A stretch of 64,000 nt of DNA from NCBI RefSeq assembly GCF_028368935.1, contig NZ_JAQNDK010000005.1, positions 1 through 64,000 of the forward strand, in the 5' to 3' direction. This document shows positions 1-64,000 of this stretch, in pieces. Source of the stretch: Sorangium aterium. Its GTDB lineage: Bacteria > Myxococcota_A > Polyangia > Polyangiales > Polyangiaceae. The position numbers were made by a program, and so were the translations under genes. The notes below the pieces were generated by a model. That model saw only the letters and a list, made by a program, of their open reading frames with translations, did no database searches and had not been told where the DNA came from. How positions within the stretch are numbered: the first letter of the stretch is position 1; each line of letters opens with the position of its first letter.

Positions 1-682
1 GCCGCGAGCGATAGACCACCTCGTCCCCGTCGCCGTCCGTCACCGTCGCCACGACGCTCCCCGCGGGCAGGAAATCCCCCGCCAGCTCCACGAACGCCCG
101 CAGCTCTCCTCCGGGGTTGTCCCGTAAATCGATGACCAGCTCCCGCATCCCCTCCGCCTCGAGCACGCGTATCGCCCGGTACACCAAGGCCGGCACGTCC
201 AGCGAGAACACCCGGATCCGGATCACCCCGATCCCATCGCTCAACAGCGCGTGCTCCACGTTCCCCACGCCCGGGAGCACCTCTTCCGGCGCCATCGCGC
301 ACGTGTAGAACACGTTCACCGCGCTCGGCACCAGCACCGCGCCCACCGCGTTGTTCCCGGCGTTCCCGGTCGTGGGACAGGTGAGGTTGATCGCCGGCAA
401 CCCCTCGATGATCACCTTGGAATTGCCCGCCACATAGGCGCCGACATCCATGTAGAGCGGGTGCGCCACCCCGGGCTCCATCCCGAAGGTCATCGGGATG
501 GTCGTGCCGAGGTTCAGCGCGTTCATCATCGATACCTTCACCTTCACCGAGAAGTTCACCGCCATCGCGTTGAGCGCGAAGTTCGGGTACGGGATCGGCA
601 CCACCACCGGCCCCACCGGCGTCAGGCACACGTCCGGAAACCCGATGTTCATCCCGGCGCCGTTGTTGCTCGCAGGCAGCAC
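1..682 (-). CDS. PAAR-like (DUF4150) protein fused to an S41 peptidase-like domain; C-terminus lies beyond the window
   Basis: The frame opens at a GTG (682) preceded by a GGAAGGAG-type ribosome binding site and stays open to base 1, giving 227 visible residues. Residues 1-128 read like a DUF4150/PAAR-like tip: NIGFPDVCLTPVGP near the start, then IPYPNFALN, GNNAVG and a repeated glycine/valine pattern. From about 137 the chain changes to a C-terminal-processing-protease (S41) fold, with GIGVIRIRVFS at 150-160 and the hallmark LVIDLRDNPGG at 182-192. The S41 catalytic Ser/Lys motifs would lie downstream, outside the window. PAAR-like proteins sharpen VgrG spikes and carry fused effectors, so this is probably a T6SS effector with a protease-like cargo. 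It starts 19 bases after the stop of the pentapeptide gene and probably shares its transcript. The family calls come from motif reading, not a search. Confidence 0.75.
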   Translation of the reverse strand, partial: MLPASNNGAGMNIGFPDVCLTPVGPVVVPIPYPNFALNAMAVNFSVKVKVSMMNALNLGTTIPMTFGMEPGVAHPLYMDVGAYVAGNSKVIIEGLPAINLTCPTTGNAGNNAVGAVLVPSAVNVFYTCAMAPEEVLPGVGNVEHALLSDGIGVIRIRVFSLDVPALVYRAIRVLEAEGMRELVIDLRDNPGGELRAFVELAGDFLPAGSVVATVTDGDGDEVVYRSR

Positions 683-701
683 GCGTCCGCTCCTTCCGCT
701 G

Positions 702-2441
702 TTATCGGGGCGGCCGCGGGGGCGTGTACGCCTCCGCCTCCAGCCGATCGACGTCCGTGCGGCGCGCGCCGAGCAGCCTCGCGCCGGAGAAGCGCGCGCC
801 CTTGTCGTGGAGGGCGTGCAGGTTGGCGCCGCCGAGATCGGCCTCGCTGAAGTCGGCCTCCTCGACCCGCGCGTGCGAAAGATTGGCGCGCTCGAGGCGC
901 GCCGAGAGGAAGAGCGCGCCGCGGGCCTCGGCATGATCGAGCATGGACTCGCGCAGATCCGCGGCGGCGAGGTTCGCGCCGTCGAGGTCCGCCCGGGTGA
1001 ACGTGGCGTACCGGAGCATCGCCCGCGAGAGCTTCGCCCCGCGCAGCGAGGCGCCGCCGAAATAGGCGGCCTTCGCCACGACGTTCGGCAGGCTCGCGCC
1101 GTCCAGCGCGGCCTCGCGGAGCCTGGCTTGCGTCAGGATGGATCCCTCGAAATCGGCGCCGCGCAGGTTCGCCTTCGAGAAGTCGCTGCCCATGAAATCG
1201 CAGTCGCGGAGGCTCATCCGCTCGAGGTTCGCCTCCATGAAGGCGCAGCGGTGCACCGTGAGGCCGGCGAAGGAGACGGCGCGAAGATCCACGCCGGTGA
1301 AGTCGACCCGATCGAAGATCGTCTTGCCGAGCACGGCGCCCTCCAGCGCGGCCCCGCGGAGGAGCGCCTGCTGGAGCACCGCGCGCGTCAGGTTCGCGCG
1401 CGAGAGCCGCGCGCGGTCGAGGATGCAGCGGACGAGGCGCGCGGCCGTGAGATCGGCCCCCTCGAGATCGGCCTCGATGAGGATCACCGACTCGAGATCG
1501 CGGCCCGAGAGGTCCACGCCGCGGAGGAGCGAGCGCGAGAGGTCGCAGCCGAGGAGGCTCACGCCCCGGAGGTCCGCGCCCGTGAGATCGCAGTCCGAGA
1601 GGATCGAGCGCTCGAGGCGGGCGCCGCGGAGGCTCGCGCCGCGCAGGTCGGCGCCGCGCAGCGAGCAGAGGGAGAGATCCGCGCCAGAGAGGTCGAGGCC
1701 GGAGAGATCCGCGCCCGTGAGGTCGGTCCCGGCGAGGTCCTTGCCCGCGAGCTCGGGTCGGCCGAGCTTTGCCTCGTCGAGGACCACGCCGTGCATGCGC
1801 TTCGGGAAGCGGGCGCCGCGCAGGTCCGCCTTGACGAAGACCGCGCGATCGAGCTCCGCGCCGTCGAGGTCTGCGCCGGTGAGATCGGCCCCCACGAAGG
1901 CGCCGGCCTCGACGCGAGCGCGGGAGAGGCGCGCGCGGCGGAGGTTCGCGCGGGTGAACGAGGCGCGCGCGACGCGGGCCTCCGTGAGATCCGCGCCCTC
2001 GAGGTTCGCGAGGTCGAGGCGCGAGCCCTCGATTGTCGCGCCGGCGAGCCGGGCGCCGGACCAGTCCGAGCCCACCGCCTCGACCTCGACGATCGTCGCG
2101 CCAGAGAGATCGGCGCGGGCGAGGCGCTGGTACGAGAGCTTCGCGCGGACGAGCGTCGCGCCGGCGAGGCGCGCGCCCTCGAGGTTCGAGCCGAGCACGA
2201 GCGCGCCGTCCAGCGCGCAGCCCGCGAGGTCCGCGTCGCGGAGGTCGCACTCGACGAAGTGGGCGCCCGAGAGGGTGCTGCCCGCGAGCCGCGCGCCGCG
2301 CAGGCTGGCGCGTAGGAACCGGGCGCGAGCGAGATCGAGGTTCGTGAGATCCAGGCCTCGGAGGTCGAGGCCATCGAGGCGGGCGCCCTGGAGCGGCGCG
2401 CCGGCGCGGATGCGGTCGAGGAGCTCCTCGACGCTCTTCAC
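702..2441 (-). CDS. Pentapeptide-repeat protein, almost entirely right-handed beta-helix
   Basis: This 579-residue protein starts at a GTG that overlaps the stop of the upstream gene (GTGA arrangement), which suggests translational coupling. After a short helical start (KSVEELLDRIRAGAPL), nearly every residue to about 555 belongs to A(D/N)LXX pentapeptides such as ADLSG, ANLRR and ARLAG. There is no catalytic motif, signal peptide or membrane segment. At 20 residues per coil this would form roughly 27 coils of quadrilateral beta-helix. It sits between the DUF2169-pentapeptide gene and the PAAR-S41 gene, so a structural or cargo-holding role in the same spike complex is plausible. That role is inferred from context only. 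The C-terminus (EAYTPPRPPR) leaves the repeat and is Pro/Arg-rich. Confidence 0.85.
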   Translation of the reverse strand: MKSVEELLDRIRAGAPLQGARLDGLDLRGLDLTNLDLARARFLRASLRGARLAGSTLSGAHFVECDLRDADLAGCALDGALVLGSNLEGARLAGATLVRAKLSYQRLARADLSGATIVEVEAVGSDWSGARLAGATIEGSRLDLANLEGADLTEARVARASFTRANLRRARLSRARVEAGAFVGADLTGADLDGAELDRAVFVKADLRGARFPKRMHGVVLDEAKLGRPELAGKDLAGTDLTGADLSGLDLSGADLSLCSLRGADLRGASLRGARLERSILSDCDLTGADLRGVSLLGCDLSRSLLRGVDLSGRDLESVILIEADLEGADLTAARLVRCILDRARLSRANLTRAVLQQALLRGAALEGAVLGKTIFDRVDFTGVDLRAVSFAGLTVHRCAFMEANLERMSLRDCDFMGSDFSKANLRGADFEGSILTQARLREAALDGASLPNVVAKAAYFGGASLRGAKLSRAMLRYATFTRADLDGANLAAADLRESMLDHAEARGALFLSARLERANLSHARVEEADFSEADLGGANLHALHDKGARFSGARLLGARRTDVDRLEAEAYTPPRPPR

Positions 2442-4672
2442 GCGCCCTCCAGGCTGGAGCGCCGCAGGTTCGCCCCCTTGAAATCGCAGCCGGCGGCGCT
2501 CGCGCCCTCGAGGCGGGCGCCGTACAGGCTGGCCCCGGCGAAGGAGGCGCCGTCGAGGCGCGCCTTGCAGAGGTCGGCGCCGAAGAGATCGGCCTGCGCG
2601 AGGTCGGCGCGCTCCAGGGAGGCGCGGTAGAAGCGGCTCCCGCGCAGGACCGCGCACGCGAAGCGCGCGCCCCGGGCCGAGGCCCACGAGAGGTGCGCCC
2701 GCGGGAGGGACGCATACCGGAGGTCGGCGCCGTCGAGCTTCGCCCGGAGCAGCGCCGCGCCCTCGCCGCGCGCTTCCACGAGCGTCGCGCGCTCGAGATC
2801 GGCGTCGGCGAAGCTCGTGCGCGTCAGGGACGCGCCCGTGAGATCCGCGTCCGTCGCGGAGGACCCGGCGCACATGCACCCGACGAGCGACGCGCCCCGC
2901 AAGGAGGCCCGATCGAGCTTCGCCCCCTGGAGCACGGCGCCGTCGAGGTGGAGCTCCTCCCCGTCGATCTCGCGGAGATCGGCCGCGTCGAGCAGCGCGC
3001 CGCGCCCCCGCGCCCTCGCCAGGCGGGCGCGGGTGAGATCGGCGCGGGTGAAGATGGCCTGGTCGAGCGTCGCGCCGCGCAGATCGGCGCCCGCGGCGCG
3101 CGCGCCGGTGAGGTTCGCCTGGGAGAGGTCGGCGCCCGAGAGCGCGGCGCCCTCGAGGGTCGCCTCGAACAGCACGGCCCGCGAGAGATCCGCGTTCGAG
3201 AGGTTCGTCCCCGAGAGGTTCGCCCCCGAGAGGAGCGCGCCGGAGAGCTTCGCCCCGGAGAGGTCGCGGCCCGAGAGGTCCTGCCCGGAGAGATCGCGCC
3301 CCGAGAGGTCGGCGCCGGGGCCTGGCTCGGGCGGCGGCGCCGCGGCCTCGCCCGGGAGCCGGTAGCCGGGGACGATCTCGCGGAGGCGGGCGTCGCGGAG
3401 CAGCGCGTCGAGGCGCTCGACGCCCTCGAGCTCCGTCCCGCGCGCGGCCGCGTCCCGGCGGAGCTTCTCGACGCGCGCGACGAGCGCGTCGAGCGCGCCG
3501 CCCATGGGGACGCGCGGCGTGCCGGCGGGCGTGGCCGGGAGGTACGCGGCCTGCCGCTGCGCCGGCAGCCGCGCGAGCGCCTGCGCGATGGTGCGCTCGA
3601 GGTCGACGCCCTCGGGGGTGCGCAGGGCCCGGAGCTTCGCGACGAGCTGCCTCACGCGGTCCTGCTCCGGCGCGTGGAGACCGCCGAGCCGCTCGGCGAG
3701 GAGCTTCGATACCGGATCCGCCTCGTCCGCGGCGCGCGGCGGCCGCGGCGCGCCGTCGCGGACGAGGTCGTAGGCGTCGCGCACCTCCGGCGGGAGATCC
3801 TCGAGGCCGCGCGGATCGCGGGCGAGCTGGGCGAGCTGCTCCCGGTACTTGTCGAGCGGCAGCGGCGCATCCGAGAGCGGCTCGGCGGCGATGACGACGG
3901 CGCGCACGTCGGCGAGATCGTCCTCGGCCACCTCGGCGTGGCCGCGCCAGGTCAGGGTCACGAGGCCCGCGTCCGGCTCGACGAAGAGCGTGTCGAGGCT
4001 CATGCGGGCGTCCTGCACGCGGCCCTCGGCGTCCTCGACGACCGCGCGGATCCGGAGGCCTGGCAGGCGGAAGGAGGCGGTCTGCGCGGCGGGGTGGAGG
4101 TTCAAGAGCGTGACCTCCTCGTCGCCGCGCAGGTGGCCGGCGAGGCGCTGATCCGCCGGGGCGGCCTGGAAATAGGCCCAGTCGAAGTCCTCGGCGTACC
4201 ACGGGGCGCGGGTCTTCCGGTACGAGGGGCCGTATTCTTTGCCGAGCATCCGGCGGTGCTCGGGCGAGTCCGGGTGGATCGGCCCGAAGGGCGCGGGCAC
4301 CTGGCGGCCCTCGCGCGGCGCCGGGACGAGCAGCGATTTCGACCAGCTCCCGACCGCGAAGCCCACGGGGTGCTCGCGCTGCGGCTCGCCGGGAGGCGGG
4401 TGGCAGGCGCCGCGGAGAAGGAGATCCGCGGCCGGCTTCCAGTCGGCAAAATCGCCGGGGTACGTGCGCTCGCCGTCGCGCTCGCCGTCGCCTCCCTCGA
4501 AGGTCTCGGCGGTCAGCGCCCCCTGCGCGAGCTGCCCTTCCAGCGGCGCGAGCGGCTCGCCGAGGCGGAGCGAGAACCGGCCGCGGACGACGAGGACCAC
4601 CTCGGGTTGCGGCGGCCTCCGCGAGCAGACCTTGGCGCCGAAGGGGAAGGGCGTGAGGTTTTTGGTCTGCAT
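2438..4672 (-). CDS. DUF2169 T6SS accessory protein fused to a pentapeptide-repeat domain
   Basis: 744 residues from an ATG that overlaps the upstream stop by one base (TGATG). Residues 1 to about 310 match the DUF2169 pattern: an N-terminal TPFPFGAKVCSR, then VVLVVRGRFSL, then a central DSPEHRRMLGKEYGPSYRKT and GDEEVTLLNLHP. Residues of about 310-450 are helical and Arg/Ala-rich, and from about 452 to the end come pentapeptides (ADLSGRDLSGQDLSG and onward). DUF2169 proteins are T6SS accessory proteins usually found beside VgrG, DUF4150/PAAR-like proteins and effectors, where they are thought to help load cargo on the spike. The fusion to a beta-helix is seen directly. Its 3' end overlaps the next pentapeptide gene by four bases, so the two beta-helices are made together. 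Confidence 0.82.
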   Translation of the reverse strand: MQTKNLTPFPFGAKVCSRRPPQPEVVLVVRGRFSLRLGEPLAPLEGQLAQGALTAETFEGGDGERDGERTYPGDFADWKPAADLLLRGACHPPPGEPQREHPVGFAVGSWSKSLLVPAPREGRQVPAPFGPIHPDSPEHRRMLGKEYGPSYRKTRAPWYAEDFDWAYFQAAPADQRLAGHLRGDEEVTLLNLHPAAQTASFRLPGLRIRAVVEDAEGRVQDARMSLDTLFVEPDAGLVTLTWRGHAEVAEDDLADVRAVVIAAEPLSDAPLPLDKYREQLAQLARDPRGLEDLPPEVRDAYDLVRDGAPRPPRAADEADPVSKLLAERLGGLHAPEQDRVRQLVAKLRALRTPEGVDLERTIAQALARLPAQRQAAYLPATPAGTPRVPMGGALDALVARVEKLRRDAAARGTELEGVERLDALLRDARLREIVPGYRLPGEAAAPPPEPGPGADLSGRDLSGQDLSGRDLSGAKLSGALLSGANLSGTNLSNADLSRAVLFEATLEGAALSGADLSQANLTGARAAGADLRGATLDQAIFTRADLTRARLARARGRGALLDAADLREIDGEELHLDGAVLQGAKLDRASLRGASLVGCMCAGSSATDADLTGASLTRTSFADADLERATLVEARGEGAALLRAKLDGADLRYASLPRAHLSWASARGARFACAVLRGSRFYRASLERADLAQADLFGADLCKARLDGASFAGASLYGARLEGASAAGCDFKGANLRRSSLEGA

Positions 4673-5871
4673 CAGAACAGGTTGATGACGCCGGACATCA
4701 GGTTGTACGCCCCGGTGCTCACCGACTCGGCCGACGAGACGCTCGCGCAGATGTTCTTCACGTTGGTGCGGAACTGGGAGAGCTCCTGCCGGTTGGTCAG
4801 GTTGAGCTCGGCCTTGGGGCCCATGTTGATCGAGACCCCCGCCGTGAGCGAGACCTCGAGCATCGCCGCGATCGTCAGCTCGACAAGGCCGCCGATCGTG
4901 ACCTCCTCGGTGGCGCCGACGGTGATCGACGCCGCATTGCCGATGGTGACGTCGCTCGTATTGCCGATGGTCACCGACTGGACCTCGCCGATGGTCGTGT
5001 CCGAGACGAGCGAGGCGGTCGTCGTGCTGGACACGGTGCTCGCGGCGGTCTCGTCGCTGATCGACGTGGCGCTCGTGGTGCTGGAGATGGTCTGCGCGGT
5101 TGTCTCGTCGCTGATCGCGGTCGCCGTCGTCTTGCTGGCGATCTGGTCGGCCCAGGTCTCGTCGGAGATCAGCGGCACGGGGCAGGCCGCCGAGCCGGTG
5201 TACGACTCGATCCGCTGCGCCCAGGTGGAGCTCAGGCAGGTGGGGTTCGGTCGCTCGGCCGAGGGAGCCTCGGAGCCCGTGATGCTGGTTTGCTTGTTGC
5301 CATAGAAGCGATCGAACGTGTCGCCGTGATAGGTGGTGTCGACGTCGCCCTTCTCGGTCTTCTCGGTGACCTTCCAGGTGCCGTTGTAGTTCTGGACCCA
5401 TTCGATGGTGGTGGCGGCGGTCCAGAGATCGGTGGCGTCCTGGATATGACCGCCGGAGACGTCCCAGCCGGCGGTGTCCTCCTGCCGGCCGAGGACGAGC
5501 ATGCGGTAATTGCCCTTGATGACCTCGACCTTGTCGCCGCGCGTGGTGGTGATGCGGTTGCCGTCGGAGTGGTCGCGCCAGCCGCCCTTGGTGTGGAGCT
5601 TTGCTGTCTCGGCCTGCCGCTCGGCCTCGGGGATGAAATCGGGGCAGCCGTCGCGCTTGCGGGTGTCGTCGATGAACGAGGTGACCCGGGCGGCGAGGTC
5701 CTCGCCGGTCGCCCTCGGCGCGCCCGGGTTGGCGGCGAGGCTCGGGTCCTTGACCGCGCCGAGGCGGAGATACGAGCCCATCGCCTCGGCGTCGGACGCC
5801 GCGTCGTTGAAATTCGGGACCTCGATGAGGAGGTATTTCCCGTTGATACCCTCACCCTCGCGCGTACCCAT
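4672..5871 (-). CDS. Spike/needle-like beta-helical protein, probable separate VgrG C-terminal part
   Basis: 399 residues from an ATG with a GGAGG box six bases upstream. The N-terminal half has motifs I associate with the post-OB-fold region of myxobacterial VgrGs: GKYLLIEVPNFND, SYLRLGAVKDPS, TRGDKVEVIKGNYRMLVLGR, GWDVSGGHI and WVQNYNGTWKVTEKTEKGD. Residues of about 235-300 are Ser/Thr/Ala repeats of the type ISDETTAQTISSTTSAT. After these comes a phage-gp5-like run with eight- to nine-residue steps (SVTIGNTSDVTIGNAASITV), then VSINMGPKAELNL. There is no signal peptide. The gene is divergent from vgrG, whose product ends just before this kind of sequence. It is the first gene of the minus-strand array and overlaps the DUF2169 gene. 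The needle identity is inference. Confidence 0.65.
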   Translation of the reverse strand: MGTREGEGINGKYLLIEVPNFNDAASDAEAMGSYLRLGAVKDPSLAANPGAPRATGEDLAARVTSFIDDTRKRDGCPDFIPEAERQAETAKLHTKGGWRDHSDGNRITTTRGDKVEVIKGNYRMLVLGRQEDTAGWDVSGGHIQDATDLWTAATTIEWVQNYNGTWKVTEKTEKGDVDTTYHGDTFDRFYGNKQTSITGSEAPSAERPNPTCLSSTWAQRIESYTGSAACPVPLISDETWADQIASKTTATAISDETTAQTISSTTSATSISDETAASTVSSTTTASLVSDTTIGEVQSVTIGNTSDVTIGNAASITVGATEEVTIGGLVELTIAAMLEVSLTAGVSINMGPKAELNLTNRQELSQFRTNVKNICASVSSAESVSTGAYNLMSGVINLF

Positions 5872-5924
5872 GCGTGCCTCCGCGTCGGGTACAGTACCAG
5901 GCGAGCCGCGGAGGAGGCGCGACG

Positions 5925-7973
5925 ATGAACCGAGAGCCGACGGAACCCCTGACGTGCAGCGAGCCGTCCCCACCCGCCGCCGCACCGCCGTGCGGTGAGC
6001 CCACGGCCGCGACGGCGCACCGCGCGCCCAGCGCCGTGACGATGGCCGCGGGGTCCCCCGCCGCGCGCATCCGCGAGGCCCCCGACGCAGGGCCCCCGTG
6101 CAGCGAGCCCATCGCACGCGCGGCGTGCGCCGAGAGCCCGGAGGAGGCGGCCGGGCCGGTGGAGGATGCCCCGCCAGCGCCGTCTCCGGACGATCGAGAG
6201 CTCCTCGAGGCGCAGGCGCGGGCGAGCGCCGGAGGGCCTCGCGAGGGGCCGCCATCGCCGCTGCGGGCGACCGCCGGAGGGCCGCGGGAAGCGCCGCCGT
6301 TGCGCCCGGGGACGAGCGCCGGAGGGCCGCCGTTGCGCCCAGGGACGAGCGCCGGAGGGGTGCGGGAGCTCCCGCCGTCCCAGAGGGGCCCAGGGGCGCC
6401 CGATCACCTGCCGTTCCGCGAGCTCGGCGCGGCGGGATCGGCGCTGCGCCCGCCGCGCACAGCGCCGATGGAAGCGCTTCAAGAGGCGAAGGCGGCGCTC
6501 CGGGACCGGGCACGGCAGGCGCCGATCCTGCGGCTCGACTCCGACGATTTCTCCTGCGACCTCGTCCGGGTGCGCGGCGTGCACGGCAAAGAGGCCATCG
6601 GCCAGCTCTTCTCGTACGACATCGACGTCGTGTGCAGCGACGGCGCCGAGCTCTCGATCGACCAGGTGCTGGGGGCGACGGCGGCGCTCGTGTTCGAGGT
6701 CCAGGGCGCGGACGAGCGGACCGTGCACGGCATGATCGCCGAGGTCGAGGACCGGCACGAGACGGAGACCGCTCTCCGCTCCTACCGGCTCCGGCTCGCG
6801 CCACGGGCGTTCCGCGCGACGCTCGTGGAGCTCCAGCAGGTCTTCCTCGACATCAGCGTGCCAAAGCTCATCCAGCACAAGCTCGCGATGGTGGGGCTCG
6901 GGCCCGAGGACGTGGTGATGCGCCTCTACCGCGATCACCCCGAGCGGGAGATGATCGTCCAGTACAAGGAGACGGATCTGGCCTTCATCTCGCGGCTCGC
7001 CGAGCACCTCGGGATCTCGTTCTTCTTCGAGCACGAGTCGGGCCGCGACGTGATGGTGTTCACCGACGAGCCGACGGGCTTCCAGCCGCTGCCGGGGGGC
7101 GACGCGGTGGTGTTCCGGCCGCGGGGCGAGCGGCGCGACATGTTCGAGCTCAGGGAGCAGGCCAGGGCCTTCCCCGCGACGTACGTCATGCAGGAGTACA
7201 ATTACCGGACGCCAAGGCTCGACATGACGGCAACGCACGAGTCACCGGCGGGCCTCGGGGGCGGCGTCGTCGAGTACGGCGCCCACCACAAGACGCCGGA
7301 GGAGGGCCAGCAGCTGGCGCAGATCCGCGCGGAGGAGCGGGCCTCGTCGAGCCGCTATTTCGAGTGCCAGAGCGACGAGCTCCGGCTGATCCCCGGGGCC
7401 GTCTTCGCGCTCGAGGGCCACCCGCGGCTCGACGGCGAGCGGTTCCTGGCCGTCGAGGTCGAGCACCGCGCTGTGCAGCCGGTGGCCATCGAGGGCGGGG
7501 CCGGCGGCGAGCAGGAGTACGTCAACCGCGCGCGCCTGGTGCGGGCCGGGCAGGCCTACCGCCCGCCGCGGACGGCACCGCGGCCGAAGATCCACGGGGT
7601 GGTGACGGCGCTGGTGGAGCCGCTCCCGGACGGCGAGATCGGGGAGGTCTCGCCGATCGACGAGCAGGGGCGCTACCGGGTGCGCTTCCACTTCGACGCG
7701 GGGGATCCCGCCTCGCGCGCGTTCCCCTCGCGGCTCGTGCGGATGATCCAGCCGCACGCCGGGCCCAACTACGGCATCCATTTCCCGCTCAAGCCCGGCA
7801 TCGAGGTGCTGATGGTCTTCGTCGACGGCGACCCCGACCGGCCGATGATCGTGGGCGCCGCGCCCAACCCGATCACGCCGTCGCCGGTCACCCGGGAGGT
7901 GAACCTGATGCACCGGATCGAGACGTCGACCGGCATCCTCATCGAGATGCGGGACTGCCCGCCGCGCGGGTGA
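5925..7973 (+). CDS. vgrG: VgrG-type T6SS spike protein with long N-terminal leader and no C-terminal needle
   Basis: 682 residues; the ATG at 5925 follows a GGAGGAGG box, and an upstream in-frame ATG at 5874 lacks one. Residues 1 to about 200 are a Pro/Ala/Gly-rich leader with near-repeats (TSAGGPPLRPGTSAGG). The gp27-like body begins around ILRLDSDDFSCDLVRVRG and includes the typical KLIQHKL, IVQYKETDLAFISRLAEHLGISFFFEH and YNYRTPRLDM. The OB-fold region has GRYRVRFHFD, SRLVRMIQPHAG, GIHFPLKPGIEVLMVFVDGDPDRPMIVGA and ends at RIETSTGILIEMRD. Usual VgrGs then continue into a gp5-like triple beta-helix, which is absent here. The divergent neighbour at 4672-5871 appears to carry that part. The gene ends 12 bases from a convergent regulator gene. 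Confidence 0.9.
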   Translation: MNREPTEPLTCSEPSPPAAAPPCGEPTAATAHRAPSAVTMAAGSPAARIREAPDAGPPCSEPIARAACAESPEEAAGPVEDAPPAPSPDDRELLEAQARASAGGPREGPPSPLRATAGGPREAPPLRPGTSAGGPPLRPGTSAGGVRELPPSQRGPGAPDHLPFRELGAAGSALRPPRTAPMEALQEAKAALRDRARQAPILRLDSDDFSCDLVRVRGVHGKEAIGQLFSYDIDVVCSDGAELSIDQVLGATAALVFEVQGADERTVHGMIAEVEDRHETETALRSYRLRLAPRAFRATLVELQQVFLDISVPKLIQHKLAMVGLGPEDVVMRLYRDHPEREMIVQYKETDLAFISRLAEHLGISFFFEHESGRDVMVFTDEPTGFQPLPGGDAVVFRPRGERRDMFELREQARAFPATYVMQEYNYRTPRLDMTATHESPAGLGGGVVEYGAHHKTPEEGQQLAQIRAEERASSSRYFECQSDELRLIPGAVFALEGHPRLDGERFLAVEVEHRAVQPVAIEGGAGGEQEYVNRARLVRAGQAYRPPRTAPRPKIHGVVTALVEPLPDGEIGEVSPIDEQGRYRVRFHFDAGDPASRAFPSRLVRMIQPHAGPNYGIHFPLKPGIEVLMVFVDGDPDRPMIVGAAPNPITPSPVTREVNLMHRIETSTGILIEMRDCPPRG

Positions 7974-7985
7974 CGCGGGCCGCCG

Positions 7986-8684
7986 CTACCGCTTGCGACC
8001 GGCTCGGCCGCTCAGGCGGCTGATCGCGTCGCCCGCCGCCCAGGCGACGCGGGCCGCCGCGTTCAGGGAGCGGACCATCGCCTCGGGCACCTGCGCGATC
8101 AACCGCTCGAGATCGACAGGGCCGTCGATCGACGGCAGGAGTTGCTCCATCAGGTCGGCGAACAGGTCGTACTTGCGCGACAGGTCGTCGAGGCGCGAGC
8201 GCATCGCGTCGGCCTCCGCGCCCTGCGCGTCGCCGAGCAGCGAGAGCGCGCGCCGCGCGAGGGCGCGCTTGTCCTGCACCACGCGGCGCAGGCGGCCCAG
8301 GTAGGCGCCGACGATCACGTCCGGGTACTTGCCGCGCAGCGCGAACGAGTCGTGCCGCGCGCCCGACTCCCGCCGGCGCTCGATGATCCCGGCCGCCTCG
8401 AGGCCGCGCAGGTTCGCGAAGATGTTGCTCTTGGAGCGGCCGAGCTCCTGGCTGAGCTCATCCATCGAGCGCGGCTCGTCCGCCAGGTAGAGCGCCGCCA
8501 CGACCTGCCCACCCAGCCGGGTGATTCCGGGGAACGACGCGGCGATCTCGGCGCCGACCCCCTCGAGCAGCGCCTGCCGCGCCGCCGCGACCCGCTCGTC
8601 CGAGGCGCTCCCGTCGCCCCCCTCACCCGTTGCGGGCGGCTGCGGCGGGTGCGCTGTCGGCGACGTCGGCCTCCGGGCGGTCAT
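7986..8684 (-). CDS. GbsR/MarR-family transcriptional regulator
   Basis: 232 residues from an ATG at 8684 with only a weak ribosome binding site; the frame is open further upstream to 8750. An Ala/Pro-rich first 35 residues are followed by a helical region (FPGITRLGGQVVAALYL) and a winged helix-turn-helix with MDELSQELGRSKSNIFANLRGLEAAGIIERR. The C-terminal half is long and helical (LSRKYDLFADLMEQLLPSIDG), as in GbsR-like regulators rather than compact MarR proteins. It probably binds DNA as a dimer. The effector and targets cannot be read from the sequence. The gene is convergent with vgrG and about 100 bases downstream of the thioredoxin gene on the same strand, so it may share that transcript. 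Confidence 0.8.
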   Translation of the reverse strand: MTARRPTSPTAHPPQPPATGEGGDGSASDERVAAARQALLEGVGAEIAASFPGITRLGGQVVAALYLADEPRSMDELSQELGRSKSNIFANLRGLEAAGIIERRRESGARHDSFALRGKYPDVIVGAYLGRLRRVVQDKRALARRALSLLGDAQGAEADAMRSRLDDLSRKYDLFADLMEQLLPSIDGPVDLERLIAQVPEAMVRSLNAAARVAWAAGDAISRLSGRAGRKR

Positions 8685-8784
8685 GATGGGTGACTCACAT
8701 AACGATCTTTCGCGGGTGCGCCAAGCGGCCAGCGCGCCCACACCCCGCATGCCTGGCCTGATCGCCCCGGCGCGGGAAGCCCGC

Positions 8785-9447
8785 TCAGGAGTCGTCGGTG
8801 CAGACGTCGACGGACCCGGCGCGCGGCTTGCTCTTGTAGATATCGGCCGGGCAGCTGCCCCAGCGCGAGACCACCTCGCCCACCTCGATGGCCAGGCTGC
8901 TCGACCAGTCCCGCGCGCCGTCGAAGCGGGCCCGGATGATCCCGTTCGGGTCGATGATCCACGTCTCCGGGTAGAGCTGCGTGCCGTACTGGTCCATCAC
9001 GACCTTGGACTCCGGGTCGAACAGGACCGGGAACGGCGGGTCTCCGTTCAGGGCCACCTTGAGCGCGTCGCGCACATCGTCCGGTCCCTCGTCGGTCGAG
9101 ACCGTGAGGACGACGATGTCCTTCCGCGACTGGGCGATCCGGCCGAGCTCCGCGAGCGCCGGCATCTCCTGCAGGCACGGGGCGCAGGTCTTGGTCCAGA
9201 AGTTCAGGAAGACCGTCTTGCCCCGGAACGACGACAGCCGGACGGGCTTGCCGTTCATGTCCGGCAGCTCGAAGTCCGGCGCGAGCCGGTTCCGGCCGGC
9301 GTACGCAGGGCGCAGGGCGCAGATGGCCTCGCAGCCGGTCGTGCGCTGGTCATTCTGCGCCGCGTGCACGAAACCGTAGACCGTGACGGCAGCGACGAGG
9401 ATGAAGGCGAGCTGCGCGATGGTCGTCCACTTCACGGGGGTTCGCAT
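8785..9447 (-). CDS. TlpA/ResA-like membrane-anchored thioredoxin
   Basis: 220 residues. A single N-terminal membrane segment (residues about 9-30, IAQLAFILVAAVTVYGFV) anchors a thioredoxin fold facing the periplasm. The redox motif is FWTKTCAPC, with cysteines 88 and 91, preceded by APDFELPDMNGKPVRLSSFRGK, which is typical of the AhpC/TSA-Redoxin class. The cis-Pro region reads QLYPETWIIDPNG. Such proteins reduce disulfides outside the cytoplasm, for example during cytochrome c maturation. No ccm genes are present here, so the partner is unknown. Two further cysteines (residues 39 and 43, TGCEAIC) lie just after the anchor and could form a second redox or metal-binding pair. A glutaredoxin gene lies 66 bases upstream on the same strand. 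Confidence 0.88.
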   Translation of the reverse strand: MRTPVKWTTIAQLAFILVAAVTVYGFVHAAQNDQRTTGCEAICALRPAYAGRNRLAPDFELPDMNGKPVRLSSFRGKTVFLNFWTKTCAPCLQEMPALAELGRIAQSRKDIVVLTVSTDEGPDDVRDALKVALNGDPPFPVLFDPESKVVMDQYGTQLYPETWIIDPNGIIRARFDGARDWSSSLAIEVGEVVSRWGSCPADIYKSKPRAGSVDVCTDDS

Positions 9448-9513
9448 AGCGTAGCGCGGCGCAGGGCGAAAGCGGGCCGAAACGCCCCGCCGCCGCGCGT
9501 CGACGCGGGGGCT

Positions 9514-9768
9514 TCACTCCGGGCCGGAGAGCAGCCGCTCGAGCCGCCGCTCGTCGACGCGGTACTTCATGATCTTCCGCCCATCGAGCTCGACAACGGG
9601 GACCTCCCAGTCGTACAGCGCTCGCTTCTCCGGGCCGGCCTCCCGGTCGAGGTCGACGACGGCGAGCTCGAACGGGAGCCGGGCGCGCACGCGCTCGAGC
9701 GCGGCGTGGGCCTCCTCGCAGAGGTGGCAGCGCTCGCGCGTGAAGAGGGTCAGCGTCTTCATCGTCAC
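9514..9768 (-). CDS. Small glutaredoxin-like protein (DUF836 type)
   Basis: About 84 residues. A GTG at 9768 has a GGAGG box at good spacing, while the ATG two codons later (9762) is 13 bases from it, so I prefer the GTG; the difference is two residues. The redox site is RERCHLCEEAH near the start, followed by VVDLDREAGPEKRALYDWEVPVVELDGRKIMKY, which matches the thioredoxin-like cis-Pro (VPVV) region of DUF836/glutaredoxin-like proteins. It is cytoplasmic, with no signal peptide. It lies between the radical SAM gene and the TlpA-like gene on the same strand, with a 32-base gap to the former, so a shared redox or maturation role is possible but unproven. Confidence 0.85.
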   Translation of the reverse strand: MTMKTLTLFTRERCHLCEEAHAALERVRARLPFELAVVDLDREAGPEKRALYDWEVPVVELDGRKIMKYRVDERRLERLLSGPE

Positions 9769-9800
9769 GTGGCACCCTCCGGGCCGGGCTGCCGCCCCGC

Positions 9801-11291
<1,491 letters not shown>

Positions 11292-11375
11292 CGGCCCAGC
11301 GTCCCTCAGGGGACGTCCAGGCGCAAGGATGGGAAGGCCGGCTGACAGCCGTCCGGAGCGGCGATTTTTTCCAGC

Positions 11376-13919
11376 TCACGGCCCACCACCGTTCTCCGGA
11401 GCGTGTCCGGCGGCCGCACCCCCGCCGCGGGGAGCGGGGGCCGGGTGCGGCGGCTCGCCCGGGCGGGACCAGAGGACGCGCTCGCCGTCGGTCTCCCAGG
11501 TCAGGGCGCCGCCGCGGTCCGTGCGTGCGATCGCGACGCCGTGGGCCGAGAGGCGGGAGAGCACCTCCGGGCTCGGGTGCCCGAAGCGGTTGCGGACGCC
11601 GCAGGACACGGCGGCGATCGAGGGGTCGACGGCCGCGAGGAGCGCCGCGCCCGTCGACGTCCGGCTGCCGTGGTGCCCCACCTTGAGGAGGTCGGCGCGG
11701 AGCGCGGCGCCGTAGCGCGCCACGAGCGCGTCCTCGGCCTCGTGCTCTGCGTCGCCCACGAGCAGCGCGGATCGAGCCCCGTAGGTGATGCGCACGACGA
11801 ACGAGTTGTCGTTGGCGCCCCGGTCGGGGTGGAGCTCCGGGCACGGCGCGAGCACCTCGATCGTCGCTCCCGAGAGGACCCGCGGCCTGCCGCACAGCGA
11901 GGCGGGCCGCACGATGGGCACGCCGCGCCCGCGCAGGTCCGACAGGAGCTTCCGGTAGACCGGGCCCGCGCCCTCGGCCTCGCCCTGGCCGGTGTCCCAG
12001 AGCTCGCCGACCTCGACGCCCTCCACCGTGGCCGGCAGGCCGCCGAAGTGATCGGGGTGGGGGTGCGAGAGGACGACGGCGTCGAGGCGGGCGCGGCGGC
12101 GCGATCGCAGGAGCGGCCGGAGCACGCGCGCGCCCGTGTCGACGGGGCTGCCGACGAAGCCGCCCGCGTCGACGAGCATCGCGCCGCCCTCGGGGAGGTC
12201 GATCAGGATGGCGTCGCCCTGCCCCACGTCGAGCACGTTGACGCGCAGCACGCCGCGCGGCGCGCCCGCGCGCGTGGCGACGCCCTCGAGCAGCAGCCAC
12301 GCGGCGGCGCCGGCGGCGAGCGCGGCGAGCCGGCGGCCGCGGCGCTCCGCGGCCCACGCGATCGCGATCGCGGCGGCGAGCGCGGCCAGCTGGGCGGGCG
12401 ACGGCTCGGGCAGGCGCAGCACCACGCCGGTGTCCGCCGAGGCGCGGGCCACGGCGCGGACCGCGAGCAGCGCGCCCGACCCGACGAGCGCGCACCCGCG
12501 CTCGACCGGCGGCGCCCACGAGAGCACGGCGTGCGCGAGGCAGAACGGGAGCGCCGCCAGCTCGCCGATCGGCGCGGCGACGACGTTCGCCGCCACGCCG
12601 AGCAGCGGGAACGTCTCCCCGTTCATGAGCAGCAGCGGCGTGCACCCGAACATGGCGGCGAGCGTCGTCGCGAGGGGCGCGAGGACCTTGCGCGCGAGCT
12701 CCCGCGGCGACGACCCGCCCGGCCCGCCCTCGGCGCCGCCGTCGCCGCGGTCCTTCTCGCCGGGGACGAGCAGCGCGGCGAGCGGCCGCTGCAGCCAGAG
12801 CAGCCCGGCGGTCGCGGCCGCGGACAGGCCGAACGAGAGATCCCACGCGACGAGCGGATCCACGGCCGCGGCGCCCGCGAGCGACAGGGCGAAGCAGCGG
12901 ACGCCCACCGGACGGAGGCCGAGGAGGCGGGCGCCCATCGCGCAGCTGAGCATCGCCGCGGCGCGCATCGCCGAGCCGCCGCCGCCGGCGAAGTCGGCGT
13001 AGAGCCACGCAGCCGGCACGCACAGCGCCGCGGTGATGCGACCCGCGTCCCACCGGGCGGCGATCGGCCCGACGCGGACGAGGATCGCGCGGAGCGCGGC
13101 GGCGAAGCCCGCCACCGCGAGGACGAGGTGGGTCCCCGAGACCGCGAGCAGGTGCGCGAGGCCGCTCTCGCGGAAGGCCTCCTGGTCCTCGGGCGCGAGG
13201 TCGGTCTCGCCGAGCACGAGCGCGCGCCCGAGCGCCACCGCGTCGGGGTGGAACGTCGCCTCGATGCGCCCGCGCACGAAGGCCCGCGCGCGATCGACGG
13301 CCGCGCGCACGTCGATCGCGCGCCCCTCCGACGTCCGCCGCGCCTCCACGATCGTCCCGCTCGCGACGATCCCGCTGCGCGCGATCGCGGCGCTCCCGTC
13401 CCGGAGCCCCTCGTTCCGGAACAGGTGGATCGGCGCGAGGTCCACGGTGACCTCGAGCCGGTCGCCCCGCGCGAGGTCCACCGGCGCGCCGTAGAGGCGC
13501 GCGCGGAGCGGCCCCGGCAGCGCTCGCCCGCCGCACGTCCCGCCGGAGAGCTCCACGTCGATGCGCGAGGCCGGCGGCTCGTCGTCCACCTCGCGCGCCG
13601 CTGCGGAGCGCTGCTGCGCCGCCCCGACCACGACCGGCGAGCCGATGACGGCGCACGCCACCTCGCAGCGCGCCGGCGGGTGCAGCAGCGCGAGGGCACC
13701 ATCGTAGGCGGCGCCCGCGCCGTCGAGCAGCGCGCGGGCGCGGAGGCCGCTCACGACGAGCGCCACCCCGGCGGCGGCGAGCGCGGCGCGGCCGGCCCGG
13801 CGGCGGAGCGCCGCGGCGGCGAGCGCGGCGCCGAGCGCCGTGGCCAGGGGAGAGAGGGCGAGCGGCGCGCCCGCGGCGAGCGCGAGGCCGAAGAGCAGCA
13901 CGGGATCGATCACGGCCAC
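11376..13919 (-). CDS. comEC: ComEC/Rec2 DNA internalisation channel with metallo-beta-lactamase-like domain
   Basis: About 847 residues from a GTG at 13919 (a second in-frame GTG lies at 13913). The start is hydrophobic. A soluble DUF4131-like region (GDRLEVTVDLAPIHLF) follows, then the competence domain with DLAPEDQEAFRESGLAHLLAVSGTHLVL, where GLAHLLAVSG-H is the family signature, and many membrane helices. The C-terminal domain starts at VNVLDVGQGDAILIDLPEGGAMLVDAGG and has LSHPHPDHFGGL (residues about 615-626, HxHxDH metal site), LVGDAEHEAE and LKVGHHGS. ComEC carries single-stranded DNA through the inner membrane during transformation. All three parts are present, so the protein looks functional. 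No other competence gene is nearby. Confidence 0.93.
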   Translation of the reverse strand: MAVIDPVLLFGLALAAGAPLALSPLATALGAALAAAALRRRAGRAALAAAGVALVVSGLRARALLDGAGAAYDGALALLHPPARCEVACAVIGSPVVVGAAQQRSAAAREVDDEPPASRIDVELSGGTCGGRALPGPLRARLYGAPVDLARGDRLEVTVDLAPIHLFRNEGLRDGSAAIARSGIVASGTIVEARRTSEGRAIDVRAAVDRARAFVRGRIEATFHPDAVALGRALVLGETDLAPEDQEAFRESGLAHLLAVSGTHLVLAVAGFAAALRAILVRVGPIAARWDAGRITAALCVPAAWLYADFAGGGGSAMRAAAMLSCAMGARLLGLRPVGVRCFALSLAGAAAVDPLVAWDLSFGLSAAATAGLLWLQRPLAALLVPGEKDRGDGGAEGGPGGSSPRELARKVLAPLATTLAAMFGCTPLLLMNGETFPLLGVAANVVAAPIGELAALPFCLAHAVLSWAPPVERGCALVGSGALLAVRAVARASADTGVVLRLPEPSPAQLAALAAAIAIAWAAERRGRRLAALAAGAAAWLLLEGVATRAGAPRGVLRVNVLDVGQGDAILIDLPEGGAMLVDAGGFVGSPVDTGARVLRPLLRSRRRARLDAVVLSHPHPDHFGGLPATVEGVEVGELWDTGQGEAEGAGPVYRKLLSDLRGRGVPIVRPASLCGRPRVLSGATIEVLAPCPELHPDRGANDNSFVVRITYGARSALLVGDAEHEAEDALVARYGAALRADLLKVGHHGSRTSTGAALLAAVDPSIAAVSCGVRNRFGHPSPEVLSRLSAHGVAIARTDRGGALTWETDGERVLWSRPGEPPHPAPAPRGGGAAAGHAPENGGGP

Positions 13920-14186
13920 GCCGCCCCGCAACACCCGGGCCGCGCGCTTTCCCGCGGTATTTCGCGGCGGAGCGGCCGCCGTGCCCCTGGCGCCGCCATG
14001 GCGGCGTCGAACGCGTCGACGCGACGGACGATCCTGCAAGAGCGCTCTTTTATGTGGGGGAAGCAACGAGCCGAGTCGGTCATCGCCCCCGGCGCGCGTG
14101 CACGACCGCAACTTCGCCTCTAGAATCTTCTGCTCCTTGCGGCACCCCGCGGCGCGCGCAGACATTGCAGTATTTGGAGGCATTCG
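13920..14186. other. 267-base intergenic region between comEC and the protease gene
   Basis: The region separates two divergently transcribed genes and should hold both promoters. Near its right end, the sequence just before the protease start contains a GGAGG ribosome binding site and a locally AT-richer stretch (GCAGTATTTGG). I see no convincing open frame, repeat or strong inverted repeat here. Confidence 0.5.
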
Positions 14187-15368
14187 ATGTCGTTTTGCTT
14201 GCCCAGAGTCGCCTTGATCCTCGCCCTGGGACTCGCTGCGACAGCGTGCAGCTCCGCCCTGGAGGAGCCTCCTGACGAGATCGGTGAGGCGCCGGATGCC
14301 ATTCAGGACGGATATCTCGACGACGGCGACAGGGCTGTCGTGGGCATCTACAACGACGAGATCGGCGCGATCTGCACCGGCAGCTTGATCGCCCCGAACG
14401 TGGTGCTGACGGCCCGTCATTGCGTGTCGGACATGGCCAATGAGCTCGACGGCCAGATCACCTGTCGATCCACGAGGTTCACGGACACGCACCTCGCGCG
14501 GCGGATCTTCGTGACGACCGACGCGGAGATCGGCAGGTACGCGCGTTTTTACGGCGGCAGCGAGGTCGTGCTGCTCCCCGGCGAGGGGACGGACGCGTTC
14601 TGCGGCAACGATCAGGCGATCCTGATCCTCGACGAGCCGATCCCGGAGAGCGAGGCCGTGCCGCTCGTGCCGCGCGTCGACGTGCCGCTCGTGGAGGGCG
14701 AGGAGTACTACGCGGTCGGCTTCGGGGCGACGAACGACGCGAGCACGGGCGCGGGCCTGCGGCGGCGCCGCGACAAGCTGTTCATCGACTGCGTGGCTGA
14801 CGGCTGCCCGTCATCCCTGGTGAAGGCGACGGAGTGGGTCGGGGACACCGGCATCTGCGAGGGAGACTCGGGCGGACCCAGCCTCGACATGATGCACCGC
14901 GTGATCGGCGTGACCTCGCGCGGGGCCGCGGGCTGCGAGTATCCGATCTACGGCTATGTGTACCGCTGGGCGGAATGGATTAAAGAGACGACCGTGCGCG
15001 CCGCCCGTGCCGGAGGATACAAGGAGCCCCCCTGGGCGACCGGCTACCCCACCGATCCCGCCTATTCGGCGGAGGTCGGCGCCGCGTGCGGACAGCCGGA
15101 GCAGTGCCCTGCGAACGCGTGCCTCGACGGCTACTGCACGCGGCCCTGCAACGGGGCAGCGGCATGCCCCGACGGCTACAGCTGCAACGGCGAGCCCGGC
15201 TTCTGCGCCAAGGTCTCGGAGCCGTCCGCAGACGACGAGGGGAGCGGGTCCTGCAGCGCCAAGCCGCGGCCTGATCCGACGCAGCCGGTCCCCTGGGTGC
15301 TCGCGGCGGCGAGCCTGGGCGCCCTCGCGAGCCTCCGGCGGCTGCGCGGCCGAGAGCGGCTTGGCTGA
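14187..15368 (+). CDS. Trypsin-like serine protease, exported, with MYXO-CTERM-like tail
   Basis: 393 residues with a GGAGG box before the ATG. An N-terminal signal with a lipobox-like LAATAC (Cys 21) is followed by a chymotrypsin-fold domain. The catalytic triad is visible as TARHC (His 78), GNDQAILIL (Asp 142) and GDSGGP (Ser 228). Disulfide-prone cysteines surround these. Residues of about 285-340 form a Cys-rich region (CGQPEQCPANACLDGYC, then CNGAAACPDGYSC) like those of other myxobacterial secreted proteins. The end (SCSAKPRPDPTQPVPWVLAA, then LRRLRGRE) fits the MYXO-CTERM sorting pattern of Cys, hydrophobic helix and Arg cluster. It is probably held on the cell surface. The substrate is unknown. 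Confidence 0.9.
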   Translation: MSFCLPRVALILALGLAATACSSALEEPPDEIGEAPDAIQDGYLDDGDRAVVGIYNDEIGAICTGSLIAPNVVLTARHCVSDMANELDGQITCRSTRFTDTHLARRIFVTTDAEIGRYARFYGGSEVVLLPGEGTDAFCGNDQAILILDEPIPESEAVPLVPRVDVPLVEGEEYYAVGFGATNDASTGAGLRRRRDKLFIDCVADGCPSSLVKATEWVGDTGICEGDSGGPSLDMMHRVIGVTSRGAAGCEYPIYGYVYRWAEWIKETTVRAARAGGYKEPPWATGYPTDPAYSAEVGAACGQPEQCPANACLDGYCTRPCNGAAACPDGYSCNGEPGFCAKVSEPSADDEGSGSCSAKPRPDPTQPVPWVLAAASLGALASLRRLRGRERLG

Positions 15369-16434
15369 CGAGCAGCGCTCCTCCACGCGGAGCGCCCCCG
15401 GCCCCGCGCTCCTGCCGGGCGCTGCGGGGCCTGCGCTCCTGCCGGGCGCTGCGAGGCCTGCGCTCCTGCCGGGCGCGCCGGGCCGCGCGCTCTCGCGGCG
15501 GGCCGCGCTCGCCGGGCTCGCGGCGCTCGGGCTCGCGGCGTGCGGGCGCACCGCCCCGTCGCGCACGGCGGGAGCGCGCGTCGTCTCGCTGTCGCCCAGC
15601 ACCACGGAGGCGGTCTGCGCCATCGGCGCCGGCGCGGCGCTCGTCGGCCGCTCCCGCTACTGCGACCACCCGCCCGAGGTGCTCCGCCTGCCGAGCGTCG
15701 GCGGCTACGCCGATCCGAGCATCGAGGCCATCATCGCGCTCTCGCCGACCCTCGTCGTCGGCGCCCGCGGCCCGGCGGGGCCCGCGCTCGACGAGTCGCT
15801 GCGCGCGCACGGGATCGCGACGTGTTTCCCCGACACCGAGTCGCTCGCGCAGATCGAGGACATGCTCACCGAGCTCGGGCGGCGGCTCGATGCGACGCCC
15901 GGCGCGGAGCAGGCGATCGGCCGGATCCGCGCCCGGCGCCGCGCTGTCGAGCAGGCCGTCGCCGCGAAAGGCGCCCCGCGCGTCCGGGCCGCCCTGCTTT
16001 ACGACACCTCGCCCCTCTTCGTCGCGGGCCCCGGCAGCTTCCCCGATGAACTCATCCGTCTGGCCGGCGGCGAGAACGTGATCACCCGCGGCGGCGCCTA
16101 CCCGTCGATCAGCGTCGAGCAGCTGCTCGTGCTGGATCCCGAGGTCCTGCTCGACGGCACGTCCAGCGACGGCGATATGCGGGGCGCCTCCAGGCTGGCG
16201 ACGCTCAGGGACGCGCCCGGCTGGAGATCCCTGCGCGCCGTGCGCGAGGGGCGCCTGCGCCCGCTGAACACCGAGGTCGTGCTGCGCCCGGGCCCCCGCA
16301 TCGGCGACGGCCTCGCCGCCGTGGCGCGGGCGCTCCACGGCGACGCGCTGGCGCTCTCCGACGACGCGGCCGTACCTCCCTCCCCCGGCGCCGCGGGCCT
16401 CGCGGCGCCCCTGCCCAGGACGGAGGCGCCATGA
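15361..16434 (+). CDS. BtuF-like ABC transporter substrate-binding lipoprotein
   Basis: About 357 residues. No ATG or GTG precedes the signal peptide, so I place the start at a TTG (15361) that overlaps the protease stop; this is the weakest part of the call. Residues 15-42 are a threefold PALLPGA repeat. A twin-Arg-like SRRAALAGLAALGLAAC with lipobox Cys 61 follows. The mature part is a helical-backbone (class III) binding protein: VVSLSPSTTEAVCAIGAGAALVGRS, CDHPPEVLRLPSVGGYADPSIEAIIALSP, and PGSFPDELIRLAGGENV. Such proteins bind cobalamin, haem or iron chelates; cobalamin (BtuF) is the closest pattern by eye. No permease or ATPase gene is adjacent. The tlyA start overlaps the stop (ATGA). 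Confidence 0.8.
   Translation: MADEQRSSTRSAPGPALLPGAAGPALLPGAARPALLPGAPGRALSRRAALAGLAALGLAACGRTAPSRTAGARVVSLSPSTTEAVCAIGAGAALVGRSRYCDHPPEVLRLPSVGGYADPSIEAIIALSPTLVVGARGPAGPALDESLRAHGIATCFPDTESLAQIEDMLTELGRRLDATPGAEQAIGRIRARRRAVEQAVAAKGAPRVRAALLYDTSPLFVAGPGSFPDELIRLAGGENVITRGGAYPSISVEQLLVLDPEVLLDGTSSDGDMRGASRLATLRDAPGWRSLRAVREGRLRPLNTEVVLRPGPRIGDGLAAVARALHGDALALSDDAAVPPSPGAAGLAAPLPRTEAP
15401..15481 (+). repeat. Three tandem 27-base units in the leader of the binding-protein gene
   Basis: Three nearly identical 27-base units each encode PALLPGAA(G/R) or a close variant just upstream of the signal peptide. The unit length is a multiple of three, so copy-number changes would keep the frame. Confidence 0.85.
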
Positions 16435-17189
16435 CCCGCGTGCGCGCCGACGCCCTGCTCGTCGCCCGGAAGCTCGTCGGCTCACGGACCGAGGCGCAGG
16501 CGCTGATTATGGCCGGCAAGGTCACCTCGGGGCCGCGCCGCATCGACAAGCCGGGCACGCTGCTCCCGGAGGACGCCGAGGTCCACGTCGCCTCCGGCCC
16601 CCGGTTCGTCTCGCGCGGCGGCGACAAGCTCGAGCACGCGCTCGCGGCCTTCGCCGCGCACGGCCTCGACGTCGCCGGGAAGACGTGCGTCGACGTGGGC
16701 GCCTCGACCGGCGGCTTCACCGACTGCCTGCTCCAGCGCGGCGCGGCGCGGGTCTTCGCCGTCGACGTCGGCTACGGCCAGCTCGCCGCCAAGCTCCGCG
16801 CCGACGCGCGCGTCGAGGTGCGCGATCGGGTCAACGCCCGCGAGCTCCAGCGAGAGGACTTCGACGTCCCCATCGATCTCGTGGTCGTCGACGCGTCGTT
16901 CATCAGCATCTCCCGCCTCATCGACGCGATCGCCCGCCTGCTCCGCCCCTCGGGGGATCTCGTGGCGCTGATCAAGCCGCAGTTCGAGGCGGGCCGCGAG
17001 GCCGCCGCCCGCGGCCGCGGCGTCATCCGCGACGAGGCGACCCGCCTCGCGGCGATCGCCGAAGGGCGCCAGGCCATCGAGGCCGCGGGCTTCTCGGTCG
17101 TCGACCAGGTCGACAGCGCCGTGCGCGGTCCGAAGGGGAACGTCGAGCACTTCGTCCATGCGCGCCGCGTCGACCAGCCGCCACGTTGA
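16431..17189 (+). CDS. tlyA: TlyA-family rRNA 2'-O-methyltransferase (FtsJ-like)
   Basis: 252 residues. The ATG overlaps the previous stop as ATGA. Residues 1-60 are an S4 RNA-binding domain (RADALLVARKLVGSRTEAQALIMAGKV). The FtsJ-type methyltransferase follows, with VSRGGDKLEHAL, the SAM-binding DVGASTGGFTDCLL, FAVDVGYGQL, VVVDASFISI and ALIKPQFEAGRE, and the C-terminal GPKGNVEHFVH. TlyA proteins methylate the 2'-hydroxyl of cytidines in 16S and/or 23S rRNA, which affects capreomycin sensitivity. The older label hemolysin A is misleading. Length and motifs are normal for the family. Confidence 0.93.
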   Translation: MTRVRADALLVARKLVGSRTEAQALIMAGKVTSGPRRIDKPGTLLPEDAEVHVASGPRFVSRGGDKLEHALAAFAAHGLDVAGKTCVDVGASTGGFTDCLLQRGAARVFAVDVGYGQLAAKLRADARVEVRDRVNARELQREDFDVPIDLVVVDASFISISRLIDAIARLLRPSGDLVALIKPQFEAGREAAARGRGVIRDEATRLAAIAEGRQAIEAAGFSVVDQVDSAVRGPKGNVEHFVHARRVDQPPR

Positions 17190-17283
17190 TCGGCCGCCGC
17201 GTCAGCCAGCCGCCATGTGCACCCCGTTGACCAGCCGCGGCGTCGGTTAGCCGCCATGCGCACCGCGTTGGCTGGCCACGGCC
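17157..17283. repeat. Three imperfect copies of a CATGYGCRCCSCGTYGRC motif
   Basis: Copies begin at 17157, 17214 and 17255, the first inside the last codons of tlyA. Each is followed by a GCCGCC-type segment. Spacing is irregular (57 and 41 bases), so these are degenerate duplications rather than a regular array. Confidence 0.55.
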
Positions 17284-17506
17284 TGCGACGCCGCGCGCCA
17301 CGACGCCGGGCTCGGTCGCCGGAATCCGTGGAAAGTCGAACACTTAAGATGCTCCACGCCGACCGCGCCGCGGCCCGACGGTGCTGACGTGCCGCGTAGA
17401 CAATGGTAGACGCGGTGAGTACACGCGCTCTGAGCCGCTGCGTGGGCGGCCATGGCCAGCGCGGGCGACCCACGCGAGGCAGCCCGGCGACAGGGAGGAC
17501 GACGAC
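17190..17506. other. 317-base intergenic region upstream of livK with imperfect repeats
   Basis: The left third carries imperfect copies of a CATGYGCRCCSCGT-like unit continuing from the end of tlyA. The remainder (about 17330-17506) should hold the livK promoter and ends in a GGGAGGAC ribosome binding site. An open frame covers part of it, but its codon pattern does not resemble the neighbours, so I see no gene. Confidence 0.5.
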
Positions 17507-18706
17507 ATGCTCGGACGACGGGGTTTGGTGAAGATGATCGCCGGGGCGCTCGCGCTCAGCGCGATGACGCTCGGTTGCGACAAGAAGGGTGAGACGCCGG
17601 CCGACAACGCGGCCCAGCACGCCAAGGACGACGCCGAGTGGAAGGTCGGCGCTTACTTCAGCCTCTCGGGCGAGGAGACGGCGTTCGGCGTCGACTCCAA
17701 GGAGGCTATCGATCTCGCGATCGACGAGATCAACAAGGCCGGTGGGGTCAAGGGCAAGCCGATCCACGTCCTCTACGAGGACAACAAGTCGAAGCCCGAG
17801 GAGGCGACCAACAAGGTCCTGCAGCTGATCGATCGGGATCACGTGCTGGCCCTCCTCGGCGAGGTCGCCTCGTCGCGGTCGCGCGCCGGCGGCATCGTCG
17901 CCAACAAGAAGAAGGTGCCGATGATCACGCCGTCCTCCACGAACCCGGACGTGACGAAGGTCGGCCCGTTCGTGTTCCGCGCCTGCTTCACCGACGACGT
18001 GCAGGGCCAGATGGGCGCGCAGTTCATCGTGAACACGCTCGGCAAGAAGAAGGTGGGGCTCTTCTTCGCCTCCGACGACCTCTACTCGTCGGGCCTCGCC
18101 AAGGAGTTCCGCGAGGAGGTGAAGCGCCTGGGCGGCGAGATCGTCATGGAGAAGAGCTTCCTCAAGAAGGAGACCAACTTCACGACGTACATCAACGAGC
18201 TCAAGTCGGCGAACCCCGAGATGATCTACGCGCCGATCTATTACACGAGCATGGCCCCGGTCGCGCGGCAGGCCAAGGCCGCGGGCGTACCAGGGAGCAT
18301 GTTCGTGGGCAGCGACGGGTGGGACGCGAACGAGCTCCTGCGCGACGCCGCCGAGGAGCTCGACGGCGCGTACTTCACGAACCACTACGCGCCCGACGTC
18401 CCCTGGCCCAACTCGCAGGCCTTCGTGAAGAAGTACAAGGACCGGTACAACCGCACGCCGTCGAGCATCGCGGCCCAGGCCTACGACGCGGCCAGGCTGC
18501 TCGCCGACGCGATGGGGCGCGCGAAGGAGATGACGCCGGACGACATCCGGGCGGCCATCCAGGACACCAAGGGGTTCCAGGGCGCGACGGGCGTCATCAG
18601 CATCGATGCGGAGCGCAACGCGAACAAGCCGGTCGTCATCGTCCGGATCAAGGACAAGCAGTTTACCTACTACGCAACGGTCAACGACAAGGCTGCGAAG
18701 CAGTAG
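17507..18706 (+). CDS. livK: Branched-chain amino-acid-type ABC transporter substrate-binding lipoprotein (LivK-like)
   Basis: 399 residues from an ATG with a GGGAGGAC box. The signal MLGRRGLVKMIAGALALSAMTLGC ends in a lipobox (Cys 24). The mature protein is a type I periplasmic-binding fold: KVGAYFSLSGEETAFGVDSKEAIDLAIDEIN, LGEVASSRSRAGGIVANKKKVPMITPSSTNP, FVFRACFTDDVQGQMGA, VGLFFASDDLYSSGLAKEF and GSDGWDANEL. It presumably delivers leucine, isoleucine, valine or a related ligand to LivH, encoded 55 bases downstream. The ligand cannot be deduced. The gene has its own upstream region and is probably the first of a two-gene operon. Confidence 0.9.
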   Translation: MLGRRGLVKMIAGALALSAMTLGCDKKGETPADNAAQHAKDDAEWKVGAYFSLSGEETAFGVDSKEAIDLAIDEINKAGGVKGKPIHVLYEDNKSKPEEATNKVLQLIDRDHVLALLGEVASSRSRAGGIVANKKKVPMITPSSTNPDVTKVGPFVFRACFTDDVQGQMGAQFIVNTLGKKKVGLFFASDDLYSSGLAKEFREEVKRLGGEIVMEKSFLKKETNFTTYINELKSANPEMIYAPIYYTSMAPVARQAKAAGVPGSMFVGSDGWDANELLRDAAEELDGAYFTNHYAPDVPWPNSQAFVKKYKDRYNRTPSSIAAQAYDAARLLADAMGRAKEMTPDDIRAAIQDTKGFQGATGVISIDAERNANKPVVIVRIKDKQFTYYATVNDKAAKQ

Positions 18707-18761
18707 CGGTCGTTCCTGCGCGCTGGCTCGAGCGTGCGGAACGGGCGTCAAAGAGGTCTCC

Positions 18762-19646
18762 ATGGAGAAGATCGTGAATGCCCTGATCACAGGGCTCGCC
18801 CAGGGGTCGATGATCGCGCTGGTCGCCCTCGGCTACACGATGGTTTACGGCATCCTCAAGCTCATCAACTTCGCTCATAGCGAGATCTTCATGATGGGCG
18901 CCTTCGCCGGGCTCTTCGGGATCGCGGCGTTCGGCGGCAACAGCGCGCCGCTGTTCGCGGGCGTGGCCGGCACCCTCTGCGCGATGGCCTTCGCGGGCGT
19001 CCTCGGGGTCGTCGTCGAGAAGGTGGCTTACGCGCCGCTCCGCTCACGGGGGCGGGGCCTCGCGAACACCCGGATCACGCCGCTGGTGACGGCGCTCGGG
19101 ATGAGCGTGCTCCTCCAGAACCTGGCGCAGCTCCTCTTCACCGCCCGCTACCGCGGCTATCCGCAGCTCCTGCCGATCGAGCACACGCGGCAGGTGATCT
19201 TCGTCACCTCGATCCTCGTGATGATCGGCCTGGAGCTGCTCGTGCGGCGCACCTGGACGGGCAAGGCGATGCGCGCGCTCAGCGTGAACGTCGAGGCCGC
19301 CCGGCTGATGGGCGTCCGCACGAGCCGCATCATCGCGCTCACCTTCCTCACGGGCTCGATGCTCGCGGCGGTGGGCGCGGTGCTGTACTGCCTCGATCAG
19401 TCGCAGGTGTACCCCACGATGGGCGTCGTGATCGGCAACCGCGCGTTCGTGGCGGCGGTCATCGGCGGCATCGGCAACATCACGGGCGCCATGCTCGGGG
19501 GCATGCTGATCGGGATCATCGGAGAGATGACGAAGCTCACGCCCTACTCCGGCTTGCAGGACGTCCTTGTGTTCGCGGTGCTGATCGGGGTGCTCCTCGT
19601 GAAGCCGACGGGGCTGCTCGGCACGACCGGGACCGAGAAGGTGTAA
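18762..19646 (+). CDS. livH: Branched-chain amino-acid ABC transporter permease (LivH-like)
   Basis: 294 residues from ATG 18762. The start MEKIVNALITGLAQGSMIALVALGYTMVYGILKLINFAHSEIFMMG is the characteristic LivH amino end. Eight or so membrane helices follow, with VTALGMSVLLQNLAQLLF, GKAMRALSVNVEAARLMGV (the coupling-helix region that contacts the ATPase) and the ending LLVKPTGLLG. A functional Liv importer also needs a LivM permease and two ATPases (LivG and LivF). None of these follows; the next gene is an unrelated lipoprotein and then the strand changes. The missing subunits must come from elsewhere. Confidence 0.92.
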   Translation: MEKIVNALITGLAQGSMIALVALGYTMVYGILKLINFAHSEIFMMGAFAGLFGIAAFGGNSAPLFAGVAGTLCAMAFAGVLGVVVEKVAYAPLRSRGRGLANTRITPLVTALGMSVLLQNLAQLLFTARYRGYPQLLPIEHTRQVIFVTSILVMIGLELLVRRTWTGKAMRALSVNVEAARLMGVRTSRIIALTFLTGSMLAAVGAVLYCLDQSQVYPTMGVVIGNRAFVAAVIGGIGNITGAMLGGMLIGIIGEMTKLTPYSGLQDVLVFAVLIGVLLVKPTGLLGTTGTEKV

Positions 19647-19738
19647 GGCCGCCCTGGCCAGCCGGCCCACGCGCCGTGCTTCCATCCTCCAGAACGAGCA
19701 GGGCCGCCCTGGCCCGACGGCCCACGCGCCGCGCCTCC
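19647..19738. repeat. 37-base direct repeat downstream of livH (two copies)
   Basis: Copy one covers 19647-19683 and copy two 19702-19738; they match at 33 of 37 positions by my count, beginning GGCCGCCCTGGCC. Each copy contains GGCC-rich short inverted repeats that could fold. Copy one begins right after the livH stop and copy two ends just before the next gene. Confidence 0.8.
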
Positions 19739-19756
19739 TTGCGGTATGCTCGGCGG

Positions 19757-20323
19757 ATGCGACGCCTCGCTCTCGTCGTACCGCTCTCGCTGCTCGCGGC
19801 GTGCGCCCCGGTGCCCCCCGCCAACTGGGTGCGCGGCGGCGCGCTGCTCGACATCCCCCGCGCTCGCTGGGCGCTCGCCGACCTCACGGTCGACATCATG
19901 CCGGACGGCAAGATCCTCGTGAACGGCGAGCACCAGCTCAGCGTCGATCGCGGCGGGCGCGTGTTCGGCCTGGAGGCCGAGCCGGTGGCGTTGCTCGAGC
20001 CGGACGGCCGGGTCATGGGCCCGAACGACGATCCGCTGGGCCAGGTCGGCGTGCTGCACGCCTCGCTGCCGCGCCAGGCGAACGCCTGGATCACGGTCGC
20101 CGAGGGCGGCGCGGTGATCCGCTACGCCGACGACGGCGAGCGGGAGCCGCTCGGCGCCTGGATGGGGTGCGAGGCGACGGCGCGGGCGCACCAGGCCTGC
20201 ACGCTGATCACGCACGTCCTCGGGATGCGCATGGACAAGCTGGCGCGGCCGCGCACGCCGGACGCGCTGCAGATGGGGCTCGGGAACGGGCTCGGGCTCG
20301 CGACGGGGTCGCTGTTTCCGTAG
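19757..20323 (+). CDS. Small lipoprotein of unknown function
   Basis: 188 residues from ATG 19757; an upstream in-frame ATG at 19676 lies inside the direct repeats and would put a charged stretch before the signal. The signal MRRLALVVPLSLLAAC has a clear lipobox (Cys 16). The mature part contains ALADLTVDIMPDGKILVNGEHQLSVDRGGRVFGLEAEPVALLEPDGRVMG, which reads as short beta strands with a repeated DG-type turn, then a second half with GEREPLGAWMGCE and a helical end. I do not recognise a family. The gene ends 11 bases from the convergent sdhB stop. Confidence 0.8.
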   Translation: MRRLALVVPLSLLAACAPVPPANWVRGGALLDIPRARWALADLTVDIMPDGKILVNGEHQLSVDRGGRVFGLEAEPVALLEPDGRVMGPNDDPLGQVGVLHASLPRQANAWITVAEGGAVIRYADDGEREPLGAWMGCEATARAHQACTLITHVLGMRMDKLARPRTPDALQMGLGNGLGLATGSLFP

Positions 20324-20334
20324 GTCGAACGCGC

Positions 20335-21156
20335 CTACTTCAGCAGCCAGCCGAACAGCATGCGCTTCGTCGTGTCGCGGGAGACGGCAGCGAGCGAGTC
20401 GACGAGCGGGATCTCCTTCGGGCATACCTCGACGCAGTTCTGCGACTTGCCGCAATCGGTGATCCCACCCTCGTTCATCACCGACTCGAGGCGCTCGCCC
20501 TCGTGCATCGCCCCCGAAGGGTGCATGTTGTAGAGCCGCACCAGGTTGATGGCGAAGGCGCCGACGAACTTCGTCCCGTCGCTGTACTGCGGGCACGCCT
20601 CGACGCAGCAGCCGCACGTCATGCAGCGGGAGAGCGGATATCGCTCCTGCTGCCGCTCCGGCGACTCGCGCGGGCCCGGGCCGAGCTCGTGCGTGCCGTC
20701 GATGTCAATCCACGCCCGCACGCGCTTCATGTCCTCGAACATCCGGCTCCGGTCGACGAGCAGGTCGCGCACGAGCGGGAACTTGGACATCGGCTCCAGC
20801 GTGATCACCTCGCCCTTCGGCGCGATCTGGTCGATGAGCGCCGAGCAGGCCTGTCGGACTCGACCGTTGATCACCATCGTGCACGAGCCGCAGACCTCCT
20901 CCAGACACACCGCCTCCCAGACGACAGGAGCCACCTCCTTGCCGTCCACGGTCCGCGGATCCTTCTGGATCTGCTGCAGCGCGCTGATCACGTTCATCTG
21001 CGGCAGGTAGGGGACCTTGAACTCCTCCCAGCGCCGCGACTCCGTCCGGTCTGCGGTGTCCTGCCGCCGCACGCGCAGGTGCACAAGCCGGCCGTCGCCC
21101 TTCGGCTGCGCCGGCGCCGCCGCCTCGTTCGCCTCGTCTCCGCTCGCCTTGGCCAT
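20335..21156 (-). CDS. sdhB: Succinate dehydrogenase / fumarate reductase iron-sulfur subunit
   Basis: 273 residues. The [2Fe-2S] domain has CLEEVCGSCTM with the fourth Cys in RQACSALI. The C-terminal ferredoxin-like domain has CMTCGCCVEACP for the [4Fe-4S] cluster and a second motif (DCGKSQNCVEVCP) for the [3Fe-4S] cluster. SdhB passes electrons from the flavoprotein to the membrane quinone site. The N-terminus has an Ala/Glu/Pro extension of about 20 residues before the conserved part. It is the last gene of the sdhCAB operon, starting almost immediately after sdhA (one-base gap between stop and start regions). Confidence 0.95.
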   Translation of the reverse strand: MAKASGDEANEAAAPAQPKGDGRLVHLRVRRQDTADRTESRRWEEFKVPYLPQMNVISALQQIQKDPRTVDGKEVAPVVWEAVCLEEVCGSCTMVINGRVRQACSALIDQIAPKGEVITLEPMSKFPLVRDLLVDRSRMFEDMKRVRAWIDIDGTHELGPGPRESPERQQERYPLSRCMTCGCCVEACPQYSDGTKFVGAFAINLVRLYNMHPSGAMHEGERLESVMNEGGITDCGKSQNCVEVCPKEIPLVDSLAAVSRDTTKRMLFGWLLK

Positions 21157-21157
21157 C

Positions 21158-23203
21158 CTACACGCTCTTCTGCGACAGCTTCCCTGTCGTCGTCTGGATG
21201 TTCGCGGAGTTCGCGGCGCTCGCTGCGCTCGCCGCGCCCGCCTGCTCGTACTTGCGCTCCCGCGGCGTCACGAGCGACGTGTCCACCGCGTCCGTCACGT
21301 GGATCGACTGGCCGGCGCACGCGTAGTCGAACTCGCGGACGAACCTCACCGCGCCCTTCTCCTCGTGGCGCGCCAGCGTCGTGCGCATCCACGCGGCGTC
21401 GTTCCGGGCCGGGAACTCCGGCTTGTAGTGCGCCCCGCGCGACTCGTCGCGGTTCCTCGCGCCCTGCGCGATGACCCGCGCGAGCACCAGCATGTTCTCG
21501 AGGTGGCGCACGAACTGCGCCCCCTGGTTCACCCGCGGGGCCGTGTCCGTGCACTTGATCCGCCCCGCCCGCTCCTCGAGCTCGCCGAGCTTCTCGAGCA
21601 CGCGGTCGAGCGTCGCGTTGTCGCGCTCGATCGTGCAGTCGCGCAGCATCGTCTCGCCGAGCTCCTGGTGCAGCCGGTACGCGTTCTCCGGCTGCTTCGC
21701 GTCCTGGTTCTGCGTCAGGATGCGCTGGTAGCTCGCCTCGGCGCGCTTCTCGGCCTTGTCGAAGATCGAGCGCGGCAGGTCGAGCGCGCTCCGCCTGATG
21801 CTCCGCTGATAGGTCGCCACCGCCGGCCCGCACACCATGCCGCCGTAGATGCACGAGAGCAGCGAGTTGGCGCCGAGCCGGTTGGCCCCGTGGTACTGGT
21901 AGTCCACCTCGCCCACCGCGTAGAGGCCCGGGATGCTCGTCGCGTGGTTGCGCGGCGACCCGGCCTTGAGCGAGCCCCGCGCGTCCGCCTCGTAGTCGAC
22001 CCACAGGCCGCCCATCGAATAATGGACGGCCGGGAAGACCTTCATCGGGTTCTTGTACGGGTCGGTGCCCGCGAACTTCTCGTAGATCTCGAGGATGCCC
22101 GCGAGCTTCGACCGGAGGAACTTCTCGTCCTTGTGGGTCAGGTCGAGGTAGACCTCGTTCTCGTTGCGGCCCGTCGCGGGGTTCCAGATGCCGCGCCCCT
22201 CGTGGAAGCACGTCTTGAAGATCGCGCGCGCGGCGATGTCGCGGGGGACGAGGTTGCCGTAGCCGGGGTACATCCGCTCGAGGAGGTAGTCGCGCTCCTT
22301 CTCGGGGATGTCCCGCGGGCTCCGCGCGTCGCTCTTGTCCTTCGGCACCCAGACGCGGCCGCCCTCGCCGCGCGCGCTCTCCGAGATGAGCCGCAGCTTG
22401 TCGGCGCCGGGGATCGCCGTCGGGTGCACCTGGATGAACTCGCCGTTCGCGTACACAGCGCCCTGCTGGTAGACCGCCGACGCCGCCGTCCCCGTGCAGA
22501 TCACGCTCAGCGTGGAGCGGCCGAAGACGATGCCGCAGCCGCCCGTCGCGAGCACGACCGCGTCGCCCGTGAAGGCGCGGATCTGCATCGATTTCAGGTC
22601 CTGCGCGACGCAGCCCACGCACGTGCCCGAGTCGTCGAGGATCGCCTCGAGGAAGTCCCAGAACTCGAACTTCCGGACCATCTTCTCGCCCGGGATCGCC
22701 ACGCCGTGCTCGTCGGTCACGTCGGCGAGCTCGAACCGCCGCACCTGCTCGTCGAGCGCGTAGAGCAGCTGCTGCCCCGTCGTCGCGCCGGCGAACGCCG
22801 TGCGGTGGTACAGCGTGCCGCCGAAGCGGCGGAAGTCGAGCAGGCCCTCGGGCGTCCGGTTGAACGGCACGCCCATGCGATCGAGCATGTTCACGATGCC
22901 CGGCGCGGCCTCGGCCATCCCCTTGACGGGCGGCTGGTTCGCCAGGAAATCGCCGCCGTACGCCGTCTCCTCGAGGTGCACCTGGGGGCTGTCGCCCTCG
23001 CCCTTCGTGTTCACCGAGGCGTTGATGCCGCCCTGCGCGCACACCGAGTGCGATCGCTTCACCGGCACGAGGGAGATCAGGTCGACAGGGACCTTCGCCT
23101 CGCACAGCTTGATCACCGTCATCAGGCCGGCGAGCCCGCCCCCGACGACGATCACGCGCCGAACCTTCCCCCCCTCGCTCCTCGTCGTGCTCTTCGCGGC
23201 CAT
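21158..23203 (-). CDS. sdhA: Succinate dehydrogenase / fumarate reductase flavoprotein subunit (type B)
   Basis: 681 residues. The FAD-binding Rossmann motif is VVGGGLAGLMTVI. The segment RSHSVCAQGGINASVNTKGEGDS holds the His that binds FAD covalently and matches the type B (epsilonproteobacterial/Bacteroidetes-like) pattern more than the mitochondrial one. Further motifs are ATGGCG, HPTAIPG, ESARGEGGRVWV, the VAEVDYQYHGANRLGANSLLS region and the helical C-terminal domain. Together with SdhB and a five-helix SdhC, it oxidises succinate to fumarate and feeds electrons to quinone. Type B enzymes can use menaquinone, which fits a myxobacterium. Confidence 0.95.
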   Translation of the reverse strand: MAAKSTTRSEGGKVRRVIVVGGGLAGLMTVIKLCEAKVPVDLISLVPVKRSHSVCAQGGINASVNTKGEGDSPQVHLEETAYGGDFLANQPPVKGMAEAAPGIVNMLDRMGVPFNRTPEGLLDFRRFGGTLYHRTAFAGATTGQQLLYALDEQVRRFELADVTDEHGVAIPGEKMVRKFEFWDFLEAILDDSGTCVGCVAQDLKSMQIRAFTGDAVVLATGGCGIVFGRSTLSVICTGTAASAVYQQGAVYANGEFIQVHPTAIPGADKLRLISESARGEGGRVWVPKDKSDARSPRDIPEKERDYLLERMYPGYGNLVPRDIAARAIFKTCFHEGRGIWNPATGRNENEVYLDLTHKDEKFLRSKLAGILEIYEKFAGTDPYKNPMKVFPAVHYSMGGLWVDYEADARGSLKAGSPRNHATSIPGLYAVGEVDYQYHGANRLGANSLLSCIYGGMVCGPAVATYQRSIRRSALDLPRSIFDKAEKRAEASYQRILTQNQDAKQPENAYRLHQELGETMLRDCTIERDNATLDRVLEKLGELEERAGRIKCTDTAPRVNQGAQFVRHLENMLVLARVIAQGARNRDESRGAHYKPEFPARNDAAWMRTTLARHEEKGAVRFVREFDYACAGQSIHVTDAVDTSLVTPRERKYEQAGAASAASAANSANIQTTTGKLSQKSV

Positions 23204-23258
23204 GTTCGATCCCGATGCTCCCGCGCCGCTCCCCGGAAGGGCGCGGCCGATACGATGG

Positions 23259-24068
23259 TCAGTGCGAGGCCGGCGCGCCCACGCCGGCGCCGATAGCCGC
23301 GCGCGCGGGGGCGCCGGTGGAACCGGTCGACGACGACGCGATGTCCGCGCAGGTGCGGCCCCCCTCCGCCGACGGGCCCGGCGTCCCGGGGAACGGCGCG
23401 CCGGTGGCGAAATAGATCACCGTGTTGGCGCCGAACAGGAAGACCACGAGGCCCACGGCGCCGAAGACCACCGCGGCCATGCGCTGCGCCCGGCGCGACA
23501 CGGTGATCCCCCACGAGAAGCAGAAGCCCCAGAGGCCGTTGGCGAAGTGGAACACGCTCGCCGCGATGCCGAAGAGGTAGACGAGCGCGATCACCGGGAC
23601 GCCGCCCACCGTCGACGCCATGTCGGCGCACAGCCGCGGGTAGAACTCCTCGGGCGCCATCCGGCCCAGCCACTTCTGCGCCCAGTACGACCAGAGGTGG
23701 AAGCCGATGAACGCGAAGGCGAGCACCCCGGTGACCCGCTGCAGCGTGTACATCCAGTTGCGCGAGAACGTGTAGCTGCCGACGTTCGGCTTGCCCTCGA
23801 GCACCAGCTTGACGCCGTAGAGGGCGTGGAACGCGAGCGGCAGCACGACGAGCCCGATCTCGAGCACGGGCAGGTACGGCATGTGCGAGATATCGGCGAC
23901 GGCCGCGTCGAACCGCTCCTGCCCCTGGAGCGCCTTCGCGTTCGTCCAGAAATGGAAGAGCAGGAAACCGCCCACGGGGAGGGCGCCGGTGAGAGAATGC
24001 AGCTTGCGCAGGAGAAAGGACCGGCGGCTCTCGTGAAAGAGCGATCTCGCGGGGGTTGCCTCGGACAC
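23259..24068 (-). CDS. sdhC: Succinate dehydrogenase cytochrome b558 subunit (type B)
   Basis: 269 residues, the first gene of sdhCAB. It has five predicted membrane helices with His residues placed for two haems: RKLHSLTGALPVG, LLFHFWTN, LAFHALYGVK, FIGFHLWSYWAQ and FHFANGLWGFCFSWG. The ending WGITVSRRAQR is typical of type B SdhC proteins. After the last helix comes a C-terminal tail of about 40 residues rich in Gly, Ser and Ala (SAEGGRTCADIASSS) that usual family members lack; it may be cytoplasmic and disordered. No separate SdhD gene is present, as expected for type B. The promoter should lie in the 59-base gap to the divergent lipoprotein gene. Confidence 0.9.
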   Translation of the reverse strand: MSEATPARSLFHESRRSFLLRKLHSLTGALPVGGFLLFHFWTNAKALQGQERFDAAVADISHMPYLPVLEIGLVVLPLAFHALYGVKLVLEGKPNVGSYTFSRNWMYTLQRVTGVLAFAFIGFHLWSYWAQKWLGRMAPEEFYPRLCADMASTVGGVPVIALVYLFGIAASVFHFANGLWGFCFSWGITVSRRAQRMAAVVFGAVGLVVFLFGANTVIYFATGAPFPGTPGPSAEGGRTCADIASSSTGSTGAPARAAIGAGVGAPASH

Positions 24069-24127
24069 GCTGACCTCGATGGAAGGCGGGCGCGGCGGGT
24101 GTATGGGATGCCCCGGGTGACGTCAAG

Positions 24128-26200
24128 GTGAACGCAGTCGACAGTTCCGGCCGGTTTTCCGCTGCCTTTGGCGCGTCGAGCGGCGGCGCAGCGGCCAACC
24201 CGCGCCGCCGCGCCGCCCGGCGACGTCGGCCACTTCACTCCCGCGTGGCCGCGATCGCGGCCGCGGCCCTGCTCGCGCTCGGCGCCGCGGCCGCCGGCGC
24301 GGGCTGCGGCGCGCAGGACGGCGGAGCGCCGGTGAGCCCGGCGCTGGCCGGGTCGCCCGCGGCCCAGGCCGAGCTGCGCCCCCTCCTCTCGCGCTTCGCG
24401 AACGGCGCGCGCGCGGAGCGCATCGCGCTCGAGCCGGAGCTCCTCGCCTTCCGGGGGCGCCACGCCTCCGACGACCTCGCGCGCGTCGCGACCGTCCACC
24501 TCGCGTGGATCGCCCTGGAGCGAGGGGACCTCCGCCGCGCCGAGGCGCTCGCGGCCGAGGTCGAGGCGGCGGGGCGGAGCGCGATCGGCGATCTCGCGCG
24601 CGTGATCCGCGGCGCGGCGCTCCGGCGGGCCGGCAAGCCGAGGCCCGCCTTCGGGGTGCTGCGCCCGCTGGTGAGCAAGATGATCGACCCGTACGTGCGC
24701 GAGCTCCTCAACGAGGAGGTCACCACGGCCGCGATGGAGGCGAACGCGTGGACGCAGGCGATCGAGCTGATGAGCGTCTGGCTGCGCGAGGCCGACGACG
24801 ACCGGCGCGCCGCCGTCCGGGCGCAGATCGGGGCGCAGCTGCGCGAGGTGCCGATCGATCACCTCGTCCGGGCGCTCCGCGCCGGGCAGGCGACCGGAGA
24901 GGTCGTGAGCCCGGAGCTCGACCTGCGCTCGCTGGTCGCCGAGCGCCTCGCGATCGTCGCCCGCGAGCGCCGCGACGTGGCGCTCGCGAAGGAGCTGATC
25001 GATCGGGCCGACGCGGCGCTCGGCACCCAGCGCGACGCGATCTTCGAGCTCGCGGCCGGCGCGGATGCCGCGCGCGTCGAGCCGCCCACGGTCGGCCTGC
25101 TGCTGTCGACGCGCACGCCCGCATCGCGCCGCCGCGGAGTCGAGATCGCCGCCGGCGTGGCGCACGGGCTCGGGCTGCTCCGGCCGGGCTCGGACGCGCG
25201 GCTCGTGAGCCGCGACGACGGCGGCGAGGGCAGCGTGGACGAGGCGCTGAACAGCCTCACCGCCGAGGGCGCCGCGGTGCTCATCGCCGGCTCCGATCGG
25301 GAGCAGGCGACCGAGGCGGCGAAGTTCGCGCGGACGCACGCGATCCCGGTGCTGCTCGTCCACCCGCCGGAGCCGGCGGCGCTGGACGGCGCGTTCGTCT
25401 TCGTCGTGGGCGAGGAGCCCGCGAGGAGCATCGAGGTGCTCGCCGCCGCGCTCGCGGAGCGGGGCGCGAAGCCGGTGGCGCTCGTGGGCGGCGATGCCGA
25501 TGTCCGGAAGGACGCGGCCCCCGCGCCGCCGGGCGCTGCCGGGGCCGCGCCGGCGGGCGCCGCCGGGGCCGCGCCGGCGGGCGCTGCCGGGGCCGCGCCG
25601 GCGGGCGCTGCCGGGGCCGCGCCGCTGGCCGAGCACGGCATCGCGCTCGCGCTCCCCTGCGACGGGACCTTCGACGCGCGCGCCCTCCGGCCGCCGGCCA
25701 TCCGCGGGATGGTCCTCGCCGGCGACGCGCGCTGCGCGGAGCAAGCGCTCCGCGCGGCTCCCCGCTCGGTGACGATCGCGCTCGCCTTCGAGACGGCCAT
25801 CGCGCCGCCGCCGGGATCGCTCGTCGCGACGGCGGGGCTCTTTCCGCTCCTCGCGGCGCCCTCGGGCGCGCAGCCTCCGCCGGGCGCGGGCGATCCCAGG
25901 GCGACGCCTTCCTCGGGCGCGGCGGCCGCGCTCGCGGCGTGGCTCGCCACCCATCCGTCGCCGCCGAGCTTCTGGGCGGCGCTCGGGCGCGACGCCGGCG
26001 TGCTCGCCTGGGCCGGCGTGCAGCGGCTGCCGAAGACGGGCACCGAGGACCCGGCGGAGGTGAAGGCGCGGCGCCTCGCTGCCGTGAGCGCCATGAGCAC
26101 CGCGACGGCGGAGCTCTGGACGACGTCGGCGGACGGCTTCGGCGGACGGCGCGTGCTGCCGCGGGTGATCGGCCACCGCGAGAGCGGGAAAGGGCGATGA
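24128..26200 (+). CDS. LpoA/LppC-like lipoprotein: helical repeats plus type I periplasmic-binding fold
   Basis: 690 residues from GTG 24128; a second GTG at 24245 begins just before the hydrophobic stretch and is a possible alternative. An Arg-rich region (NPRRRAARRRRPLHSR) precedes a signal ending AAAAGAGC (Cys 60, lipobox). Residues of about 80-300 are TPR-like helices (LARVATVHLAWIALERGDLRRAEALAAEV). From about 318 a periplasmic-binding fold follows (VGLLLSTRTPASRRRGVEIAAGVAHGLGL, AAVLIAGSDREQATEAAKFA, IPVLLVHP). Proteobacterial LpoA, an activator of a penicillin-binding protein, has this layout, so a cell-wall role is a guess. A four-unit repeat interrupts the fold near residue 470. The downstream gene starts 148 bases later. 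Confidence 0.75.
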   Translation: MNAVDSSGRFSAAFGASSGGAAANPRRRAARRRRPLHSRVAAIAAAALLALGAAAAGAGCGAQDGGAPVSPALAGSPAAQAELRPLLSRFANGARAERIALEPELLAFRGRHASDDLARVATVHLAWIALERGDLRRAEALAAEVEAAGRSAIGDLARVIRGAALRRAGKPRPAFGVLRPLVSKMIDPYVRELLNEEVTTAAMEANAWTQAIELMSVWLREADDDRRAAVRAQIGAQLREVPIDHLVRALRAGQATGEVVSPELDLRSLVAERLAIVARERRDVALAKELIDRADAALGTQRDAIFELAAGADAARVEPPTVGLLLSTRTPASRRRGVEIAAGVAHGLGLLRPGSDARLVSRDDGGEGSVDEALNSLTAEGAAVLIAGSDREQATEAAKFARTHAIPVLLVHPPEPAALDGAFVFVVGEEPARSIEVLAAALAERGAKPVALVGGDADVRKDAAPAPPGAAGAAPAGAAGAAPAGAAGAAPAGAAGAAPLAEHGIALALPCDGTFDARALRPPAIRGMVLAGDARCAEQALRAAPRSVTIALAFETAIAPPPGSLVATAGLFPLLAAPSGAQPPPGAGDPRATPSSGAAAALAAWLATHPSPPSFWAALGRDAGVLAWAGVQRLPKTGTEDPAEVKARRLAAVSAMSTATAELWTTSADGFGGRRVLPRVIGHRESGKGR
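25531..25626 (+). repeat. Four tandem 24-base units inside the LpoA-like gene
   Basis: Units start at 25531, 25555, 25579 and 25603 and encode PAGAAGAA-type octapeptides. The second unit differs by one base (GCC for GCT). The frame is kept whatever the copy number. Confidence 0.88.
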
Positions 26201-26348
26201 GCGGGGCGAAAGCGCGGTGAACGAGGCGACTCACCCGGCCCGTGCCCGGTCATCGCAGGGGACGACGCGCGAGGCACAGCGTGGAGACCGTGCCGGCGCG
26301 TCGCCACGGGGCTGCTCCGGCCTGCCGGCGGGCGTAGCATGGCGCCGC

Positions 26349-27488
26349 ATGATCCGCCGAGCCCTCTCCTGTGCCACCGCCGCCGCGCTCCTGGCGATCG
26401 CCCCCGCCGCGCTCGCCGATCGGGTGGCGTTGCTCCCCACGCGCGGGGGCACCGACGAGGCCGCCCGGAGCGCCGCCCAGGCCGAGGTCGCGCGCGGGCT
26501 CGCCGCCCTCGGCCACACCACGGCGCCGGACGGCGCGGTCGCGGCCGCGCTCAAGGACGTCGCCGATGGCGTCGCCGACAGCGCGGACGAGTACCGCGCC
26601 GTGAGCGCGCGGACGGGCGCGGACTGGGTCCTGACCGGCACCGTCGATCCTGCGGTCACGACCACCCGGATCGAGCTCACCGCGTACCTCGCCTCGACGG
26701 GCCGGGTCGAGTCGGTCGCCAGGGAGGTCGACCGGGGTAAAGAGGCCCGGCAGACGCAGGAGATGCTGGCGGTCCTGCTCCGCCCGGAGGGCATCGGCGT
26801 CGGCGAGCTCCCCTGGGAGCGCGCCGCGCGCTCCGCTCCGGCGAGCGCGCCCCCGCCTCCGGCCGCGGGAGGGACGATCGTGCTGCCCCCGGTGCCCGCG
26901 CCGCCGCCCGCGCCGCCCGCGAAGGAGGTGCTGATGGCGTATCCGCTCGGGCCGGAGCGCGTGTGGCCCGCGTACACGGGCGGGCGCCGGGTCGCCGTGT
27001 CCGGGTCGCTCGGGCTGGCCGTCGCGGCGGCGCGCCTCCCGGGCGCGAGCGGCAGCGCGGCCTCGCTGGTCGGGGAGGCGCGCGTGGCCTACGCGCCCGG
27101 CGACCGCGGGCTCGAGCTGTTCGCCGGCGGCGGCGGCAACCTGGCCGGCCCGTTCGCCGCCTGGATCGAGGGCGGCGCGCGCCTGCTGCTGACGCCCAGC
27201 CTGACGCCGCACGAGGGCGCGTGGCGCGCGTTCCCGCTCCACCTCGGCCCGTCGCTCCGCGCGGGCGCGTTCTTCAGGTCCGGCGCCGGCGCCGTGGGCC
27301 CCGATCTCACGACGTACCACGGCGACCTCGAGGTCCACCCGGTGCTCGGGGCGTCGCTCGACGTCGCGCTCGCGCTGAGCCCCTCGGTGCAGCTCGAGGC
27401 CCAGCTCGGCAACCTCCGGTGGGTTCCCACGGGGGGCGGCTCCCTGTTGCTCGTCGGCGCGACGCTCGGCGCCGGGGCCCGGTTCTGA
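26349..27488 (+). CDS. Secreted protein with Pro-rich linker and probable outer-membrane beta-barrel-like end
   Basis: 379 residues from ATG 26349. The frame is open upstream to 26217, but the codons before 26349 do not look like protein and the signal peptide starts here: MIRRALSCATAAALLAIAPAALAD with cleavage after ALA. The first domain (VALLPTRGGTDEAARSAAQAEVARGLAALGHTT, TGADWVLTGTVDP) resembles the nucleotide-like or TolB-N-type alpha/beta domain found in many myxobacterial outer-membrane proteins. A Pro-rich linker (PPVPAPPPAPPAKEV) follows, then glycine-spaced beta strands to a final Phe (LLLVGATLGAGARF), as in barrel proteins. The function is unknown. It ends three bases before tsaE. 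Confidence 0.75.
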   Translation: MIRRALSCATAAALLAIAPAALADRVALLPTRGGTDEAARSAAQAEVARGLAALGHTTAPDGAVAAALKDVADGVADSADEYRAVSARTGADWVLTGTVDPAVTTTRIELTAYLASTGRVESVAREVDRGKEARQTQEMLAVLLRPEGIGVGELPWERAARSAPASAPPPPAAGGTIVLPPVPAPPPAPPAKEVLMAYPLGPERVWPAYTGGRRVAVSGSLGLAVAAARLPGASGSAASLVGEARVAYAPGDRGLELFAGGGGNLAGPFAAWIEGGARLLLTPSLTPHEGAWRAFPLHLGPSLRAGAFFRSGAGAVGPDLTTYHGDLEVHPVLGASLDVALALSPSVQLEAQLGNLRWVPTGGGSLLLVGATLGAGARF

Positions 27489-27491
27489 CGC

Positions 27492-28043
27492 ATGCGCATC
27501 GAGCTGCCGAGCCGCCGCAGCACCATCCGCCTGGCGCGAGCGCTCGCCGGGCGCCTCGCGGGCGGCGATCTGGTCGTCCTCGCCGGCGATCTCGGCGCCG
27601 GGAAGACGTTCTTCGCCCGCGCCCTCTGCCGGGCGCTCGGCGTCCCGCCGGCGCTCCCGATCACCAGCCCGACGTTCACGCTGGTCCACGAGCACGAGGG
27701 CCGGGTCCCCATCGCGCACGCCGACGCCTACCGCCTCGGGGGCGCGTCCTCCGCGGAGGACGCGCGCGACGACGCCGCCGCGGAGCTCGCCCAGCTCGGG
27801 CTGCGCGAGCGCCGCGCCGAGGGCGCGCTCGTCGTGGTGGAGTGGGGCGAGCCGTTCGTGGAGGCGCTCGGGGGCGACGCGCTCCTGATCCGCCTCGCCG
27901 CGCCGGAGGATCCGGCCGCGCCCGGCCGTGCCGCCGAGATCAGGGCGACCGGCGCGCGGAGCGGCGAGGTGCTCGCCGCGGTGGATGACGAGCTGCGGCG
28001 CGGCTCCGTTGGATCGCGGGGAGCCGGGCCGGGCGCTGCGTGA
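27492..28043 (+). CDS. tsaE: tRNA threonylcarbamoyladenosine biosynthesis ATPase TsaE
   Basis: 183 residues. The P-loop is [16 protein letters not shown], followed by the family-specific [24 protein letters not shown] and VVVEWGEPF. TsaE works with TsaB and TsaD to make the t6A modification at position 37 of ANN-decoding tRNAs. An acidic and Arg-rich insertion ([28 protein letters not shown]) lengthens the region after HADAYRL, as seen in other myxobacterial forms, and the C-terminus has an extra 30 or so low-complexity residues. Neither TsaB nor TsaD is in the window. Confidence 0.9.
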
Positions 28044-28230
28044 AGCGCGTCGAGCGGCCGGAGCCTGGCGAGGGCGGGCGGGGGACCGCTGCACCTTCGG
28101 GCGGGCTCGACCGGCGCCTCGATCCACGCGCTGGCGCGAAGCGCACGTCGCAGCGCGTACGAGCGGGCGCGCAGGGCCATCGCGAGCCCGATCCCGTGCG
28201 CGGCGGCGTTGCGTGGTACAAGAGCGCACC

Positions 28231-29031
28231 GTGAAAGAAGGCGCTGAGACCAGCCACGGCCAGCTGCTCAACAGGGCGCTGGAGCCGGTCCTCGCGTTCC
28301 TCGACAACATCGGCAACATCGTCACGCTCACCTTCCAGACGATCGTCTGGCTCGTGCGCCCGCCGTTCCGCCCCGCCCAGTTCCTCGCGGCGATGGACTT
28401 CATGGGCGCGCAGTCGGTCTTCATCGTCGGCCTGACCGGCGTCTTCAGCGGCATGGTCGTGACGCTGCAGACGTCCTACGCGCTGCGCGCGTTCAGCGCC
28501 GAGGGCCGCGTCGGCGGCCTCGTCGCGGTCTCGCTGGCCCGCGAGCTCGCGCCGGTCTTCTCCGCGATCATGGTCACCGCCCGCGCCGGCAGCGCCATGG
28601 CCGCGGAGCTCGGCAACATGCGCGTCACCGAGCAGATCGACGCCATCGCGACGATGGGCGTGAGCCCCGTGCAGTACCTGCTCTCGCCGCGGCTCTTCGC
28701 CGCGACGGTGATGCTGCCGCTGCTCTGCATCCTGTACACGAGCGTCGGCATGTGCGGCTCGTACCTCGTGGCCGTGCTCTGGCTCGGCGGCGACGCGGGC
28801 GCGTTCTTCCAGAGCATCCGCGACTTCGCCCTCCCCAAGGACATCTCCATGGGGCTCATCAAGGCGTGCGTCTTCGGCTTCATCGTCTCGTCGATCTCGT
28901 GCCGCCACGGCTTCTACGCCTCCGGCGGCGCGCGCGGCGTCGGCGTCGCGACCACGCGCGCGGTCGTCGAGAGCTGCGTCACCGTGCTCGTCACGAACTA
29001 CATCCTGACGCAGCTCTTGCTCGACATGTGA
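28231..29031 (+). CDS. mlaE: MlaE-family lipid ABC transporter permease
   Basis: 266 residues from a GTG at 28231 (another GTG lies at 28213). Motifs are LTFQTIVWLVRPPFRPAQFLAAMDFMGAQSVFIVGLTGVFSGMVVTLQ, LVAVSLARELAPVFSAIMVTARAGSAMAAELGNMRVTEQIDAIATMGVSP and ISCRHGFYASGGARGVGVATTRAVV, all diagnostic for MlaE/YrbE permeases. These move phospholipids or related lipids between the inner and outer membranes with an MlaF ATPase and an MCE-domain MlaD. Neither partner follows, because the next gene is on the other strand. The 187 bases after tsaE contain one short frame of 64 codons with no recognisable product. Confidence 0.9.
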   Translation: MKEGAETSHGQLLNRALEPVLAFLDNIGNIVTLTFQTIVWLVRPPFRPAQFLAAMDFMGAQSVFIVGLTGVFSGMVVTLQTSYALRAFSAEGRVGGLVAVSLARELAPVFSAIMVTARAGSAMAAELGNMRVTEQIDAIATMGVSPVQYLLSPRLFAATVMLPLLCILYTSVGMCGSYLVAVLWLGGDAGAFFQSIRDFALPKDISMGLIKACVFGFIVSSISCRHGFYASGGARGVGVATTRAVVESCVTVLVTNYILTQLLLDM

Positions 29032-29086
29032 GCCGCAGCGGCGGACCTTCTCTACATCACGTCGACTGAACCGCTGATACGCGAAT

Positions 29087-30007
29087 TCAGCCCTCCACTG
29101 GCACCCACACGTCCTCGGCCGGCACCTCGATCGGGCGCGTCGGCCACGGCCCTTCGCTCGGCGCGTCGAGCGGGTGAATCGACCACACCTGCATCTCGAA
29201 CGCACGCATTCGCGCGCGCCGCGCAGGCCCGTGCAGGGGGAGCGTCACCTCCTCTGCGCCGGCCGCCATCGCCGCGGCCGCGTCGAGCCCGGCGCGCGCG
29301 ATCTCGTCCTCCACCATCTCTCCGCAGTCCCACCGCGCCGAGCATCGTCGCCCGAAGAGCAGCCCAGGCTCGCTCACCGCCCCTCCGGTCAGCGCGCGGA
29401 GCGCCCGATCGGCCCAGAGCGTCCGGCAGAGATCGAAGAAGCGGGCGCGACCCATCCAGCCGGGCGGCTCCCCCGCGGCCTCCACGGCGCGACACTCCGT
29501 ATCATGGCGGGATACCCATGCTTGGAATGGCGCGGACCCACCGATCCGATGCGCCCAGAGGGTGTCCGAGTGGCGCGTATACCCCGCGACCCAGAACGGC
29601 GCCCCGCGCGCCTCGAGCACGCGACGCTGGGCGGCGTCGAGCGCGTGCAGCCGGGCGCGTCTCGACAGGGAGAGGGCGTCGAGCTCTCGGGGATCGCTCA
29701 GCGGCGGGACGTCGAGCGCCGCCATCTCGCGATCGAGCGCCTCGATCTCGGCGAGGCGCTCCTCCGGCAGCAGGATCCCGGCCTCCGCCCGCAGCTGGGG
29801 CGCGAGGGCGCGCGCGTCGACGAGCGAGAGGTCGGACTTCCAGTCGTCGAGCTGCTGGAACTCCGGAAAGCCCGCGTCGGACCCGAGCGCCACGTGGAGC
29901 GCGCCTCCGAACGACAGGCTCGCCCGAGCGCGGACGCCGATCACCCCGGGGACGGCGAGGCGATCGACGTCGAGCCGGATGGGGCGATCGTGCGCGCGGG
30001 GATCCAT
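29087..30007 (-). CDS. Protein of unknown function, soluble
   Basis: 306 residues. There is no signal peptide or membrane helix. The middle is strongly helical (PEERLAEIEALDREMAALDVPPLSDPRELDALSLSRRARLHALDAAQRRVLE), flanked by regions with Trp and His (WVAGYTRHSDTLWAHRIGG, FQAWVSRHDTEC). Cys residues occur in FDLCRTLW, GRRCSARWDCGEMV, the latter with spacing that could bind a metal. I do not recognise a family. Codon usage matches neighbours and the frame has no competitor on either strand, so I take it as real. It is convergent with mlaE and divergent from the MDR gene. Confidence 0.72.
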   Translation of the reverse strand: MDPRAHDRPIRLDVDRLAVPGVIGVRARASLSFGGALHVALGSDAGFPEFQQLDDWKSDLSLVDARALAPQLRAEAGILLPEERLAEIEALDREMAALDVPPLSDPRELDALSLSRRARLHALDAAQRRVLEARGAPFWVAGYTRHSDTLWAHRIGGSAPFQAWVSRHDTECRAVEAAGEPPGWMGRARFFDLCRTLWADRALRALTGGAVSEPGLLFGRRCSARWDCGEMVEDEIARAGLDAAAAMAAGAEEVTLPLHGPARRARMRAFEMQVWSIHPLDAPSEGPWPTRPIEVPAEDVWVPVEG

Positions 30008-30157
30008 CGGAGAGGTCTCGATACGCTATGCGGGCCCAGCGCGGGCTCCAAGCGCCCGACTTCATGAGCAGGACGCGCCTGGCACGTACCCGAGCCCGCC
30101 TTCCGCCGGGTCGGGTTGCATCTTCCGGTGGAGCCTCCGGGCGTCTAGCTTCGTGTG

Positions 30158-31183
30158 ATGAGCACCTCGTCCCTCTCCAACCGCCGCTACACCCTGAAGG
30201 CGCGCCCCGAGGGCCCGCCGGACCGCAGCCATTTCGAGCTCCGCGAGGCTCCGGTCCGTGAGCCTGGCGATGGCGAAGTCCTCGTCCGCACACGCTACCT
30301 GTCCGTCGATCCGACGAACCGCCTCTGGATGAGCGACATGAAGCAGTACATGCCGCCCGTGAACCAGGGCGAGGTGATGCGCGCGGTCGGCGTCGGCGTC
30401 GTCGAGCGCTCCCGTCACCCCGACTATAACGCGGGAGACCTCGTGTCCGGCCTCCTCGGCTGGCAGGACTACAACGTCGCGGCTCCCGGCGAACTCGCCC
30501 TCACGCGCTTGCCCGCGCTGGACGTCCCGCTCGGCGCCTTCCTCTGCCCCCTTCACATAACCGGCGGCTTCACCGCCTACGTCGGCCTCTTCGATATCGC
30601 GCAGCCGAGGCCCGGCGAGACCATCGTCGTGTCCGCCGCCGCCGGCTCCGTGGGCTCCCTGGTCGGCCAGATGGGCAAGATCGCTGGCTGTCGCGTGGTG
30701 GGCATTGCCGGCAGCGACGCCGGGTGCCGCTATGTGACCGAGGAGCTCGGCTTCGACGCCTGCATCAATTACCGCACCGAGGATGTCGCGGCGGCGCTCG
30801 ATCGCGCGTGTCCGAATGGCGTCGACATCGATTTCGAGAACGCGGGCGGCGACATCCTCGACACCGTGCTGGACAAGATGAACCTCTTCGGCAGGGTCAC
30901 GGTCTGCGGCCTCATCTCGACCTACAACGACAAGCAGCCCCGCCCGGGCCCTGTGCGCTTCCCGCTCATCCTGATGCAGCGTCTCCGGGTGCAGGGCTTC
31001 GTCATCCTCGATCATCAAGCACGCTTCCCCGAGGCCTTCGAGAAGATCTACGGCTGGATCAAGGAGGGCAGGATCACCTGGCGCGAGCGCGTGGTGGAGG
31101 GCCTCGAGAACGCCCCGGATGCGCTCGCGATGCTCTTCCAGCCGAACAAGATTGGAAAGCTGCTGATCAAGGTCTCCGAGTAG
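30158..31183 (+). CDS. Zinc-independent MDR oxidoreductase (CurA / prostaglandin-reductase-like)
   Basis: 341 residues (a GTG directly before the ATG at 30158 is an alternative). The motifs of this NADPH-dependent double-bond-reductase subgroup are LVRTRYLSVDPTNRLWMSD, GEVMRAVGVGVVERS, the cofactor loop VSAAAGSVGSLVGQMGKIAGCRVVGIAGSD, GFDACINYRTEDV, DIDFENAGGDILDTVL and VCGLISTYN, ending with IGKLLIKV. The typical zinc ligands of alcohol dehydrogenases are absent, as expected. Such enzymes reduce alpha,beta-unsaturated ketones and aldehydes. The physiological substrate is unknown and the gene is transcribed alone. Confidence 0.9.
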   Translation: MSTSSLSNRRYTLKARPEGPPDRSHFELREAPVREPGDGEVLVRTRYLSVDPTNRLWMSDMKQYMPPVNQGEVMRAVGVGVVERSRHPDYNAGDLVSGLLGWQDYNVAAPGELALTRLPALDVPLGAFLCPLHITGGFTAYVGLFDIAQPRPGETIVVSAAAGSVGSLVGQMGKIAGCRVVGIAGSDAGCRYVTEELGFDACINYRTEDVAAALDRACPNGVDIDFENAGGDILDTVLDKMNLFGRVTVCGLISTYNDKQPRPGPVRFPLILMQRLRVQGFVILDHQARFPEAFEKIYGWIKEGRITWRERVVEGLENAPDALAMLFQPNKIGKLLIKVSE

Positions 31184-31378
31184 TCGGCCAGGCCGGCGAA
31201 CGCCCATGTCGACGAGGCGCGGCAGGGCGGTGAAGCACAAGGGCCAAGTCCCTGATGGGGATAGGCGCCGTCGCTGCGATTCGCGCGCTGATGGCCGGGA
31301 CATCAATCCACACCTCCGGCGACGAGCTCCGTCCCTGCGGGCCGGTCAGCTCAGCGAGATGTCGAGCTCACAAGGAGA

Positions 31379-32587
31379 CTACCGCAGCCCCCCCGGCGGA
31401 TCCGGCTCCCGCAGCGCGATCAGCGCCGGCGAGAGCTGCACCGGGTACCTCGCCGGCGCGCGCAGGAGCGCGACCGCGTCCGGCAGCAGCTGGCGCGCCG
31501 CCAGGGAGCGCTCGCGCCCGGCGCTCGCCGGCTCGGGCGACTCGAGCGCGCGCCCGCCGCGCATCGCCGCGCGCGCGAGCGGGGCGAGCCGCGCGGCCCC
31601 GAGCGCGCGCGGCGCCAGCATCCGCTCGTGCGCGAGGTGGATCACGTCGAAGGCCGCGCGCCCCGCCTCGTCGTAGTAGCGCGCCACCATCTTCCGCCCC
31701 GCGATCACGTCGCCGCGATCGCTCGTGCCCTGCCGGAGCGCCCACGCGCCCGACTCCTCGAGCGCCACGAGCTCGCAGCGCGCCGCCGGCAGCCCCTCGG
31801 CGGCCTCCGCGAGCCCCGACGCGACCCAGGCGCCCGCGCTCGCGCCCACGCGCCTCGCCTCGAGGAGCAGCGCCTCCTCGTCCTGGCCCCCGAGGTCGAC
31901 CATCCGATCGGCGTACCAGGGCCAGCTGCCCTCGAGCGGGGACGGCGGCGGCGCGAGCTCGCCGAGGTCGATCCCCGCCTCGCAGCGGAACGGGATGCCG
32001 AGCGCCGTGGCCGCGAGCGCGCTCGTCGTCGCCGCGGCGCCGCCCACGTGCGCCGCGCGGGCGAGCGCGAGCGCCTCGTCGGCGAACGGCACGCTGGCCG
32101 ACGACCCGTCGACGATGTCGCCGCCGCCCGCCGCGATGTGGAGCCGCGCGGCCCGCGTCGCCACGGCCGTGCCGCGGCGGAGCGCCGGGACGAGCAGCGC
32201 GCCCACGAGCAGCGCCTCGACGAACGGCCCCTCCACCGAGGCGACGGGCGTCCCAGGGAAGGCGATCGTCCCGTCGGGCATCGCGTCGATGTCGACGGAG
32301 ATCGGCGCGCCGGCGAGCCGCTCCTCGAGCGCGTCGCTCAGGCCGCACGCCGCGCGCGCCGCGGAGACCGCCGCCGCGTCGAAGCGCGCTCCGTCCACGG
32401 CGAGCGCCTCGAGCGCCGCCTCTACGCCAGCGACCACGAGGAAGCCCGTGTGGGTCGGCATCGCCGTGAAGGCGAGCTCGAAGCTCGCGCGCCGATCGGC
32501 GACCCCCGCGTGGACGAGGCGATCGGCGTCGAGCAGCGCGCGTCCATCGCGGAGCAGCGGGCTCGCTCGCAGCAGGGCCGCCGGCAT
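31379..32587 (-). CDS. Nicotinate phosphoribosyltransferase-like protein
   Basis: 402 residues from ATG 32587. The start LLDADRLVHAGVADRRASFELAFTAMPTHTGFLVVAGVEAALEAL follows the NAPRTase pattern, as do AMPDGTIAFPGTPVASVEGPFVEALLVGALL, the active-site-like region RRGTAVATRAARL, GTSALAATALGIPF, and RGDVIAGRKMVARYYDEAGRAAFDVI. The family turns nicotinate and PRPP into nicotinate mononucleotide in NAD salvage. The substrate-binding FGxR-type motif is altered, so function may have drifted. It is encoded nine bases after the ArsA-like gene, in the same direction. Confidence is moderate because the assignment rests on scattered motifs. Confidence 0.72.
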   Translation of the reverse strand: MPAALLRASPLLRDGRALLDADRLVHAGVADRRASFELAFTAMPTHTGFLVVAGVEAALEALAVDGARFDAAAVSAARAACGLSDALEERLAGAPISVDIDAMPDGTIAFPGTPVASVEGPFVEALLVGALLVPALRRGTAVATRAARLHIAAGGGDIVDGSSASVPFADEALALARAAHVGGAAATTSALAATALGIPFRCEAGIDLGELAPPPSPLEGSWPWYADRMVDLGGQDEEALLLEARRVGASAGAWVASGLAEAAEGLPAARCELVALEESGAWALRQGTSDRGDVIAGRKMVARYYDEAGRAAFDVIHLAHERMLAPRALGAARLAPLARAAMRGGRALESPEPASAGRERSLAARQLLPDAVALLRAPARYPVQLSPALIALREPDPPGGLR

Positions 32588-32596
32588 CGGCCTCGC

Positions 32597-33583
32597 TCAG
32601 AGCCGCTCGGCCAGCATCCGCGTGCCGGCGACCGTAGAGCCCTCGTCGAAGAGGAACGGCAGCATCACGGTGGGCAGGTCGAGGTCGCGGCGCAGGCGGG
32701 CCAGGCTCTCGCGCTGCACCGACTCGCGGATCGCCCGCCGCGCGCCCGCCACGAAGGCGCTCTCGACGGTGTCCGCGGCGCGCGCCGGCGCCTGGATGTC
32801 GAGGCGCGCAGGGTCGACGAGGAGCGCCCGCTGCTCCTCGGGCGAGAACAGCGCCGGCAGCACGCCGTTGATGATCACCCGGTGGACGGGCAGGCCAAGG
32901 TCGCCTCGGACCTCCGCCACGAGCTCGACGGTCTCCGTGGCCGGCATCTCCTCCGGCAGCGTCACCACGACGACCCCGCTCCGCGCGGGATCCCTGAACA
33001 TCGCCCACGCCGCCTCGGCGTCCCGGCGCAGGATGCCCGGCGGCGCCACGTCGAGGATCACCTTCGGCACCCGCAGCATGTCCACCCCGTGCCCCGTCGC
33101 GGGCGCGTCGAGCAGGACCACATCGAAGCGGTTGGAGCCGTCCGGGAGCAGCTCCGTCGTGTGGAACCACGCCTTGCCGAGCATCGCCCACTCGAACAGC
33201 CCGGGCACCGCGCGGAAGAAGGTGCGCGTGTACTTGTTGTCGAAGACGAGATCGGCCGCGGCGCGCACCTTCAGGACCATCTCGCCGTACTCCCGGAGGG
33301 CCCTGTCCGGCGAGATGTTCACCGCCCACACGCGCTGGCCGACCTGCATCACCTCAGGGCCGATCGGCTTCGAGCCGAGGATGGCGGAGAGCCGCTCCTT
33401 CGTGTGGCACATCGCGACGAGGACGCGCTTGCCGCGGGCCGCGAAGGCCAGGGCGAGGGCCCCCGAGATCGTCGTCTTCCCGACGCCTCCCTTGCCGGTC
33501 ACGAACAGGAAGCGCCGGCGCTCGAGCTCCGGCAGGCCATGGCCGAGCACGCCCGCTTCTGAGGCTTGATGGACGCTGGTCAT
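32597..33583 (-). CDS. ArsA/GET3-like anion-transport-type ATPase
   Basis: 328 residues. The deviant Walker A FVTGKGGVGKTTISGALALAFAARGKRVLVA sits at about residue 28, followed by VWAVNISPDRALREYG, the switch II-like VLLDAPATGHGVDMLR and VVVTLPEEMPATETVELVAEV, all typical of a single-domain ArsA-like protein. Fusion to a second domain is absent. Bacterial single-domain homologues often act on proteins rather than arsenite, and no ars gene is present. It is the first gene of a two-gene minus-strand operon with the NAPRTase-like gene; it is divergent from the reductase gene with a 78-base gap. Confidence 0.87.
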   Translation of the reverse strand: MTSVHQASEAGVLGHGLPELERRRFLFVTGKGGVGKTTISGALALAFAARGKRVLVAMCHTKERLSAILGSKPIGPEVMQVGQRVWAVNISPDRALREYGEMVLKVRAAADLVFDNKYTRTFFRAVPGLFEWAMLGKAWFHTTELLPDGSNRFDVVLLDAPATGHGVDMLRVPKVILDVAPPGILRRDAEAAWAMFRDPARSGVVVVTLPEEMPATETVELVAEVRGDLGLPVHRVIINGVLPALFSPEEQRALLVDPARLDIQAPARAADTVESAFVAGARRAIRESVQRESLARLRRDLDLPTVMLPFLFDEGSTVAGTRMLAERL

Positions 33584-33661
33584 TCCTCGCCAGCGGAGTT
33601 ACGCGCAAGCTCAGGCGAAGGCAACCCGGATCAAGGAAACGGGCTCTGCTATGCATCGCTC

Positions 33662-34429
33662 ATGCGCATCACCGAGCGACACCTCGAACCGCTGAACCGA
33701 CGCTTCCAAGGCGCGTCACCCGTGGAGCTCCTCCGCTTCGTCCGCGATTCCTTCGGCCCGCGCGCGGCCATCATGAGCAGCATGCAGCGCGCCGGGACCG
33801 CGCTGTGCCACATGGCCGACCGCGCCGGGCTCTCCTTCGACGTGATCTTCGTCGACACCGGCGTGCTCCACGCCGAGACGCTCGCCACCCGCGACGAGCT
33901 CGCGCGGACCCACCCGAACCTGCGCGTCGTCACGCTCTCGCCCGAGCGCACCTTCGCGCAGCAGACGCGCGAGGAAGGGCTGCTCTACCTCTCGAAGGAG
34001 GGCCAGGAGCGCTGCTGCGACCTCCGCAAATCGGCCCCGCTGAGCGCCATCCGGGGCCGCTACGACGCGCTCGTCGCGGCGCTGCGGCGGGGCGAGGGCG
34101 GCGCCCGCGCGAAGGTCGCGCCGTTCGGCCTCGACCCCGCGAACAACACGCTCCGCGTCCACCCCTTCGCGTCGCTGACCGGCGAGGAGCTCGACGCGTA
34201 CTTCGCCGCGCACGAGGACGCGATCGAGAACCCGCTGCACGGGATGGGCTTCCGCACCATCGGCTGCTTCCCCTGCACGACGCCGGTGCTGCCGGACGAG
34301 CCCGAGCGCGCCGGGCGCTGGCGCCACCTGGCGAGCGTCGAGTACTGCGGGATCAACCCCGTGGACCGGGGAGACACCGACGGCGGCGTCGACCTCGACG
34401 ACCGGTACGAGCGCCTGTTCGCGGCGTGA
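33662..34429 (+). CDS. cysH: Phosphoadenylyl/adenylyl-sulfate reductase (CysH family)
   Basis: 255 residues from ATG 33662; an upstream start at 33566 would overlap the divergent gene. The PAPS/APS-reductase fold is shown by SPVELLRFVRDSFG, FDVIFVDTGVLHAETLATRDEL, and a Cys pair at 118-119 (ERCCDLRKSAPL) with a second CxxC at 202-205 (GCFPC), the pattern that holds a [4Fe-4S] cluster in APS reductases. The likely catalytic Cys is 229 (EYCGIN). The usual TGxRRxQS segment between these is not clear, and AALRRGEGGARAK stands there. The enzyme gives sulfite in assimilatory sulfate reduction. No other sulfate genes are nearby. Confidence 0.85.
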   Translation: MRITERHLEPLNRRFQGASPVELLRFVRDSFGPRAAIMSSMQRAGTALCHMADRAGLSFDVIFVDTGVLHAETLATRDELARTHPNLRVVTLSPERTFAQQTREEGLLYLSKEGQERCCDLRKSAPLSAIRGRYDALVAALRRGEGGARAKVAPFGLDPANNTLRVHPFASLTGEELDAYFAAHEDAIENPLHGMGFRTIGCFPCTTPVLPDEPERAGRWRHLASVEYCGINPVDRGDTDGGVDLDDRYERLFAA

Positions 34430-34536
34430 TGGTCGACGGCCCGCGCGAGCACGTCGACGCGGCGTGGCACCTCGACGCGGCGTGACGATCGCCTGCGAAC
34501 ACCGGTTCGCGGCAGCTCGATCTTGACTCAAACGGC

Positions 34537-35220
34537 ATGCAGGGAGATTTGCCCCGCATGCCGGCGAGCTACTTCGACGTAGACGGCACCCTGGTCACGA
34601 CGAACCTCGTGCACCCGACGGTGTTCTACATGATGAACCAGCCGACGCCGATGCACAGCCTCGCGAAGCTCGGCCGCGCCCTCGTGAAGGCGCCGTGGAT
34701 GGCGATGGCGGAGCTGCAGGATCGGCGCCTCTTCAACGAGCTGCTCTTCAGCTCGTTCGAGGGCGTCTCCGAGGATCGCCTCGTGGCGCTCGCGGAGGAG
34801 GCGTTCGCGAAGGTGCTCAAGCCGGCCATCTACGCGAAGGCGCGGGACCTCGTGAAGTGCAGCCTCGACAAGGGGCACGACGTCGTCCTCGTCTCCGGCG
34901 CGCTGGATTTCCTGATGCAGCTGCTCGCCGATCACCTCGGCGCGACGGGCATCATCGCGAACCGCCTCGAGGTGAAGGATCGGTTCGCGACGGGCAAGCT
35001 CCTGCGCCCGGTGGTGGCCGGGCCCGAGAAGGCGCGGCTCATCCGCGAGCACGCCCACGCGCACGGGCACGACCTCGACGAGTGCTTCGCCTACTCGGAC
35101 AGCTACTCGGACGTCCCGATGCTCTCGGTCGTCGGCTACCCGGCGGCGGTGAACCCGGACCGCAAGCTCAAGATGCTCGCGCAGGCGTACCACTGGCCGA
35201 TCCTCCACCTCGCCGCATGA
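34537..35220 (+). CDS. HAD-superfamily (subfamily IB) phosphatase
   Basis: 227 residues if started at 34537; ATG 34558, nearer the fold (MPASYFDVDGT), is a good alternative. Motif I is YFDVDGTLV, motif II VLVSGA, and motif III/IV FAYSDSYSDVPMLSVVG with the aspartate pair. The cap region is helical (LFNELLFSSFEGVSEDRLVALAEEAF). The HAD-IB group includes phosphoserine phosphatase-like enzymes acting on small phosphomonoesters or phospholipids. The likely substrate is unknown. It is followed 72 bases later by a LarA-like gene in the same direction, so the two may act together. Confidence 0.87.
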   Translation: MQGDLPRMPASYFDVDGTLVTTNLVHPTVFYMMNQPTPMHSLAKLGRALVKAPWMAMAELQDRRLFNELLFSSFEGVSEDRLVALAEEAFAKVLKPAIYAKARDLVKCSLDKGHDVVLVSGALDFLMQLLADHLGATGIIANRLEVKDRFATGKLLRPVVAGPEKARLIREHAHAHGHDLDECFAYSDSYSDVPMLSVVGYPAAVNPDRKLKMLAQAYHWPILHLAA

Positions 35221-35292
35221 CCCCTGCCTCCCCCGGACGGCGGGAGGCCACCCCCCAGCCCAACACGTCGCACCCCCTGCTCTGAAGGTCCC

Positions 35293-36873
35293 ATGAGCCA
35301 TCCTTGCGTCGTCACGCTAGACAGCCGCAGCGCCCCCCGGGTGCTCTTCTCAGGCGACCAGCTGGTCGAGGTCGACCTGCCCACCGGCACCCGGGTGCTC
35401 TACGCGAAGCCGCCCATCGAGCCGCTGAAGGACGTCGACGCCGCGATCCGCTACGCGATCAACCACCCGTACAACTCGGAGCCGCTCTACGCGAAGCTCC
35501 GCCCGGGGATGAAGGTCACGATCGCGGTGGACGACATCTCGCTGCCGCTGCCCCAGATGAAGCGCCCCGACATCCGCGAGCGGGTGCTCACGATCGTGCT
35601 CGACCTGCTCGCCGACTACGGGGTCGACGACGTCGAGATCATCATCGCCACGAGCGTCCACCGGCGCATGAAGGACTGGGAGGTCCGCCACATCGTCGGC
35701 GACCGGATCTTCAACGCCTACTGGCCGAAGCGGCTCTACAACCACGACGCCGAGAACGCCGCCAACATGAAGTACGTCGGCACGACCGACGTCGGCGAGG
35801 AGGTCGAGCTCAACAAGCGCGCGGTCGACAGCGACCTCGTGATCTACGTGAACCTCAACCTCGTGCCGATGGACGGCGGGCACAAGTCGGTCGCCGTCGG
35901 CCTGTGCGGGTACCGGAGCCTGCGCGCGCACCACAACCCGCGGGTGATGCGCGACTGCTACTCGTACATGGACCCGAAGAGCTCCGCGCTGCACACGAGC
36001 GTCGAGCGCATGGGCCGGCTGGCCAACAAGAAGCTCAACGTCTTCACGATCGAGACGACGATCAACAACCGCATGTTCGATCGCCCGCTCGAGTTCCTCG
36101 CGAAGAACGAGGACGACCTCAGCGCGGGCGAGAAGAGCGCGCTGCGCGCCCTCCGCTTCACGCTCTCCAAGGTGCCGCAGCCCGCGCGCCAGGCGATCTT
36201 CCAGCGCGTCCCCTCGCCGTTCGGGGTGACCGGGGTGTTCGCCGGCGAGACGGAGGCCGTCCACGAGCACACGCTGAAGCGCAGCTTCGACCAGTACCTC
36301 GTCCCGGTCACGGGCCAGGCCGACATCCTGATCACGGGCATCCCGTACATCAGCCCGTACAACGTGAACTCGTTCCTGAACCCGCTGCTCGTGCAGGTGA
36401 TGGCGAACGGGTACCTGTTCAACCTCTACCGCGGCGCGCCGATGCTCAAGAAGGGGGGGACGATGATCATCCTCCACCCCTGCACCGACCTGTTCGACAA
36501 CGAGCACCACGCCCCGTACATCGAGTTCGTGCACCGGCTCCTGCCGGAGACGCGGGACGCGATGGAGCTGCACAAGCGGTACGAGAAGAAGTTCTCGGAG
36601 AACCCCGCCTACATCGAGATGTACCGCTTCGGGCACGCGTACCACCCGACCCACCCGTTCTTCATGTGGTACTGGGGCGAGGCGGGGCGGCAGCACATCG
36701 GCCGGATGATCGTGGTCGGCGCCGACAACGAGTACATCCCGCAGCTGCTCGGCTGGGAGACGGCGCGCACGATGGATGAGGCCCTGCGGATGGCGAAGCA
36801 GTCGGCCCCGCCCACGCCGGAGATCATGGCCCTCCACAGCCCGCCGATCTTCATGGCCGACATGACGGCCTAG
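35293..36873 (+). CDS. LarA-like (DUF2088) protein
   Basis: 526 residues. The N-terminal half has the nickel-pincer lactate-racemase-family pattern: VTIAVDDISLPLPQM, DVEIIIATSVHRRM with a conserved His, and MDGGHKSVAVGLCGY with the Lys of the GGxKS motif that binds the nickel-pincer nucleotide in LarA. It is longer than LarA (about 420) and has an extra C-terminal segment with FLNPLLVQVMANGYLFN, HPFFMWYWGEAGRQHIGR and a Met/Pro-rich end. The catalytic metal and cofactor genes larB, larC and larE are not present. It could be a racemase or epimerase, or an unrelated family member. It sits 72 bases after the HAD gene. Confidence 0.75.
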   Translation: MSHPCVVTLDSRSAPRVLFSGDQLVEVDLPTGTRVLYAKPPIEPLKDVDAAIRYAINHPYNSEPLYAKLRPGMKVTIAVDDISLPLPQMKRPDIRERVLTIVLDLLADYGVDDVEIIIATSVHRRMKDWEVRHIVGDRIFNAYWPKRLYNHDAENAANMKYVGTTDVGEEVELNKRAVDSDLVIYVNLNLVPMDGGHKSVAVGLCGYRSLRAHHNPRVMRDCYSYMDPKSSALHTSVERMGRLANKKLNVFTIETTINNRMFDRPLEFLAKNEDDLSAGEKSALRALRFTLSKVPQPARQAIFQRVPSPFGVTGVFAGETEAVHEHTLKRSFDQYLVPVTGQADILITGIPYISPYNVNSFLNPLLVQVMANGYLFNLYRGAPMLKKGGTMIILHPCTDLFDNEHHAPYIEFVHRLLPETRDAMELHKRYEKKFSENPAYIEMYRFGHAYHPTHPFFMWYWGEAGRQHIGRMIVVGADNEYIPQLLGWETARTMDEALRMAKQSAPPTPEIMALHSPPIFMADMTA

Positions 36874-36899
36874 CGGGCGCGCTCGCGGGAGGAGCGACC

Positions 36900-37778
36900 G
36901 TGCGGCTGCACCTCATCGACGGCACCTACGAGCTCTTCCGCGCCCACTACTCCAAGCGGCCCGGGCACCGCGCGCCCGGCGGCTGGGACGCGAAGGCGAC
37001 GGTGGGCGTCGTCGCCTCGCTCCTCGCGCTCCTGCACCACGTGGACGAGGAGGTCACGCACCTCGCCGTCGCGTTCGACAACCCGATCCGCTCGTTCAGG
37101 AACGACCTGTTCGCCGGGTACAAGAGCGACGAGGGGATGGATCCCGAGCTGCGCCGGCAGTTCGATCCGGTCGAGGAGGCGGTGCGCGCGCTCGGGATCG
37201 TCGTCTGGTCGATGGACGCGTTCGAGGCGGACGACGCGCTCGCGACGGCGGCGGCGCGGTTCCGTGGCGCGGTGGAGCAGGTGCGCATCCTCAGCCCGGA
37301 CAAGGACTTCGGGCAGTGCCTCGCCGGCGATCGGGTCGTGCAGGTCGACCGCCGGAAGGAGAAGGTCATCGACGAGGCGGCGATGCGCGCCGCGCGGGGC
37401 GTGGCGCCGGAGAGCATCCCGGACTTCCTCGCGCTCACGGGGGACGACGCCGACGGCATCCCTGGCCTGGCGGGCATCGGCGAGCGGACGGCGGCCGCGC
37501 TGCTCGGCGCGTACGGGCACCTCGAGCAGATCCCGGACGACCCGGCCGCGTGGTCGGTGGCGGTGCGCGGCGCGGACCGGATCGCGCACGCGCTGGTAGA
37601 GCAGCGGGAGGACGCGCTGCTCTACCGGACGCTGGCGACGCTCCGGACCGACGTGCCGCTCGAGGAGGGCCTCGACGACCTGCGCTTCCGCGGCGTGCCG
37701 CGCGACCGCTTCGCGGCGTGGTGCGACGCGATCGACGTGCGCACGCTGAAGGCGCGGCCGACGCGCTGGGCGCCCTAG
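36900..37778 (+). CDS. Stand-alone 5'-3' exonuclease (Pol I N-terminal-like, FEN fold)
   Basis: 292 residues from GTG 36900, 26 bases after the LarA-like gene. Acidic-metal motifs are LIDGTYELFRAHY, AFDNPIRSFRNDLFAGYKSDE, DAFEADDALATAAARF and ILSPDKDFGQCL, followed by the helix-hairpin-helix GDDADGIPGLAGIGERTAAALLGAYG. These match the 5'-nuclease domain of DNA polymerase I. There is no polymerase domain, so it may process flaps or RNA primers alone. It differs from a truncated polA because the C-terminus ends cleanly after the helical arch (ARPTRWAP). Confidence 0.9.
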   Translation: MRLHLIDGTYELFRAHYSKRPGHRAPGGWDAKATVGVVASLLALLHHVDEEVTHLAVAFDNPIRSFRNDLFAGYKSDEGMDPELRRQFDPVEEAVRALGIVVWSMDAFEADDALATAAARFRGAVEQVRILSPDKDFGQCLAGDRVVQVDRRKEKVIDEAAMRAARGVAPESIPDFLALTGDDADGIPGLAGIGERTAAALLGAYGHLEQIPDDPAAWSVAVRGADRIAHALVEQREDALLYRTLATLRTDVPLEEGLDDLRFRGVPRDRFAAWCDAIDVRTLKARPTRWAP

Positions 37779-37791
37779 AACGGGGACTTCG

Positions 37792-39585
37792 TCAAGGCTG
37801 TTTCCTCGCCGGCGCCCCGAGCTCGGCGAGCACGCGCTCGCGGACGAGCGGCAGCGGCGGCGAGCCGTGCGAGAGGAGCGCGTCGTGGAAGCGGCGCAGC
37901 GAGAACGCCGGGCCCAGGGCCGCCTTCGCCTCCTCGCGGAGCTTCAGGATCTCGAGCTTGCCGAGCGTGTAGGCGAAGTAGCCGGGGTCGAACGTCGCGC
38001 GCACCGCCTGCTCCCGCGCCGTCGCGCGGTCCTGGAAGCAGTCGTCGACGAAGCGGCGCTCGGCCTCGTCGAGGCTCATGCCCTCGGCGTGCACCCCGAG
38101 CGACACGACAACCCGGCAGTTGCGCAGCAGCGCGTCCGCGAGCTGGCCGAGGCGACTCTGCGGGTCCTCCTTGCCGAACCCTTGCTCGATCATCATCTGC
38201 TCGACGTAGTGGGCCCAGCCCTCGACGAACGAGTAGCTCCCGAACATCTTCTGCGCGTCCGTCGGCGCCCGGCTCTCCCACAGGCCCTGGACGAAGTGCC
38301 CCGGGTAGACCTCGTGCACGGTCGTCGAGAGCAGCGTGCCCCGCAGCATCACGTACTCCTCCTGCTCCTTGCGGGGCCAGGAGGGGTCCGGCTTCGTGAT
38401 GTAGTAGAACGCCTCGAGCCCCTTCCGATCGAACGGCCCCGGCGCGTCGAGGAAGGCGGCGTTCCAGCGCATGTAGGGCGGCGTTTCCTTCACGATCGCC
38501 CGCTCGTCGGACGGGAGGCTCACGATCTCCTTGTCGACGATGAACTTGCGCGCCGACTCCATCATCCGCGTCGCCTCGGCGAGGAGCTGCTCCGCCTTCG
38601 GCCGGGAGGTCTTCACCTTCCTGGCGAGCTCCTTGTAGGCCGCCTTGTTCGCAGCGAGGTCGTCCTCGCCCATCTTCTTGAACTCGGCGAGCGGCGTCGA
38701 GAGCCCCTCCTGCGCGAGAAGGAGCTTCCTGTACCGCGCCTCCCCGAGCACGTGGCTCGCGTCGCCCTTCGGCAGCTCGACCTTCGCGAGGTGCTCGGCG
38801 AGCTTCTCCGCCGCGGCGGCGAGCGCGGCGTTCGTCTCCTCGAAATCGGCCTGGAACGCGGGGTCGCCCACGCCCTTGAGCAGCTTGACGACGTCGCCGC
38901 GCAGGTACTCGGCGTAGCCCCGGAAGATCTTCACGGCGACCTCGATCACCGGCTTCGGCATCGGGCTCGCGAGATTCTCGAGGATGTGCGGCGCCTGGGC
39001 CAGCGCCGCCTTCTCGTGCTCGAGGAGGCGCCGCGCGCGCTCGGGCAGCGGCGCGTACGCGCGATCGAGGTACTGGTTCACGCCGAACAGATCGCCGTAG
39101 AACTGCGGCCGCCGGCGCCACTCCTCGAGGTCCCTCCCGTTGAAGAGCTTGAGGTCGATCTGCTGGAGGAGCAGCGCGCGGTCGAGCGCGTCGTCCAGGG
39201 AGAGCGCCGCGGCGTCGACGGCGGCGAGCGCCGCGCGATCGCGCTCGAGGCGCGCGAGCCGCCGCTCTATCGCCGCGGCGGCGTAGTCGGTGACCTTGCC
39301 GTCTTGCTCGTGCAGCCCGCGCGAGCGCGCGAAGGCGGGCTCGTCCGCGACCCACTCGCGCAGGATCCGATCGCGCAGCGCGGGGAACGGCTCGCGCGGC
39401 GCCTCTGCCGGCCGCGCGGGCTCGGCGCTCGCCACAGCCTGAGGGGGCGCCGCGGCCGGAGGGGGCGCCGCGCCGAGAGACGAAGGCGGCGCCGAGGCGC
39501 CCCCGCTGCAGGCGGCGAGCGCGGCGAGCGGCGCGAGCACCGCGAGCCGGCGCCAGCGCGTGCGGACAGGTGTGGGTGCGGCCAT
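37792..39585 (-). CDS. DUF885-family exported lipoprotein, putative metallopeptidase
   Basis: 597 residues. The signal MAAPTPVRTRWRRLAVLAPLAALAAC has a lipobox (Cys 26). A Pro/Ala-rich stretch then leads to the DUF885 domain: DRILREWVADEPAFARSRGLHEQDGK, ALLLQQIDLKLFNGRDLEEW, and the conserved STTVHEVYPGHFVQGLWESR, a His-Glu-x-x-x-Gly-His arrangement that resembles a metal site. Later motifs are SYSFVEGWAHYVEQMMIEQGFG and CFQDRATAREQAVRATFDPGYFAYTLGKLEIL. Similar proteins are called DUF885 or dipeptidyl-type peptidases. The substrate is unknown. It is convergent with the exonuclease gene, separated by 13 bases. Confidence 0.88.
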   Translation of the reverse strand: MAAPTPVRTRWRRLAVLAPLAALAACSGGASAPPSSLGAAPPPAAAPPQAVASAEPARPAEAPREPFPALRDRILREWVADEPAFARSRGLHEQDGKVTDYAAAAIERRLARLERDRAALAAVDAAALSLDDALDRALLLQQIDLKLFNGRDLEEWRRRPQFYGDLFGVNQYLDRAYAPLPERARRLLEHEKAALAQAPHILENLASPMPKPVIEVAVKIFRGYAEYLRGDVVKLLKGVGDPAFQADFEETNAALAAAAEKLAEHLAKVELPKGDASHVLGEARYRKLLLAQEGLSTPLAEFKKMGEDDLAANKAAYKELARKVKTSRPKAEQLLAEATRMMESARKFIVDKEIVSLPSDERAIVKETPPYMRWNAAFLDAPGPFDRKGLEAFYYITKPDPSWPRKEQEEYVMLRGTLLSTTVHEVYPGHFVQGLWESRAPTDAQKMFGSYSFVEGWAHYVEQMMIEQGFGKEDPQSRLGQLADALLRNCRVVVSLGVHAEGMSLDEAERRFVDDCFQDRATAREQAVRATFDPGYFAYTLGKLEILKLREEAKAALGPAFSLRRFHDALLSHGSPPLPLVRERVLAELGAPARKQP

Positions 39586-39632
39586 GACGGGCCGAGCCTG
39601 TCAAACCGGCCCGCGCAGGTCAACGCCGCAGG

Positions 39633-40931
39633 TCAGTCGCGGAGCGCGCGATCGATGATCGAGTCCACGTGCGAGAGCGCGTGGTCGAGGTCGAAGCAGC
39701 GCGCGATTTCGTCCGGGGCGAGCAGCGCCGCGACGTCGGCGTCGGCGGCGAGGTTGTCGCGGAAGCGCCCCTCGCCCGCGATCGCGCGCATCGCGCAGCG
39801 CTGCACCAGCTCGTAGGCCGCCTGCCGCGGCCTGCCCTTCTGGACGAGCGCCAGGAGCACCGCCTCGCTGAAGAAGAGCTCGCCCGTGCGATCGAGGTTC
39901 TCGCGCAGCTTCTCGGGGTAGACGACGAGCCCCTCGACGAGCCCGGCGGCGCGGTCGAGCATGAACCCGAGCGTCGAGGTCGCGTCGGGCGCGATCATCC
40001 GCTCGACCGACGAGTGCGAGATGTCGCGCTCGTGCCACAGCGGCACGTTCTCGAGCGCCGGGATCACGGCCGCGCGCACGACGCGCGCGAGGCCGCACAG
40101 GTTCTCGCTGAGGATGGGGTTGCGCTTGTGGGGCATCGCGCTCGAGCCCTTCTGGCCCACGGTGAAGCGCTCCTCCGCCTCGCGGACCTCGGTGCGCTGC
40201 CAGTGCCGCACGTTGGTCGCGAGCCGCTCGATGCCCGCCGCGATGAGCGAGAGCGCGGTGAAGAGCTCGGCGTGGCGGTCGCGCGCGACGACCTGGGTCG
40301 AGACCGTCTCGGGGCGCAGGCCCAGGGCGGCGAGCGCGCGCTCCTCGATGCGCGGCGACAGGTGCGCGTACGTCCCGACGGCGCCGGCGATCTTCCCGAC
40401 CGCGATCGCCTGGCGCGCCGCGAGCAGGCGCGCCCTGCCGCGCTTCATCTCCGCGAGGTGGCCGGCGAGCGCCAGGCCGAACGTGATCGGCTCGGCGGCG
40501 ATGCCGTGGCTCCTGCCGATCATCGGGGTGCGCCGGTGCTCGTCCGCGCGCCGCGCGAGCGCGCTGCAGAGCTTGTCGAGCCGCGCCGAGAGCAGGTCCG
40601 TCGCGCGGACGAGCAGCACCGCGAGGCTCGTGTCGAGCACGTCGCTCGAGGTCATCCCCCGGTGCAGCCACCGCGCGCCCTCGCCCGCGAGCTCCTCGAC
40701 GTGCGTCAGGAAGGCGATGACGTCGTGCTTGACCGTGCGCTCGATCGCATCGATCCGGACCGGATCGAGCGTCAGCTGCTTCGCGCGGATCCCCTCCGCG
40801 ATGCCGGCGGGCACGAGCCCTTCGGCCTCCATCGCCTCGCACGCGGCGAGCTCCACCTCTAGCCAGGTCGAGAATCGGGTGGCGGGCGACCAGAGCTCTT
40901 CGAATTCAACAGGAGTGTAGCGGGGGATCAT
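39633..40931 (-). CDS. purB: Adenylosuccinate lyase
   Basis: 432 residues from ATG 40931 ([33 protein letters not shown]). Family signatures: [31 protein letters not shown] with the catalytic His, [26 protein letters not shown], and the fumarase/aspartase signature [13 protein letters not shown] at about 255-267. PurB splits adenylosuccinate to AMP and fumarate and also SAICAR to AICAR in purine synthesis. The gene reads as complete and full length. A possible promoter region lies in the 219-base gap before the universal stress gene, which contains a tandem duplication. Confidence 0.95.
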
Positions 40932-41001
40932 GGGCGGGACGCTGCGAAGGTCTGGAGGGTGCGTCAAGGATGGAGTGGTCCCGGGAGGTCCGGGCGCGCG
41001 C

Positions 41002-41088
41002 GGGCCGGCTCGCGCTGCTCGCCTGCGCGCGCCACGCCGCGCAGGGGCCGGCTCGCGCGGCTCGCCTGCGCGCGCCAGCCAGGCCGCG
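41002..41088. repeat. Two tandem copies of about 43 bases between purB and the stress-protein gene
   Basis: Copies start at 41002 and 41045 with the shared core GGGCCGGCTCGCGC, then CTCGCCTGCGCGCGCCA. The first mismatch is a T for G in CGCGCTGC. They lie in the otherwise non-coding divergent region. Confidence 0.75.
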
Positions 41089-41150
41089 CGCGACCCGCGC
41101 CGTCGGGCGGGGCGCTTGCGGACGCGCGGTGCGCGGCAAACGTTGGCGCG

Positions 41151-41897
41151 ATGCCAACCGAAGCACCGGCGCCTGCGCGCGCCGATCAGGGCAGGTCGTT
41201 CGCCCGCACGCCGCACGCGGCGGGCGACACGCCGCCAGAGACGCTGCCCGCAGGGGCGAGCGAGCCGAGCGCCATGGGCCAGGCGCCGGCCGCCCCGCGG
41301 GCCGAGCCTGGGCGCCGCGAGCGGGCGGGGCGCGCCGGCGGCGCGGCCGCCGCTGCGAGCGCGCCGGCTGTCGTGAGCGAGCCGGCCCCCGCGAGCGAGC
41401 CGGCCCGCACGAGCGTGCGCGCGGGTCGCCGGCTGAAGTCGTACATCGTGGTGGTCGCGATGGACCTGTCCGAGCCGGGCGGGCGGGCGTGGCGCTTCGC
41501 CTTCGATCTGGCGGCGCTCCGCGGCGAGACGGAGATCCACGCCGTGGTCGTCGGCCCGCGGCAGGTCGCCCCTGCAGTGCGCGACGTGACGACGCCGGGC
41601 GCGTCGTCGCCGCCGTCGCTCCGCGTGCTCCAGCACCGGTTCGCGGACGGCCAGGCCCGGCTGATGGCGATGCACTTCCGAACGGGCCGGCCGGACAGGG
41701 CGATCGTCTCGCTCGCCCGAGAGCTCAGCGCCGATCTCATCGTCGTGGCCACGCACCCTCAGTCGCGCCTGCAGCGGCTCTTCGGCGGCTCGACGGCCGA
41801 TCGGATCGCGCGGAACGCGCCGTGCCCGGTCGTCGTCGTGCGCCCCAAGGAGGACGACGACGCCGACGCGGCCGACTACGACCCCAGGCTGCGCTGA
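41151..41897 (+). CDS. Universal stress protein (UspA family) with long N-terminal extension
   Basis: 248 residues from ATG 41151 ([20 protein letters not shown]). The first ~100 residues are an Ala/Pro/Glu-rich linker ([13 protein letters not shown]). The Usp domain begins at [39 protein letters not shown] and ends with [36 protein letters not shown]. In ATP-binding Usp proteins the GxxGx9G(S/T) segment has two more Gly; here Pro and Arg replace the first two and only GGST remains, so ATP binding is doubtful. The gene has no obvious operon partner and is convergent with the ggt gene. Confidence 0.87.
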
Positions 41898-41947
41898 CGC
41901 GGAGGCGCGCGGCGGACGACCGCGCGCTCGACGCCTGTGCCCGGACC

Positions 41948-42030
41948 TACCGCGCGCTCGATACCCCGCGCGGGCTACCGGCCGCTCGATGCCCCGCGCG
42001 GGCTACCGCGCGCTCGATGATGACTGCGCG
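41948..42030. repeat. 28-base repeats with a CCCGCGCGGG palindrome between usp and ggt
   Basis: Units start at 41948, 41976 and 42004; the third is cut short inside the last ggt codons. Each full unit carries TACCG(CG/GC)CGCTCGAT followed by CCCCGCGCGGGC, whose CCCGCGCGGG core is a perfect palindrome (first at 41965-41974). The position between two convergent genes suits a transcription-end role, but there is no T run. Confidence 0.7.
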
Positions 42031-43904
42031 TCGACCTGCGCCGCCGGGTCGAGCTTGTCGGGCGCGCTGACGCCCTCGGCCTTGCCCCCTTCGCGCGTGT
42101 CCGCGTAGCCCCACGCGACGCCGGCCGCATCGACGAGGAGGTTGTTCGCGTCGCCGATCGGCATCGGGTCCATCACGAGGACGTGCCCTCGCCGCGCGAG
42201 GTCGTCGAGGGCGGCCTGCGGCGGAGGCGTCAGCCGCTCGACGCGCACGCGATCCGGCATCCACTGGTGGTGGATGCGCGCGTGGCGGACCGCCTCGTCG
42301 ATGGTCATCCCGTGATCGACCAGGTTGCGGAGGACCTGCGCGACGGTGTTCGGGATCGTGTCACCGCCGGGAGATCCGAGGACGAGCGCGACCTTGTCGC
42401 CGCGGCTCACGAGGGTGGGCGTCATCGAGCTCGCCATGCGCTTGCCCGGCGCCACCGCGTTGATCCCCGTCTCGGAGAACGCGCCCATCGCGTTGGCGAG
42501 CAGGATGCCCGTGCCGGGGATCACGATCCTCGCGCCGAAGCTCGCCGACAGCGTGGTCGTGCACGAGACCGCGTTGCCCTGCGCGTCGATCACCGAGAAG
42601 TGCGTCGTCTGCGGGGACTCCTGCGCGACGGGGCCCAGCGGCGCCGCGATGTCGCCCGCCGGCGTGGCCCGCTCCGGGTCCACGGGCGGCCTGCGACGCA
42701 TCAGGTAGGCCCCGTCGAGGAGCTGCGCGAGCAGCTGCGCCGTCTCGGGCGCGACGAAATCGGGGTCGGCGCTCACCTTGCGCCGATCGGCGTACGCCCG
42801 CTTCGCCGCCTCGACGAACAGGTGCAGCGACAGCCCCGAGTCGACGGGCGCCTCGTGCGCCTTCAGCCGCTCGAGCGTGAGCATCATCTCCGCGAGCGCG
42901 ACGCCGCCCATCGAGGGGGGCGGCATCGTGTCGACGGTGAAGCCGCGGTACGAGAACCGGAGGGGCGCGCGCCACTTCGCCTGGTAGGCGCGCAGGTCGC
43001 TCTCGCTGATGTGGCCGCCGTGCTCGCGCATCGCGCCGGCGATCTTCCCGGCGATGGAGCCCTCGTAGAACGCGCGCGGCCCCTCCGCGGCGAGCGTCTC
43101 CAGGGTGCGGGCGAGATCGAGCTGCCGCACCAGCTCGCCCTGGGCGACCGGCGCCTTGCCCCGCCCCCAGATGGCGCTCGCGGCCCGATCGGCCTTCAGC
43201 CGCGGCCACGCCCAGCGCAGCGTCAGCGCCTGCCGCGCGCCGAGGCGGTGCCCCTTGCGCGCGAGGGAGATCGCCGGGGCCAGGAGCTCGGCGAACGGGC
43301 GGGTGCCGAACCGCTCGTGGGCCAGGGCAAGGCCGGCGACGGAGCCCGGGACGCCGGCGGACGCATAGCCGTGCGCGCCGGCCCGCACCATCGCCATGTT
43401 CGACTCGGTGGTCACCGACGCGGGCGCGGCCTCGCGGAAGTCGATCGCCTGCGTCTCGCCGTTCGCGAGGCGGACCAGCATGAAGCCGCCGCCGCCGATG
43501 TTGCCCGCGCTCGGGTGGGTCACCGCCAGCGCGAACGCCACGGCGACCGCGGCGTCGACCGCGTTGCCGCCGCGCCGAAGCACGTCTGCGCCCGCGCGCG
43601 TCGCGTGCTCCTCGACCGAGGTCACGAGCCCGGCGTCGCCGCGCACGGCCCGCGGGCCGCCCGAGGCGAGCGCGATCGGCGGCTCCGGCGGCGTCGGCTC
43701 CGGCGCCGCGGCGTCGGCCGTGGGCGCCGCCGCTGCGCTCGCGGCCTGCGGCGCGGCGCTCGCGCTGGCGACGGCCGGCGCGGCGTCGGCCGCAAGCGTC
43801 GCGGGCGCCGCCGGGTGCGGCGCGGGCGGCGTGCGGGCCTCGCAGCCTGCGAGCAGCGCGAGGGCGAGCGCCCAGCGCGGCTTCGAACGACGGAGCAGGG
43901 TCAT
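42003..43904 (-). CDS. ggt: Gamma-glutamyltranspeptidase, exported lipoprotein
   Basis: 633 residues from ATG 43904. The signal MTLLRRSKPRWALALALLAGC has a lipobox (Cys 21), then a long Ala/Pro-rich linker. The domain follows the family closely: VRGDAGLVTSVEEHATRAGADVLRRGGNAVDAAVAVAFALAVTHPSAGNIGGGGFMLV, TIDFREAAP-like DFREAAPASV, GVPGSVAGLALAHERFG, GGHISESDLRAYQ, and the autocleavage site PQTTHFSVIDAQGNAVSCTTTL at about residue 432. The catalytic Thr is TTHFSV. C-terminal residues include NAVAPGKRMASSMTPT, VLGSPGG and IDEAVRHARIHHQWMP. It cleaves glutathione gamma-bonds outside the cytoplasm. Confidence 0.94.
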   Translation of the reverse strand: MTLLRRSKPRWALALALLAGCEARTPPAPHPAAPATLAADAAPAVASASAAPQAASAAAAPTADAAAPEPTPPEPPIALASGGPRAVRGDAGLVTSVEEHATRAGADVLRRGGNAVDAAVAVAFALAVTHPSAGNIGGGGFMLVRLANGETQAIDFREAAPASVTTESNMAMVRAGAHGYASAGVPGSVAGLALAHERFGTRPFAELLAPAISLARKGHRLGARQALTLRWAWPRLKADRAASAIWGRGKAPVAQGELVRQLDLARTLETLAAEGPRAFYEGSIAGKIAGAMREHGGHISESDLRAYQAKWRAPLRFSYRGFTVDTMPPPSMGGVALAEMMLTLERLKAHEAPVDSGLSLHLFVEAAKRAYADRRKVSADPDFVAPETAQLLAQLLDGAYLMRRRPPVDPERATPAGDIAAPLGPVAQESPQTTHFSVIDAQGNAVSCTTTLSASFGARIVIPGTGILLANAMGAFSETGINAVAPGKRMASSMTPTLVSRGDKVALVLGSPGGDTIPNTVAQVLRNLVDHGMTIDEAVRHARIHHQWMPDRVRVERLTPPPQAALDDLARRGHVLVMDPMPIGDANNLLVDAAGVAWGYADTREGGKAEGVSAPDKLDPAAQVDAQSSSSAR

Positions 43905-44058
43905 CAGGGTGGGCGCGAATCTACTACGGTGCCGGAGAGCGCTGGGCCAGGCCGCGCGAGGCGACCCGGCCCGGGGGATTCGTTCAGGACGCGAGGATGC
44001 GCAGACGGCGCGCGCCGGATCCACCGCCGGCGCGCGCCTCAGGAACGCCGGACCTCGC

Positions 44059-44892
44059 TCAGGACCGCTTGCGGCGGCGCGCGGCGGCCACGCCCACGCC
44101 GGCGACGAGCGCCGCGAGCCCGGTGCCCGCGAACGGCGCGGAGGAGGACCCCGGCGCGGCGGCGCAGGAGACGCTGGCCTCGGCCTCGGCGTGGGCATCC
44201 ACGTTGATCTCGAGCGTGCTCAGGTAATCCAGGCAGTCCTGCAGGCTCCCGACGACGTCGACATACTGGCCGTTGCAGAACAGGGCGCCTTCCGGCTCCG
44301 AGCACTTCGCCTCACACCCGCCCTGGAGATCGACCGTGCAGTCCGCATTGCAGTCGATGTCGCAGTCGAAGTTCGCCTCGGCCTTGCACTCGCCCTCGCA
44401 GCTCGCGTCGCATTTTGCCTGGCAATCCGCGCTCGGCGGCGTCACCTCGCAGCTCGCGCCGCACTCGCCGTCGCAGCTCGCCTTGCAGGCCCCCTCGCAC
44501 TCCGCTTGCGAGCCGCTGGAGTTGGCGCTCGCCGAACACTTGCCGCTGCAATCCGCCTTGCAGCTCGCCGAGCAGCTCGCCCTGCAGTCGAATTTCCCGG
44601 GATCTACTTCGCACTTGGCAGAGCAATCCGCGGAGCAGTCGACGTTGCAGTCGGCGGTCGCGCTGGCGTTGCACTGGCCCTCGCATTTCCCGGCGCACGC
44701 CGCCGTGAGGTTGACCGGCGTGCAGCTCACCTCGCAGCCGCCCGAGGTGCGGAACTCGCAGTTTGCGCTCGCCGCTAGCTGGATATTTCCACATGCCTCC
44801 GGGCCGGGCGCCGCCGATGCCGACGAGGCGATGGCCAGAGGGATCGCAAAAGTAAAGGCACTCACAAAAAGCTGAGCAATGGTCCGTCGCAT
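44059..44892 (-). CDS. Secreted cysteine-tetrad repeat protein with MYXO-CTERM-like tail
   Basis: 277 residues from ATG 44892 with an AGGAG box. The signal MRRTIAQLFVSAFTFAIPLAIASSASA is cleaved after ASA. The mature part has 33 cysteines, mostly in blocks with a strict four-residue step: DCNVDCSADCSAKC, DCRASCSASCKADCSGKC, ECEGACKASCDGECGASC, DCQAKCDASCEGECK and DCDIDCNADC. Acidic residues and Ala/Ser fill the gaps. The tail (SCAAAPGSSSAPFAGTGLAA, then RRRKRS) fits MYXO-CTERM sorting to the cell surface. I know no named family for the repeat. The gene follows the propeller-like and copper-enzyme genes on the same strand after a 217-base gap. Confidence 0.88.
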   Translation of the reverse strand: MRRTIAQLFVSAFTFAIPLAIASSASAAPGPEACGNIQLAASANCEFRTSGGCEVSCTPVNLTAACAGKCEGQCNASATADCNVDCSADCSAKCEVDPGKFDCRASCSASCKADCSGKCSASANSSGSQAECEGACKASCDGECGASCEVTPPSADCQAKCDASCEGECKAEANFDCDIDCNADCTVDLQGGCEAKCSEPEGALFCNGQYVDVVGSLQDCLDYLSTLEINVDAHAEAEASVSCAAAPGSSSAPFAGTGLAALVAGVGVAAARRRKRS

Positions 44893-44945
44893 GCCAATTC
44901 TCCTGGGTTCAGAGCGCGGGTTCCGCGTGTGGTCTCCGCAGGTGT

Positions 44946-44962
44946 TGCAATCGGACGACCAG
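44946..44962 (-). promoter_or_regulatory. Candidate sigma-54-type -24/-12 element upstream of the Cys-repeat gene
   Basis: On the minus strand this reads CTGGTCGTCCGATTGCA, with TGG and TTGCA at the exact spacing of a sigma-54 promoter (GG, ten bases, GC). The CACG part of the -24 box is not conserved. It lies 54 bases before the ATG. Sigma-54 promoters are common in myxobacteria, but a chance match in a single region is possible. Confidence 0.3.
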
Positions 44963-45109
44963 CGCCACCCTTTGAAGCATTTCCCAAGAAAAAAGTCTCG
45001 CTGCTCGTGACCGCTCGGCCACAGCGTATCTCCGAGTTCACGGTCCCATGATGCGCCCTGCCACACCAAGGGCATGTCCGAGCAGGTGAGGATACCTGCG
45101 ACGTGGTGA

Positions 45110-46159
45110 TCAGCGGCTCACAGTGTCGGCGATTTGCCCTGTTCCGTAGCGCGCCACCACGCCCTTGCGGGCTCTACCGGGTGTCGGCTGGCTAAGGAAG
45201 TCCCCGCCGACCGCCCAGAAGGCCCCTTCACCGTCGGCCCAGACAGCGTGGAGATCGGCGTAGGGCTCCTCGGTGAACTCATCGATCCAGGCCCCGTCGA
45301 CGAGGCGCTGCTTGAGCCCTCCATAACCGACGATCGCGACCTCCCCCGGGCGGCCGCACGCGACGCCGTTCACGTCGTTCGTGAGCTCTACCTCGAGCCT
45401 GCGCCACGACGCGCCGTCCGACCGGAGCACGTCTCTCCCGCCGACCGCGTACACCTCTTCACGGCTGCAGCCGGCGGCCGTGAACAGAGTGCCCTGCGCG
45501 ATCGGCGGGTCGGATTGCACTTCCCAGGTCGAGCCCGAGCGGTGCCAGATGACGCCGAACTCGCCCACGGCGTAGAGATCCTCGGACGATTCGCCCCATA
45601 CCTTGTAGAGCGCCCGGCCGGTCGCCGCCGGCAGCGGCTCTCGCGACCATGCGCTGCCGTCCCAGCGGAGGACGAGGTCCTTCTCCGCGCCCGCGCCGCT
45701 TCCGGGCGTGCCGCCGACGGCCCAGGCATCGTCGGGTGAAAACGCGATCACGCCCCACAGCGTCGCCTCCGTCCCCGTCTCGTGCTCGGTGAACGTCGCT
45801 CCGTCCCACCGCGCGGCGCGGCCGCGCTCGCCGACCATCCAGACGTCCTGCGGACCGGAGCCGGCCACCCACCAGAAGGTCGCATCCCCGCCCGCCGGGA
45901 GCTCGCGCCACCTCGCCCCGTCGTAGTGCAGCGCGAGCGCCCTGAGGCCCGTGTTGCCGAGCGGCCCCCCGACGGCGAACACGTCGTCGGGCGCCGTCCC
46001 CCAGATCGAAAGGACCGCCCTGTCGAGGTCGTCTTCGTCGAGCAGCACGCGCCACGCCGGCGGCTCCTGCTCAGGAGGCCTCGCAGGATCGCCGGGGCAG
46101 CCGGCGAGGGCGACCGCGCCGAGCGCCGCCAGAGCCATCGAGTGAGAGCAGATGCGCAT
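45110..46159 (-). CDS. Lipoprotein with beta-propeller-like repeats
   Basis: 349 residues from ATG 46159 (MRICSHSMALAALGAVALAGC, lipobox Cys 21). The mature chain consists of repeated units with a W/F-G-x-(S/A)-x-(D/E)-D-(V/L)-(F/W/Y)-A/M-V-G core: SIWGTAPDDVFAVGGP, GSGPQDVWMVGERG, IAFSPDDAWAVGGT, VWGESSEDLYAVGEFG, AGCSREEVYAVGGR and VWADGEGAFWAVGGD. The units are about 45-50 residues, with the phrase LHYDGARWRELP-type linking strands. Such repeats form multi-bladed propellers and are common in myxobacterial exported proteins of unknown function. It lies 88 bases downstream of the copper-enzyme gene and upstream of the Cys-repeat gene. Confidence 0.85.
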   Translation of the reverse strand: MRICSHSMALAALGAVALAGCPGDPARPPEQEPPAWRVLLDEDDLDRAVLSIWGTAPDDVFAVGGPLGNTGLRALALHYDGARWRELPAGGDATFWWVAGSGPQDVWMVGERGRAARWDGATFTEHETGTEATLWGVIAFSPDDAWAVGGTPGSGAGAEKDLVLRWDGSAWSREPLPAATGRALYKVWGESSEDLYAVGEFGVIWHRSGSTWEVQSDPPIAQGTLFTAAGCSREEVYAVGGRDVLRSDGASWRRLEVELTNDVNGVACGRPGEVAIVGYGGLKQRLVDGAWIDEFTEEPYADLHAVWADGEGAFWAVGGDFLSQPTPGRARKGVVARYGTGQIADTVSR

Positions 46160-46247
46160 GGGATAGAAGACCAGCCTGGAGAGGTCCTGCCGGCGCGCCG
46201 CCGAGGTCGGCCCACGCGGGTCTACCTGGCGCGTCGCCATGAGCGGC

Positions 46248-47348
46248 TCAGTTGCAGAACACGTCGTCCTGCTTCGGATAGTAATAGACGAAGATGTTGC
46301 AGTGCTCGTTCTTCTCGACGATCGGCCCGAACGTGTAGCAGCAATCGAGCGACTCTTCGGCTGTCCCGTTCTTGGCAACGTCGTAATCGTCGAGGCCCTT
46401 GCACCCCACGGACGGGTCCGGCTGCTGCCACTCGAAGGTGCATCCGTACCAGACGCCGCCGTTCGTCGGGAGCTCCCTGTCGAGCTCCGGCGCGATCAGC
46501 ATCGGCGGGTCGTCCCACGCGCTCGATGTGTAGAAGCGATCCGAGGCCGGAGGCGTGCCGATGGTCTTGCCGTCCCATGCATACATGTCGAACCGCGTGC
46601 CTCGGCTGTGGAAATGGCCGTTGGCGCCGATGATCCTCACGGGAGAGGGGCTGTTGATCTGGCACGAGCCCTCGAACGTGGGCGTCGGGTTCGACTGACA
46701 GACACGGATGGACTGCTTGGTCGCGAAGACGGTGCCCATCTCGGCCTTGACCTCGGCGTCGGGCAGCGCCCAGAAGTTCACCCGGACGCGGCCGACCGCC
46801 TCGGGGGTCTTCTGCGACGTCGCATTCACGTAATGCGTCTGCAGCATCAGCCACTCGTCGGGCGCGAGGACGTTCGCGACGCCCTCGGGGAACTCCCAGT
46901 CGACCTGGCCGTTCTGCTGGGAGTTCGCGATGAGCGGCCAGTCGGCCCAGTTGGGGCTCTTGAAGCACTCCCCCACCCCGTTCTGGTTCTTCTGGATGCG
47001 CCCGCCCTCCGGCCCCAGCCCCTTCACGGTCTTCACGCGGAAGATGTTCATGTGGTGCGAGCCGTCGCGCTGCGCGATCTGCACGCGGTGCAGGTTCACG
47101 GGCTTCGCCGGGTCCAGCCCGTTCGACGCGGCGAGCTCGCTGACCTTGAAGAAGTAGCAGTCCTGCTGCTCGACCCCCGCCGGCACCTCGGTCTCCTCGG
47201 TCTGCATCTGGAAGCCCTGGCCGACCGGCGGCACATCCAGCAGCGACTCGTCGACCGGCACGGGCGTCACGCCCCCGCCCCCGTCAACGCAGGCCACGGC
47301 CCCCAGGACGACGGGAAGCAAACCAAGCGTCAGGCATCGAACCGCCAT
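46248..47348 (-). CDS. PHM-like type II copper, ascorbate-dependent monooxygenase family lipoprotein
   Basis: 366 residues from ATG 47348, with a GGAGGGAC box. The signal ends LGAVAC (Cys 20, lipobox). The layout follows peptidylglycine alpha-hydroxylating monooxygenase: GSHHMNIF (His 98-99; first copper site), LQTHYVNAT (His 172; third ligand of that site), GHFHSRG (His 245 and 247; second copper site), and near the end NEHCNIFVYYY (349-357). In PHM the last segment reads DEMCNLYIMYY with the Met binding the second copper, so His 349 replaces that Met here. The enzyme is predicted to act outside the cytoplasm. The substrate is unknown and no lyase domain is present. Confidence 0.8.
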   Translation of the reverse strand: MAVRCLTLGLLPVVLGAVACVDGGGGVTPVPVDESLLDVPPVGQGFQMQTEETEVPAGVEQQDCYFFKVSELAASNGLDPAKPVNLHRVQIAQRDGSHHMNIFRVKTVKGLGPEGGRIQKNQNGVGECFKSPNWADWPLIANSQQNGQVDWEFPEGVANVLAPDEWLMLQTHYVNATSQKTPEAVGRVRVNFWALPDAEVKAEMGTVFATKQSIRVCQSNPTPTFEGSCQINSPSPVRIIGANGHFHSRGTRFDMYAWDGKTIGTPPASDRFYTSSAWDDPPMLIAPELDRELPTNGGVWYGCTFEWQQPDPSVGCKGLDDYDVAKNGTAEESLDCCYTFGPIVEKNEHCNIFVYYYPKQDDVFCN

Positions 47349-47508
47349 GAGTCCCTCCAGGCAATCGCGTCGCGATGAGGAGAAGAGATATACACGGCTG
47401 CGCAATTGCAGGGCGATCGCGTCACGGGGCGGGCAGGGTTCCGTCGGGCGCCGGGGTGTCGTGGCCGAGCGCTGGCCGGTGCTGCTAGGATGTGGGAGAG
47501 GTTCAACC

Positions 47509-47730
47509 ATGGCGGCGCCCAACAAATGCGGTCCACACACCGAGCTCGCCTCGAACGAGGCGACGCGCATCACCCGGTGCGGGTGTGGCACCGTGCACGT
47601 GACACTCATCGGCCCTGGCGTGACGTTTCGCATGCCAGCGGACGCGTTCCGGGGCGTCGCCTCCGGGCTCAAGGCAGCGGCCGAGCGGCTTGACGACGAC
47701 CCGCGTTTCGGCACGACCTCCATCAATTAG
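47509..47730 (+). CDS. Small protein, 73 residues, unknown function
   Basis: ATG 47509 follows a GAGAGG box. The sequence is MAAPNKCGPHTELASNEATR, then ITRCGCGTVHVTLIGPGVTFRM and a helical end (GVASGLKAAAERLDDDPRFG). The cluster of Cys and His (KCGPH, TRCGCGTVH) resembles a small metal-binding or zinc-ribbon fold, but only three Cys are present. I recognise a general pattern common in myxobacterial small proteins but no named family. It is divergent from the copper-enzyme gene and 61 bases upstream of the kinase gene. The codon pattern agrees with the neighbours. Confidence 0.65.
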   Translation: MAAPNKCGPHTELASNEATRITRCGCGTVHVTLIGPGVTFRMPADAFRGVASGLKAAAERLDDDPRFGTTSIN

Positions 47731-47791
47731 CTTGCGCGCCCGCTGCGGAGCGGCCTACCAGTGGCTTCGCCGCTGAGATCTCTCTCCTCGG

Positions 47792-49024
<1,233 letters not shown>

Positions 49025-49040
49025 GCCGCTGACGGGCCGC

Positions 49041-49064
49041 GAGCGCGCCGCCAGGGGCGCGCTC
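49041..49064. terminator. Hairpin in the kinase-gltA gap
   Basis: GAGCGCGCC (49041-49049) pairs with GGCGCGCTC (49056-49064) around a six-base loop, a perfect nine-base stem. It lies 17 bases after the kinase stop. There is no T tract, so if it ends transcription it does so by stem strength or with Rho. Confidence 0.5.
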
Positions 49065-49097
49065 GTCGAGGTGAGGGGATCGTCGGTGGAAGGTGCA

Positions 49098-49119
49098 GGC
49101 GGGGCCGCTGGGCCCCGCC
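49098..49119. terminator. Second hairpin in the kinase-gltA gap
   Basis: GGCGGGGCC (49098-49106) pairs with GGCCCCGCC (49111-49119) around GCTG. It is a perfect nine-base stem just downstream of the gltA stop, so it may act for the opposite strand. Together with the first hairpin, it gives a stem for each convergent gene. Confidence 0.5.
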
Positions 49120-49123
49120 GCGG

Positions 49124-50425
49124 TCACGCGCGCTCGTCGAGCGGCGTGTAGTCGACGGCGTTCTCGCCGGTGTAGATCTGCCGCGGACGGCCGATCTTGC
49201 CGGTCGGGTCGTCGTTCATCTCCTTCCAGTGGGCGATCCAGCCGGGGAGGCGCCCGAGCGCGAACATGACGGTGAACATGTTCGTGGGGAAGCCGAGCGC
49301 GCGGTAGATGATGCCGCTGTAGAAGTCGACGTTCGGGTAGAGCTTCCGCTCGACGAAGTACGGGTCCTTCAGCGCGGTCTCCTCGAGGCGCTGCGCGATG
49401 TCGAGCAGCGGATCCTTGATGCCGAGCTTCGCCAGGATCTTGTCGGCGGCCGCCTTGATGAGGACGGCGCGCGGATCGTAGTTCTTGTACACGCGGTGGC
49501 CGAAGCCCATCAGGCGGAAGTTCGAGGTCTTGTCCTTCGCGAGCTTGACGAACTTCGAGACGTCGCCGCCGTCCGAGCGGATCGCCTCGAGCATCGTCAC
49601 GACCTCCTGGTTCGCGCCGCCGTGGAGCGGGCCCCAGAGCGCACAGATGCCAGCGGCGACCGAGGCGAAGAGGTTCGCCTTCGAGCTCCCGACGAGGCGC
49701 ACCGTCGACGTCGAGCAGTTCTGCTCGTGATCGGCGTGCAGGATCAGGAGCAGGTTCAGCACCTTCACGATGTCCTCGTCGATCTCGTACGGCTCCGCCG
49801 GGACCGAGAACATCATGTTGAGGAAGTTCGCGCAGTACGAGAGCGAGTTGTGCGGGTAGACGAACGGCTGGCCGATCGACTTCTTGTACGAGAACGCGGC
49901 GATCGTGCGCACCTTGGAGAGCAGCCTCGCGATGGTGATGTCGAGGTGCTCGGTGTTCTTCACGTCGATCGCTTCCGGGTAGTAGCTCGACAGGGAGAGC
50001 ACCATCGCGGAGAGGATCGCCATCGGGTGCGCCGTCGACGGGTAGCCGTCGAAGAAGCGCTTCATGTCCTCGTGGATCAGCGAGTGCCGGGTGAGCAGCG
50101 TGGAGAACCGGGACAGCTCGCTCTTGCTCGGCAGCTTGCCGTAGATCAGGAGGTACGAGGTCTCCACGAAGGTCGACTTCTCGCCGAGCTGCTCGATCGG
50201 GATGCCGCGGTAGCGGAGGATGCCCTTCTCCCCATCGAGGAACGTGATGGAGCTCGTGGTCGAGGCCGTGTTGACGAAGGCCGGGTCGATGCAAACGTAC
50301 CCGGTCTTCGAACGAAGGGACGCGACGTCGATCGCCTTCTCCCCCTCGGTGCCCGTGATCACAGGCAACTCGATCGTCTGCTCCCCACCGTTCTTCTTCA
50401 GCGTTAACTTCGCGGTCTCCTGCAC
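49124..50425 (-). CDS. gltA: Citrate synthase
   Basis: 433 residues, the usual type II size. Signatures: GYVCIDPAFVNTASTTSSITFLDGEKGILRYRGIPIEQL, LLILHADHEQNCSTSTVR with the catalytic His, GPLHGGANQEVV with His, and GFGHRVYKNYDPRA with the active-site His. The enzyme condenses acetyl-CoA and oxaloacetate to citrate. It is transcribed alone, convergent with the kinase gene, and divergent from the DUF1415 gene with 52 bases between the starts. Confidence 0.95.
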   Translation of the reverse strand: MQETAKLTLKKNGGEQTIELPVITGTEGEKAIDVASLRSKTGYVCIDPAFVNTASTTSSITFLDGEKGILRYRGIPIEQLGEKSTFVETSYLLIYGKLPSKSELSRFSTLLTRHSLIHEDMKRFFDGYPSTAHPMAILSAMVLSLSSYYPEAIDVKNTEHLDITIARLLSKVRTIAAFSYKKSIGQPFVYPHNSLSYCANFLNMMFSVPAEPYEIDEDIVKVLNLLLILHADHEQNCSTSTVRLVGSSKANLFASVAAGICALWGPLHGGANQEVVTMLEAIRSDGGDVSKFVKLAKDKTSNFRLMGFGHRVYKNYDPRAVLIKAAADKILAKLGIKDPLLDIAQRLEETALKDPYFVERKLYPNVDFYSGIIYRALGFPTNMFTVMFALGRLPGWIAHWKEMNDDPTGKIGRPRQIYTGENAVDYTPLDERA

Positions 50426-50477
50426 GCCTCCTCCTTCCGCCGCAGCGCGGCGTAAGCTATCACGGGCCGAGGGAAGA

Positions 50478-51173
50478 ATGCTTCCCCGAGAAAATGAGGT
50501 GATGCATTTGAGCGAGCCGGTCGTGCGGGGGGAGCTGGCCCACCACCCAGAGGCGCCTCGGTTTGCGGCCGAGGTGCGCCGAGTCCACGGGCGTTACGCC
50601 GACGAGGTCGTCGCTCGCTACCGGCTCTGCCCGTTCATGCGCGACGCCGCAACCGGATTCGGTCGCTTTTACGTCCTGCTCGATCGCGAGCCCGTCCTGG
50701 AGACGGCGCTGGCGGCCATGGAGGAGGCCGACTCCGCGGTGGTGCACCTGGTTCTCCCGTGCATCCATACTCCGTCGCCCCAGTTCGAGCGCTTCGCATC
50801 GCGCCTGGGTGAACAGCTGCGGCGGCGCTTCAGCCCCGCGCCGGTACTGGCCGCGTTCCACCCCGAGATGGCGGGGGACGAGACGAACTCGCACCGGCTC
50901 GTAGGTCTCCTCCGACACGCGCCAGACCCGTTTGTACAAACGATTCCAGAGGGGCTGAACCATACTGGGACCGTCCTCGCGGGGGCAGGCGTCGAGCCTG
51001 CGGTCGACCCCGCCGAGGACAATTACCGACGCCTTGAAGGGGCAGGGATCGCCGCAGTCAAGATCAGGCTCGCGGAGATCATGGCAGATCGGGACTCGAG
51101 TTATGCGCCCTTCCTCGCGCAGCTCGGGCTGACCCGCCCCGGCCCGCGCTTCAGCCCCCTCCCAACACGGTAG
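50478..51173 (+). CDS. DUF1415 family protein
   Basis: 231 residues from ATG 50478 (a second ATG at 50502 precedes HLSEP). DUF1415 features are ADEVVARYRLCPFMRDA near the N-terminus, IHTPSPQFERF, VLAAFHPEMAGDETNSHRLVGLLRHAPDPFVQTIPEG and the C-terminal NYRRLEGAGIAAVKIRL. The CPF(M) and FHP segments are the conserved blocks, and the Cys and His might bind a metal. The function of the family is not known. It is divergent from citrate synthase and has no downstream partner on the same strand. Confidence 0.85.
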   Translation: MLPRENEVMHLSEPVVRGELAHHPEAPRFAAEVRRVHGRYADEVVARYRLCPFMRDAATGFGRFYVLLDREPVLETALAAMEEADSAVVHLVLPCIHTPSPQFERFASRLGEQLRRRFSPAPVLAAFHPEMAGDETNSHRLVGLLRHAPDPFVQTIPEGLNHTGTVLAGAGVEPAVDPAEDNYRRLEGAGIAAVKIRLAEIMADRDSSYAPFLAQLGLTRPGPRFSPLPTR

Positions 51174-51251
51174 CGCACGGGCGAAAGGCGCAGACGAAAC
51201 ACCTGCGAAACGCGCGCGAAACGCGTGTTGCGCGTGTCGATGAGCCTTGGG

Positions 51252-52691
51252 TCAATCCGCAGGCGAGCGGCGCGGCGCCGGACCCGATCCGTCGGACCCG
51301 GCCTTGGCCTCGCGCTCCGCCATGAGCGGCATCAGGTACGGAAAGCCGGCCGCCATCGTGTCGAGGTGGGGATCGATCTGGGCGGCCAGCCAGAAGAGGA
51401 GCACGCAGGCGCGCTCGACATAGAACCAGTCCTCCGGGTACTCGAACGACCGCATCAGCTCCTGGAGCTCACCGCGCTCCAGCTCGGGGTCCGCGAGCCG
51501 CTCCAGCTGCTCGGGGCGGGCGCGCATCAGCGCCGCCGGCGTGCGATCCCGGATCTTGAGCAGCTTCGCGAAGTAGGTCTTCACGGTCCTCTCGAGGAGC
51601 GCGTCGTTGCCCCCGGGCGCGACGAAGCCCATCCTCCGGAAGCCGCGCACGACCGCCGCGTCGTCCTGCGCGAAGATGCCCTTCAGGATGTCGAGGAGCC
51701 CGTCGATGAGCTCGTCCTGGGCCTCGCAGCTCGCGCCGAAGTCGAGGACGACGAGGCGAAAGCCGCCGCCGTCCTCCGCGCTCCGTGGGGCGACAAGGAA
51801 GTTCCCCGGGTGCGGATCGGCGTGGAAGAAGCGATCCGCGAAGAGCATCTTGTAGAAGGCCTGCACGAGCCTGAGCGCCACGTCCGAGGGCTCGACGCCC
51901 GCGCTCCGGAGCGCGTCGAGGCGGGTGATCTTGATGCCTTCCATGAAGGTCATCGTGAGCACGTCGCGCGTCGTGAGCTCGTGGACGACCTCCGGGAACG
52001 CGACGCCCGCGTCCCCCTCGAAGTTCTGCGCCATCCGCTCCATGCACGCGGCCTCGTGCAGGTAGTCGGTCTCTCGGCGGAGCAGATCGACCAGCGACTC
52101 GTGCACCCGCTCGATGTGCCCCACCGGGACGAACCGCTTGTAGACGAGGATCGCGAGGCGCAGGACGCGCAGGTCGACGGCGATGATCCCGCGGATGCCA
52201 GGGTAGAGGAACTTGACCGCGACCTTGCGGCCGTCGCGGAGGCGCGCGACGTGGACCTGCCCCAGCGACGCGGCCGCGAGCGGCGCGCGCTCGATCGACG
52301 CGAACAGCTCGCCCGCCGAGCGGCCGAAGCTCGCGCGCAGCGCGGCCTCGAGATCGCTGAACGGGTGCGGCGGCACCTGGTCCTGGAGCTGCTCGAGCTC
52401 CTTGCCGTAAGCGCGAGGCAAGAAGCCGCCCATGATGGACAGCACCTGGCCGAGCTTGATGAAGACGCCCCGCAGCTGGAGCATGACGCGCAGCAGGCGC
52501 CGGGCGTTGTTCTGATCGACGCGGGCGCGGCGCGCGACGAGCCAGCCAGGCGGCTCACCCGCAGGCGAGCCGCGCCCGAGGCGCCTCGCGAACACCCGCG
52601 CGAGCCCCAGCTGGATGAGGTAGCTCGTCAGGATGACCGAGAACGCGAGCAGCGCGCGGAAGAGTCGGACGGCGAGCGTCATGTGCGGCAA
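51252..52691 (-). CDS. ABC1/AarF/UbiB-type atypical kinase
   Basis: 479 residues. Family motifs are GVFIKLGQVLSIMGGFLP (KxGQ motif), PLAAASLGQVHVARLRDGRKVAVKFLYPGI (the Ala-rich nucleotide loop), RETDYLHEAACMERMAQNF, FFHADPHPGNFLV and VVLDFGAS. A hydrophobic start (LAVRLFRALLAFSVILTSYLIQLGLARVF) is probably a membrane segment. UbiB/ABC1 proteins support quinone synthesis and lipid transport; they are ATPases rather than protein kinases. No ubiquinone-pathway gene is adjacent, so the role is uncertain. An Arg/Pro-rich tail ends the protein. Confidence 0.9.
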   Translation of the reverse strand: MPHMTLAVRLFRALLAFSVILTSYLIQLGLARVFARRLGRGSPAGEPPGWLVARRARVDQNNARRLLRVMLQLRGVFIKLGQVLSIMGGFLPRAYGKELEQLQDQVPPHPFSDLEAALRASFGRSAGELFASIERAPLAAASLGQVHVARLRDGRKVAVKFLYPGIRGIIAVDLRVLRLAILVYKRFVPVGHIERVHESLVDLLRRETDYLHEAACMERMAQNFEGDAGVAFPEVVHELTTRDVLTMTFMEGIKITRLDALRSAGVEPSDVALRLVQAFYKMLFADRFFHADPHPGNFLVAPRSAEDGGGFRLVVLDFGASCEAQDELIDGLLDILKGIFAQDDAAVVRGFRRMGFVAPGGNDALLERTVKTYFAKLLKIRDRTPAALMRARPEQLERLADPELERGELQELMRSFEYPEDWFYVERACVLLFWLAAQIDPHLDTMAAGFPYLMPLMAEREAKAGSDGSGPAPRRSPAD

Positions 52692-52830
52692 AGCAGCCGC
52701 ACCATGCTACCGCAGGGGCAGCGCGGGGCCAGCCGTGCTCGCCCTCGCCCTCAGCGATGGGTGAACCCCGGCGAGGGGGCCGCCGCGGGCCTCCGCCGCG
52801 CAGCGGAGCCCTCCCGCGAGCCGGAGAGGC

Positions 52831-53166
52831 TCAGGAGAGCGAGTCCTTGATCGCCTTGATGGGGCGGGCGCGGACCGACTTGCTGGCCGGCTTGGCCGCG
52901 AACGTCATCGGCTGCTTCGTGAAGGGGTTGATCCCCTCGCGCGCCTTGGTCGCGGGCTTCTTGACGACGCGGAACTTCGCGAAGCCGGGCATCGTGAAGA
53001 TGCCGTTCTTCTTGAGCTCCTTGTACGCGATGTCGGTCAGCGACTCGAGGATCGCCTTGACCTGCTTGCGCGAGATCTCGTTCTCGTTGGCCTCGACCAC
53101 CGCGTTGATCAGCGCGCTCTTGCTGAGCGACGTGCTCTTCTTCCCATCCGCCTTCTTGGCCGCCAT
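52831..53166 (-). CDS. hup: HU-family DNA-binding protein with basic N- and C-terminal extensions
   Basis: 111 residues from ATG 53166, with AGGAGG seven bases upstream; the ATG at 53172 is too close to that box. The N-terminus (AAKKADGKKSTSLSKSALINA) adds basic residues to the HU helix region, then ISRKQVKAILESLTDIAYKELKKNGIFTMPGFAKFRVVKKPATKAREGINPFTKQPMTFAAKPASKSVRARP forms the DNA-binding arm and the fold. The arm contains GINPFTKQP in place of the usual RNPxT. HU bends and compacts DNA. It is transcribed alone from an upstream region of about 500 bases. Confidence 0.92.
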   Translation of the reverse strand: MAAKKADGKKSTSLSKSALINAVVEANENEISRKQVKAILESLTDIAYKELKKNGIFTMPGFAKFRVVKKPATKAREGINPFTKQPMTFAAKPASKSVRARPIKAIKDSLS

Positions 53167-53540
53167 GTTCATTCCTCCTGAGGTTTGTGCCCTCTTGCGG
53201 GCCAAAGGAACCACAACGGCCGCCGCAGATCCAGTGTCGAATCGTCGATCGGAGCTACAAAAGAAGGGGTTTCATGCCCCGGGGGGCGCGTCGCTCCGCC
53301 GGAGGGAGGGCCGGGGGGCCCTGGCACGGGCCGTCAAATCCGCGGGAAAACAGCCCAAATCGCCGCTCCTCCAGGCCTCACGCGCCCGCCGCGAGAGAGG
53401 TCGGACGCCGGGCGCTCGACGTAGGAGATCACCCGAACCCCTTCCGTTGAAGGCGATCCTGGTCGCCCGGGCGCCCTCTCCGGGTCGAGCCTCCTCGGCC
53501 GACGGCTCTGCTCGGCTCACCCACGCCTCGCCCACGCCCG

Positions 53541-53575
53541 AGATCGCGCGCGTTTGCGCGCGTTTGCGCGCGTGG
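53541..53575. repeat. Tandem CGTTTGCGCG decamers upstream of hup
   Basis: Two perfect copies (53551-53560 and 53561-53570) are flanked by GCGCG on the left and CGTG on the right, giving GCGCGCGTTTGCGCGCGTTT in effect. Alternating purine-pyrimidine steps could favour left-handed DNA. Its role, if any, is unknown. Confidence 0.75.
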
Positions 53576-53617
53576 GGCGAGCCGAGGCCCCGCTCGTTCA
53601 CGGCCCGCGACCCCGCG

Positions 53618-53645
53618 GCGCGCCTCGCGCCTCGCGCCGGCGCGC
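53618..53645 (-). terminator. Possible hairpin downstream of nadK
   Basis: GCGCGCC (53618-53624) can pair with GGCGCGC (53639-53645) around a 14-base loop, 34 bases beyond the nadK stop. There is no T tract on the minus strand side. The evidence is weak. Confidence 0.3.
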
Positions 53646-53678
53646 GCACGCGGGGGACGGCCGCGCGATCACCGAGCT

Positions 53679-54626
53679 CTAGCGGCGGCTCGCCGCCGAG
53701 CCCGCGCCCCACTTCCTCTTGGCGGAGAGGCCCAGGATCGTCAGCGACTGGGGCGCCTGCGTGAACTCGATGACGTCGCCGAACCCGACGCTCACCGAGT
53801 GGATCGGCCCGTCGAAGAAGAGCTTCGCGTCGTGCGTCTTGCTGCGCACGACGAGCGAGGCGCCCGGCTGGATCAGGGCGTGACGGAGGCGGTACTCCTC
53901 GCCGTGGGGGGTGTAGGGCTCGCGGACGACGAGCTGGAGCCGCTTCGACGTGAGCGGCAGGACGCGCCCGCCCGCGGAGCGCTGCGCGGCCGTGGATCCG
54001 GCCGCGGGACCGATCCAGAAGCCGCTCGACTTCTGCTCCTCCTCGGCCCGGCCGAGCCGGAGCACGTAACGCGACGTGGCCGCGGGGGAGACGTGGCAGA
54101 AGAGCGCGTCGTTCAGGACGCGGCCGGTGGCGAGCTTGTCGTTCACCGTGACCTGCATGCGGGTGAGCACGGTGCTGCGGAGCGAGCCGCTCAGCGCCCC
54201 CGCGATCGCGTCCGCCGCGTCGCGGCTCGTCGCGCCGCAGAAGAAGCCGACGGAGTGGCCCGGCGCGCTGTTGATGCCGAGGATCGGCACGTCGCCGACG
54301 TTGTGGGACGCGCTGAGGAGCGTCCCGTCGCCGCCGACCGTGATCACGAGATCGAGCTCGCCGGCGTCGAAGGACTGCGCCGCGCTGGCGACGACGTCGA
54401 TCTGGGCCCCGATGTCGTCGAGCGCCGCCTTGACCTCGCGCACGGTCTGCTCGTGCGCATCGTGCGACGCCTTGAGGCGCGCGACCGCGGAGTCGCCGGC
54501 CTCGATGAGCCGCGTGATGCGCGGGTCCTTCCGCTCCTCGCGGTAGATCTTCCAGGCGGAGCGCTTCACGACGAGCGCGACGCGGGGTGGACGCCGCGGC
54601 GCGGGCGTGGGGGATCGTTCCGCCAT
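53679..54626 (-). CDS. NAD kinase (NADK2-like group)
   Basis: 315 residues from ATG 54626, overlapping the Nudix stop (TGATG). The catalytic loop is LVITVGGDGTLLSASHNV. After it come ILGINSAPGHSVGFFCG, RVLNDALFCHVSPAATSRYVLRL, and the phosphate-binding SSGFWIGPAAGSTAAQRSAGG, ending with the acidic-hydrophobic SVSVGFGDVIEF. Classical bacterial NadK has an NE pair where this reads ND, and TPTGSTAYS where this reads PAAGSTAAQ. The N-terminal extension (RVALVVKRSAWKIYREERKDP) and these changes match the eukaryotic mitochondrial NADK2-like group better. It phosphorylates NAD or possibly NADH. It is coupled to a Nudix hydrolase. Confidence 0.85.
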   Translation of the reverse strand: MAERSPTPAPRRPPRVALVVKRSAWKIYREERKDPRITRLIEAGDSAVARLKASHDAHEQTVREVKAALDDIGAQIDVVASAAQSFDAGELDLVITVGGDGTLLSASHNVGDVPILGINSAPGHSVGFFCGATSRDAADAIAGALSGSLRSTVLTRMQVTVNDKLATGRVLNDALFCHVSPAATSRYVLRLGRAEEEQKSSGFWIGPAAGSTAAQRSAGGRVLPLTSKRLQLVVREPYTPHGEEYRLRHALIQPGASLVVRSKTHDAKLFFDGPIHSVSVGFGDVIEFTQAPQSLTILGLSAKRKWGAGSAASRR

Positions 54627-55288
54627 CAGAGCTCCGCGAGGCGCCGGAGCGCCACCTCCGTCTTCGCGTCCTCGATCACGCCGCGGCGGGTGAGCTCGAT
54701 CGCCTGGTCGAGCGGGACCGCCGCGATGGCCGCGAACCGCTCGAGGGGGGAGCCGTCCTCGAGCGGCGTCCCCTGGCGGGCCGGGTCGACCTCGACGTGA
54801 AAGAAGAAGTGCCGCTCGCCCACCATGCCCGGCGCCGGGAATGTCGACGGGCCGAGCGGCTGGAGCGCCGACGGGGGCACGTCGAAGCCGACCTCCTCGA
54901 GCAGCTCGCGCGCGGCCGAGCGCTGCAGGCCCTCCGGGCTCCGCTCGTCGAGCTCGACGAGCCCGGCGGGCAGCTCCCAGATCGCGCCGAGCGTCGGCGC
55001 CTCCGGGATGGGCCACGCCTCGGGCGGGCGGGTCGCGGCCGGGGGCCGGAACGCCGAGCGGAGGAAGACGTAACGGCGCCCGTCCGCGCCGCGGTAGTGC
55101 GGGGCGATCACCACCGCGTCGAGGCGGGTGCGATCGACGCTGTCGTAGGTGAACGGGTCGCTCAGAGAGCCGTCCGGGAACTCGACGTGGAACACCTGGC
55201 GTCGCACGTTGAGGAAACCAGGGCCGTCGAGCGAGGGGATCGTCCGGACCAGCTTGAGCGCGAGCTTCGGGAAGGGAGGTAGCGGCAT
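54626..55288 (-). CDS. Nudix hydrolase
   Basis: 220 residues if started at ATG 55288; the frame is open to 55315. The Nudix box is GLVELDERSPEGLQRSAARELLEEVGF, with REL-EE-G intact and a four-residue insertion between the first Gly and the Glu that precedes the RE pair (GX9EX7REUXEEXG). The first half contains RRQVFHVEFPDG and VVIAPHYRGADGRRYVFLRSAFRPP, and the last FFFHVEVDPARQG, as in ADP-ribose or NADH-pyrophosphatase-like Nudix enzymes. The gene precedes and overlaps the NAD kinase gene, so a role with pyridine nucleotides is a fair guess. Confidence 0.83.
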   Translation of the reverse strand: MPLPPFPKLALKLVRTIPSLDGPGFLNVRRQVFHVEFPDGSLSDPFTYDSVDRTRLDAVVIAPHYRGADGRRYVFLRSAFRPPAATRPPEAWPIPEAPTLGAIWELPAGLVELDERSPEGLQRSAARELLEEVGFDVPPSALQPLGPSTFPAPGMVGERHFFFHVEVDPARQGTPLEDGSPLERFAAIAAVPLDQAIELTRRGVIEDAKTEVALRRLAEL

Positions 55289-55390
55289 GCGTCGAGGCGC
55301 GAAGCATAGCGCCAAACGACCGCCGATCGCGATGCGGCTCGTCCCCGCGCCCGCCGCGCGCTCGCCCCCGCGCTCGGGGCGGCCCCGGGC

Positions 55391-56131
55391 TCAGCGGAGC
55401 ACGAGGACCCAGACGTCGTAGAGCGCGTGGGTCCAGACGGCCGGCGCGAAGCCGCGGAAGACGTAGATCGCCGTGAGAACGAGCCCGCACACCATGCGGA
55501 ACACGAAGGAGGGGAGGTTCCAGGGATCGCCGAGCGACCCGACATAGTGCCAGCCGGAGAAGACGGCGGCGGCCACGACCGCCCAGCCGACCATCAGCAC
55601 CACCCCCTGGACCCCCTTGCCGAAGAAGAACTTGATCCCGAGCGCGCCCAGCCCGTAGAGGCCGACGCGGAAGGCGATCTCCTCGTAGAAGCCCGCGCCG
55701 AGCGACATCACGACCCCGGTGAAGATGTCGTTCGACGCGGCGGGCGGGCCGAGCCGGAGGGAGCCGACCACATAGGAGCCGGCGAAGCGCATCAGGATGG
55801 CGTAGAGCGCGCCCTCGGCGGCGAGCAACGCGAAGCGCCTCGTCTGGAGGGCGTGGCCGCGGCCGAGGATGGAAAGGACGAGGACGAACGCGGCGCCGAC
55901 GGCGACGGTGAGGCCGGCGTAGAGCGGGAGGCTGTGCTTGGCCAGCGCGCGGAGCTCGGCGGTGACCGGATCCGCCGCGTTGCGGATGGGGAGGAAGGCG
56001 ACGCCGAGGTGATACAGGACGAAGATCGGCATCGTCAGCGCGAGATCGGTCAGCGCATCGCTCTTCGCGGTGGGCTTGTCGCCGGCAGGGGCCGCCCCCG
56101 GCCGGGCGAGCTCCGGTCCGGCGCCGAGCAT
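55391..56131 (-). CDS. CPBP-family intramembrane protease-like protein
   Basis: 246 residues, ATG 56131 overlapping the upstream stop (TGATG). Seven or so membrane helices. The CPBP/abortive-infection motif is AGFYEEIAFRVGLYG (EExxxR) with the second FSGWHYVGS (His) and the third HALYDVWV (His-x-x-x-Asp). These residues are the metal-binding or catalytic ones of CAAX-like membrane proteases. Its substrate is unknown. It is translationally coupled to the prenyltransferase gene, which fits an isoprenoid context. Confidence 0.83.
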   Translation of the reverse strand: MLGAGPELARPGAAPAGDKPTAKSDALTDLALTMPIFVLYHLGVAFLPIRNAADPVTAELRALAKHSLPLYAGLTVAVGAAFVLVLSILGRGHALQTRRFALLAAEGALYAILMRFAGSYVVGSLRLGPPAASNDIFTGVVMSLGAGFYEEIAFRVGLYGLGALGIKFFFGKGVQGVVLMVGWAVVAAAVFSGWHYVGSLGDPWNLPSFVFRMVCGLVLTAIYVFRGFAPAVWTHALYDVWVLVLR

Positions 56132-57336
56132 CAGGACGGCCTCAGGCGGTACACGATCACCAGCACCTCGGCCGACCACATGACGACATTCAGCACGAAG
56201 GGCGTGTCCCGGAGGATCTCCTGGGTGGGGCTCTCCGACTTCGCGCTGCCGGCCACGAGCTGGAGGAACCGGATCCCGCCGAAGAGCGGGTGGATCGCCG
56301 TGAGCCAGAGGTACGGGTTCTGGAAGAACCGCTGTGTGTCGTGGTCGAGCGTGTACGCCAGGTAGGTGGCGAAGGTGGCGAGGCCCGTCACGGCGAGCGC
56401 CGCCGTCAGGGCGGAGGGCGAGTAGCCGTCGAGCGCCGCGCGCTGCTTCGAGGCGTTGACCGAGGCAAGCTCGTGGCGGCGCTTGCCGAAGCCGAGGAAG
56501 AGCGCGAGCAGCGCGGTGCAGGCGATCATGAAGCCGGAGAGCGGTGTCCTCGTCGCGAAGCCGCCGGCGAGCACCCGCAGCACGAAGAAGATCGCGATGC
56601 AGCCGACGTCGAGGTAGGCGATCTTCTTGAGCCGGAACGAGTAGGCGACGTTGAGGACGTAGTAGCTGGCGGCGACGACCGCGAAGAGCGGCGGGCCGAG
56701 CAGGCTCGCGCCGAGCGCGATGACCGCGAGGCCGACCGCCATCGCCTTGGCGACCGGGATGGGCACGCGGCCCGAGGCGATCGGCCGGAAGCGCTTGACC
56801 GGGTGGACCCGATCGGCCTCGACGTCGACGATGTCGTTCAGGATGTAGACGGCGCCGGCGAGCAGGCAGAAGATCGCGAAGGCCCCGATCGCGCTCATGA
56901 TGATCGAGGGGTGGGTCAGGTGCTTGGCGAACACCACGGGGGCGAGGACGAAGAGGTTCTTCACCCACTGGTGGGGCCGCATCGCGCGGATCATCCCGCG
57001 CACACGCCAGAGCAGCGTCCCCTTCGGGGAGTCGGGCAACAGGGGCGGCTGCGCGATCAAGCCGCCCGAGGGGGGCCCGCTCTCCGGCGGACCGGAGCTC
57101 GGCGCGCCGGCGCTCCGCGGAGGCGAGGACGGAGGCTTGCCGGCGGGGACGGAGCTCACCGACGCGGGCGAACCGCCCTGCTCGGCAGGCGCCGGCACGT
57201 CCGGCGCGCCCGCATCCGGGTGAGCATCGGCGCCGGGCGCCTCCTGAGCAGGGAGGGCTGCGGCGCTGCTGCGAAAAAGGGGCCCCGAGGCGGTCACGGC
57301 GCGCGGAGCATACTCGGGCGCACAGGTCCCGGCCAT
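56131..57336 (-). CDS. UbiA-family prenyltransferase, decaprenyl-phosphate phosphoribosyltransferase-like
   Basis: 401 residues from ATG 57336. The first 110 residues are a Pro/Ser/Gly-rich cytoplasmic leader (AEQGGSPASVSSVPAGKPPS). The UbiA core starts at RAMRPHQWVKNLFVLAPVVFA and carries YILNDIVDVEADRVHPVKRFRPIASGRV, in which NDxxDxxxD binds magnesium. Further on are FALRV-like FFVLRVLAGG, FGKRRHEL and YTLDHDTQRFFQNPYLWL. These agree with the DPPR synthase group that makes decaprenyl-phosphoribose for arabinose-containing polymers in actinobacteria. A different lipid sugar donor is possible here. The gene has a 248-base region in front. Confidence 0.83.
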   Translation of the reverse strand: MAGTCAPEYAPRAVTASGPLFRSSAAALPAQEAPGADAHPDAGAPDVPAPAEQGGSPASVSSVPAGKPPSSPPRSAGAPSSGPPESGPPSGGLIAQPPLLPDSPKGTLLWRVRGMIRAMRPHQWVKNLFVLAPVVFAKHLTHPSIIMSAIGAFAIFCLLAGAVYILNDIVDVEADRVHPVKRFRPIASGRVPIPVAKAMAVGLAVIALGASLLGPPLFAVVAASYYVLNVAYSFRLKKIAYLDVGCIAIFFVLRVLAGGFATRTPLSGFMIACTALLALFLGFGKRRHELASVNASKQRAALDGYSPSALTAALAVTGLATFATYLAYTLDHDTQRFFQNPYLWLTAIHPLFGGIRFLQLVAGSAKSESPTQEILRDTPFVLNVVMWSAEVLVIVYRLRPS

Positions 57337-57584
57337 TCCGCGGCAAGTTAAAAGCACAGGGGGCGCCGGCGCCCGAAACCGACGAAAGCGACGAAACCGA
57401 GCGCCAGCGGCAGCGCCGAAGCCCCTCCAGGCCACGAACCAGGAAGAACGTGCCGCAGCGCACCCGGGCCGGCGGCCACGCAGCGAGGTCGCGAATCTGG
57501 GTTCGCACCCGCCAGCCCGGCTCGTGGAACGCAAAATGCGCATCCCCGCAGGCGGGCCGTGACCTCGTGCTACCATCGCCCCCG

Positions 57585-58550
57585 ATGACATCAGCGCTCT
57601 CGGTCGCGCGTGAAGCTTCGCCTCTGCTCCTGAAGCTTCGCTCTGCCGTGGAGCAGGCCCTCGAAGGGAAGCCAGAGGCGGTCGAGCTGGCGCTCATCGC
57701 GCTGCTCGCCCGGGGCCATGTCCTCATCGAGGACGTACCCGGCGTCGGCAAGACGACGCTGGCCCGAGCGCTGGCCAAGGCCGTGGGGGGCGAGCTCCGT
57801 CGCGTTCAGTTCACCAGCGATCTCCTGCCGAGCGACGTCCTCGGGGTCAGCGTCTTCGACCAGCGGCTAGGGCAGTTCGTCTTCCGGCAGGGGCCGATCT
57901 TCGCGAACGTGCTGCTCGCCGACGAGATCAACCGGGCGAGCCCCCGGACGCAGTCGGCGCTGCTCGAGGCGATGAACGAGGGGCAGGTGTCCATCGAGGG
58001 GACGGCGACGCCGCTGCCGTACCCCTTCTTCGTGCTCGCGACCCAGAACCCGCAGGATTTCGCGGGTACGTTCCCGCTGCCGGAGTCGCAGCTCGACCGG
58101 TTCATGGTGCGGATCCGGATCGGGTACCCGCCTCCCCAGGTGGAGATGCGGCTGCTCCTCCAGGGCGGCGAGCCCGACCGGGCGCGGAACGTGCCGCAGA
58201 TCATCGATCCGGCCCAGCTCGTCGCGCTGCAGCGCGAGGTCGATCGCGTCGAGCTCGACTCGTCGCTCGCGACCTACCTGCAGGCGGTGCTCACGGCCAC
58301 GCGATCGAGCCCGACCCTCTCGCTGGGCGCATCGCCGCGCGCCGGCATGAACCTGGCGCGCGCGGCCCGGGGGCGCGCGGTCCTCTACGGACGCTCGTAC
58401 TGTATCGCGGACGACATCCACAACCTTGCGGTCGCCGTGCTGGCGCACCGGGTCCGGCTCTCGGCCCACGCCGAGGGCTACATGCCGACCCGCGACGAGT
58501 GCGAGGCGGCTGTGCGCGACCTCGTGGCGCGGGTGCCGGTCCCCCTCTGA
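57585..58550 (+). CDS. MoxR-family AAA ATPase
   Basis: 321 residues from ATG 57585 (MTSALSVAREASPLLLKLRS). Walker A is IEDVPGVGKTTLARALAKA, Walker B VLLADEINRASPRTQSALLEAM, and sensor regions are FVLATQNPQDFAGTFPLPESQLDRFMVRI. MoxR ATPases act as chaperones for metallo- or membrane-assembly processes. It is the first gene of an operon with a DUF58 protein 10 bases on and a transglutaminase-type membrane protein, a frequent three-gene set. No VWA-domain gene follows. Confidence 0.93.
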   Translation: MTSALSVAREASPLLLKLRSAVEQALEGKPEAVELALIALLARGHVLIEDVPGVGKTTLARALAKAVGGELRRVQFTSDLLPSDVLGVSVFDQRLGQFVFRQGPIFANVLLADEINRASPRTQSALLEAMNEGQVSIEGTATPLPYPFFVLATQNPQDFAGTFPLPESQLDRFMVRIRIGYPPPQVEMRLLLQGGEPDRARNVPQIIDPAQLVALQREVDRVELDSSLATYLQAVLTATRSSPTLSLGASPRAGMNLARAARGRAVLYGRSYCIADDIHNLAVAVLAHRVRLSAHAEGYMPTRDECEAAVRDLVARVPVPL

Positions 58551-58560
58551 GGGGTGGGCG

Positions 58561-59775
58561 ATGGGCGCAGAGGACAGGGAGCGGGGATCAGTCAGCGGCA
58601 GCTCCCGCGGCACCGAGCGCGCCGGCGCAGCGGTGCGGAGCGCCGTCCGGCCGAGCAAGCCGAGGCGCGATAGACCGCTGGTCGAGCAGCGGCCGCTGCT
58701 GCCCCCGCGCGGGGACAAGGCGTCGTTGTGGACGAGGCTCCTGCTGTTCCTCAGGCCGCCCCGGAAGCTCAAGTTCACCCGGGAAGGAAAGTACTACCTC
58801 GGGATCACGCTGGGCGTCGGCTTCGCGGCGATCAACACGGGCAACAACCTCCTCTACCTGCTGCTGGGGATGCTGCTGTCGCTGATCGTCGTCTCCGGCG
58901 TGATGAGCGACCTGTCGCTGCAGCACCTCACGGTGACCCGGCGGCTCCCGGCCCGCGCCCAGGTGGGCCGGGCTCACCTCGTCGAGATCGAGGTCTACAA
59001 CCACAAGAAGCGCGTGCCGTCGTACGCGATCGAGGTCGAGGATCTGCGCGCCGGCCAGCCGGCCGACAAGCGCTGCTTCTTCCTGAAGATCAGCCCCTCC
59101 AGCGCGCAGGTGGCCGCGTACCGGCGGACGCCGGCGAGGCGCGGCCGCGACCGGCACACCGGGTTCCGCATCGCGACCCGCTTTCCCTTCGGGCTGTTCG
59201 AGAAATCGCGGGAGGTCGAGGCCGAGGGCGATCTCATCATCTACCCCGCGGTCGATCCGGTCCGGCTCCCGGTCGAGGACGCGGGCCGGCGCGAGGGCGG
59301 CGCGAGCCTCAGCGGGCGCGGGGGCGGCGACGAGACCTTCGGCCTCCGGCCGATGCGCGACGGGGACGATCCGCGCGACATCTACTGGAAGAAGAGCACG
59401 ATGCGCGACCAGCTGGTGCTGCGCGAGCGCACCCGCGAGACGCGGCCGGACGTGCAGATCGTCGTCGACACGGTGCGCCCCGCCGGGGAGGGCGACGCGT
59501 TCGCGCCGACCTTCGAGCGGAGGATCCGCGAGGCGGCGTCGCGCGCCGTCGCCCACATCAAGCGCGGCGACGCCGTGGTCGTCGCGACGACGCTGGGCGA
59601 GCGGGTGCGCGGCGATCGCAACATCGGCTCCGACGCGATCCTCCGCTTCCTGGCGCTGCTCGATGCGGTCGACGACGGCCGGGCGCCCGAGCGCGGCGCC
59701 CGCGCGCCGCAGCGCCAGGGATCGAGCCCGAGCAGCGGTGAGCGCCGCGCCGGCGCGCCGAGGAGCGCGTCATGA
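58561..59775 (+). CDS. DUF58 domain membrane protein
   Basis: 404 residues. The first 70 are basic and Ser/Arg-rich. Two close membrane helices (YYLGITLGVGFAAINTGNNLLYLLLGMLLSLIVVSG) precede the extracytoplasmic and then DUF58 regions. DUF58 signatures are ETFGLRPMRDGDDPRDIYWKKSTMRDQLVLRERTRETRPDVQIVVDT, near residue 265. The function is unclear, with a VWA-like fold. The gene is coupled to MoxR upstream and overlaps the next gene (ATGA). An Arg/Ser/Pro-rich end (RAPERGARAPQRQ) is longer than in most relatives. Confidence 0.88.
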   Translation: MGAEDRERGSVSGSSRGTERAGAAVRSAVRPSKPRRDRPLVEQRPLLPPRGDKASLWTRLLLFLRPPRKLKFTREGKYYLGITLGVGFAAINTGNNLLYLLLGMLLSLIVVSGVMSDLSLQHLTVTRRLPARAQVGRAHLVEIEVYNHKKRVPSYAIEVEDLRAGQPADKRCFFLKISPSSAQVAAYRRTPARRGRDRHTGFRIATRFPFGLFEKSREVEAEGDLIIYPAVDPVRLPVEDAGRREGGASLSGRGGGDETFGLRPMRDGDDPRDIYWKKSTMRDQLVLRERTRETRPDVQIVVDTVRPAGEGDAFAPTFERRIREAASRAVAHIKRGDAVVVATTLGERVRGDRNIGSDAILRFLALLDAVDDGRAPERGARAPQRQGSSPSSGERRAGAPRSAS

Positions 59776-61946
59776 GGTTCGGGATGGTGCACCGGGTCAT
59801 GACCGACGCGCTCGCGGCGCTCGGCGTCATCGCCCTCGTCGCCAGCGGACAGTTCAACCGCTACGTGAGCTGGGCGATCCTCATCAGCCTCGGGCTCGCG
59901 CTCGTCGTGCGCGAGTCGTGGCAGCGGCACCCGGCGCTCCGCCACCTCGACACGGGCATCCTGCTGGCGGTCATCGCCGTCCAGGTGGTCCGCATCGTCG
60001 CCACCGACGCGAGCGTGCTCGACGTGCTCGTGGAGTTCGCCGCGGCGCTGCAGATCATCCGGCTCGCGACGCGCAAAGGGGCGGCGCACGACCAGCAGGT
60101 CATCGTGCTCGCGCTGCTGCACCTCATCGCCGGGACCGTCCTCGGCGGCGGCATGGGCTACGGGCTGTGCTTCCTGGGGGTGCTCGTCGTCGCCCCAGGC
60201 GCGCTCGTGCTCAGCCACCTGCGGCGCGAGGTCGAGGGCAACTACCGGCAGGGGGCGCGCGACCGGACGGGGCTGCCCGTGGACGTGCCGCGCATCCTGC
60301 GCTCGAGGCGGGTCGTCGGGCGCTCGTTCCTGGCCGTCACCTGCCTGCTCTCCGTCCCGATCTTCGTCTTCACCGCGCTCCTGTTCGTCATCTTCCCGCG
60401 CGTCGGCCTCTCGCTGCTCCTGCTCAACCGCGGCCACACCGGGCGGATGATCGGCTTCTCGGGCAAGGTCGACCTCGGCGCGGTCGGCGTGCTGCGCAGC
60501 GACCCCAAGCTGGCGATGCGGGTCGAGATCCCCGAGCTCCCCGAGCCGCCGCCCCCGCGCCTCACCATGCACCTGCGCGGCACCGCGCTCGACGCGTACG
60601 ACGGCCGCACCTGGACCCAGAGCGAGACCTTCAAGCGCCCCACGGAGAGCGACGGAGGGCTCGTGCCGATCGAGCGGTACCCGGACCCGGCGGTCGACCC
60701 GGTGATGCGTATCGATCTCGAGCCCATCGATCCGCCCGTGATCTTCCTGCCGCCGAACGCCACGGGGCTCCGGCTCAAGCACCGCGGGCAGCTCGGGGTC
60801 GACGCGAACGCGATGGCCCAGCGCGGGCCGGAGGGGGAGCTCAGGTACCAGCCCACGGACGATCGCGGGCTTGTCTACGACGTCTTCCTGTCGCGGAAGC
60901 GGTCGCCGACCTTCCAGCGCCTGCCGGCGGCCGAGCGGCGGCGCTACCTGGATCTCCCGAGGGATCTGCCGTCGCGCGTCGTCGAGCTCGCGCAGCAGTG
61001 GACGCAAGGCGTGGATCGTCCGGCGGACCGGGCGCGGGCGATCCAGGAGCACCTGCGCACGGAGTACCGGTACGACCTTGCGTCGCCGTCGGGCGCGGAC
61101 CCGCAGCCGCTCGATCACTTCCTGTTCGAGTCGAAGCGCGGGCACTGCGAGTTCTACTCGACCGCGATGGCTATCCTGCTGCGCGCGGTGGACGTCCCGA
61201 CGCGCAACGTGACGGGCTTCGTCGGCGGCACCTACAACCGCTTCGGCCGGTTCTATGCGGTGCGGCAGGGCGACGCCCACTCGTGGGTCGAGGTGTACCT
61301 CGACGGCGAGGGGTGGATGACGTTCGACCCGACGCCGCCTGCCGACGCGGCGCCGAAGAGCGAGCTGGTCGGGGCCTGGGCGTACCTCCGCGATTTCATC
61401 GAGGCGACGAGCCAGCGCTGGGACAGGCACGTCGTCGGCTACGACCTGAACCAGCAGGTGGGCCTGCTCCAGACGCTGACGTCGCGCTACCGGAGGTCCG
61501 GATCGAGCAGCGATCTTTCGCTGTCGCGCCCGCGGATCCTCGCGGTCGCCGCCGTCGCGCTCGCGCTGGGCGGCGGCCTGCTCTACTGGCGCTTCCGCCG
61601 CACGCGCCGCGGGCGCGAGGAGCGCCGCGCGGACGCCGGCCGCACGCCGAGCGCGATCCTGGCGACCGCGCTCTACGAGGGCCTGGAGGCCGCCATGCTC
61701 GTCCAGGGCGTGCCGCGCCCCCCCAGCTTGCCGCCGCTGCGTCACGCCGAGGCGCTGGAGCTCGCGGATCACCCGCTGGCGCGCGAGATCCTGACGCTCA
61801 CGCAGGTCTACCTGCGCGCCCGCTTCGGCGGGGCGACGCTCACGGAGGACGACAGCCGCGACTTCGAGCGGCGGGTCAAGGCGCTGCGCGGGGCGGAGCG
61901 GCGGGCGCGCGCTGCGAGCGACAGCGGGCTCGCCGCGTCGCCCTGA
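59772..61946 (+). CDS. TgpA-like membrane transglutaminase (DUF3488 plus transglutaminase core)
   Basis: 724 residues from an ATG that overlaps the DUF58 stop. Five or six N-terminal helices (DUF3488 region) are followed by an extracytoplasmic part. The transglutaminase core has KRGHCEFYSTAMAILLRAVDVPTRNVTGFVGG with the catalytic Cys, DAHSWVEVYLDGEGWMTFDPTPP with the His and Asp. One more helix (ILAVAAVALALGGGLLYWRF) and a DUF4129-like C-terminal cytoplasmic tail complete the protein. Such proteins accompany MoxR and DUF58 in many bacteria; TgpA of Pseudomonas is essential. The substrates are unknown. Confidence 0.92.
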   Translation: MRFGMVHRVMTDALAALGVIALVASGQFNRYVSWAILISLGLALVVRESWQRHPALRHLDTGILLAVIAVQVVRIVATDASVLDVLVEFAAALQIIRLATRKGAAHDQQVIVLALLHLIAGTVLGGGMGYGLCFLGVLVVAPGALVLSHLRREVEGNYRQGARDRTGLPVDVPRILRSRRVVGRSFLAVTCLLSVPIFVFTALLFVIFPRVGLSLLLLNRGHTGRMIGFSGKVDLGAVGVLRSDPKLAMRVEIPELPEPPPPRLTMHLRGTALDAYDGRTWTQSETFKRPTESDGGLVPIERYPDPAVDPVMRIDLEPIDPPVIFLPPNATGLRLKHRGQLGVDANAMAQRGPEGELRYQPTDDRGLVYDVFLSRKRSPTFQRLPAAERRRYLDLPRDLPSRVVELAQQWTQGVDRPADRARAIQEHLRTEYRYDLASPSGADPQPLDHFLFESKRGHCEFYSTAMAILLRAVDVPTRNVTGFVGGTYNRFGRFYAVRQGDAHSWVEVYLDGEGWMTFDPTPPADAAPKSELVGAWAYLRDFIEATSQRWDRHVVGYDLNQQVGLLQTLTSRYRRSGSSSDLSLSRPRILAVAAVALALGGGLLYWRFRRTRRGREERRADAGRTPSAILATALYEGLEAAMLVQGVPRPPSLPPLRHAEALELADHPLAREILTLTQVYLRARFGGATLTEDDSRDFERRVKALRGAERRARAASDSGLAASP

Positions 61947-62057
61947 TCGCGGCCGGGGACCGGGAAGACGAGGGGAAGACGAGCGGCGCGCCCGGGGCCG
62001 CGGCGCGCGAGCGTCGCCGGTTGCGCCGCGCGAGCTGCTCCAGCCGCGCGGGCCGCG

Positions 62058-64000
62058 TCAACGGCGGCGCAGAGGCCGCCTCGCGATGAACGCCTGCCGG
62101 ATGCCGGCGACGGCGCGGCGGCTCGGGCCGCCGGAGATGAACGGATCCTGGGGCGCGAGCTCGCCCAGCCGGTCGAGGAACGACTGCGCCACGACGCGCT
62201 CGCCCAGCAGGCTCACGACGTCCGACTGGCTTCGCATCGTGGACGCGAGGACGGCCGCCGTCGACGTGTCCGGCACCGCGGCGATCGAGAGCGACTCCAG
62301 CACGCGCCTGAGCGGCGCGATCGACTGCGCGGTCGCCAGCTTGCGATCCGAGGCGCCGAGCGGCTGCGGGGCGTACTCGAGCCAGATGCCGGCGACGTTC
62401 AGGTGGCCGAGCAGCTTCTTCGACCAGCGCGGGTCGAGCTCCACGTGGAGCGGCCGGACGTCGGCCAGCGTGGAGAGGGCGAACTCGCCGGGCTCGCCCG
62501 CGAGCGCGAAGTCGCGCAGCAGCGGCGCGAGCTTGCGCTCGTCGGCGAGCAGGCTCGCGGCGACGTGGCCGCGATCGAGCAGCGGGATCGGGACCACGAG
62601 GACATCCGGCCGCTCGCCGCGCGTGATCCGCGCCGCCCACACCCGCCACGTGATCGCCGGCGATCGCACGAGGATCGCGGCGCCGGGATCGAGGCTCCCG
62701 TACGCCTCGTCGGTCCAGACCTCGGCGGCCGTCTGCTCGCTCCGATCGGCGGCGAAGCCCGCCTCCTCGCTCGTCAGCGCGACCAGCGTCAGCTGGAAGA
62801 CGACGAGCAGCGCCGCGCCGCTCCGCGAGAACGGCACGCGCGTGTGGAGCAGCGCCCGCACCGCGGCGTGCGCGCCGAGCGCCGATCCGACGGCGATCGC
62901 GGCGACCGCGAGCGAGCGCAGGGGGGTGAGCGGATCCGCGGAGAGCACGCCGGCAGCCCGCGCGGGCAGGAGGGTGTCGAGCGCGAGCAGGACGAGGAAG
63001 GGGGCCACGAGCCACCGCGCGCGCGGGCGCAGGAGCGAGAGCGAGAGCCCGGCCGCGGCGATGAGCAGGGAGACGACGCCGATCTCGCGGCTCCACGCGG
63101 CGAGCGCCGTGGTGCGGGCGCTCGCGACGTCGAGGGCGGAGAGGCTGCCGGCCGTGAGCGCGCGGCCGATGTCGGCCCAGGCGCGCGGCGCGAGGGGCCT
63201 GAGCGCGAGCGGCGCGAGCAGGAGCGCGGCCGTGAGCGCCCCCGCGCCGGCGGCGGCGCCCAGCAGGCGCCGGGGCGGGCCGCCGGCCGAGGCCTCGGCG
63301 GGGCGCCCGCTCGCGTGCTGTGCGCCGCCGCGCGCGAGGAACATCGCGTACGACGCCGCGAGCGCGGCGAGGCCGGCGGGGGGGCTCTCGGCGAACGTGG
63401 CGCCGAGGAGCGCGCCGAGCGCGATCCACGCGCGCCCGGCGTGCCGCGCCTGCTCGGCGCAGGTCGACGCGAGCGCGAGCGTCACGAGCGCGCAGCAGGT
63501 GGCGACCATGGCGCCGCCGCCGACCGTCGCCTCGCGCTGCCACGTCGGCGACAGGGCCGCCGTCAGGACGGCGATCGCGGAGAGCACGGAGGCGAGCCGC
63601 GGGCTCACGGCGCCGCCGAGCGTGTCCGGCGCGGCGGGCGCGCCGGCGGGGGTCACCTCGGCTGCGCCGCCGCGGAGCCTGCGCCAGAGCGAGAGCCCGG
63701 GGAAGGGCGCCGGCCGCGCGGACTCCAGGAGGAGGCGGCGGACCATCCCGTAGAGCAGGCGCGACGCGAGCGCGAGCGCGAGCGCCGATCCGAGGGCGGT
63801 GCGGAAGGTGCGTGAGCCCAGCGGGAGCAGGCTGAGCGCCTGCGAGAGCGCCGTCGACAGGCCGCCGCCCACGCCGACCGCGACGAGGCCGAGATCCCGG
63901 ACGGCCGTGAGATCTTCCCGCCATTGCCCCGAGGAGGCGGCGCGGGCCAGCGACAGCCCGAAGGGCAGCGCGGCCGACAGCAAGGCGAGCGACCGATCGG
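62058..64000 (-). CDS. DUF2723-like multi-pass membrane protein; 5' end lies beyond the window
   Basis: The frame is open to the right edge; the visible 647 residues include a TTG at 63983, but codons before it also read as protein, so the true start is probably outside. The opening segment (VGVGGGLSTALSQALSLLPLGSRTFRTALGSALALALASRLLYGMV) has the spacing of the DUF2723 signature (GxPLYxxLxxLxxxLPxG-type). Roughly 10-12 helices follow, with long Ala/Leu loops. A soluble C-terminal part (residues about 410-645) has TPLRSLAVAAIAVGSALGAHA then TDEAYGSLDPGAAILVRSPAITW. Members are thought to be O-glycosylating or glycolipid-handling. No partner is visible. Confidence 0.7.
   Translation of the reverse strand, partial: DRSLALLSAALPFGLSLARAASSGQWREDLTAVRDLGLVAVGVGGGLSTALSQALSLLPLGSRTFRTALGSALALALASRLLYGMVRRLLLESARPAPFPGLSLWRRLRGGAAEVTPAGAPAAPDTLGGAVSPRLASVLSAIAVLTAALSPTWQREATVGGGAMVATCCALVTLALASTCAEQARHAGRAWIALGALLGATFAESPPAGLAALAASYAMFLARGGAQHASGRPAEASAGGPPRRLLGAAAGAGALTAALLLAPLALRPLAPRAWADIGRALTAGSLSALDVASARTTALAAWSREIGVVSLLIAAAGLSLSLLRPRARWLVAPFLVLLALDTLLPARAAGVLSADPLTPLRSLAVAAIAVGSALGAHAAVRALLHTRVPFSRSGAALLVVFQLTLVALTSEEAGFAADRSEQTAAEVWTDEAYGSLDPGAAILVRSPAITWRVWAARITRGERPDVLVVPIPLLDRGHVAASLLADERKLAPLLRDFALAGEPGEFALSTLADVRPLHVELDPRWSKKLLGHLNVAGIWLEYAPQPLGASDRKLATAQSIAPLRRVLESLSIAAVPDTSTAAVLASTMRSQSDVVSLLGERVVAQSFLDRLGELAPQDPFISGGPSRRAVAGIRQAFIARRPLRRR

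Follow-up and report, generated by a model that had tools for sequence, protein, structure and literature searches.

It has long been asked why the catalytic copper of PHM (peptidylglycine alpha-hydroxylating monooxygenase) and DBH (dopamine beta-hydroxylase) requires a thioether ligand, and the question has so far been approached via point mutants such as M314I. A gene in the window, which is the whole 64,000-nucleotide stretch of Sorangium aterium DNA that was analysed, raises the question in a natural setting: has a PHM-like enzyme exchanged the CuM methionine for a histidine, and what would such an enzyme do? A sequence-only reading had described the gene product as a PHM-like copper monooxygenase and bacterial lipoprotein in which exactly this exchange has occurred. 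On balance, and with moderate confidence, the product is best explained as a two-copper enzyme with the PHM/DBH fold that is secreted and anchored by lipid, with His349 taking the place of the methionine so that both coppers have three-His sites.

The gene and its product

The gene (Table 1) was found to be exactly the open reading frame described in the earlier reading, with His98/His99, His172 and His245/His247 all present in the sequence, and a GGAGGG sequence is located four bases 5' of the ATG. The N-terminus of the product consists of an apparent signal peptide followed by the PHM-type core, and the enzyme is putatively lipid-anchored at Cys20, a position that is occupied by cysteine in 76 of 80 rows. 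The source genome is 13.47 Mb in size, and the nearest named relatives of the enzyme recovered in a pattern-based scan were five Sorangium records with 79–84% identity.

Table 1. Coordinates of the features discussed, numbered from the first letter of the window.
Feature	Position	Strand	Basis or remark
His-type PHM-like lipoprotein, 366 aa plus stop	46248..47348	minus	ORF, conservation, alignments, model
Codon of His349 (cac), site of PHM Met314	46302..46304	minus	47348 minus 3 x 348
Codons 245-247, His-Phe-His, two CuM histidines	46608..46616	minus	ORF and PHM alignment
Codons 98-99, His-His, two of the CuH histidines (third: His172)	47052..47057	minus	ORF and PHM alignment
WG..PDDVFAVG-repeat lipoprotein	45110..46240	minus	Downstream; start ATG 46240 or 46159
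Secreted Cys-rich protein, 33 Cys in 277 aa, 20 CxxxC spacings	44059-44892	minus	Second gene downstream
Serine/threonine kinase-like gene	47792-49021	plus	Divergent from enzyme; Pkinase E 8.7e-33

Alignment with PHM and DBH

A profile of 27 family members was compared with the PDB, and matched rat PHM (8dsl, E 1.8e-6; 1opm, E 2e-6) and human DBH (4zel, E 5.6e-6). In the alignment of this profile with PHM, GsHHlnlF lies under TVHHMLLF at the CuH histidine pair, lQtHyvN under LQVHYGD at the third CuH histidine, HFHsRG under HTHHLG at the CuM HxH pair and EHCnlFvyYY under EMCNLYIMYY at the third CuM ligand. His98/99, His172, His245/247 and His349 align with PHM His107/108, His172, His242/244 and Met314, respectively (residue names from the available part of PMC6123673), and we infer that CuH is bound by His98, His99 and His172 and CuM by His245, His247 and His349.

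The critical segment of the window protein reads NEHCNIFVYYY, and both the open reading frame and the profile alignment place His349 where PHM has methionine, as had been proposed. A search for another residue that might fill the CuM methionine place found none, either in the profile comparison with PHM or in an hhalign comparison with 20 Met-type bacterial homologues (probability 100, E 1e-60), in which His349 fell on the methionine. The invariant columns of the family include no methionine.

The window protein alone scored below the Pfam cut-offs for Cu2_monoox_C (PF03712; 17.5 bits, cut-off 23) and Cu2_monooxygen (PF01082; 14.9 bits, cut-off 30), and a phmmer search of the PDB with the single sequence gave no match, so the resemblance to PHM is weak when judged from one sequence. 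Despite these missed cut-offs, the profile matches indicate that the family of the window protein is related to PHM/DBH. No other family for the window protein was found in Pfam or NCBIfam.

The possibility that His349 represents an alignment slip was also considered, as sequences of the His family are one residue longer ahead of the motif. This was ruled out because the Glu preceding the position is common to both types, because the alignments with PHM and with the Met-type profile agree, and because three Met-type rows (L210, L226 and L247) that carry the same extra residue still read EMC.

Predicted fold of the enzyme

An AF2 model of the window enzyme (76 sequences) had a pLDDT of 92.9 and a pTM of 0.87, and the PHM/DBH fold covers residues 38–366 of the model, including the His349 segment. 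The best fold match was a PHM structure, 6ala_C (Z 23.8, rmsd 3.1 over 266), the second best was 5wja_D (Z 23.3), and PHM 1sdw (Z 21.8, rmsd 3.4 over 268) and DBH 4zel_A (Z 21.3, rmsd 3.5 over 268) also matched. PHM structures as a group matched the model at Z 18.3–23.8, with 12–14% identity on the structural alignments, and the best unrelated fold reached Z 9.2. Foldseek matched the model to the PHM/DBH fold with an E value of 1.2e-12. PHM and DBH are hence the only clear fold matches of the predicted structure.

Two His3 sets are also the ligand count of type 3 coppers. This count, together with the closed form of DBH and the identity of the best fold match, supports a picture in which the two domains would close and bring both coppers into a coupled, type-3-like His3/His3 centre within the PHM fold, paired with the Ig-like lipoprotein described below. 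Such a coupled, closed state has been suggested for DBH, with a modelled Cu–Cu distance of about 4–5 Å in chain A and most copper positions placed by hand, according to the available part of PMC4846438. The best match, 6ala, is a PHM mutant whose C-domain has turned towards the N-domain by about 18 degrees, giving a closed form (PMC6123673, available part), and it scores above 1sdw (Z 23.8 and 21.8, respectively). However, the available part of PMC6123673 does not describe 5wja_D, which matches nearly as well, as having this closed form, and the domain angles of AF2 models are weak evidence; both weaken the case, and a coupled centre is considered improbable. If true, it would link the uncoupled chemistry of PHM with that of the tyrosinase type.

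Distribution and origin of His349

A match to the enzyme was found in 126 of the 317 genomes of the class. Among the matches listed, the motif was read in 89 from outside the source genome and in two from within it (L010 and L003), and 79 have histidine and 12 methionine. The 79 His-type members (78 relatives and the window's own protein) come from 76 of the 317 genomes, and all six histidines are identical in every one of them, though family members are only 30–85% identical to the window protein. The Met-type sequences (L089–L099 and the paralogue L003 from the source genome) read Glu-Met-Cys at CuM. An isolated mutation or sequencing error at His349 was ruled out by the agreement of 79/79 family members.

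A pattern-based scan of 84,980 species genomes recovered 95 relatives, 80 of which were kept. Their titles were mostly Sorangium, Polyangium, Minicystis or Archangium, or those of metagenome-assembled genomes (MAGs) titled Myxococcales, Polyangiaceae, Kofleriaceae or Deltaproteobacteria, with one each titled Bacteroidetes and Armatimonadetes. When these 80 relatives were taken with 30 further loci, His349 was present in 109 of 110 rows, a count that is not independent of the 79 above, as the 110 rows (L100–L209) largely repeat genes L010–L088 from the same contigs. The single exception, L172, is short (219 aa) and its C-terminus is unaligned. Methionine occupies the place of His349 in 40 of 40 next-nearest homologues, which were a selection picked by hand from the lower rows of the homologue list. 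In the phylum of the MAG titled Bacteroidetes, 21 of 296 genomes, that MAG included, had a match, and 14 further loci read from this phylum comprise 13 with methionine and a distant His type, L263, with the motif EHDN. Viral contigs were also scanned; the 19 pattern matches included no relative, and a virus-borne gene is not supported.

In a tree of 77 picked rows (31 His and 46 Met), constructed by a short search with the CuM column removed, L263 left out and SH-aLRT as the only support measure, the His rows lay on one side of a single branch (SH-aLRT 97). One Met/His change is needed on this tree, suggesting that the swap apparently happened once among these rows. The direction was likely Met to His, as the nine paralogues in the source genome, PHM and DBH all have methionine, but the tree is unrooted and this direction is not proven while its root is not fixed.

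The core cysteines at positions 64, 128, 229, 303, 350 and 365 are each conserved in 76–78 of 80 rows, and may pair as disulfides that brace the domains. Two rows, L177 and L179, have lost all six of these cysteines together but keep all six histidines; they are the relatives from the MAGs titled Bacteroidetes and Armatimonadetes. This loss, together with the EHDN motif of L263, indicates that His349 is kept independently and is not a by-product of the adjoining cysteine.

The absence of methionine, a soft Cu(I) ligand, from the CuM place in 79/79 members would also suit a second site that holds Zn, Fe or Mn, in which case the protein would be a hydrolase, a lyase or a non-copper oxygenase; it is established chemistry that a His3 set is not specific for copper. 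However, neither the His-His...His set at the first site nor Gln170 has changed, which fits a two-copper electron-transfer enzyme, and as noted above the protein databases offered no alternative family. We give little credence to a different metal.

Pocket residues and the substrate

The preferred two-copper enzyme would retain part of the PHM pocket. Gln170, which in PHM takes part in a network of water molecules and the substrate (PMC6123673, available part), was found in 110/110 rows and in 79/79 family members, and the Asn located two residues after His349 was found in 109/110 rows. Among the family members read, Arg249-Gly250 is present in 79/79 and Asn351 and Phe353 in 78/79 each. These pocket residues are not strictly kept, as L263 has Glu at the Gln170 position and residues 351 and 353 of L087, a sequence outside the 110 rows, are Glu and Tyr, 353 being the position of PHM Tyr318.

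In PHM, Arg240 and Tyr318 anchor the carboxylate of the peptide substrate. Using positions taken from the PHM profile alignment, the Arg240 position was found to be Asn, Thr or Ser in 110/110 rows and the Tyr318 position to be Phe in 109/110. As equivalents of both anchors are absent from the window protein, peptide amidation is unlikely. A peptidylglycine amidating enzyme that works like PHM despite the ligand change would be in keeping with PHM as the best fold match and with the resemblance of the C-domain segment to DEMCNLYIMYY, but the replacement of the anchors throughout the rows, Tyr being seen in L087 outside that set, and a propeller-like neighbour without a Pfam match make this function very improbable.

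The companion lipoprotein and other neighbouring genes

Gene calling and profile searches identified a companion of the enzyme, an Ig-like Cys-containing lipoprotein. Homologues of it occurred in 67 of 80 loci, and in 54 of the 80 one lies immediately downstream of the enzyme gene in the same orientation. The arrangement differs in Sorangium, where the companion is encoded away from the enzyme, at another place in the genome; it was found in four of the six genomes of the genus. The source genome carries it (L252; G000:C5:672389-672985) about 625 kb from the enzyme.

Co-occurrence was assessed over the 317 genomes. Using thresholds of E<=1e-60 for the enzyme, which leaves out the His-type G091, and E<=1e-25 for the companion, the enzyme was found in 75 genomes and a strong companion in 66; both were present in 64, the enzyme alone in 11, the companion alone in 2 and neither in 240. 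With the companion threshold at E<=1e-8, the corresponding numbers were 64, 11, 12 and 230. The association is strong (Fisher p about 1e-52), though the genomes are related and this value overstates their independence. The companion-less genomes comprise nine from deeper branches of the family (G131, G139, G141, G143, G183, G230, G232, G235 and G242) and two Sorangium drafts (G300 and G301), indicating that a strong companion match is a feature of the main subclade. Two genomes, G219 and G220, each have seven companion-type matches, some of them side by side, and one His-type enzyme match, and this is an expansion of the companion family.

The model of the companion (pLDDT 86.1, pTM 0.75) is an Ig-like sandwich. 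It had no clear fold relative, the best match being a carbohydrate-binding module at Z 7.8 with no Foldseek match under E 0.001, and no DOMON row appeared among the best fold matches shown. Searches of Pfam with three members gave nothing over the cut-off (best, ThiS at E 0.22), and a search of NCBIfam with one member gave no match.

The repeat lipoprotein directly downstream of the enzyme in the window is predicted from its repeats to be a beta-propeller. Of 80 related loci, 34 have a homologue within 2.5 kb downstream in the same orientation, and the protein gave no match in NCBIfam or, up to E 1, in Pfam. Homologues of the divergent kinase, not necessarily orthologues, were found at 21 loci, and those of the Cys-rich protein at 13 loci, the window being included in both counts. 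The C-terminal tail of the Cys-rich protein resembles a MYXO-CTERM anchor.

The presence of this 33-Cys secreted protein as the second gene downstream in the window's own lineage is consistent with another reading, namely that the product is a secreted protein that binds copper without catalysis: the PHM fold would have been retained to capture, store or deliver copper, and selection would have favoured the His3 CuM site for holding Cu(II) more tightly rather than for O2 chemistry. In rat PHM, the M314I replacement led to an altered conformation and lower thermal stability (PMC6123673, available part), and since this change is harmful, a histidine at the methionine place may likewise give a non-catalytic site. 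The swap also removes a ligand that all 40 of the picked next-nearest homologues have, and the enzyme has no fused redox partner domain, whereas an N-terminal CxxCH motif precedes the core in seven of the nine Met-type paralogues in the source genome. However, Gln170, Arg249-Gly250, Asn351 and Phe353 are fixed or nearly so, though needless for mere binding, and the Cys-rich neighbour is limited to its 13 loci. A binder without catalytic activity is thus rather unlikely, though it is the alternative to which we give most weight.

Proposed function of the enzyme

The family is read here as a His3-CuM sister family of PHM/DBH. In the preferred catalytic reading, electrons would enter at CuH (His98, His99 and His172), O2 would be activated at the His3 CuM site (His245, His247 and His349), and the substrate oxidised would be other than a glycine-extended peptide. 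Among the neighbouring genes, none was noticed that would supply electrons. The companion Ig-like lipoprotein, often together with the propeller-like lipoprotein, may serve in substrate capture, docking or copper supply. These roles of the companion, like the lipid anchor, copper binding, coordination by His349 and monooxygenase chemistry, are predicted from the features described above.

The family provides a natural Met/His swap for which Met-type paralogues encoded in one genome with it can serve as controls, and it allows O2 activation at a His3 CuM site, the coupling of the coppers and the identity of the substrate to be addressed. The companion lipoprotein family offers a genetic handle on the pathway.

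Comparison with known copper proteins

Laboratory work on an M314H variant of rat PHM has reportedly been carried out. A search of open-licence full-text literature, which most subscription papers lie outside, found no bacterial PHM-like protein with histidine at CuM, and the available part of PMC6529398 contains no word beginning 'bacteria' or 'prokaryot'.

Met-type bacterial Cu2_monoox_C proteins include nine paralogues in the source genome (L001–L009), which belong to the same two-domain family as the window enzyme but have Glu-Met-Cys at CuM in 9/9 cases. One of eight paralogues scanned, L005, passed a Pfam cytochrome cut-off (PF13442, 28.0 against 27), and the CxxCH sequences are possible haem-c motifs that would act as built-in electron donors of bacterial PHM-like enzymes.

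Rat PHM (1phm, 1sdw, 1opm and 6ala) shares with the window enzyme the two-domain fold, at the Z scores given above, as well as the three CuH histidines, the CuM HxH pair, Gln170, the Asn two residues past the CuM ligand and equivalents of the C-domain cysteines. It differs in having Met314 at CuM in place of His349 and in having Arg240 and Tyr318, and unlike PHM the window enzyme is a putative lipoprotein and has no PAL domain.

Human DBH (4zel) shares the fold of the catalytic core (Z 21.3). According to the available part of PMC4846438, its CuH ligands are His262/263/333 and its CuM ligands His412/414 and Met487, the last being histidine in the family of the window protein, and it includes DOMON and dimerisation domains that are absent from the window enzyme. 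The type 3 dicopper proteins, tyrosinase and hemocyanin, have two His3 sets, as does the window enzyme, and their coupled coppers are 2.2–4.9 Å apart (PMC4846438, available part), but the fold here is that of PHM.
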